A stretch of DNA of 34,373 nt from Candidatus Giovannonibacteria bacterium (GTDB taxonomy: Bacteria; Patescibacteriota; Minisyncoccia; UBA11713; 2-01-FULL-45-33): NCBI GenBank assembly GCA_016176295.1, contig JACOXN010000012.1, positions 5,290 to 39,662 of the forward strand, given 5' to 3'. Every line of letters begins with the position of its first letter. The stretch's first letter is position 1. The translations under genes were made by a program, and so were the position numbers. This document shows, piece after piece, positions 1 through 34,373 of the stretch. The notes below the pieces were generated by a model. It saw nothing but the letters and a program-made list of their open reading frames with translations. It did not search any database and was not told where the DNA came from.

Positions 1-162
1 TCGCCGAGTTTCGGCGGGCGGAAACGCTGGGGCGGGGTTTCAAATCATTCGAGCGATTTTCGCTCAAAAAAGGTTCGAGCTTCGTTCAGCAATTGCGACT
101 GAACTGGCGAATATTTTAAACTTCATACTGCCTCTACTTTTTACGAATAAAATCAACTCTCA

Positions 163-915
163 ATGAATGCTCTGGAAATAAAAAATTTAGTTAAAAAATA
201 CCCGGCTACCAAGCTAACCGGAGAAAAAATAGCCGTCGACAATGTTTCTTTCACAGTAAAAAAAGGCGAGTTTTTCGGATTTTTAGGTCCCAACGGAGCG
301 GGCAAAACCACGACCATAAACGCAATAACCGGCATCGGCACCTTTCCGGAAGGGGAGATAAAAGTTTTCGGATATGACGTAGTGAAAGATTACCGCGAAG
401 CGCGAAAAAAGATCGGGCTTTCCCCGCAGGAATTCAACGTGGATATGTTCGTTCCCCCCAAAGATACGCTTTATTATGTCGGAGGATTTTTTGGAATGTC
501 GAAAAAAGAAAGAATAAAAAGAGCCGATGAAGTATTAAAGGAACTTGGTTTCGGGCGCGAAGCGGATCTCCCTTTCAGGGCTCTCTCCGGAGGTTTCAAA
601 AGACGGGTGATGCTGGCGCGGGCCATGATGCACGACCCCGAGATACTGATCTTGGATGAGCCGACGTCCGGCGTGGACGTGGAGTTGAGGCACGACCTCT
701 GGCGTATACTGCAAGAGCTGAATAAAAAAGGAAAAACCATCTTTCTAACGACGCATTACCTGGAAGAGGCAGAAAAACTTTGCGACCGCATCGGGATAAT
801 ATTCAACGGGAAGCTGGTCACGCTGGATTCCAAGCGGGAACTTATAAAAGACGGGAAATCCATCGAAGAACATTATTTATCTATGGTAACTGACGGAAAA
901 AACGGAATAAAATGA
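163..915 (+). CDS. ABC transporter ATP-binding protein (ABC-2 type exporter)
   Basis: Walker A GPNGAGKTT, signature LSGGFKRRVMLARA, Walker B ILILDEPTSGVD; ATGA overlap with the next gene. Confidence 0.95.
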   Translation: MNALEIKNLVKKYPATKLTGEKIAVDNVSFTVKKGEFFGFLGPNGAGKTTTINAITGIGTFPEGEIKVFGYDVVKDYREARKKIGLSPQEFNVDMFVPPKDTLYYVGGFFGMSKKERIKRADEVLKELGFGREADLPFRALSGGFKRRVMLARAMMHDPEILILDEPTSGVDVELRHDLWRILQELNKKGKTIFLTTHYLEEAEKLCDRIGIIFNGKLVTLDSKRELIKDGKSIEEHYLSMVTDGKNGIK

Positions 916-1673
916 ATCTCATCGGCATACAGGCTTTCATAGAAAGAGAAACCGAAAGGATGTTCAGGTTGGGCACCCAGGTGCTTTTTTCTCCCTGGAT
1001 ATCCGCGCTGCTTTACATCCTTATCTTCGGCCGCATTGTGGGCGCCAGGATAGGGGAGATTTCCGGTGTTCCATACATCGATTTCGTAGTGCCCGGCCTA
1101 CTAATGATGAACATCTCCCAGGCCGCTTTCGGACACGCCTCTTCTGCGCTTTACTTCAACAGATTTTTGGGAAATATTACGGAGATAATCACAGCGCCAC
1201 TTTCTTATTTTGAAATAATGATCGGATTCCTGGCCTCGAGCCTAGTCCGGGTCCTGGTGATCGGCGGGGGAGTGTATGCGATAGCTTTATTTTTTACGAC
1301 GGCGTCCATCGAGCACTTTTGGCTTTTTCTTTTCTATATTTTTTCGATATCTATCGTTTTCGCGCTGGCTGGGCTTATCGTCGGCCTTTGGGCGGAACAT
1401 TTCGAGCATCTGGCCATACCCGGAACTTTCATCATTATTCCGCTTACTTTCCTGGGAGGGCTTTTTAACTCAATCCACATGCTTCCCGCCAAACTGCAAA
1501 TTTTTGCCAAGCTGAATCCTTTCTTTTATTTTATAGACGGACTCCGATATTCCATGATTGGAGTTTCCGAATCCAATCGGCTAATCGGCGTTCTTCTCCT
1601 ACTTTTTCTAATCCTGTTACTGGGCAGCATAGTCTGGGTTCTATTCAAGAATGGATACAAACTTAGGAATTAA
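912..1673 (+). CDS. ABC-2 type transporter permease
   Basis: about six hydrophobic segments, ABC-2 permease-like sequence, coupled to the upstream ATPase. Confidence 0.9.
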   Translation: MNLIGIQAFIERETERMFRLGTQVLFSPWISALLYILIFGRIVGARIGEISGVPYIDFVVPGLLMMNISQAAFGHASSALYFNRFLGNITEIITAPLSYFEIMIGFLASSLVRVLVIGGGVYAIALFFTTASIEHFWLFLFYIFSISIVFALAGLIVGLWAEHFEHLAIPGTFIIIPLTFLGGLFNSIHMLPAKLQIFAKLNPFFYFIDGLRYSMIGVSESNRLIGVLLLLFLILLLGSIVWVLFKNGYKLRN

Positions 1674-2358
1674 ACACGTTGCGATAATAGCCGATGGCAA
1701 CCGGCGCTGGGCAAAAGGCAAGGGACTGCCTTCATTTGAAGGACATCGCGAAGGAGAACAGCGCTTTCGCGAAATTTCCCGTGCAGCGCTGGAAATGAAG
1801 ATACCTTTTCTGTCGATTTGGGCTCTCTCCGAGGATAATATTGCCAAAAGAAGCAAGTTTGAAATCGACTTCATCCTTTCTCTTCTTGAAAACGAACTTA
1901 CTGAATCATTGAGCGAGCTCGATCCGAATAAAAATGAAGTAAGGTTCCGTTTGATAGGAAGATGGAAAGAAATATTCGGAGAAAATTCACCGATCAGCCG
2001 GCTTGCCGCTGATTCCATGCAAAAAACCGAAAAAAACGATAAATTCAATTTGACGCTTCTTTTCGGATACGACGGAAAAAAAGAAATGGCTGCTGCCATC
2101 CAAAAAATAATCGAATCCGGCAAAAAAAAAGTTGAGGAAAACGATATTAAAAACGCTTTATGGACCGCCGAACTCCCGCCGGTTGACCTCGTCATCCGCA
2201 CGGGAGGGGAGCCGCACTGGTCCGGAGGGTTCATGATGTGGCATACGGCCAACTCCCAATTTTATTTTACCGACAAATTTTGGCCCGATTTCGGTAAAGC
2301 AGAATTTAATGAAGCCCTCCTGGATTATTCCAGAAGGACGAGACGGCTGGGCTCATGA
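1651..2358 (+). CDS. uppS: isoprenyl transferase (undecaprenyl diphosphate synthase family)
   Basis: HVAIIADGNRRWAKGKG, GHREG, DLVIRTGGEPHWSGGFMMW, FWPDF motifs. Confidence 0.9.
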   Translation: MDTNLGIKHVAIIADGNRRWAKGKGLPSFEGHREGEQRFREISRAALEMKIPFLSIWALSEDNIAKRSKFEIDFILSLLENELTESLSELDPNKNEVRFRLIGRWKEIFGENSPISRLAADSMQKTEKNDKFNLTLLFGYDGKKEMAAAIQKIIESGKKKVEENDIKNALWTAELPPVDLVIRTGGEPHWSGGFMMWHTANSQFYFTDKFWPDFGKAEFNEALLDYSRRTRRLGS

Positions 2359-2406
2359 CTTTTTCACCGATGCGTGCTAATTTTTGGCCAGATGAATTTT
2401 CAATGA

Positions 2407-2437
2407 GACTCCCCTAATAAACGCAATTGGGGAGTTT
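2407..2437 (+). terminator. Rho-independent terminator-like hairpin after uppS
   Basis: ACTCCCC ... GGGGAGT followed by a short T-run. Confidence 0.5.
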
Positions 2438-2467
2438 CCTCAAAAAGCGTACAAGGGGGAACTCTTG

Positions 2468-2947
2468 ATGAAAATAATTATTCGAATTTGGGCCGGGTGG
2501 TTCATTCTTTTTACTGCCACAATTGCAGGATATGTTCTCTCCCGGGAGGCAAACAAACCGCCAATTAAAACTGCGGATACGCGTGATGAAAAAGTCACCA
2601 ATGTGCAGTTGATTGATACGATGCCAGTGTCTGACAAGAAAACGCGTCCCGGCCGTTCTGCCAACATCCCGCCTGTTCTGAAAGAAATAGCATCTTGCGA
2701 ATCCGGTGGAAAACATTTCGACGGAAATGGCCGCGTGCTCCGCGGGCGGGAAAATCCTCTGGATATCGGAAGGTACCAGATAAATTTATATCACTGGGGA
2801 GAAGTGGCACAGAAGCTCGGACACGATTTATTTGATCCGGAAGGCAACGAAAAATTTGCCGTCTGGCTCTACAACAATTACGGCACGTGGCCATGGAACC
2901 CCAGCAAGAACTGCTGGAATAATGCCCTAACAGCAGTGGCCCGATAA
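2468..2947 (+). CDS. Secreted/membrane-anchored lytic transglycosylase (lysozyme-like fold)
   Basis: N-terminal TM segment, IASCESGGKH catalytic-Glu-like motif, IGRYQINLYHW, WPWNPSKNCW; AAGGGGG SD; ATG at 2468 preferred to TTG at 2465. Confidence 0.75.
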   Translation: MKIIIRIWAGWFILFTATIAGYVLSREANKPPIKTADTRDEKVTNVQLIDTMPVSDKKTRPGRSANIPPVLKEIASCESGGKHFDGNGRVLRGRENPLDIGRYQINLYHWGEVAQKLGHDLFDPEGNEKFAVWLYNNYGTWPWNPSKNCWNNALTAVAR

Positions 2948-2951
2948 CACG

Positions 2952-2978
2952 CACAGGTCAATGAACCTGTGTTTTTTT
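2952..2978 (+). terminator. Rho-independent terminator
   Basis: CACAGGT-caatga-ACCTGTG followed by TTTTTTT. Confidence 0.85.
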
Positions 2979-2980
2979 AT

Positions 2981-3122
2981 GTTTAAAAACTGAGTAATTT
3001 CTGAGCTCATTCTCGCCGCGCCAGCGCGCGGCTCCGAAGGTTCGGCCTTTTTACCACGCTGCTGCGTGGACCATGCTAAAAAAGCCTCACAAATCGTCCA
3101 GAAATTATTCAGTTTTTTAAAC
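2981..3122. repeat. Palindromic element A (nested inverted repeats)
   Basis: Outer arms GTTTAAAAACTGAGTAATTTCTG (2981-3003) / CAGAAATTATTCAGTTTTTTAAAC (3099-3122); inner hairpins GCCGCGC/GCGCGGC and CCACGC-TGCT-GCGTGG; core resembles 29625-29710 reverse complement. Confidence 0.7.
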
Positions 3123-3147
3123 TAAAAAATCCCTGCGGTAGCAGAGA

Positions 3148-3774
3148 TCAATGATGATGGCCCGGATTTTCTTTCAACAAACCGAAACCCTTCACGGAGA
3201 TGACGGCGACTGCAGCAAAAGTTACCACGGGGTCAACGAAATAATTCAAATGTACGAAGAACGCGGTAAAGAGAACGGCAATGGAAATCATAAGATCGAG
3301 CAAGGCGTCCAGGCCGAGAACTTTTCGGAGTTTGTTATCCTTTTCCAAAACTTTTTTTATCTTTTGGAGGATAAAAAGAGAAAAAATATTCCCCATGAGC
3401 CCCAGAAAAACGCCGGCTTTCATGAACCCTGCCATGACCGGAGCCGGGTCGTAAAATCTTCGGATGGCTTCGAATGCGATATAAGCCAGGATGGCAAAAA
3501 GAACGCATGCGGCAAGAACATATCCGCGGGACCGTAGGTGATCCCTTTCGTGCTCCGTTATTTTTCTTGTGCACACATATAAGCCGATGAGGTAGAGAAA
3601 ACTGTGCGAGAACGCATGCACCGCATCCGCACCCGCCGCGCCCGACCCTCCCCAATGCCAGGCAATCAGGGATTCAAGGGCAGCTCCCAAAAAAGAAACG
3701 AAAAAAAGATATCGGTATCCTATATGCTCGCAGGAGCACGGACAAATTTCGCACCCCCCGAAATGCTTCCGCAT
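3148..3774 (-). CDS. CDF-like cation transporter, membrane domain only
   Basis: ADAVHAFSHS resembles the CDF TM2 motif; about six TM segments; N-terminal CEICPCSCEH and C-terminal GHHH. Confidence 0.6.
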   Translation of the reverse strand: MRKHFGGCEICPCSCEHIGYRYLFFVSFLGAALESLIAWHWGGSGAAGADAVHAFSHSFLYLIGLYVCTRKITEHERDHLRSRGYVLAACVLFAILAYIAFEAIRRFYDPAPVMAGFMKAGVFLGLMGNIFSLFILQKIKKVLEKDNKLRKVLGLDALLDLMISIAVLFTAFFVHLNYFVDPVVTFAAVAVISVKGFGLLKENPGHHH

Positions 3775-3862
3775 TCAACACCTCTCGAATATTTTCTTCT
3801 TTACATATAGCACGACGGGGGCTGGCTTTCCACCGTCACTTTCTGTTACAATCTCTAAACAA

Positions 3863-3934
3863 GCGGCTGTAGTATAGTGGCCATTATGGCTGCCTTCCAA
3901 GCAGCAGATGCGGGTTCGACTCCCGCCAGCCGCA
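3863..3934 (+). tRNA. tRNA-Gly (TCC)
   Basis: Acceptor GCGGCTG/CAGCCGC, anticodon loop CTTCCAA, T-loop GGGTTCGACTCCC; CCA not encoded. Confidence 0.95.
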
Positions 3935-3985
3935 CAAATTTTTTATAATTTATTTTTGTCTTTATACAAAATAAAAAAAAGTGAA

Positions 3986-4019
3986 ACACAAACCCCCGAA
4001 TCTCTTCGGGGGTTTGTGT
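3986..4019 (-). terminator. Terminator of the HU gene
   Basis: 15-bp perfect stem ACACAAACCCCCGAA-tctc-TTCGGGGGTTTGTGT; on the minus strand followed by TTCACTTTTTTTTATTTT. Confidence 0.85.
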
Positions 4020-4050
4020 CATCAGCGAATGTTTCGGGGTTATTCCCGAT

Positions 4051-4341
4051 TTAAGCTTTCACCGCGTCTTTCAATGCTTTTCCCGCTTTGAAGCGGGGGA
4101 CTTTGGTGGCCGGTACCTGTACCATTTCTCCGGTTCTCGGGTTTCTGGCAGTTCGGGCTTTTCTCTGTTTCACTACAAAACCTCCGAAGCCGGCAATAGA
4201 AACTTCGTCGCCTTTTTTTAAAGCATCCGTGATACAGTCAAAAACAAAGTCGACAACTTCATCGGCGTGTTTCTTGGAAACATCAACGCCCTTTTTAACG
4301 TGCAAATCGTAAACTTTTTCCGCAAGCTGTGCTTTATTCAT
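4051..4341 (-). CDS. hup: HU family DNA-binding protein
   Basis: MNKAQLAEKVYDL, GFGGFVVKQRKARTARNPRTGEMVQVPATKVPRFKAGKALKDAV. Confidence 0.97.
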   Translation of the reverse strand: MNKAQLAEKVYDLHVKKGVDVSKKHADEVVDFVFDCITDALKKGDEVSIAGFGGFVVKQRKARTARNPRTGEMVQVPATKVPRFKAGKALKDAVKA

Positions 4342-4405
4342 ATATTTACTTAAATAAACTTATAAAAATTAGCTGTTAATCCAATTAAAGACCTACTTAA
4401 TGATA

Positions 4406-5218
4406 TCATGATGAAACGACCTGCCGCAAGTGCTCTATTTTGAGCGTGCGCCCTGCGCCGTCAAGCTCAAGGAAAACGGCATTCACTTCTATCGGTCCTT
4501 CCTCAGCCACCTCCATAGGGGATGGAAGTTGTTCCTTGAATCTCTTAAATGCTGGTTCTATTTCAACTCCGATTATTGAATCATGCGGGCCAACCATTCC
4601 GATGTCCGAAATGTATCCCGTCCCTTTAGGCAGTACCCTCGCGTCGGCCGTGGGCACATGGGTATGGGTGCCGACGACGGCGGAAACTTTTCCATCAAGA
4701 TACCAGCCCATCACTTCCTTTTCCGAAGTTGCTTCCGCGTGCCAATCGACGATCTTGTAAGGAGTTTCATTTCCGAATTTTTCCAATATCCTGTCGATCT
4801 CATGAAACGGAGAATCGTAATTCTGGCGCATGCCGACCTGGCCGATGAGGTTGATGACCAGAAGTTTATCATCTGTTTCACTTTCGGTTTTGCCAGATGA
4901 AAGTGAATAAATCAGCACTCCCCTGCCGGGGAGACCTTCGGCCGCATTTGCGGGGCGAACGATTGGAACGGTTTCGTCATTTAATATTTGCGCGGCGTTT
5001 TTTCCAGTGAAACTGTGATTGCCGCCGGTAAAAATATTTACACCGGCCAGTTTCAATTCATCGAGCTGCGAAACGCCGATACCTTTTCCATGAGCGATGT
5101 TCTCGACATTGGCGATGACAACATCCGGAGAAAGTTTTTCCTGCCACAAAGGAAGCATCCGCTTCACTCCCTCGCGGCCCAGCTTTCCGACAACATCGCC
5201 GAAAATTATAAGTTTCAT
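4406..5218 (-). CDS. ymdB: YmdB-family metallophosphoesterase
   Basis: IIFGDVVGKLGREGV, NVENIAHGKGI, GGNHSF, DWHAEATSEK, GTHTHVPTADARVLPKGTGYISDIGM; next to rny. Confidence 0.93.
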   Translation of the reverse strand: MKLIIFGDVVGKLGREGVKRMLPLWQEKLSPDVVIANVENIAHGKGIGVSQLDELKLAGVNIFTGGNHSFTGKNAAQILNDETVPIVRPANAAEGLPGRGVLIYSLSSGKTESETDDKLLVINLIGQVGMRQNYDSPFHEIDRILEKFGNETPYKIVDWHAEATSEKEVMGWYLDGKVSAVVGTHTHVPTADARVLPKGTGYISDIGMVGPHDSIIGVEIEPAFKRFKEQLPSPMEVAEEGPIEVNAVFLELDGAGRTLKIEHLRQVVSS

Positions 5219-5233
5219 ATTTGATGACGATTT

Positions 5234-6760
5234 TTATCTGGCGTATTCAATGGAACGGGATTCACGGATGACATTCACTTTTATCTCCCCCGGATATTTA
5301 AGTTCGTTCTCGATGCGGTCGGCGATATCGCGCGCCATTTTTTTCGCTTCCAAATCGCTCACATTTTCCGGAGTGACAAACACTCTTATCTCGCGGCCGG
5401 CCTGGATGGCATAAGCTTTTTCTATTCCTCCGAATGACGTGGCTATTCTTTCGAGGTCTTCAAGGCGCTTTAGATAATTTTCCACCGAGTCCCTGCGCGC
5501 TCCCGGACGCGAAGCCGAGATGGCATCCGCCGTCTGCACGATGATGGATTCCAAAGTTTCGTAAGGATACTCTTCGTGGTGCGATTGCATGGCCTGGATG
5601 ATGCGCACGTCCACGTTGAATTTTTGCAGTATTCTTCTTCCGATTTCCACGTGCGTTCCTTGTATCTCATGGTCTACGGCTTTTCCGATGTCGTGCAAAA
5701 GCGCGCCTTTTTTGGCGATGGGCACGTCGGCTCCCAGCTCAGAAGCCAGCATTCCCGCAATGTGGGACATTTCAACCGAGTGCTGAAGGACGTTCTGTCC
5801 ATAGGAAGTGCGGAATTTAAGACGTCCGACAAGCATCAAAAGCCTGGGGTCGATATCAATCAAGCCGACTTCATACGCGGCCTTTTCTCCGGCTTCTTTG
5901 ATGGCTTTTTCTATTTCGACTTTCGCTTTCTCAACGGTTTCCTCGATACGCGCGGGCTGAATGCGTCCGTCCAAAACCAAATTTTCCAAGGCAACCCTTG
6001 CCACCTGCCGCCTGATCGGATCAAAGCTCGAGATCAAGATTGCTCCCGGCGTGTCGTCCACTATAACTTCCACTCCGGCCGCGCGTTCAAGCGCCCGGAT
6101 ATTGCGTCCTTCTTTTCCGATTATTTTTCCTTTGAGGTCGTCGGACGGTATGGTTACCGAAGTTACCGTTACCTCCGAAGCCGTGGAAGAGGCAAGGCGC
6201 TGGATAGTGGAGGCCAAAATATCCCTGGCTTTCTGTTCGAGCTTCCCCTGGCCGAACTGTTCAAGCTTTTGAATGCGCGAAAGAAAATCAGTTTCATATT
6301 TTTTTTCGAGTACGTCCAGAAGCTGCTTTTTGGCTTCTTCTTCCGAAAAGCCGGCGATCTTCTCAAGCTCGATTTTTTTTACATCTTCCATTTTTTCGAT
6401 GGCTTCCCGCATCTGCTTCACCCGTTCAAACTTTGCTTTCAGATCTTCCGATTCTTTGGTGAGATCGGCGTCGCGCTTTTCCAAAAGCTCGTCCTTGTGA
6501 GCCATGCGTTCCTCCATTTTACGAAGGTCGCGCTCGCGCTCTTTCTGCTCCTCTTTGCTCTCGTTCAATATCTTTTCGGCGCGCACTTTGGCATCGTCAA
6601 GTGTTTTCTGGGCGGTTTCCTTTGCGTCTAGTAATTCTTTTTTGGCTTTAAGTTCGAGTGCGTCTTTTCGCTGTTGAGCTATGAATTGACGCGCGAAATA
6701 GCCGACTACCGCTCCCGCCAAAAGAGTCAGCGCCGCTATTATTAGCGTAAGTAAGTCCAT
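5234..6760 (-). CDS. rny: Ribonuclease Y
   Basis: N-terminal TM, long coiled coil, KH domain (GKIIGKEGRNIRALE), HD domain (LLHDIGKAVDHE). Confidence 0.97.
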   Translation of the reverse strand: MDLLTLIIAALTLLAGAVVGYFARQFIAQQRKDALELKAKKELLDAKETAQKTLDDAKVRAEKILNESKEEQKERERDLRKMEERMAHKDELLEKRDADLTKESEDLKAKFERVKQMREAIEKMEDVKKIELEKIAGFSEEEAKKQLLDVLEKKYETDFLSRIQKLEQFGQGKLEQKARDILASTIQRLASSTASEVTVTSVTIPSDDLKGKIIGKEGRNIRALERAAGVEVIVDDTPGAILISSFDPIRRQVARVALENLVLDGRIQPARIEETVEKAKVEIEKAIKEAGEKAAYEVGLIDIDPRLLMLVGRLKFRTSYGQNVLQHSVEMSHIAGMLASELGADVPIAKKGALLHDIGKAVDHEIQGTHVEIGRRILQKFNVDVRIIQAMQSHHEEYPYETLESIIVQTADAISASRPGARRDSVENYLKRLEDLERIATSFGGIEKAYAIQAGREIRVFVTPENVSDLEAKKMARDIADRIENELKYPGEIKVNVIRESRSIEYAR

Positions 6761-6919
6761 ATATTTGTGATGTGCCGATTAGGCTTAAGATCATGGGCAT
6801 ATTATTAAATAAAGTAGTAATATCATAGCAATTCCAAATTTATAAGTCAAACACTGCGCCTTGAATTCTAGCTTTAGAGTATTTTTGACTTAAAGTTCTG
6901 ATATAGTACCATTAAGCCA

Positions 6920-7207
6920 ATGGCTTTAACCAAACAAGATTTAGACGCGATCGAAGGAGTTCTAGATAAAAAACTTATGGCTTACCAAGGAGCCATCATT
7001 GAGGCAGTGGATTTTAAATTCCAAAAATTGGAAAAACGGATGGACTCATTTGACACAAAGCTTGATAAGCTAACATCTGTATTGGAAGATTTTTTGAAAC
7101 AGATGTCGGATATGAAAGAAGAGTTTACCATCTTGAAAGCCGAAGTTGATAAAATAAAATCGTTCATCAAAGAAAAATTCGGCGTTGAGATTGCGGTTCA
7201 AGGATAA
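6920..7207 (+). CDS. Hypothetical coiled-coil protein
   Basis: 95-aa heptad-like ORF in an otherwise non-coding gap. Confidence 0.55.
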   Translation: MALTKQDLDAIEGVLDKKLMAYQGAIIEAVDFKFQKLEKRMDSFDTKLDKLTSVLEDFLKQMSDMKEEFTILKAEVDKIKSFIKEKFGVEIAVQG

Positions 7208-7291
7208 AACGCCAATCTAAAATTCCTAAATTGTCACAAAGAAAAAATCGAGGCACATTGGACTTTTATTCGTTTATGTTAGGATTAGTTA

Positions 7292-7861
7292 ATGGAAATA
7301 GGAACTATCACGCGCCTTTTGGATTATTATTTCGGAAATTCAAAATATTCACGTGAGGTTATCAGGGCAGGAATAATATTTTTTAACGATATTCCCCCCG
7401 ACAAAGCAACTGATCAAGAACAAGCCTTTTTTAATGAATGGTTTGTTTTTGATTTCATTTTGAGTAACGGCAAAACCCCACTACAAGATTTTTACGACCG
7501 AAATCCGTATAATTATAATTTTGCGCGCTTGCAAATTTATAAAAACTTGCAAAAGAACGAATATGGGCTTTACGAAGTTTCGGATATAGAAAAAGGTAAA
7601 TCTATGGCATTAAAAAATCTTCGGTCCGGCAAATCATATAAAGTGCGTGAATATTCAGCTTCTTTTCAATTGAATACTGGGGAATTATTTTTTAGCAGAG
7701 TTGCGGACTTGGGAGATCACTTTGAATTGGTAGGGGCCGATTCATTTAAAATGCCGCCTGAATCAAAAAAAATTTTAGTTGAAGAATTTGGTTCTGTTCC
7801 GGAAGAAATTGTAAATCCAAAAATTTTAAAAGATACGATGTGCGCTGCTGGGTTGTTATAG
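7292..7861 (+). CDS. Hypothetical protein
   Basis: 189-aa ORF with protein-like composition; family not recognised. Confidence 0.65.
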   Translation: MEIGTITRLLDYYFGNSKYSREVIRAGIIFFNDIPPDKATDQEQAFFNEWFVFDFILSNGKTPLQDFYDRNPYNYNFARLQIYKNLQKNEYGLYEVSDIEKGKSMALKNLRSGKSYKVREYSASFQLNTGELFFSRVADLGDHFELVGADSFKMPPESKKILVEEFGSVPEEIVNPKILKDTMCAAGLL

Positions 7862-7914
7862 TTCCCAGCAAAATCCTTCATTTCTTTATTAGAAACGATT
7901 AAATCATAACCACC

Positions 7915-7970
7915 TTTGACCTAAACTTAGTTTAGGTCAAAAGCAGCTTGGCTGTCCGACAGCCAAGTGA
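7915..7970. repeat. Two tandem near-perfect palindromes upstream of gpmI
   Basis: TTTGACCTAAAC-tta-GTTTAGGTCAAA (7915-7941) then CTTGGCTGT-ccg-ACAGCCAAG (7947-7967). Confidence 0.85.
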
Positions 7971-8013
7971 GGTTATCGAAAATTATCGATAAAAATGTTA
8001 AAATTAATCCATA

Positions 8014-9585
8014 ATGCCGAAAAATTATAAACCTGTGGTGCTCATAGTTTTGGATGGATTCGGAGTAAATCTTTCCGCTCCGGAGTCCACATGGAAGCAC
8101 GCCGAAATGCCGACTTTTCGTGAAATGGAAAAATATTATCCCTACACCACTTTGCAGGCTTCGGGAGTTGCCGTAGGTCTTCCTTGGGGCGTGGAAGGGA
8201 ACAGCGAAGTCGGGCACTTTACGATGGGAGCAGGGAAAGCTCTTTATCTTCACCTCCCGCGTATCATCATGTCCATACACGACGGTTCGTTTTTCAAAAA
8301 TACTGCCTTTGTAGAGGCGGGGGAATTCGTGAAAAAAGATAGCGGCGGTTTCCACATAATGGGTCTTTTTTCTAGCGGCTCGGTGCACGCTTACATGGAC
8401 CACCTTTATGCTCTCTTGGATTTTGCAAAAAACAACGCCTTAAATAAAACTTACCTCCATCTTTTTACTGACGGACGAGATGCACCGCCGAAGGAAGCGG
8501 CCCAGGCGATTGCGCTCCTTGAAGAACGGCTTGCCGCCGAATATCCTTTTGTAAAAATTGCTTCCGTCATCGGGCGCGCTTTCGCCATGGACCGTGACGA
8601 CAACTGGGATAAGATAGCTACGGCTTACCGCTGTCTCACCGAGGGTTCGTCGGAAAGATTCCGCCTCGCTTCGCAATATGTGACCGATGAGTACAATTCG
8701 GGCAGCATTGACGAAACATTGCCTCCGGCTTCCTTGGACGGCAATGAAGGGAGGATCCAGGCGGGGGACGCGGTCGTCTTTTATAATTTTCGCGAAGATT
8801 CCGCGCGTGAGCTCACTTCCGCTTTTATCTCGGATAATTTTTCGGGTTTTGACAGAAAAAAAATAGCGGACCTCTTTTTTGTGACCATGACCGAATACGA
8901 TAAACGTTTTCCGGCAAGGGTTGCTTTCTCTCCCCTGGACGTTACTTGGCCTTTGGCCCGCGTGATATCCGATGCCGGATTAAAACAGCTTCATATCGCC
9001 GAAACCGAAAAGTATGCCCATGTCACATATTTTTTTAACGGCGGCAAGGAACAGCCCTATGACAAGGAAGAGCGCATACTCATTCCTTCGCCTCAGGTGC
9101 CGAGCTTCGATGAGGTACCGGAAATGTCGGCTTCAAAAATAATGGAAAGGGTGATGGAAAACATTTCCAATTATGATTTTATTCTGATTAACTTCGCAAA
9201 CGCCGATATGGTGGGTCACACCGGAAATTTTAAAGCGACAGTGAACGCGCTTGAGATACTGGATTTTTCGGTTGGAGCTCTCATTACCAAAATAATGGAA
9301 ATCGGCGGAGTCGCCATCGTCACGGCGGACCACGGGAACGCCGAGGAAAAAATTTACAGCCAAACCGGAGAAAAGCGCACAAAACACACGGCAAACCCGA
9401 TCCCGTTCTTTGTTGTGGCGAATGAGTTCAAAAAAAACTCCCCCCGAACGGAGGACGAAATAAATTTAAGATATAAAAAAGTAGGCGGCCTTTTAAGCGA
9501 CGTCGCGCCGACCGTAATACAGCTTCTTGGGCTCCGAAAACCAGGCGACATGACCGGCGTGGACATTCTTCCGAAGATCTTATAG
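8014..9585 (+). CDS. gpmI: 2,3-bisphosphoglycerate-independent phosphoglycerate mutase
   Basis: VLIVLDGFGVN, GNSEVGHFTMGAGK, HLFTDGRDAPP, NFANADMVGHTGN, TADHGNAEE. Confidence 0.97.
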   Translation: MPKNYKPVVLIVLDGFGVNLSAPESTWKHAEMPTFREMEKYYPYTTLQASGVAVGLPWGVEGNSEVGHFTMGAGKALYLHLPRIIMSIHDGSFFKNTAFVEAGEFVKKDSGGFHIMGLFSSGSVHAYMDHLYALLDFAKNNALNKTYLHLFTDGRDAPPKEAAQAIALLEERLAAEYPFVKIASVIGRAFAMDRDDNWDKIATAYRCLTEGSSERFRLASQYVTDEYNSGSIDETLPPASLDGNEGRIQAGDAVVFYNFREDSARELTSAFISDNFSGFDRKKIADLFFVTMTEYDKRFPARVAFSPLDVTWPLARVISDAGLKQLHIAETEKYAHVTYFFNGGKEQPYDKEERILIPSPQVPSFDEVPEMSASKIMERVMENISNYDFILINFANADMVGHTGNFKATVNALEILDFSVGALITKIMEIGGVAIVTADHGNAEEKIYSQTGEKRTKHTANPIPFFVVANEFKKNSPRTEDEINLRYKKVGGLLSDVAPTVIQLLGLRKPGDMTGVDILPKIL

Positions 9586-9589
9586 AAAA

Positions 9590-10225
9590 TTATTTCTTTA
9601 TCTTTGCTTCGCCGGTGACGGCGCTTTTTGACTTGAGAATGGTGTCTACGAGTCCGTATTTTTTGGCATCCTCTGCGTCCATGTAAAAATTGCGGTCGGT
9701 GTCCCTTTCAATACTGGCTAAAGGCTGGTCGGTATGAGCGGATAATATTTTATTGATTTTCTCCCTGATATGGACGATGTGCTTGGCATCAATGGCAATA
9801 TCGGAGGCCTGCCCTTCTGAAGAACCCAAAACCTGGTGTATCATAACTTCCGAATTGGGGAGAGCATAGCGCTTTCCTTTGGCTCCGCCGGCCAGGAGCA
9901 CGGCTGCGCCCGAAGCTGCGAGCCCAACGCACATGGTGGCGACATCCGGCTTGATATGCTGCATCGTGTCGTATATCGCCAAAGTGGCCGAAACCGACCC
10001 GCCTGGTGAATTAATGTAGAGATACACATCCTTTTTAGGGTCCTGTGATTCCAGGAATAACAGCTGAGCTATGATGGTGTTGGCGACTGGATCCATGATG
10101 GGACCCCCCAAAAAAACTATCCGGTCTTTTAAAAGCCTGGAAAAAATATCGTAGGCTCTCTCGCCATACTGTTCTTTTTCAATAACCGTCGGGACAAGAT
10201 AATTGTTGTAAATTTCTTTTTTCAT
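9590..10225 (-). CDS. clpP: ATP-dependent Clp protease proteolytic subunit
   Basis: [61 protein letters not shown]; Ser/His/Asp triad present. Confidence 0.97.
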
Positions 10226-10235
10226 AAAGTATATT

Positions 10236-11222
10236 TTACTTGTTTTTCTCTAAAAAGTCAAATATCATTTCATGCTGTATCCGGCCGAAAAGGTATTCTC
10301 TGATGTTCTCGCGGGAAGTTTTTTTCTTCTCTTCCTCGGAAAGGCCGCGGAAAACTTCTTCGGATTTGGCATTTAAAACATCGGCTGCCGGAAAAATATT
10401 CTGCTCCCGCGCGATCTTCCGCAATGTCAGGCCGAATTTCACGCGTTTCTTCGCTTCCGCGTCCCACTCTTTTTTCAGTTTCTCCTCTGTTTTTTTTACA
10501 TGTTTTAAATAAGCTTCCCATTCAAGCCCCATGCCGGCCAGACTGGCTTTGAGCTCTCTCACCATTTTTTCAATCTCATACTCGAGAAGCGCGGGTGGCA
10601 ATTCAATTTTTACTCCTTCGGTTATTTTTTCCAGAAATTCTATCCTTTTTTCTTCTTTGGCTTTCGTTTCTTTTTCGAAACTAATATTCTTCCGCACTGA
10701 TTCTTTCATTTCTTCAGAACCAAAATCTTTCTGATTCTCTGCTCCCGTTGCGGATTTATCTTCGGCTTGTCCTTTTTTTAAATAATCTAAAGTTTGCTTT
10801 ATTTCTTCATCGCTCACCGAAACTTGCACTTCCCTTGAAAAAATTTCTTTGGCCGCCTCTATATAATCCGGAAGAGCCATCTCAGGAATAGTTGCCGCGG
10901 TTATCTTAAATTCCATAGGGTTGCCGCGGGCCAGTTTGGTTATGGAAACCTCCGGCCGGCCTATAAGCTCCAACTTTTCCTCGCGTATTATTTTGGGCCA
11001 TTCTTCCTGGAGCGCCCGCTCCGCAGCACTTTCCAAAAGCGCGTGCTCGCCTATCTTCCCCATGACCATTTTTTCCGGCGCGGTGCCTTTTCTGAAACCG
11101 GGAAGATTAAGGTTTTCTTTAGCCTCTTTTACCGCTTTGACAAAAAATTTTTCCAGTTCTTCGGCCGGGATCTGCCCCGTCACTTCTATTTCCGACTTGG
11201 CGAGTTTTTTTATGGTAAACAT
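10236..11222 (-). CDS. tig: Trigger factor
   Basis: [32 protein letters not shown] and long helical C-terminus; start at MFTIKK (11222) preferred. Confidence 0.9.
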
Positions 11223-11260
11223 TTTATAAAATGTACCACGTTTCTTTGCGTATCTCAACT

Positions 11261-11293
11261 AAAAGTGGTCAACATTCAATGTTGACCACTTTT
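11261..11293. repeat. 33-nt perfect palindrome between tig and the Zn-ribbon microgene
   Basis: AAAAGTGGTCAACATT-c-AATGTTGACCACTTTT, 16-bp arms with one centre base. Confidence 0.9.
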
Positions 11294-11355
11294 GCCGTAA
11301 AAAAAGTCGGGAGGAATAAAAAACAGCCGCAAGTAAAAACTCGCGGTTCTGTTGG

Positions 11356-11526
11356 TCAGTTGATCAATCGAAATGTTTCCGGCCGTGGCTCCTGGCCTGA
11401 TAGAAAAAAAGAAGCCAGACAGTTACTGCAACTCACGATTGGTTCGTTCGTAATCAGATCGTAACCAATCGTCTCAGCGGTTTCACCGCACACCGGGCAA
11501 ATTTGCAACGGTACGTTTTTGTTCAT
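11356..11526 (-). CDS. 56-aa zinc-ribbon microprotein
   Basis: Not in ORF track. Reads MNKNVPLQICPVCGETAETIGYDLITNEPIVSCSNCLASFFLSGQEPRPETFRLIN; CPVC...CSNC; SD AAGGAG before ATG. Confidence 0.75.
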   Translation of the reverse strand: MNKNVPLQICPVCGETAETIGYDLITNEPIVSCSNCLASFFLSGQEPRPETFRLIN

Positions 11527-11667
11527 CTACAACTCCTTCACCTCGCGCAGTTCTTTGCGGAACTTTTCCGTTTCCGCTCTGTGCCGCGTGAGTGATTTTT
11601 TAACCCAGCGGTTAAACCACCATACTAGAACTAAAAAACCTCCTCCGGTCATTAACGGTATCCACAT
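11527..11667 (-). CDS. 46-aa single-TM microprotein
   Basis: Not in ORF track. Reads MWIPLMTGGGFLVLVWWFNRWVKKSLTRHRAETEKFRKELREVKEL; SD AAAAAGGAG; its TAG abuts the ATG of the 56-aa ORF. Confidence 0.7.
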   Translation of the reverse strand: MWIPLMTGGGFLVLVWWFNRWVKKSLTRHRAETEKFRKELREVKEL

Positions 11668-11699
11668 TTTTATCTCCTTTTTCTATTTTTTTCTTCAAA

Positions 11700-11835
11700 G
11701 AGCCCGTCAAAACCACCATTCCAAAATTTTTTTCAAAAAAATGGAATGGGAACTTTGATGGACCGGGCTCGCTTATTTGCAAAAAATCCCGGTAACGCAG
11801 CAGTAAGTTACTGTCGCAATATGCAAGCGAGCCCG
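11700..11835 (-). promoter_or_regulatory. Structured leader with mutually exclusive stems
   Basis: CGGGCTCGCTT/AAGCGAGCCCG (11825-11835 with 11764-11774) competes with 11764-11770/11700-11706; the latter encloses CCATTCCA...TGGAATGG. Confidence 0.55.
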
Positions 11836-11869
11836 TGCGCGCGTTGGCGCATTGAAACGGCAGGTTCTT

Positions 11870-11896
11870 TTAACACCGAAAATAAGTCTCGGCCAT
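11870..11896 (-). CDS. Candidate leader peptide MAETYFRC
   Basis: ATG GCC GAG ACT TAT TTT CGG TGT TAA preceded by GGAGG at 8-nt spacing. Confidence 0.35.
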   Translation of the reverse strand: MAETYFRC

Positions 11897-11970
11897 GCCC
11901 CTATCCTCCGCCGCAGAGTTCAATGTTAGATCAAACCCTTTTTAAGAACATTCAATCTCTTCTCACTCGC

Positions 11971-11999
11971 ATATTATCACGGATATATGAAGATGTCAA
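11971..11999 (-). promoter_or_regulatory. Putative sigma-70 promoter for the microgene operon
   Basis: Minus strand TTGACA (11999-11994) N17 TAATAT (11976-11971). Confidence 0.4.
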
Positions 12000-12031
12000 T
12001 AGCTCCGAATTGAATTCAATTCTGAAGTGCA

Positions 12032-12832
12032 TCACTTCTGATGCTTCGGACAAAAGCAGGCGGAGCGCTGGGAGATGACAAGGCGCTCCATGATTGTACC
12101 GTCTTTGGAACATTTTTCTCCTTCACGGGCGTAGACCTTGCGGATACGAAAGTAGCCTCCCTCGGAACCGTCAGGCTTTCGGTAATCACTGAAGCTTGTG
12201 CCCTCTTTTTTGATCGCCAGACGCAAAACTTTTTTTACGGCGGTATGAATATGTTTCAATTCTTTTTCCGTGAGCGAGTCCGCGCGCCGCAACGGGTGGA
12301 TCTCCGCGTGCCACAAAATTTCATCGGAATATATGTTGCCGATGCCGCTGATCAATTTTTGATTCAGCAAGATATTTTTTATAACTCCTTTTCTTTTTCG
12401 GATTATTTCTTTAAATTCCGATAGCGGAACCGCTAAGGCGTCCGGGCCGATCGTGAATTTATTCCCTTTTCCCAGCAGACGCACCCAGCCGAATTTTCGG
12501 ATGTCGTGGAGCGCGAGATATTTTCCGCCGCTCAATTTAATCCAAAAATGAATATGTTTTTCACTTGGCTGTTCGACAGCCAAGTGAAGTAATTTCCCAC
12601 TCATCATAAGATGAATTGCCAGGGTTTCACCGCCTGAAAGCCGCAGACAAATATTTTTTCCTTCGCGGTCCACTTTTTCGATGGTTTTACCTTTTGCCCT
12701 TTTGATGATCTGCTCGAAATTTCCGCCACGGAAAAGCCGTGGCGTATCGGTACACATAGCGGTTATTTTTTTTCCTTGCAGCCGCAATTTTAAATGTCTG
12801 ACTATTGTTTCTACTTCCGGTAGTTCTGGCAT
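12032..12832 (-). CDS. mutM: Formamidopyrimidine-DNA glycosylase
   Basis: N-terminal PELPEVETIVRHL, HLMMSGKL, ISGIGNIYSDEILW; variant C-terminal zinc finger. Confidence 0.95.
   Translation of the reverse strand: MPELPEVETIVRHLKLRLQGKKITAMCTDTPRLFRGGNFEQIIKRAKGKTIEKVDREGKNICLRLSGGETLAIHLMMSGKLLHLAVEQPSEKHIHFWIKLSGGKYLALHDIRKFGWVRLLGKGNKFTIGPDALAVPLSEFKEIIRKRKGVIKNILLNQKLISGIGNIYSDEILWHAEIHPLRRADSLTEKELKHIHTAVKKVLRLAIKKEGTSFSDYRKPDGSEGGYFRIRKVYAREGEKCSKDGTIMERLVISQRSACFCPKHQK
12562..12586. repeat. 25-nt palindrome inside mutM, shared with 7947-7970
   Basis: CACTTGGCTGT-tcg-ACAGCCAAGTG; core CTTGGCTGTYCGACAGCCAAGTGA occurs at both loci. Confidence 0.85.
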
Positions 12833-12918
12833 GTGTGTAGTATTGCATGTGTCGTCGGTATTGTGTAGAAGTGCGAACCCAATTTCAAATAAAAAATCCC
12901 GTTTATAGAACGAGATTT

Positions 12919-13443
12919 TTATTCAACTGGCACAAAATACAAGTCCAAGCATGTGAAAGTCGGCATTCTTCTCGGTACCAAGCTTTGCCGGAATCTGGCT
13001 TTCACTTTCATACCGATTTTTACGTCCCCGGGGTCGCAATTTTCGAGGCGCGACATTATCTTTGTGTCGATGTTCGGTAATTCGACGTACACAATTATTG
13101 AAGGCAGTTTGGCTTCTACGCGCGCGAGGTCTTCTTCGTATCCGGCCCCGGGATAATGTACCACCGAAAAAGTGGTGACCTTGCCCGTGAGTTCGTTCGG
13201 TTTAAGCTCCATCCATTTCATCGGTTCCCAGCAGTTGGGGCAGTCGGACCTCGGCGGCAGATAGGCAAAGCCGAGGCATGCGGGGTTTTCGCACTTGGTG
13301 TACAGAAGCTTGTGTTCCGAAAGACCGTGGAAAAATTTCGATATCATTCCGTAGTTGTGCACGTGCTCTCCGGAGCGTGGGATTAGAATTCTCAGAGGTT
13401 CGCGGCTTACAACCGCATTTTTTTCTTCGTATTGTGTTTTCAT
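12919..13443 (-). CDS. DUF35 Zn-ribbon/OB-fold protein (thiolase-associated)
   Basis: C-x4-C (CENPAC) and C-x2-C (CPNC) Zn-ribbon followed by ELTGKVTTFSVVHYP...IGMKVKARF OB-fold; ATGA overlap with thiolase. Confidence 0.88.
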   Translation of the reverse strand: MKTQYEEKNAVVSREPLRILIPRSGEHVHNYGMISKFFHGLSEHKLLYTKCENPACLGFAYLPPRSDCPNCWEPMKWMELKPNELTGKVTTFSVVHYPGAGYEEDLARVEAKLPSIIVYVELPNIDTKIMSRLENCDPGDVKIGMKVKARFRQSLVPRRMPTFTCLDLYFVPVE

Positions 13444-14810
13444 GTCGGCCTCCTTAAGGTATGCACCACTACATGCGAAGCCGTGCCGGCATGGCTTACC
13501 GCGACTGCGCGTTTGGCGTCAGGGACCTGCAGGTCTTCGATGTCTTCGGGCATGGTTTTCTCGAATCGTTCCCATATCTCCGGGTTTTTATGAAATTTCG
13601 CCCATTTGCCCTGCAGCTGCCAACCGGTTTCGATTATCTGCATAATGCCGGTGGCTCCCACCGCGTGCATGTTGCCGATGAGACCGCCCGAAAGATTTTC
13701 TGGGAGTTTTCCGCCGAGATACGCGTCGCCGGAAAGAATAAAATCTTTTCCGAGGCCATACGGGCGGAAGCCCAGGTCTTCATAGCTTTGGAGCGCCGAA
13801 ATAGTGAAAGCATCATGCGTTTCCGCAAGGTCGAAATCTTTCAAGGGATCTGTGATTCCGGCCATATTGTAGGCAATATAGGCGGCATATCGGGCTGAAT
13901 AGAATGCCCGGAAGCCCGGGTAATTCGTCAGGTGCTTGTACATCCCTTCGGTTTCGTTGGGTAAAAGAGGCACAGTTCTCGGCAGCCGGTCGCCGGTGCG
14001 CAAAGTATCGGAGCCCGCTCCGACGCCGTCGATAAGTATCGGTGTCGCGGTAAGTTTCGAAGCCGCTTCTTCCGAAGCGATGATGCAGACCGCAGCGCCC
14101 GTACTCATTAGACAGCAGTCCAGAATGTGCAGAGGCTCTGTTACGGCCATCGAATTTACGATGTCTTCTTCGGTGTATTCCGCAGGAGCCTGGGCGAACG
14201 GATTCGAACGCGCGTAGTGATGGTTCTTTATTGCCACTTTGGAAAGAGCCGATCTTACCACTGCAGGGTCAACGCCCATTTCTTTTTGCGAATGAATGTA
14301 GTCCTGGGCCATGAGGTTGTACAAATTGGTGTAAGAGCGCCCGTGCCTCCATTCGAATTCTTTACAAGAAGCATGTGCGATGTAATTGTTGCCCTGTCTC
14401 GTGGACACTTCGTCCATCATCTCGCAGCCAACGACCACAACAACATCGTGAAGGCCGGAAGCAACAGCCATGACGGCCGTCATTACGGCGCTTCCGCCTG
14501 TGGCTCCGCCTGTTTTAACCTCGATATTTCCGACCGGTTCCAGGCCGAGGCCGTCGTGAGCTTTCGCGATAAAAAGCAATTGGTCGCTGAAGTGGTCCGC
14601 AAATTGTCCGCCAACTCCGAAGTCGACCATTTTTTTGAAGCTCAATACGCCATCCACCAGGAGATCGTTCTCGAGCACGGCCATGCGGGCCGCTTGCATG
14701 ATGAGCTCTTCGGCTTTCATCTCATGCCGTTTTCTAAAATCGGTCATTCCACCGCCTACAAAATATACGGGGCGGGCCAATTTTCCGACGTGAGGTTTTT
14801 CAATATACAT
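13440..14810 (-). CDS. Thiolase-fold (SCP-x/archaeal type) acyl-CoA enzyme
   Basis: ETHDAFTISALQSYEDLGF, NLSGGLIGNMHAVGATGIMQI; start MYIEKPHVG (14810) preferred because of upstream GGAGG. Confidence 0.85.
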   Translation of the reverse strand: MYIEKPHVGKLARPVYFVGGGMTDFRKRHEMKAEELIMQAARMAVLENDLLVDGVLSFKKMVDFGVGGQFADHFSDQLLFIAKAHDGLGLEPVGNIEVKTGGATGGSAVMTAVMAVASGLHDVVVVVGCEMMDEVSTRQGNNYIAHASCKEFEWRHGRSYTNLYNLMAQDYIHSQKEMGVDPAVVRSALSKVAIKNHHYARSNPFAQAPAEYTEEDIVNSMAVTEPLHILDCCLMSTGAAVCIIASEEAASKLTATPILIDGVGAGSDTLRTGDRLPRTVPLLPNETEGMYKHLTNYPGFRAFYSARYAAYIAYNMAGITDPLKDFDLAETHDAFTISALQSYEDLGFRPYGLGKDFILSGDAYLGGKLPENLSGGLIGNMHAVGATGIMQIIETGWQLQGKWAKFHKNPEIWERFEKTMPEDIEDLQVPDAKRAVAVSHAGTASHVVVHTLRRPT

Positions 14811-14916
14811 TATGTTTTTTCCTCCGTTTATGCCGAAATAATCAGGAAATCTGCCCAAACCCTATCAAAAAGATCTCAAATTTGCAAGAAGAGGAATATT
14901 TGGTAAAATAGAAAAT

Positions 14917-15156
14917 ATGGCAAATGTAACAATTTTCACGACCCCGACGTGCGTTTATTGCAAGATGACAAAAGAGTTTTTTAAAGTAAACGAAGTGCAA
15001 TATCAGGAAAAGAACGTTGCAACCGACACTGAAGCCCGCGAAGATATGATCAAAAGATCAGGCCAGCTCGGCGTGCCGGTCATAGACGTGGACGGTAAAA
15101 TAGTGGTCGGCTTCGACAAGGCGCGGCTTGCGGAACTGCTGGGCATTAAAAAATAA
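14917..15156 (+). CDS. Glutaredoxin-like protein
   Basis: VTIFTTPTCVYCKMTKEFF, LGVPVIDVDGKIVVGFDKARL. Confidence 0.95.
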   Translation: MANVTIFTTPTCVYCKMTKEFFKVNEVQYQEKNVATDTEAREDMIKRSGQLGVPVIDVDGKIVVGFDKARLAELLGIKK

Positions 15157-15179
15157 TTTGCTCATCCGAATCTAATTTT

Positions 15180-15401
15180 ATGGAAAGCAAGAATTCTTTA
15201 CTCAAAGATGTTGTTATTATTTTGGTTGGCCTGGCACTGCTTTTGGCGATCAACTATTCAATGAAAATATTCATCGCCGAAACGGAAAACTCGGGCGTGC
15301 CTTTGCCTCCTCCCGCAGGGGGTCCTCCGCCTCCTCCGCGGCTCGACGGAAGCAGCCTGCCTCCTCCCGAAGAGATGTTGCGCCAGCAAAACATACGTTA
15401 A
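15180..15401 (+). CDS. Small membrane-anchored Pro-rich protein
   Basis: One TM segment then PPPAGGPPPPPRLDGSSLPPPEE; closely followed by the next gene. Confidence 0.65.
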   Translation: MESKNSLLKDVVIILVGLALLLAINYSMKIFIAETENSGVPLPPPAGGPPPPPRLDGSSLPPPEEMLRQQNIR

Positions 15402-15402
15402 A

Positions 15403-16383
15403 ATGGAAGAAGCTCTTCTCAATTTTTCCAAGCAGTTCAATTACGAGCCCGTTATCGAAAACGGCGAAACTTTTACCGCGTCCAAAAAAATGATAGTTGT
15501 GGGCATGGGCGGTTCCCATCTTGCGGCCGGTCTTCTAAAAGCATGCGATCGGTCACTCGATATTTTGGTGCACAGGAATTACGGGCTTCCGGATATCTCC
15601 GAGGAAAACTTGAAAAGCAGGCTCGTCGTTCTATCCTCCTATTCCGGGAATACGGAGGAGGTCGCGGACGCTTTCCAAAAAGCTCTCGAAAAAAAATTGC
15701 CGGTCTTGGCCGTTTCCACCGGAGGAAAAATTTTGGAAATAGCGAAAAAGAACAAGTCGCCTTTCATAAAACTTCCCGATGCCGGCATCCAGCCGCGGAC
15801 AGCCGTCGGGCTTTCGTTCCTAGCGTTTTTAAAAGCAGCGGGGGACGAAGACGCTTTGCGTGAAATAAAAAATCTGGAGACGGCGCTTAATCCGTCGCGC
15901 TATGAAGCTGAAGGAAAAGAGCTGGCACAGAAACTTAAGAATTTTGTCCCTGTGGTTTATACATCCGAAAAGAACGAAGGCCTCGCTTACATCTGGAAAA
16001 TATCTTTCAATGAAACGGGAAAAGTTCCGGCTTTTTACAATGTACTTCCTGAGCTGAATCACAACGAAATGACCAGTTTTGACACTTTAAACGATCTATC
16101 TAAAAATTTTCATTTTATATTCTTGAAGGATGCCAAGGATGATCCCAGAATACAAAAAAGAATGGACATCTTGGAAAAACTTTTCAAAAACAGGGGGTTC
16201 GGAGTCGAAGTAAAGAATTTGGAAGAAAGTTCTGTTTCCAAATCGAGCCAAAGCGGCGTGTTCTTTAAAGTTTTTTCATCGGTTATTCTTGCAGGCTGGA
16301 CAGCGCTTTACACAGCCAAAGCTTACGGACTCGAGCCGGAAGAAGTTCCGATGGTAGAGGAGTTTAAGAAGTTGATAAAATAA
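15403..16383 (+). CDS. Bifunctional phosphoglucose/phosphomannose isomerase (SIS domain)
   Basis: VVGMGGSHLAAGLL, SSYSGNTEEV, LPELNHNEMTSFD. Confidence 0.9.
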   Translation: MEEALLNFSKQFNYEPVIENGETFTASKKMIVVGMGGSHLAAGLLKACDRSLDILVHRNYGLPDISEENLKSRLVVLSSYSGNTEEVADAFQKALEKKLPVLAVSTGGKILEIAKKNKSPFIKLPDAGIQPRTAVGLSFLAFLKAAGDEDALREIKNLETALNPSRYEAEGKELAQKLKNFVPVVYTSEKNEGLAYIWKISFNETGKVPAFYNVLPELNHNEMTSFDTLNDLSKNFHFIFLKDAKDDPRIQKRMDILEKLFKNRGFGVEVKNLEESSVSKSSQSGVFFKVFSSVILAGWTALYTAKAYGLEPEEVPMVEEFKKLIK

Positions 16384-16391
16384 AATCAAAA

Positions 16392-17330
16392 ATGATAAAT
16401 TGTTTTTTCTTAGGAGTCGAAGGAGGCGGTACAAAAAGCCGGGCGCTTTTGGCTGATGAGGATGGGAAGATAATCCGGGACCGGTCCGGAAAAGCTTTGA
16501 ATTATCATGCTATCGGCGAAAAACAGACGAAAGCGAACCTTAAAGAGCTGATTGCTCCGCTTCTCAAGGCTTCAAACGGCCGCGGAATAAAAACGGTTTT
16601 CGGCCTTGCCGGGCTCGATACGAAACAGGACTGGAAAATCTACGACGGAATAATAAAATCACTACTTCCAAGAAACGCAAAGTACAAGATAGTGAACGAC
16701 GCGGCTATAGCGCTTGAAGCCAAGTGCCCTGTTATTTCAAAGGAAGCCGGTATTGTAGCCATAGCCGGTACGGGTGCCAACGTGTACGGAAGGTCAAGAG
16801 GGAAAACGATTCGCTCCGTAGGCTGGGATTTTTTGCTGGGGGACGAGGGCGGTTCCTTTTCAGCCGGTCTAAAAGCTATGCATGCGGCAATGCGTTCGTG
16901 GGATGGTCGAATGCCGAAGAGCGTGTTTGAAAAAAGCATCCCGAAAGCGGCGGGCGCCAAGAATATCGAAGGTTTTTATCACAAGCTTTACAAGGTTTGG
17001 CGGGAAGATCCTCAGAATATAAAATATTACATTGCTTCCTTCTCTCATCTGGTGGATGAAGCTATTTTAAAAAAAGACAAAGCGGCGCTCGTGATATGCG
17101 ACCGGGAGGTAAAAAATCTATCGCGGGGGATAGAAGCTGTGGCTCGGAGGCTGAAGCTCTCAAAAAAAGCTTTTTGCGTCGGTTTTGCCGGCTCCGGCTG
17201 GAAAATGCCCGGCCTCAAGGACAAAGTTAAAAAAAGTATCAAAAAAGAATTCCCGGGCGTTTATTTTTCGAAGAACGAGGATAATTCCGGCGTGGTGGGC
17301 GCGATACAGCTTGCTCGCGCCATTCATTGA
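16392..17330 (+). CDS. BadF/BadG-type ATPase, N-acetylglucosamine kinase-like
   Basis: LGVEGGGTKSRALLADEDG, VNDAAIAL, GIVAIAGTGANVYG, GWDFLLGDEGGSF. Confidence 0.9.
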   Translation: MINCFFLGVEGGGTKSRALLADEDGKIIRDRSGKALNYHAIGEKQTKANLKELIAPLLKASNGRGIKTVFGLAGLDTKQDWKIYDGIIKSLLPRNAKYKIVNDAAIALEAKCPVISKEAGIVAIAGTGANVYGRSRGKTIRSVGWDFLLGDEGGSFSAGLKAMHAAMRSWDGRMPKSVFEKSIPKAAGAKNIEGFYHKLYKVWREDPQNIKYYIASFSHLVDEAILKKDKAALVICDREVKNLSRGIEAVARRLKLSKKAFCVGFAGSGWKMPGLKDKVKKSIKKEFPGVYFSKNEDNSGVVGAIQLARAIH

Positions 17331-17383
17331 AACACTCTTTTTTTCATGATATCTTCCAATGAGACTTTAGCATGAGGTGATGT

Positions 17384-18019
17384 GTGGATCGCCTAAAGCT
17401 TTTTTTTAGAGAATTATTCTATCCTGGTAATTTGTTGATAATTTTATATCTCATTCTGCTTCTCGTGGTCTGGGGGTATTTTAACTGGCGAGAGTCTGTC
17501 CCTGGAAGCGCCAGCTGGTGGTTTGATCTTTTGGGTCATGTGCAGTTCGGTTTTGTTTGTTTTTTCGTAGGGCTTTATTTGTTGAGGAGATTTCGCCCGG
17601 ACATCTATAAGATTTCACCCGAACTTTTTTTGGCAGTATTCGGGATATTGTTCGCGGTTTTCATGCAGGTTCTGATCTGGGAAGGCTGGGAACGGTTCAT
17701 TTGGGACGGACTTTTACAGCCATACATTTTCCCCTGGCTGGCTTGGGCCCAAAAAGGGGATTTGGATACAACGTCAGATAACTGGGTAACCGCTATTGGC
17801 TCCGTAGTTGCTATGATATCGCGGCGGGCCATTATCAGGCGCTGGGAAAAGAAACATCCAAACGAGGCTTTGAAAGCTTATCAAAAGTTACTCACTGATA
17901 AAGCTCGACAACTAGGAGAGGAAGCGCAAAAAAGCGACCGGCAACACAAAAAAGAAGTGCGACGGGAATTTCTGCAGGCTTTTTTAGGGCAAAGATTACA
18001 TAAAACCAAACTCCGCTGA
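17384..18019 (+). CDS. Hypothetical membrane protein (GTG start)
   Basis: 211 aa, about three to four TM segments, ends at a terminator. Confidence 0.7.
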   Translation: MDRLKLFFRELFYPGNLLIILYLILLLVVWGYFNWRESVPGSASWWFDLLGHVQFGFVCFFVGLYLLRRFRPDIYKISPELFLAVFGILFAVFMQVLIWEGWERFIWDGLLQPYIFPWLAWAQKGDLDTTSDNWVTAIGSVVAMISRRAIIRRWEKKHPNEALKAYQKLLTDKARQLGEEAQKSDRQHKKEVRREFLQAFLGQRLHKTKLR

Positions 18020-18034
18020 GCGGAGTTTTTTTCT
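18010..18034 (+). terminator. Rho-independent terminator overlapping the stop codon
   Basis: ACTCCGC-tga-GCGGAGT-TTTTTT; the loop is the TGA stop. Confidence 0.85.
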
Positions 18035-18038
18035 TTTC

Positions 18039-18075
18039 AAAACAAAAGAACCCCTGTTCGGGGTTCTTTTGTTTT
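18039..18075. terminator. Second, probably bidirectional terminator
   Basis: AAAACAAAAGAACCCC-tgttc-GGGGTTCTTTTGTTTT. Confidence 0.8.
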
Positions 18076-18085
18076 GGTTTTAAGA

Positions 18086-18415
18086 TTACCAGCTGCGTTC
18101 GCGCCTGTCGTCTCCGCCGAATCCTCCGCCCCTGCGGTTGAATCCGCCCGTGCGGGGAGGCCTGGCCTCCTGAGGGCGAGCTTCGCTCACTCTCACAGTG
18201 CGTCCGTCCAGCTCTTTGCCATCGTACATTCCGATGGCGGCTTGCGCCTCATCCTCGGTGGACATTTCCACAAAGCCGAAGCCTTTGGAACGTCCGGACA
18301 TGCGGTCCATGATGACCGTAGCCGACTCGACATTGCCCGCTTGAGAGAAAGCATCTTTCAAACCCTGATCAGTGGTCGCATAGTTGAGACCGCCGACATA
18401 TAGTTTTTTAGCCAT
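18086..18415 (-). CDS. RNA-binding protein with RRM domain and Gly/Arg-rich tail
   Basis: RNP2 KLYVGGLN, RNP1 SKGFGFVEM, C-terminal RTGGFNRRGGGFGG. Confidence 0.95.
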   Translation of the reverse strand: MAKKLYVGGLNYATTDQGLKDAFSQAGNVESATVIMDRMSGRSKGFGFVEMSTEDEAQAAIGMYDGKELDGRTVRVSEARPQEARPPRTGGFNRRGGGFGGDDRRERSW

Positions 18416-18519
18416 GCTTTTGGTTACATAAACTACTAATAAATGACCTCAAGTCCTTTGCTCTATCTTTCTGCTTACTGTGTTTATGTAAGAAAAAGCG
18501 AGAAGAAACTTATAGTGCT

Positions 18520-18547
18520 AGTATACATGTCTTTCAACAAAAGTCAA
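18520..18547 (-). promoter_or_regulatory. Sigma-70-like promoter for the RRM gene
   Basis: Minus strand TTGACT N16 TATACT. Confidence 0.6.
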
Positions 18548-18560
18548 CTGCACTGCTTAA

Positions 18561-19688
18561 TTAAAGGCCCAGGTCAATTTTCACTTTCCCGCTTCCCTCA
18601 AGGCCGCCATGCGTTTCAACTTCCGTTTCGGATTCAATTTTTATGTCGGAGGACTTATCCGTAGAAGTTGCGTTGTCATCATCGTTTTCTTCTTCCGTGT
18701 CCGAATCCTCATGTTCTTTCAAATCTTTTTCCGCGACAAAGGTGAGTTTGGCCTGCTGCGCTAAGCGCATTGATTCCTGGAAAGTGGAGAAGGCTTCTCC
18801 GTAAGACCCGGCTTCCAACTTAGCTTTTCCGTCGGCAAATGCCTCTTGGGAAAGTTTGAGCTTTGCTTCTGCGTCGGCGGACACGTTCGCTGAAACGGAA
18901 TCTTTTGAGTTTTCAACGAAATTCTTCGCTTCAGTTAACTTTTTTTCAGCGGCTTTCATTTTGCCGTTTGCCGCTTCTTTGAAGTTGCCGTGCCCTTCCG
19001 AAGTTATTTCCGCTTCAGCGTTCGCGCGGTTTTTGGAAGCAATGCTCAACCGCGCGCGGACTTTTGCCAAAATGGCGTCGGTATCCGGCCCGTCTTTCTC
19101 GGCCAGGCGCTCAAGCACCGTTTCATGCGCTCTTAAAGAACCCTCGAATTCGGAATGCGCTTCCAGAGCGGCGCTGGCGTTTTTCTTGGATTCTATTTTA
19201 CTGGAATGCTTTTTGAATTTTTCCGCGTGTTTTTCAAATTGCGTTTCTATCTCAGAACGAGTTTCCGCGTTCAGCTTCCCTTCGGCTGATAATTCTTCGG
19301 CTTCCGAAAGGCGCCGTTCTATGCGTTGGACGTCCCATTCGGTTTGCGCTTCGGCTGTTAACGCTGTCCAGCCGCGCACTTCTTCGTTCACATTCACTTT
19401 AATCGGGTAAAGGATGTCGCCGGGAAGCGCGCTCTGGGCGGCGAACGAGGTTCCTCCTCCGATTAACAAAGCGATTATTAATGCGATTGCCATAGTTTGT
19501 AAATTAGCCATTAATGTTCCTGGTAAAAACAACGACCTTACATGAGATATAAGACGCGCTTCTCCGGGGTTTCTTACGGGGTTCCTTTCAATGAACAGTG
19601 AAAGTTCCGTTCTCATCCGCTTTTTTTCCTCCGGCAAAAGAGCGATCTTTTTCGCTTCCTCTATGATTTTTTTAATGTCTTCTTCCAT
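18561..19688 (-). CDS. DUF5667-like membrane protein
   Basis: One TM segment, GDILYPIKVNVNEEVRGW, long helical extracytoplasmic region; directly follows the sigma-factor gene. Confidence 0.75.
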   Translation of the reverse strand: MEEDIKKIIEEAKKIALLPEEKKRMRTELSLFIERNPVRNPGEARLISHVRSLFLPGTLMANLQTMAIALIIALLIGGGTSFAAQSALPGDILYPIKVNVNEEVRGWTALTAEAQTEWDVQRIERRLSEAEELSAEGKLNAETRSEIETQFEKHAEKFKKHSSKIESKKNASAALEAHSEFEGSLRAHETVLERLAEKDGPDTDAILAKVRARLSIASKNRANAEAEITSEGHGNFKEAANGKMKAAEKKLTEAKNFVENSKDSVSANVSADAEAKLKLSQEAFADGKAKLEAGSYGEAFSTFQESMRLAQQAKLTFVAEKDLKEHEDSDTEEENDDDNATSTDKSSDIKIESETEVETHGGLEGSGKVKIDLGL

Positions 19689-19692
19689 AAAA

Positions 19693-20193
19693 TTATTTGG
19701 CGAGTTCTTTTAACATATTGAGGCCCCGGTTAATATGCACGGAAACAGCATTTTCGGTTATCCCCAATATAGCGGCAATTTCTTTTGGGGAAAGGTCGTC
19801 TAAGTAGCGCATAAGCACCGCTTCTCTATATTTTGGATCAAGTGAGCCTGCCAACCTGATAATATCACCGCACAAAATTTTGCTTCCCATTTTTTCAAAA
19901 GAATTGTCGGTCGGCGAAAATCCTTTTTCCGAAAGCTCGTCCAATGAAAAAGATTTTTTCTTCCTTATTTCGTCCACGATGAGGTTGTGGAGCGTGCGGT
20001 AGAGGAAAGCGCGTATATTTTCTATCCTGTTTCTTTCCTCGGCGATATATAACCATGTGCGCGTGAAAGATTCTTGCACCAGGTCCCGGGCAAGCTCGCG
20101 GTCGAACGTGCGGAAGTAGCAGTGCCTGAAAAGAGCATCGGCATACAGGTCGTAAGCTTCAAGGAAAGTTTTTGAGTTAATGGGATTTGTCAT
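19693..20193 (-). CDS. ECF-type RNA polymerase sigma factor
   Basis: RELARDLVQESFTRTWLY (region 2), LDPKYREAVLMRYLDDLSPKEIAAILGITENAVSVHINRGLNML (region 4); start MTNPINSK preferred. Confidence 0.9.
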   Translation of the reverse strand: MTNPINSKTFLEAYDLYADALFRHCYFRTFDRELARDLVQESFTRTWLYIAEERNRIENIRAFLYRTLHNLIVDEIRKKKSFSLDELSEKGFSPTDNSFEKMGSKILCGDIIRLAGSLDPKYREAVLMRYLDDLSPKEIAAILGITENAVSVHINRGLNMLKELAK

Positions 20194-20284
20194 ATATGAC
20201 GTAAATACCCATATATTCTTACATGGATCTTGCCAAAAAACAAAATAGTCAACTCCTGTCTCTAGTGTTGCAACTACGCGGCTA

Positions 20285-20313
20285 TTGACAATGTGGCATA
20301 TTATTAGTATAAT
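20285..20313 (+). promoter_or_regulatory. Perfect consensus sigma-70 promoter
   Basis: TTGACA (20285-20290) N17 TATAAT (20308-20313). Confidence 0.85.
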
Positions 20314-20389
20314 ATCGCCAGAATACAAAAACTGAAAGAAACATTGAAAAAAATTAAATAGTTTGCAAAAACAAAAACCTAACCAAACT

Positions 20390-20412
20390 TGGCCAACCTG
20401 CCAGGTTGGCCA
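20390..20412. repeat. 23-nt perfect palindrome in the 5' leader of the three-gene operon
   Basis: TGGCCAACCTG-c-CAGGTTGGCCA. Confidence 0.85.
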
Positions 20413-20441
20413 TGAAGAAAAGAATAAGAAAGGGAAAAAAT

Positions 20442-21137
20442 ATGGCAGGCGACGGAAAGAAGAAAGGACTGCAGGTATTTATCGAGTACATTTGGCCGTT
20501 TGAGTCGGCCAAAAAAGCAAGGGTGTTGGTAACGGTAAAAGATGGAAGAAACGAAGGCGGAAAAGCTGATGCAAGACTTGTCCACTTCTTGGTAAACGGA
20601 GAGGAGCACGCGGAATCCCCAAAAGAAATCGACGAAGAAACCGGCCAGGCGATATTCGATTGCGAAGTCGCCGTAGGAAAATATTTGTTCAAGGCTGTTG
20701 ACGGGCCGAGCCGGTTCGAAAAATCGTCAACTTTATGCATCCCTGAAAAGAAAGAAACGCCGAAAGGCAACAAACTGGAAGTGTTTTGCGAAGGACACTG
20801 GGGGCACTACCAGATTCGTGTTTCGGTAAAAAGCCCCGATGGCAAACTGGTGCCTCACAGCAGAGTGACGCTGGCAGACAGATTCCGGGAACCGTCGATT
20901 GAGGAATTGGTATTCTCCGAAGGGACTAAAACGTTCGATTTCGATTTCCCGGAGTCGCAGCGCAAGATTACGTTTTCAATCGGGCTCGGAAGAGAAGAGC
21001 TGAGCGAAAAAAAAGTTCTGTACCTTCTTGGGCCTAGGAAAATAAACTGCAAGGAAAAAAAACTTACGGAGATCGATGAGATGTGTCTCAGGCATCCTGA
21101 GTGTCTCACGTTTCTGGAAACAAAGGAAAGGAGTTAA
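20442..21137 (+). CDS. Hypothetical protein, possibly two tandem beta-sandwich (Ig-like) domains
   Basis: 231 aa; two beta-rich segments (KGLQVFIEYIW..., NKLEVFCEGHW...) of similar length; no signal peptide. Confidence 0.75.
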   Translation: MAGDGKKKGLQVFIEYIWPFESAKKARVLVTVKDGRNEGGKADARLVHFLVNGEEHAESPKEIDEETGQAIFDCEVAVGKYLFKAVDGPSRFEKSSTLCIPEKKETPKGNKLEVFCEGHWGHYQIRVSVKSPDGKLVPHSRVTLADRFREPSIEELVFSEGTKTFDFDFPESQRKITFSIGLGREELSEKKVLYLLGPRKINCKEKKLTEIDEMCLRHPECLTFLETKERS

Positions 21138-21139
21138 TC

Positions 21140-21790
21140 ATGGCGTTTATAAGCACTGTAAAGAATATTTTTGGGGGGCCGGCAAATCTCGTAACGAAGG
21201 CGGTCGCGGAAATCGTGACCAGCGCCATCGGCGGCGAGCTGGGGCGCGCAGTCACCCGCGTTGTCGGCGAAACAGCCACTGAGGCTGTAAAGGAGGGCAT
21301 CAAGCCCCAGCCTTTCGACAATATTCTCGAGATGGTGAGAAAGTTCCTGAACGATGAAGAACAGGAGCTTTTCTGGGAAAGGTTCAGAAAAATAGTCGGG
21401 AAAAACGAGGACGACCGAGTGGAAAAACTTCTTCTCAAAATTCTCCTGAACCGAAGCGAAGAAGTTCAGGAAGCCACTTTGAAATGGTTGGTGTGGCTGC
21501 CGGACGACAAGTTCAACTATGCAATAAGGCTGGTTGAACAGCGCAGGCTCCAGGATGTTGAGAGAGTTGTAAAAAAAGCCTGGCCGCCAGTTAAAGTCAT
21601 CCTGGAGAAAATAGACAACGGGATCGCCCAAACTGCAACCGCGCTGCAACCTGTACCTGAAACCTTAAACAACGCAAACGATAACTTGCGCCAAACCCTC
21701 GACCGAATCAAGGATTGGGCGGCAAGGGGCAACCCGCGCGAGCGCGAAGAGCGCGCGCGGAACAGAAATCGAGGAGGATGGACTTTATGA
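21140..21790 (+). CDS. Hypothetical helical protein
   Basis: SD AAGGAG; MAFISTVKNIFGGPANLVTKAVAEIV...; Arg-rich C-terminus. Confidence 0.75.
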   Translation: MAFISTVKNIFGGPANLVTKAVAEIVTSAIGGELGRAVTRVVGETATEAVKEGIKPQPFDNILEMVRKFLNDEEQELFWERFRKIVGKNEDDRVEKLLLKILLNRSEEVQEATLKWLVWLPDDKFNYAIRLVEQRRLQDVERVVKKAWPPVKVILEKIDNGIAQTATALQPVPETLNNANDNLRQTLDRIKDWAARGNPREREERARNRNRGGWTL

Positions 21791-22950
21791 ACGCACTTTG
21801 GAATGTTCTCATAGGCACACTGACCGCACTCGTAAATTTTGGCGTACTGATACTCGGCGTCGCGTTCTACACCGCTGAAGGACTCTACGAACGAGTCCGT
21901 GACCGCGGGCCAACTTGGCTGACGAACGCCGCCATAGGTGCCTCAATCTGGCTCGTTCTCATAATGTTTCTCGTGCTTTTCAAAGTAGTCAACTTTATGT
22001 GGCTGGGTGACCTCTGGGTTTACCTGGCGGCGTTCCTGGGGACAGTCGTGCTAGTTGCTATCGGTTTCTTCGGATATCCGATCGCAAAGTTCATCGACCT
22101 TGTCCACCGGGTTCCAGTGGGTAGCCAAAGCATAGGAGAGAGGTGGGTTCGCATCATCGGCGGAACTTTGTTCGCCGAGCTAATGATCGCGATGTATGTT
22201 CTCTTTGTGCCTTTCCACCAAAACGTCAGAGCCGTCCCCATCGTGCTGATATCGGGAATGGCGGTCATGATCGGGTACTCGATGTGGAGGACATTTAACC
22301 CCGCACCGTATCTCTACATGGCTATGGCTGTGTTTTTGCTGACGACCTTACACTTCTTTCTGCTGGCGTATCTGCCGGAAACAACGGCAGTTGTAGCAGC
22401 AAAAGCCGGCGGGATTGATGGGGGCTTAAGCTCAGTCATCAAAAATGGCGTACCTAGTGAGTTCCTTTTGCTTGGTTTAGCCATTCTGTGCCTCGTCGGA
22501 ATCGCATGGCTGCTACCCGGTTTGGGAAAAGCATTGGGTGGCGTGGCCAAATTGGCTCTCGCCGCGATTATCATCGTCGGCGCGCTCTACATCATCGGCA
22601 ACATGACACCGGGAGGGCATACGAGGGAACGGCCGGCGGACATGAGCCCCAGAGGCCCCGTTACGTTGAAGCCGGGTGAAGCTGGAAGATTCGTTTTCGG
22701 AAACCAGGGTGTCGTTTTTACGAACGGCACCGGGCTACTGGAAAGCGAAGCCCCGACCAGATGGAAGGGGGCCGTGGCATGGGAACATGCCATAAACGTC
22801 CCGGAATACTGGCGGGAAACCCATGGAGATGTAATCTGCTTCGTTCCTGAAGCGGGACAGTACCCGGCGGCTTATCGCCTGACGGGGGGGAAACACGGGC
22901 TTTCCTTCCGTCCTCGGACGTCTGGGGACCCAGTTTGCAAACTCTCGTAG
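21787..22950 (+). CDS. Hypothetical polytopic membrane protein with C-terminal soluble domain
   Basis: About eight TM segments, then ~115-aa tail (TLKPGEAGRFVFGNQGVVFTNGTG...); ATGA overlap with upstream ORF. Confidence 0.8.
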   Translation: MNALWNVLIGTLTALVNFGVLILGVAFYTAEGLYERVRDRGPTWLTNAAIGASIWLVLIMFLVLFKVVNFMWLGDLWVYLAAFLGTVVLVAIGFFGYPIAKFIDLVHRVPVGSQSIGERWVRIIGGTLFAELMIAMYVLFVPFHQNVRAVPIVLISGMAVMIGYSMWRTFNPAPYLYMAMAVFLLTTLHFFLLAYLPETTAVVAAKAGGIDGGLSSVIKNGVPSEFLLLGLAILCLVGIAWLLPGLGKALGGVAKLALAAIIIVGALYIIGNMTPGGHTRERPADMSPRGPVTLKPGEAGRFVFGNQGVVFTNGTGLLESEAPTRWKGAVAWEHAINVPEYWRETHGDVICFVPEAGQYPAAYRLTGGKHGLSFRPRTSGDPVCKLS

Positions 22951-22972
22951 CATAGCACCTTGTTTTAAACCG

Positions 22973-23005
22973 AAGAGCGGATACAGCTGTATCCGCTCTT
23001 TTTTT
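22973..23005 (+). terminator. Strong terminator of the three-gene operon
   Basis: 28-nt perfect palindrome AAGAGCGGATACAGCTGTATCCGCTCTT plus T-run. Confidence 0.9.
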
Positions 23006-23024
23006 CTTATTGTATAATTAATGC

Positions 23025-23690
23025 ATGTATTCAAAACACTTTAGGAATAATTTTCGGTTTTTAGCGGCTTCTATTTTATTCTTGGCGATGGTAATTCCTT
23101 TGCTAAGCATGGCGCAAGGAGCGCCTCCTCCTCCGCCACCTCCGCCGGGCGGTTCCTCAAGCGGCGGCAGCAGTTCCGGAGGCAGTTTGGGCAACGGTTT
23201 TTCGTGCACCAGTAATTCACAATGCGCAACAGGATTCTGCAACGGCATAAGTTGCGATGATCCACCCAGCGCGCCGCCGGGAGGCTCTTCAAGCGGAGGG
23301 CCTCAACCTCCCACAGCTCCTCCACCTCCAAGCTCTAGCGGAGGAAGTAGTTCCGGAGGAGGACAACAAGGAGGCAACGCGGGAGGAGGGCAACCAGGTG
23401 GAAATGCCGGAGGAGGACAAAGCGGAGGATACACCATCGACAACTGGACCCAATCCAAAACTTTCGGGGCAGTAATTGAAAAATTTGCTGCACTTTTAAA
23501 AACCATCGGCATACCTTTAATAACAATATTTCTGGTTTGGGCCGGTTTCATGTTCGTAACTGCCCGCGGAAACGAGCAGCAAATTACGAAAGCCAAGAGC
23601 TTGCTTTTTTGGACCATCATTGGAGCAATTCTAATAGTCGGAGCGGTGGTGCTTGCGGAGGTAGTTGTTAATTTCGCCCAAAGCCTATAG
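23025..23690 (+). CDS. Secreted low-complexity protein with VirB2/pilin-like C-terminal two-TM domain
   Basis: Signal peptide, PPPPPPPPGGSSSGG repeats, CTSNSQCATGFCNGISC, C-terminal IGIPLITIFLVWAGFMFVTARGNEQQITKAKSLLFWTIIGAILIVGAVV. Confidence 0.75.
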   Translation: MYSKHFRNNFRFLAASILFLAMVIPLLSMAQGAPPPPPPPPGGSSSGGSSSGGSLGNGFSCTSNSQCATGFCNGISCDDPPSAPPGGSSSGGPQPPTAPPPPSSSGGSSSGGGQQGGNAGGGQPGGNAGGGQSGGYTIDNWTQSKTFGAVIEKFAALLKTIGIPLITIFLVWAGFMFVTARGNEQQITKAKSLLFWTIIGAILIVGAVVLAEVVVNFAQSL

Positions 23691-23701
23691 AATAGCCGTG
23701 C

Positions 23702-23773
23702 GCCCTTGTAGTTCAACGGACAGAACACTAGTCTTCGGAACTAGTAATGGGGGTTCGATTCCCTCCAAGGGCA
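23702..23773 (+). tRNA. tRNA-Arg (TCG)
   Basis: Acceptor GCCCTTG/CAAGGGC, anticodon loop CTTCGGA, T-arm GGGTTCGATTCCC; CCA not encoded. Confidence 0.93.
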
Positions 23774-23809
23774 TAGCGAAAGCAGGCGGGGATATCACCC
23801 ATTTTATTT

Positions 23810-25408
23810 ATGAAAAAGACAGAGATACCAAAAGAAGTCCGAGCGGCGGTTGCCATACTTGGGTCCGCCGGCTTCGAAGCTTATCTCGTGGGTGGGTGCG
23901 TCCGCGATATTTTGCTTGCAAAAGAACCTAAAGATTGGGATATTACCACGAATGCCGCCCCCGAAAATATACAGGAGCTTTTTCCGAATAGTTTTTATGA
24001 AAACAAATTCGGCACAGTGAGTATTGTGACGGGCTCGGAAGACCCCAAGCTCCGGATGATAGAGGTAACTCCCTACCGCATCGAAGGAAAATATTCCGAC
24101 AAGCGCCACCCAGACGAGATTAAATTCGCCAAAAAATTAGAAGACGACCTTTCACGCAGGGATTTTACCGTGAACGCGATGGCGTTTCAACTTTCGGAAA
24201 CTTCGTCTGAAAATTTTAAAAAGCGAGCGTCTTTCGGAGCGCGAGGCCGGAGGGGATCATCCGGAACGGATGATGAGAGAGGGTTAAGCGCGAGCGAAAC
24301 GAAAGACGTTCGTACTAAATTTTCAGACGAAGTTTCCGAAAACCTCATTGACCCGTTCAATGGATGCGCGGATCTTGAAAAAAAACTGATCCGCGCGGTC
24401 GGCGAACCGGAAAAAAGATTTGAGGAAGACGCTCTCAGGATAATGCGCGCGGTGCGCATTGCCTCCGAATTGGGTTTCGAGATAGAAAAAAACACCAGGG
24501 AAGCGCTCAAGAAAAAAGCTGCGCTGTTAAAAGCTATAGCGAAAGAAAGGATCCGCGACGAATTCAACAAAATGATCATGACGACTACGCCCTCCGCTGG
24601 CATTGAAATGCTGAAAGATTTCGGTATTTTAAAACTTTTTCTGCCCGAACTCGAAGAAGGCTACGGCGTAGGGCAGAACAAACACCATATCTATACTGTC
24701 TGGGAACATAATTTAAAAGCTTTGGACCACGCAGCGGGAGAAAAATGGCCGCTGGTAGTGAGACTCTCCGCGCTATTTCACGATGTAGGAAAACCTCGGT
24801 CCAAGCACGGAAACGGCCCCGATTCGACTTTCTACGGCCATGAGATAATCGGCGCCAAAATAGCCGGGCAAATAATGAACCGCCTGAAATACGGCAATGA
24901 CATTGCGGAAAAAGTGGTTAAGCTCGTACGTTTCCATCTTTTTTATTACAACGTGAATGAAGTTACCGAGTCATCTGTGAGAAGGCTTATTGCCAAAGTT
25001 GGGCCGGAGGATATGGAAGACCTGATTCGAGTTCGCATTTGCGACCGCATCGGCTCCGGAGTCCCCAAAGCCGAGCCTTACAAACTCAGGCATTTCAGAT
25101 TCATAGTGGAAAAGCTGCAGCGCGCCCCGGTTTCACTTAAAATGATGAAAATAAACGGCGACAAGATCAAGCAGATCACCGGACTGCCGCAAGGGATCAA
25201 GATCGGGCTCTTGCTCAACTCTTTATTTGAAGAAGTTCTCGATGACCCCGAAAAAAATAACGAGGAATATCTGGAAAAAAGAATTTTGGAATTGAACGAA
25301 CTTCCGGAAAAGGAACTAAAAAAACTCGCCGAAGCCGGAAAGTCAAAAAAGTCCGGGCTTGAAGAGGAAGAGATTGCGAAGATGAAAAAGAAGCATTACG
25401 TAAAATAA
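23810..25408 (+). CDS. cca: CCA-adding tRNA nucleotidyltransferase with HD domain
   Basis: LVGGCVRDILLAKEPKDWDI, RRDFTVNAMAFQL, LIDPFNGCADLEKKLIRAV, RFEEDALRIMRAVRIASELGF, LFHDVGKP. Confidence 0.95.
   Translation: MKKTEIPKEVRAAVAILGSAGFEAYLVGGCVRDILLAKEPKDWDITTNAAPENIQELFPNSFYENKFGTVSIVTGSEDPKLRMIEVTPYRIEGKYSDKRHPDEIKFAKKLEDDLSRRDFTVNAMAFQLSETSSENFKKRASFGARGRRGSSGTDDERGLSASETKDVRTKFSDEVSENLIDPFNGCADLEKKLIRAVGEPEKRFEEDALRIMRAVRIASELGFEIEKNTREALKKKAALLKAIAKERIRDEFNKMIMTTTPSAGIEMLKDFGILKLFLPELEEGYGVGQNKHHIYTVWEHNLKALDHAAGEKWPLVVRLSALFHDVGKPRSKHGNGPDSTFYGHEIIGAKIAGQIMNRLKYGNDIAEKVVKLVRFHLFYYNVNEVTESSVRRLIAKVGPEDMEDLIRVRICDRIGSGVPKAEPYKLRHFRFIVEKLQRAPVSLKMMKINGDKIKQITGLPQGIKIGLLLNSLFEEVLDDPEKNNEEYLEKRILELNELPEKELKKLAEAGKSKKSGLEEEEIAKMKKKHYVK
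24192..24341. repeat. 150-nt palindromic insertion inside cca
   Basis: 24-bp perfect inverted arms 24193-24216/24317-24340 (25 with flanking T/A), second arm pair 24224-24236/24300-24312, central hairpin ATCATCCG-gaa-CGGATGAT. Confidence 0.9.
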
Positions 25409-25427
25409 AAAACGGCGAGTTTCGCCG

Positions 25428-27257
25428 TCATTTGTACCATTTTGCCTGAATATTGAAGAGCTCCGCATATCTCCCGTTCAGTTTCATCAATGCGTCGTGG
25501 CTGCCGGATTCGATTATCTTTCCATTTTGGAACAAATATATCGAATCGGCTTTTCTCACGGTTGAAAACCGGTGAGAAATAAAAATAATGCTTTTGTTGG
25601 AATTTTCCGAGAGATACTCCCCGAAGAATTTTTCTTCCGCTTCCGCATCCAGCGAGGAACTTGGCTCATCCAGGACAATCAGTGCCGACGATACGTTCAT
25701 ACAGGCGCGGGAGAGCGCCAGCCTCTGCCATTGGCCGCCGGAAAGCTTCTCGGTTTTATCTTCAAATTCCCAATCACCCAATGAGGTTTCATAGGTAAGC
25801 GGCAGCTTAAGAATAAATTCTTCGGCCCTCCCGACTTTGGCCGCGTGGCATATCTTTTCATGGTCGTTCTGGCGGTTCACTTCTCCGAAGGCGATCTGTT
25901 CGCGAACCCGGCCTTCGTATTTTACAAAATCCTGGAAAATACCGCCGATGCGGGAGTAGTACGATTCGAGCTCGACCTCTTTAAGGTCAATGCCGTTTAT
26001 AAGAATCCGCCCTTCGGTCGGGTCGTAAAAACGCAGCAATAGTTTTACCAGCGTAGTCTTGCCCGCGCCGTTTTCTCCGACCAAAGCGATCCGTTCTCCG
26101 GCATTAACAGAAAAAGAAACATCCGTTAGAACATCAGGCTTATCCGAAGAATATCTAAAGCTCACGCGCTCAAAAGTTATCGTCAAAGGGCCGGCCTCAA
26201 CTACTTGAGGGCAGAATGCCATTATGAGACGGGGCTCATAGGACAAAAGCTCAATAAGGTCCCTTATGAATAGGTGGCTTTTGTAAAGCTCTCCTATCGA
26301 TCTTGCTATCCCCATTAAACTGCCGAGCGCCGACCTGTATCCGGTCATGAAAATAATAGTAAGATCGCCCAAAGTAATAGAGCCCAGAAGAGTGCGCCGC
26401 ACTGCGATGAAAAAACCCCAATAGTATCCGACGTCGGGCAATAAGTTTTTCAAAACATTCTGACCTTCTCTTCGCATCACAAATTTACGGTGATCTTTAA
26501 CGTATTTGGCCGCGAAAGCCCAGTAGCGGGCTATGAACTCGCTTGAAAGTCGGAATAGTTTTCGCTCTTGAAAGTTCTCATAAGAGGCAATCACGTCCTT
26601 GTAATAATACGCAACTCTATAAGAACGCCCCCAGCTTTTTTTCCAATCATAGTTAGCCGACGCCTCCCAGAATTCCAAAACGAGAACAGGTAAGGTCGTT
26701 ATCACTATAATGGCTAGAAAAATTCCTCCTAATTTGGCGAATACAGCAGCCAATGCGACCAAAGCAGCTATCTCTCTTAATAGGCCGAAAACCGCATTAA
26801 CCACTCCGACCGCGCGATATGTAGCTTCGTTATTTATGCGTTCGATCTTGTCATGGAATTCAGCAGTCTCAAAATAAGAAATATCGAGAGTACTGATCTT
26901 ATCCAGAACTTTTTTCCCAATGGATAAAGTGAATAATTCGCCTGCTATCTGGGATAACAATCGGGAAGCGCTGGCAATGGCCTGAGAAAAAAACTTAAGA
27001 AATATCTCCGCTCCGATGTAAAAAAACAAAAGATCCACCCCGTTCTTTCCCTGTGTCTGGACCGCGATGACAAGTTGGTCAATTGCCAGCTTCCCTATAT
27101 ATATCTGAGCGACAGGTACCAGAGAACCAATGAGGTTCAAAGACCCCCAAGCCAGCGTAGTCATTTTGTTGAACTTCCAGGAAAGCCCGAGGATAAAATA
27201 GATGTTGAAAAAGAAATCTCTTAAATTCCATGCGCGGATAAACTGAAGTAAATTCAA
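25428..27257 (-). CDS. ABC exporter (fused membrane and ATP-binding domains)
   Basis: N-terminal TMs, GENGAGKTTLVKLL, LSGGQWQRLALSRA, ALIVLDEPSSSLDAEAE. Confidence 0.95.
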   Translation of the reverse strand: MNLLQFIRAWNLRDFFFNIYFILGLSWKFNKMTTLAWGSLNLIGSLVPVAQIYIGKLAIDQLVIAVQTQGKNGVDLLFFYIGAEIFLKFFSQAIASASRLLSQIAGELFTLSIGKKVLDKISTLDISYFETAEFHDKIERINNEATYRAVGVVNAVFGLLREIAALVALAAVFAKLGGIFLAIIVITTLPVLVLEFWEASANYDWKKSWGRSYRVAYYYKDVIASYENFQERKLFRLSSEFIARYWAFAAKYVKDHRKFVMRREGQNVLKNLLPDVGYYWGFFIAVRRTLLGSITLGDLTIIFMTGYRSALGSLMGIARSIGELYKSHLFIRDLIELLSYEPRLIMAFCPQVVEAGPLTITFERVSFRYSSDKPDVLTDVSFSVNAGERIALVGENGAGKTTLVKLLLRFYDPTEGRILINGIDLKEVELESYYSRIGGIFQDFVKYEGRVREQIAFGEVNRQNDHEKICHAAKVGRAEEFILKLPLTYETSLGDWEFEDKTEKLSGGQWQRLALSRACMNVSSALIVLDEPSSSLDAEAEEKFFGEYLSENSNKSIIFISHRFSTVRKADSIYLFQNGKIIESGSHDALMKLNGRYAELFNIQAKWYK

Positions 27258-27372
27258 TTTTCACCCCTAATTTTCAAACTAAAGCTATATATGGTATAAA
27301 GTATGTGCGCTATTTAAGCAAACAGGCTTGCCCCTGCTTACCGGCAGGCAGGCGCCAAAGCTTTAGCGTCGG

Positions 27373-27446
27373 CGGGCTGGAGTATGCCGGTAGTACGCAC
27401 CCTTCGGGAGGGTGTAGACTGGGTTCGATTCCCAGCAGCCCGACCA
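27373..27446 (+). tRNA. tRNA-Pro (CGG), CCA encoded
   Basis: Acceptor CGGGCTG/CAGCCCG-A-CCA, anticodon arm CACCC-TTCGGGA-GGGTG, T-arm CTGGGTTCGATTCCCAG. Confidence 0.9.
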
Positions 27447-27450
27447 ATCA

Positions 27451-27484
27451 AAACAAAAGCCGCCTTCACGGTGGTTTTTGTTTT
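27451..27484 (+). terminator. Terminator-like hairpin after tRNA-Pro
   Basis: AAACAAAAGCCGCC-ttca-CGGTGGTTTTTGTTTT. Confidence 0.7.
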
Positions 27485-27516
27485 GGTATTTGATTGAAGA
27501 AATGTTGGGAGTCGAA

Positions 27517-27559
27517 GGCTATTCCAAAAAAACGAACTGCTTCGTTTTTTTGGAAAGCC
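27517..27559. repeat. Long perfect hairpin downstream of tRNA-Pro
   Basis: GGCT-a-TTCCAAAAAAACGAA-ctgc-TTCGTTTTTTTGGAA-AGCC. Confidence 0.9.
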
Positions 27560-27621
27560 GGGCTCTGGAGGATGCTTTTTTACTGTTTGCGAAGCGAACG
27601 AGCAAAATGTCGGGGGAAGAG

Positions 27622-27639
27622 GATTCCCAGCAGCCCGAC
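27622..27639 (+). repeat. Duplicate of the tRNA-Pro 3' end
   Basis: GATTCCCAGCAGCCCGAC identical to 27427-27444. Confidence 0.9.
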
Positions 27640-27690
27640 AAAATAAAAAAATCTATTGACGCGGCACAACCACTGCGATAAATTTAAATA

Positions 27691-28299
27691 GTGGAAAGTT
27701 TAAAACTGAACAAGGGCGCGGCGCTGGTCGTGGTCGCCCATCCGGACGACGAGACCATCTGGATGGGAGGAACTATTTTACAAAATAGAAATCTGCAGTG
27801 GACCATCTTTTCTCTCTGCCGTGCATCCGACAAAGACCGCGCCCCTAAATTTAAAAAAGTGGCATCAGAATTTTATAAGGCGAAAGGTGTCATCACCGAC
27901 CTGGAAGACGAAGGGATTTTAAACGTGAAAGAAAGTGTTCCAATAATAAAAAATATCATAAAAAAAGAGCTCAAAAAAAAGAATTTTTCATACATTTTCA
28001 CCCACGGGGAAAACGGCGAATACGGCCATCCTCGTCACCGCGGGGTGCACTACGCGGTTGCGGAACTTATCTCCGAAAACAAATTAGTCGCCGGAAAGTT
28101 CTTCAATTTTGCCTACAAACTTGATAAAAAAAAGAATTCGGGAGCTTCCGCAAAAAATGCCGGACTGCAATCTTGGCTTTCGGCGGGAATTTTTAAGACC
28201 AAAGAAAAAATTATAAACTCGGCATACGGATTTGGGAAAGATTCGTTCGAATTTAAAAGTTTATCCCCGGTTGAAACTTTTCGGGAAATAATCAAATGA
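27691..28299 (+). CDS. PIG-L/LmbE family deacetylase (GTG start)
   Basis: VVVAHPDDETIWMGG, GEYGHPRHRGVH. Confidence 0.93.
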   Translation: MESLKLNKGAALVVVAHPDDETIWMGGTILQNRNLQWTIFSLCRASDKDRAPKFKKVASEFYKAKGVITDLEDEGILNVKESVPIIKNIIKKELKKKNFSYIFTHGENGEYGHPRHRGVHYAVAELISENKLVAGKFFNFAYKLDKKKNSGASAKNAGLQSWLSAGIFKTKEKIINSAYGFGKDSFEFKSLSPVETFREIIK

Positions 28300-29441
28300 G
28301 ATCGGTAATTTTATACGCCTACCCTCCGGAACCGGACGGACTTTCCATGCAGGGAGACATGCTCTATCGCGGTATGAAGGAAAACGGCAAAGAAGTGATG
28401 CCGTGCAACCTGGGAAGCGAATTTCAAAAAGAATGGCTATATAAATATTTCAAACCGGATGCCGCCATCGGCGTGGGATTTTGGTCGCATACGCCGGACC
28501 TCGTCACCCACACACAACAATTCGGAGTGACACCAGTTCCTTGGCTCGTCGCCGACGGCTGGGTGGCAAACTACCGCAAGGAATTGGAAAGCCTGCCTTT
28601 AGTCCTTGCTACGAGCCAGTGGGTAAAAGACACGTATAAAAGAGACGGAGTGGACACAAAAAATTTCGAAGTGGCGCATATCGGATGCGAAACCGAAATT
28701 TATAAGCCAATACCGCGAGGCGACGAGAAAATTAAACTGATAAGAAAAATGATAGGGGTTGAAGAGGATGAGCTCATGATACTGACTGCGGGAGGAGATG
28801 TAACATCCAAAGGCGCGCAGGAAATTTTCAAAGCATTAAAAACCGTAGATAAAACTTTTAAAAAATGGAAATACGTCTGCAAGGTATGGGGCGGAGACAG
28901 CGCCGATGACCACTACGACGATGAAATGAAACTTATCAGCGAACTTGGCGACGCAAAAGATAAAGTTATATACGTGGAGGGGCCCCTTTCGCGGGAATTT
29001 ATGCCTTTCCTTCTAAACGCCGCCGATATTTACGCGGCTCCCAGCCGTCTGGAAGGATTCGGTATGATACAAGTGGAAGCCCAGGCCTGCGGAGTGCCTG
29101 TCATTTCAATAAATGAAATGGGGCCAAAAGATACCATAGTTCACGGCGTAACCGGCTTTCTGGCAAAAGTAGGAGAGACCGTAGAACTTACCGAAGAATG
29201 GGTATATCCGCATATGGGATACGAGGAGAAGAAAAAAGTTTATTTCCCGGAAGGGAAGATATTCGCCTATCGCGCCGACGAAAATGAACTCGCGGACTAT
29301 CTATTGAAATTACTGACCAATGACGAGCTAAGAAATAAAATGGGAAGAGCCGCCCGCAGACATGCCGTGGAAAATTTCGAATACCACAAGAAAGCAGATC
29401 TCATCACGAACCTCGTCAAAAAACACCTTAAATTATCTTAA
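28296..29441 (+). CDS. Glycosyltransferase (GT4-like)
   Basis: ADIYAAPSRLEGFGMIQVEAQACGVPVISINEMGPKDTI; ATGA overlap with upstream PIG-L. Confidence 0.92.
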   Translation: MRSVILYAYPPEPDGLSMQGDMLYRGMKENGKEVMPCNLGSEFQKEWLYKYFKPDAAIGVGFWSHTPDLVTHTQQFGVTPVPWLVADGWVANYRKELESLPLVLATSQWVKDTYKRDGVDTKNFEVAHIGCETEIYKPIPRGDEKIKLIRKMIGVEEDELMILTAGGDVTSKGAQEIFKALKTVDKTFKKWKYVCKVWGGDSADDHYDDEMKLISELGDAKDKVIYVEGPLSREFMPFLLNAADIYAAPSRLEGFGMIQVEAQACGVPVISINEMGPKDTIVHGVTGFLAKVGETVELTEEWVYPHMGYEEKKKVYFPEGKIFAYRADENELADYLLKLLTNDELRNKMGRAARRHAVENFEYHKKADLITNLVKKHLKLS

Positions 29442-29485
29442 ACTCGCCTAAAATACCTTCTATTGTAAGGATTTTGCCTTTCTAT

Positions 29486-29514
29486 TTGACAGAGAGTCTT
29501 AAAAATGGTATAAT
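29486..29514 (+). promoter_or_regulatory. Perfect consensus sigma-70 promoter
   Basis: TTGACA (29486-29491) N17 TATAAT (29509-29514). Confidence 0.85.
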
Positions 29515-29520
29515 ACACAA

Positions 29521-29588
29521 TAGAGTAGGAGTTGCAAGTCCTGCAATTGCAGGCAAGCCCGCGAAATCTCGCGGGCTTTCAGTTTTTT
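29521..29588 (+). ncRNA. Candidate ~68-nt small RNA
   Basis: Begins ~7 nt after the -10; palindrome CCTGCAATTGCAGG; terminator AAGCCCGCGA-aatc-TCGCGGGCTT then TTTTTT. Confidence 0.6.
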
Positions 29589-29600
29589 GTCGAAAAAAGA

Positions 29601-29729
29601 AAAACCAAACAACTCTGAACGGATTTTTCGCCATTTTTGGCCTGGTCCCGAACAGAGCGAGGGCAAAAATGAGCGAAACCTCGGAGGCCGCGCTGGCGGA
29701 CGAGAATGAGTGAAGAGTTATTTGGTTTT
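29601..29729. repeat. Palindromic element C (same family as element A)
   Basis: Outer arms AAAACCAAACAACTCT (29601-29616)/AGAGTTATTTGGTTTT (29714-29729), 15/16 paired; reverse-complement core resembles 3006-3089. Confidence 0.65.
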
Positions 29730-29731
29730 CA

Positions 29732-30943
29732 TTATTTGAAAAACAAAACTTTCTTTTTTTTAACGCATTCGTAGGCGTAGAGATAAGCGCCGGCGGACCA
29801 GGCCTGGTAGGGATTGGATTGTCCCATGGGGCGCCCTGTCTTGCCATGGAGCCATTCATGGAAACCAAATACCTCGCCGGCACTGAGACCGGCTTTTTTT
29901 ATTTGTTCTTCCGCCGCGTCTCCGCCCAAAAGCTTATTCGCCTCCGCGAGTTTTTCCAGTTCCGCTTCCGCTTTTTTGTATTTTTTTACTTTAACCAGTG
30001 CCGCGACATAAAAAGCCCCCACCATGGGCCAAATGCCTCCGTTCAGATATTCGTACGGAGTGCGCGCGTCTGAAGTGGAAAAATAATCTTTCCATTCTTT
30101 GTCGCCTTTCTTTATCGGCGGCCAGATGGCTTTCACAGGATAAGGCCGGTTGATCTTATTTTTCTCGATGTAATCTAGAATTTTTTTTGATATATCTGGA
30201 GCCGCGAGCCCGGTCACTACCGCCAAGAGATTCCCCAGTGAATCGAACCAATACTCTTCTTCGCGGACGATGTCGTGGTTCTTCCATACCCAAGGAAGAT
30301 AGTATCCGAGTTTCTTATCATAGAGCGAAAGGTATTTTTCGGTTTCTCCGTTTACAACACGCTTAACCCGGATGGCAGTTTTTTTGTCCCTGAAAAAAGT
30401 GAGAACCGCGTAATACAAAGCTTCGGTATTTATAGCGCGGCCATACTTGTGCGGAAAGGCATCCTGCCAGTCCATGGTTGGTTGTTGAACCAAAAGTTTA
30501 TCTTCATTCGGATCCTGAAAACGAAGCCAATCGAGGGCTTTTAAAATATTTTTTGCGTTTTTCTGCAAAAGTGACTTGTCTCCATAAGCGCCGGAATAGA
30601 CGAAATTCCCTATCAGGTACCAAAGCGTGGAATCTATGGAATTGAAAGTCACGTCCGAGCGCCTGTCAATATTGTACGAACCAACCGCGTTCGGTATCTG
30701 GCCCAGCTCCGACTGATTTTTCCCCAAAAGCTCCAAACTTTTTTGGAAAGTTTTTTTAAATTTTGTTCCCACAAGGCACCCTCCCAAAGAAGTTATCATG
30801 GAGTCGCGCGCCCACAATGCTTCATACCCGCCTGGAAGACCGGATGCGTGAAATCCTTCAGGTTTTGCTGAGGCTTCCAAAACCTTAACCGCGTTTAATT
30901 TTGTCTCCTCAACAATATTCTTTATTCCAGGTTCCTTATTCAT
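29732..30943 (-). CDS. (alpha/alpha)6-barrel glycoside hydrolase (amylo-1,6-glucosidase-like)
   Basis: GGYEALWARDSMITSLGG, NSIDSTLWYLIGNF, YEYLNGGIWPMVGAFYVAAL. Confidence 0.8.
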   Translation of the reverse strand: MNKEPGIKNIVEETKLNAVKVLEASAKPEGFHASGLPGGYEALWARDSMITSLGGCLVGTKFKKTFQKSLELLGKNQSELGQIPNAVGSYNIDRRSDVTFNSIDSTLWYLIGNFVYSGAYGDKSLLQKNAKNILKALDWLRFQDPNEDKLLVQQPTMDWQDAFPHKYGRAINTEALYYAVLTFFRDKKTAIRVKRVVNGETEKYLSLYDKKLGYYLPWVWKNHDIVREEEYWFDSLGNLLAVVTGLAAPDISKKILDYIEKNKINRPYPVKAIWPPIKKGDKEWKDYFSTSDARTPYEYLNGGIWPMVGAFYVAALVKVKKYKKAEAELEKLAEANKLLGGDAAEEQIKKAGLSAGEVFGFHEWLHGKTGRPMGQSNPYQAWSAGAYLYAYECVKKKKVLFFK

Positions 30944-33159
30944 ATCTGTTGGATTGCCTTCTTTATTTCCGGCTCTTCAAAAGCGATTCTGGCCATTAAG
31001 TAGGATAGAGTTGATTCCGCTCCCTGGTTCAGGTTCAAAGCGTATTTTCCGACGCCATCAAAACATCCGCCCGTTGCCTCATTATATACCATGAGCTCCA
31101 GATGGTTCTTCCCCAAAAACCACTGAAAGGCTTTCAACGCGTCGTCCAGGAACATTTTTTTACCGGTCGTTTTATACGCAACCAGCTTAGTACCCACCAT
31201 TGAGGCCGTGTCCTCGGGCTGCTGATCGTAATAAGCTCTTTTTTGGTACCTGAAATACCATCCGTTCTGCCCGATAGGAGAATAATGCTTGGGTTCATAC
31301 GTGACTTTGGTCAAAAAAGACAGAGATGTTTCCGCGACGTTCAAATATTTTTTATTTTTTGTGAGATCGTACGCGTAAAAAAGCGATTCAGAGAGCTTGC
31401 TGTTCGAGTAGGTTAGATGATCTTCGAACCAGGGCCATTCGGCAGAAGATCCATTGCTGAACAAATCAACTTGCCGGTCCGCCAGCTTAATAAAATCTTT
31501 CATCATGCGGTCGTTCGGACAAGATTTTAGATAATAATACAGCCCGGTCATGGCAAACGCTCCCGCGCGCGGCTGCGTTATGCCGGAGAGTTTTCCCAAA
31601 GCTTTCTTGAAAAGAGCATCCGCGTTCTTTGTTATTTCCGGCGGCAGATATTTTCTTGAAGCTACAAAACCCAGCGCCCAAATGCCTCTGCCCTGTACAT
31701 CTTCGTCACGAAAAGATTTTTTTTGGTGCTGAGATGTTACTATCTGGGCGAAAGAACCGTTGGGCTGCTGCGAGAACCTGATGAAATCCAGGTAAGTTCT
31801 CATCAGCGTGAGAAGCCGGGGTAAAGGTTCCTGCCCATACCTTTCGGCGCAGACAAGGAGTGCTCTTACATTATCATCGATACTGTAGCCGAATCTTCTT
31901 TCCGGTTTATTGAAACGCGCGTGGTGGATGAGGCCAAAAGAATCAGTGAGGCGCTCCAGATGTTCAAGCGTGATATCGGGGAATTTATTTTCCTCCCGTT
32001 TGATGTCGGAGAATTTGTTATAGATATTGAAATAAGAGCCCGCCACGTTTGCCCATGTCATATGCCTGGTTGTTTCATAAGCGTTTTTTTGCATGTTCCT
32101 TAACAACTTGTCGTCAGACAAGATTCTGTCTAGCGCTTTTGTGATGGAACCTGCGTTCTTGAATTTTACCAGCATGCCGTTCTCTCCAGTGACAACATGC
32201 TGTGCGTATTCGGTGGGAGTGGAAACTACCGCCCGCCCGCAGCCCAAAGCATAAGATAACGTACCGGATACGGATTGCATCGGATTATTTATTACGGAAA
32301 TGTAAACATCCGTGGCTTTAAGGTATTTGATTATCTCTTCGAGAGAAAGATATTTATTATAAAAAAACACATGCCCTTTCAAATTGAGGCGCTCAACTTC
32401 TTTTTGCAGAAAATTCCTGTAAACCTCGCCTTCTTCGCGTCTCACTACCGGATGTGTGGCCCCCAGAACCAAGTAGACCGTTTGCGGATATTTTTTCACG
32501 ATTTTCGGCAGAGAACGTATCGCGTATTCAATACCTTTGTCGCGGCTAATCATGCCGAAAGTTGAAAGGACTATTTTTCCTGAAAGCCCAAGTTCTCCTT
32601 TCGCGTCCTTCGGAGGCTCGAAAGAAACCGAGGGTATGCCGTGCGGCACCAGATGTATCTTGGACCTGGGAATTGAATAATCTTTTTCCAGGACATTTTT
32701 TGATCTCTCGTTCATGACAACCATAGCTTTTGATCTTCCGGCCACAAGCTGCACAACGCGCTTCAGTTCATCATCTGGATCAGCAAGTACTGAATGGAAT
32801 GTCGTTACCACTGGCTTTTTTACCGCCTGCAAAAAAGGGACGAGATAATCTCCCTGCTCTCCTCCGAAAATACCGAATTCGTGCTGCACGTTCACGAGCT
32901 TGATATTGGGATTCTTATTCACTCTCTCAGCCAGATCCACATAATTCTCAAGGTGATTGGCTCCTATAGCCTCCAGGACGCGGGGAGGGTAATTATAAAA
33001 GTTGGACTGGGTCTCATTCAGTGCGACGATTTTGGATTTGGTCTTGGGATTAAAGCGCTGGTCAAATGCATTGGCCAGGTCCTGCGTAAAGGTCGCGATG
33101 CCGCATTCGCGCGGAGGATAAGTGCTTAAATACAAAATATAATTTCCGGCGGGTTTCAT
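30940..33159 (-). CDS. GT4 glycosyltransferase fused to a C-terminal (alpha/alpha)6-like domain
   Basis: N-terminal YLSTYPPRECGIATFTQDLANAF, FGMISRDKGIEYAIRSLPKI; C-terminal ~350 aa helical repeats (YSIDDNVRALLVCAERYG, WPWFEDHLTYSNSKLSESLFYAY). Confidence 0.88.
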   Translation of the reverse strand: MKPAGNYILYLSTYPPRECGIATFTQDLANAFDQRFNPKTKSKIVALNETQSNFYNYPPRVLEAIGANHLENYVDLAERVNKNPNIKLVNVQHEFGIFGGEQGDYLVPFLQAVKKPVVTTFHSVLADPDDELKRVVQLVAGRSKAMVVMNERSKNVLEKDYSIPRSKIHLVPHGIPSVSFEPPKDAKGELGLSGKIVLSTFGMISRDKGIEYAIRSLPKIVKKYPQTVYLVLGATHPVVRREEGEVYRNFLQKEVERLNLKGHVFFYNKYLSLEEIIKYLKATDVYISVINNPMQSVSGTLSYALGCGRAVVSTPTEYAQHVVTGENGMLVKFKNAGSITKALDRILSDDKLLRNMQKNAYETTRHMTWANVAGSYFNIYNKFSDIKREENKFPDITLEHLERLTDSFGLIHHARFNKPERRFGYSIDDNVRALLVCAERYGQEPLPRLLTLMRTYLDFIRFSQQPNGSFAQIVTSQHQKKSFRDEDVQGRGIWALGFVASRKYLPPEITKNADALFKKALGKLSGITQPRAGAFAMTGLYYYLKSCPNDRMMKDFIKLADRQVDLFSNGSSAEWPWFEDHLTYSNSKLSESLFYAYDLTKNKKYLNVAETSLSFLTKVTYEPKHYSPIGQNGWYFRYQKRAYYDQQPEDTASMVGTKLVAYKTTGKKMFLDDALKAFQWFLGKNHLELMVYNEATGGCFDGVGKYALNLNQGAESTLSYLMARIAFEEPEIKKAIQQI

Positions 33160-34187
33160 TGATTATTTTTCGGATTTTTAAGCTCAGAAAGAAGATCTTT
33201 AAGGCGTACTTGGGCTACGGCAATATGCTCGTCTGCGGCCCCGTAATATATGTAAAGATCCTCGCCGAATATCGCTGTGCCTGTGGGAAAAACAACATGG
33301 CCGACCTCTCCGCTCACTTCCCACTCTTCTTTTGGAGAAAAAAGAGGATGGTCCAGCCTGCCTATCAGTTTGGTCGGATCATTTATGTCCATGAGAGCGG
33401 CACCGGCATGGTAAACTCTCTGTTTATTCAGTTCTTCCACAGCATGATAAATTAATAGCCAGCCGTCGTCGGTTTCTATAGGCGGAGCGCCGCCGCCGAT
33501 ATTCCGGGATTCGAACCAGAATTTGTTTTCCAGAACTACTTTTGAATCAAGGTCGCTCAAATATTTTTCCCAAAAACTTCTTTTTTGGAGGCTTTTGAAA
33601 GACTTAAAATAGGCTATCTGGATATCCGGCAAGATTCTTTGCAAAAGCGCGTATTGTCCTTTGATCTTGCGGGGAAAAAAGAAAACATCTTTATCCCACA
33701 AAAGAACGTCTTTACCAGCTCCCTCTTCATAATATGACTCGAACATAAAGTAACGATCCTTGAGTTTTTCGTCTCTGAAAAGGCTGGCCGCCTCATCATA
33801 CGAGATATCAGGAGTTATAACGCCGTGTTTTTTTAATTTAAAAAGATCTTTACCCGAAGCATAGGCCGTGACCGCGTTCTTGCCGTCATGGGCCACATAG
33901 GTCATGTAAAAAGTGTCGTCGATTTTTGTTATTCTGGGGTCTTCAGTGCCCATTCTTTCATAGTCTTCTTCAGGCACTATTACAGGTTCGATTTTTCTTT
34001 CGACCACGTTAGTTGGCCCCTCCAACTTCGCGTACCCGATCGTAGAAATATGTTTTCTGTCAGTGGCCCGGTAAAACAAATGCACCGTCTCTCCTTCCTG
34101 GTAAACTCCCGGGTTGAGCACCGCGCGGCTCTCGAAATCATTCTTGGTCGGCGAAAGGATCACGCCCAGCTTTTTTACCTCGAACAT
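33156..34187 (-). CDS. GH130 family beta-mannoside phosphorylase/hydrolase
   Basis: SRAVLNPGVYQEGETVHLFYRA, MGTEDPRITKIDDTFYMTYVAHDG, ESRNIGGGAPPIETDDGWLLIYHAVE. Confidence 0.9.
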   Translation of the reverse strand: MFEVKKLGVILSPTKNDFESRAVLNPGVYQEGETVHLFYRATDRKHISTIGYAKLEGPTNVVERKIEPVIVPEEDYERMGTEDPRITKIDDTFYMTYVAHDGKNAVTAYASGKDLFKLKKHGVITPDISYDEAASLFRDEKLKDRYFMFESYYEEGAGKDVLLWDKDVFFFPRKIKGQYALLQRILPDIQIAYFKSFKSLQKRSFWEKYLSDLDSKVVLENKFWFESRNIGGGAPPIETDDGWLLIYHAVEELNKQRVYHAGAALMDINDPTKLIGRLDHPLFSPKEEWEVSGEVGHVVFPTGTAIFGEDLYIYYGAADEHIAVAQVRLKDLLSELKNPKNNQ

Positions 34188-34276
34188 AAGTGAATTATAG
34201 TACGCATCCGCTTCGGTAGCAATGAAAAAAGTCCTTGTCTCGCAGTTATTTTGTGTTATTTAGTTAATTTTTGAAA

Positions 34277-34373
34277 TTACTTCTTAAACATCTGCAGTTG
34301 CCAGTAGTTCGTAGTACAAGCGGAATCCCGGCATCCGCAGTGCCAGGAGCTTCCGTCCCAGTTGCAAACATAG
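34277..34373 (-). CDS. C-terminal fragment of a Cys-rich protein (truncated by window edge)
   Basis: Minus-strand open frame ...YVCNWDGSSWHCGCRDSACTTNYWQLQMFKK then TAA; not in ORF track. Confidence 0.6.
   Translation of the reverse strand, partial: YVCNWDGSSWHCGCRDSACTTNYWQLQMFKK

Follow-up and report, generated by a model that had tools for sequence, protein, structure and literature searches.

Between the genes mutM and tig, the genome of Candidatus Giovannonibacteria bacterium GCA_016176295.1 carries two microgenes, and a leader of about 300 nt lies between their promoter and the first ORF (46 aa), which raises the question of what this leader does. We analyzed a window of 34,373 nt, corresponding to positions 5,290-39,662 of the forward strand of contig JACOXN010000012.1. 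A promoter, a structured leader, a transmembrane (TM) microgene, a Zn-ribbon microgene and a terminator, all of them located on the minus strand, together form a self-contained transcription unit (Table 1). The promoter, the mini-ORF, segments 1 to 3, the hairpin, the Shine-Dalgarno (SD) sequences and both ORFs had been listed in a first-pass annotation and were all found in place by direct reading. It had also been proposed there that segment 2 pairs with either segment 1 or segment 3, in the manner of an attenuator or riboswitch.

Table 1. Features of the transcription unit between mutM and tig (positions refer to the window)
Feature	Position	Strand	Remarks
Sigma70-type promoter TTGACA-N17-TAATAT	11971..11999	-	promoter score 10/12, TG ahead of -10
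Promoter-proximal box GTTCTTAAAAA, boxA-like	11939..11949	-	form as GTTCTTAAACA in G054 copies; one short motif, alone not significant
Mini-ORF MAETYFRC	11870..11896	-	GGAGG upstream
H1 long-loop hairpin	11764..11835	-	11-bp stem 11835-11825 : 11774-11764
Segment 1 CGGGCTCGCTT	11835-11825	-	sequence reading; 5' arm of H1
Segment 2 AAGCGAGCCCG	11774-11764	-	sequence reading; 3' arm of H1
H2 hairpin GTCC-A-TCAAAG...TTTTGA-C-GGGC	11702..11763	-	A.C mismatch; adjoins H1 with zero gap
Segment 3 CGGGCTC	11706-11700	-	sequence reading; its end falls in the GYTCTTT box
GYTCTTT box, here GCTCTTTGAAGA, boxA-like	11697..11703	-	about 36 nt 5' of the start codon
RNA form of the box GCUCUUUGAAGA			candidate NusB-S10 ligand
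SD AAAAAGGAG (AAGGAG) of the TM microgene	11674..11682	-	sequence reading
46-aa single-TM ORF MWIPLMTGG...	11527..11667	-	ATG at 11667; G006 homologue behind an equivalent leader
56-aa Zn-ribbon ORF, CxxC...CxxC	11356..11526	-	ATG immediately after the stop of the 46-aa ORF
Intrinsic terminator-like hairpin CCGCGAGTTTTTACTTGCGG + T-run	11327..11346	-	ends the unit

Minimum-energy folding of positions 11840-11700 resulted in two abutting hairpins, H1 and H2 (z -4.9). All 11 pairs of the stem between segments 1 and 2 are perfect, and none of 200 shuffled sequences was as good. As a leader peptide, MAETYFRC is probably non-functional. The 12-mer GCGGAGGATAGG, located in the leader 5' of H1, is common to the window (11900-11911, where it includes the apparent SD of the mini-ORF) and to locus L072 (4249-4260). 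Downstream of the unit, a perfect 15-bp inverted repeat (AAAAGTGGTCAACAT-TGA-ATGTTGACCACTTTT) was observed at 11261-11293, just 5' of the putative tig promoter (TTGAGA-N17-TACATT).

A DNA search of related genomes led to a part of genome G006 where this leader signature recurs three times, ahead of other small ORFs. From four copies a covariance model (R1) was built, which revealed copies in further genomes. A second model (R2) was used with a class sample of 286 genomes and a phylum sample of 287 genomes, the latter serving as background. With these covariance models about 49 copies of the H1-H2 pair were identified in the Patescibacteria class to which the window belongs. R2 matches at E<=1e-3 occur in 26 of the 286 class genomes, and the phylum sample yielded only two single matches at E<=1e-4, both of them weak; loops were abridged for model building and the E-values are rough. 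Where hairpins scored on both strands, the better-scoring strand was used. In the own genome the window copy is the only match of R1. The expectation of a structured leader ahead of the microgenes was thereby borne out, since the structure is kept in these copies.

Many copies are clustered. Four were found within 2.5 kb in G009:C10, four in G006:C2, three in G006:C6 and three in G054:C8. A pattern scan across genomes detected four copies within 2.5 kb in Parcubacteria group bacterium Gr01-1014_29 (VMFT01000014.1), a named carrier, at the same match positions as in G088:C40. Copies frequently form one-strand arrays of 2-4, each copy ahead of an ORFan microgene, and in all 13 multi-copy loci the copies share one strand. 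The window copy stands without a microgene array. The leader is a module of strand-specific architecture that recurs before microgenes and is restricted mainly to this class. Exact sequence patterns were too strict and matched only G006 plus chance matches. Pattern matches outside the Patescibacteria (L112-L119, L122-L125) had weak or no R1 scores, and scans of viral sequences gave no or chance matches, L035 lying within a phage coding frame. Two candidates were rejected: the pattern match L121 resembles coding sequence, and the end-of-contig DNA match pair L021/L028 is unrelated coding sequence. Rfam contained nothing credible for the leader at gathering or E-value thresholds, and no riboswitch or leader family above the gathering score. 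A description of such a leader was not found in the literature covered, which excluded most subscription journals and preprints. The parts of this class-specific leader RNA look known, while their combination and setting are undescribed.

The copies share the order H1, H2 and, in over half of them, GYTCTTT with an A-rich stretch; an SD follows, in most cases with a small ORF behind it. H2 follows the consensus CCATCAAAG...TTTTGAYGG, also written CTTCCATCAAAG...TTTTGAYGGGAG, with a conserved base and a variable upper stem. In 7 of its 14 pairs both sides are changed, and the covariation score of 0.319 compares with 0.165 in shuffled alignments (0/500 as high) and with at most 0.171 when partners were slid. 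Some H2 hairpins are long near-perfect duplexes, up to about 40 bp in G054, and apical sequences (TTCTCTAATTCGCGCGAATAGGAGAAT) recur across several loci and genomes. The sequence of H1 is free between copies, while its pairing is maintained and its 3' end touches H2. Anchored at H2, stems of 6 bp or longer are present in 37 of 49 copies vs 3.7% of shuffles; with the anchor moved 20 or 40 nt upstream or to the mirror side, the counts were 1/49, 5/49 and 1/49, respectively, with about 3.5% in shuffles. In several copies the upstream gene ends at or inside H1. Downstream, GTTCTTT was the top de novo 7-mer (23/49, runner-up 12), and GYTCTTT occurs in 27 of 49 copies vs 0.9 in shuffles and 5.6% of random windows, counts that refer to copies found with H2 models in which the box is partly included. 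The box is mostly located 40-50 nt 5' of the start codon and often lies 10-70 nt beyond H2, not always adjoining it; it was for this distance that we rejected it as the U-tract of a terminator. Because the arrays use one strand, H1 occurs on the 5' side only and box and start codon lie on the 3' side, the module is regarded as an RNA element. In G006 two promoter-driven leaders without H1-H2 (L036 2380-2440 and 1290-1350, minus strand) start with AGTTCTAAACAA, a shorter version of the box.

The two microgenes, which had been proposed from the window, look real. A homologue of the 46-aa TM protein is encoded behind a G006 copy of the leader (31% identity, E 1e-5); it was missed in a protein search of 93 relatives, which gave weak chance-like matches only, and was recovered via the DNA match. 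In G009 the same type of leader precedes the gene of a 126-aa TM+Zn protein, whose Zn half is similar to the 56-aa Zn-ribbon protein (E 2e-6). This fused protein suggests that the two window proteins may act together, a reading tempered by the generic nature of Zn-ribbon similarity. The 56-aa protein also shows weak matches to YgiT/Lar zinc-ribbon profiles.

Among the scanned array microproteins no credible Pfam or PHROG family was identified. One family, MAWYC...CGGP, is encoded in arrays at L170 3069-3311, G241:C29 24988-25197 and G088:C40 9350-9559. Its members are 59-64% identical to the G006 copy and were found in only 3 of 286 genomes, which belong to three families; this distribution in arrays suggests that the islands may have been horizontally transferred. 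A second family with the motif R(I/L)PLP...GG...K...Y.R (alignment A7) occurs in arrays of G006, G241, G184, G139 and Gr01-1014_29, and two scanned members had no Pfam or PHROG matches. A gene for a TrmB-type regulator is located beside arrays (L170 1426-2208; L171 10707-11450; also L172, L174 and L173), which Pfam confirmed in G006 and G251; in G184, G009 and Gr01-1014_29 it was recognized from sequence resemblance alone. In addition, a structured module of about 130 nt (GTGCCGTGGGGTTTAGGCAAAGATTACCCACG...GAGGATCTGGCA) was observed at L073 3039-3165 and 3876-4005 and at L072 about 2930-3070. It is duplicated in G006, is also present in G009 directly 5' of H1-H2, has a compensated stem and possibly represents a second RNA family. 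Inside a microgene array, L073 2338-2392 resembles a type III hammerhead (38.4 bits, E 6e-5; the gathering score of 48.5 was not reached).

The box points to a known signal. Its sequence, GYTCTTT, is identical to bases 1-7 of the boxA consensus published as GYTCTTTAANA; boxA is also known from sites close to the start codons of genes other than those for rRNA, e.g., suhB (PMC5725501). The bases that follow (positions 8-11 of the consensus) are A-rich and loose. NusB is encoded in the own genome (PF01029, E 3e-33). GNNCTTTGAAAAT is present in some rRNA leaders of the class, with p values of 0.05 for the own genome and of 0 to 0.035 for three other genomes; the box of the own rRNA leader is GAACTTTGAAAA, not GYTCTTT, and agrees with GTTCTTTGAAAA in 10 of 12 positions (p 0.05). 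A search for boxA in the ITS found nothing. A conserved TTTTCTTTTGTYCCG-like motif was observed just 5' of the 16S gene in L092, L093, L089 and L091. A search for Rho (TIGR00767) in 11 genomes, i.e., the own genome and 10 relatives, gave no match that exceeded the curated cut-off, and classical anti-Rho antitermination is therefore unlikely.

We tentatively favor the explanation that the tandem hairpins and the boxA-like NusB/S10 site form a leader with an effect on how poorly translated microgene units are transcribed. The cis-RNA module would consist of a variable H1, an H2 conserved at its base, a boxA-like GYTCTTT(n)AAAA box and an A-rich SD region. The nascent hairpins and the box may load a complex of the NusB/S10 type or, like put RNA, may make direct contact with RNA polymerase, and polymerase could thereby pass the poorly translated, highly structured units without pausing or terminating, each gene start being re-armed by its own leader copy. 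The number of covariance-model copies, the covariation in H2, the abutment of H1 on H2, the enrichment of GTTCTTT and GYTCTTT downstream, the match to the start of boxA, the presence of NusB and the class rRNA leaders with GNNCTTTGAAAAT are consistent with this explanation, and a single strand in every multi-copy locus is expected of an RNA element. Against it stand the seeming absence of Rho, the usual target of boxA complexes, the deviating box in the own rRNA leader, the distance of 20-70 nt between H2 and box in some copies, and the number of copies in a 3-kb array, which exceeds what processive antitermination should need.

Several of these points could also be read as RNA processing or stabilization, which we consider rather unlikely. 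RNase III or a similar enzyme would cut the H2 duplex between genes, and the remaining GUUCUUU-A-rich-SD 5' end would give separate protected mRNAs. One intergenic copy per gene in the arrays and the near-perfect H2 duplexes agree with such cutting, and two promoter-driven G006 transcripts that start with the similar AGTTCTAAACAAAAAT and lack H1-H2 make the box look like a normal 5' end. However, the box does not adjoin H2 in every copy, the window copy and one G009 copy (L076) lie directly 3' of a promoter, where cutting is unnecessary, and more bases are conserved at the H2 foot than a duplex-cutting enzyme would require. Masking of the SD is improbable: here CUCUUU of the box would pair with AAGGAG across the A-rich loop, and H1-H2 or a bound factor would determine the accessibility of the SD. 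CUCUU does pair with AGGAG when the window leader and one G006 copy are folded at minimum energy, but GYTCTTT stays constant whether the SD is AAGGAG, GGAGG or GAGGT, so that covariation is missing, its leading G is retained though unnecessary for pairing, and in two copies box and SD almost touch, which makes pairing impossible.

The switch proposed at the outset, in which the 1:2 and 2:3 pairings exclude each other, fares worse and we regard it as very improbable. Both pairings can be drawn in the window, where the 2:3 match of 6-7 bp is unusual (0/200 shuffles), but conservation is confined to the 1:2 stem, i.e., H1; over the 49 copies the 2:3 pairing is at chance, with a mean of 3.86 vs 3.60 bp in shuffles and 2/49 copies at p<=0.05. 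The leader contains neither a terminator nor a U-run, the only terminator being 3' of the genes, H1 and H2 stand side by side in the minimum-energy structure, a MAETYFRC counterpart was not recognized in relatives, and Rfam provided no riboswitch match. There is the faintest of chances that the hairpins are REP-like mobile DNA palindromes, intergenic by chance, as the recurrence of H2 apical sequences might indicate. Such palindromes would occur in both orientations and without 5'/3' asymmetry, neither of which was seen in the 49 copies: the strand is shared in all 13 arrays, H1 is confined to the 5' side and box and start codon to the 3' side, and the H1 sequences diverge while their pairing is retained. 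The leader probably acts on transcription or RNA processing and not as an on/off switch.

Extended to the class, the transcription-modifying leader would represent an undescribed cis-RNA system of Patescibacteria in which Rho was not detected: at each gene of an ORFan microgene island the module would re-arm RNA polymerase or, alternatively, bring about processing of the transcript, with Rho-independent use of boxA outside rRNA operons; we offer this as a conjecture about which we have more doubt than confidence. Knowledge of gene control at the RNA level is very scant for Patescibacteria. The leader is defined by covariance models, 49 copies and one named genome and is directly testable; it marks microgene islands that length cut-offs can hide and raises the question what role a boxA-like signal plays in genomes without detected Rho.

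Compared with known systems, the 56-aa protein shares CxxC...CxxC and its profile matches with the small YgiT/Lar zinc-ribbon proteins, but the matches are partial, Lar models remain below curated scores and for YgiT a 14-residue finger piece alone passes the cut-off. Leader-peptide transcriptional attenuators likewise have a mini-ORF and alternative pairings, which can be drawn here in a single window; in contrast to them, the alternative pairing is unconserved, the mini-ORF is unrecognized in relatives and the leader is without a terminator. The boxA systems of rRNA, lambdoid nut sites and the suhB 5' UTR, which bind NusB/NusE, resemble the leader in having GYTCTTT and an A-rich stretch close to where the transcript starts or about 40-50 nt 5' of the start codon and a hairpin upstream of the box, and a NusB gene is present in the genome. 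They differ in that a short boxB takes the place of the two abutting hairpins, whereas the leader described here is repeated per gene of microgene arrays in genomes where Rho was undetected, and the own rRNA leader box deviates at two bases. The put RNA of phage HK022 comprises about 70 nt with defined bulges, acts via the beta' zinc-binding domain and is described without a boxA (PMC9378689). The likeness to put RNA noted here is one of architecture: both have two consecutive stem-loops with hardly any spacer in a nascent leader, cis-acting near the promoter (PMC9378689). H1 is free in sequence here.
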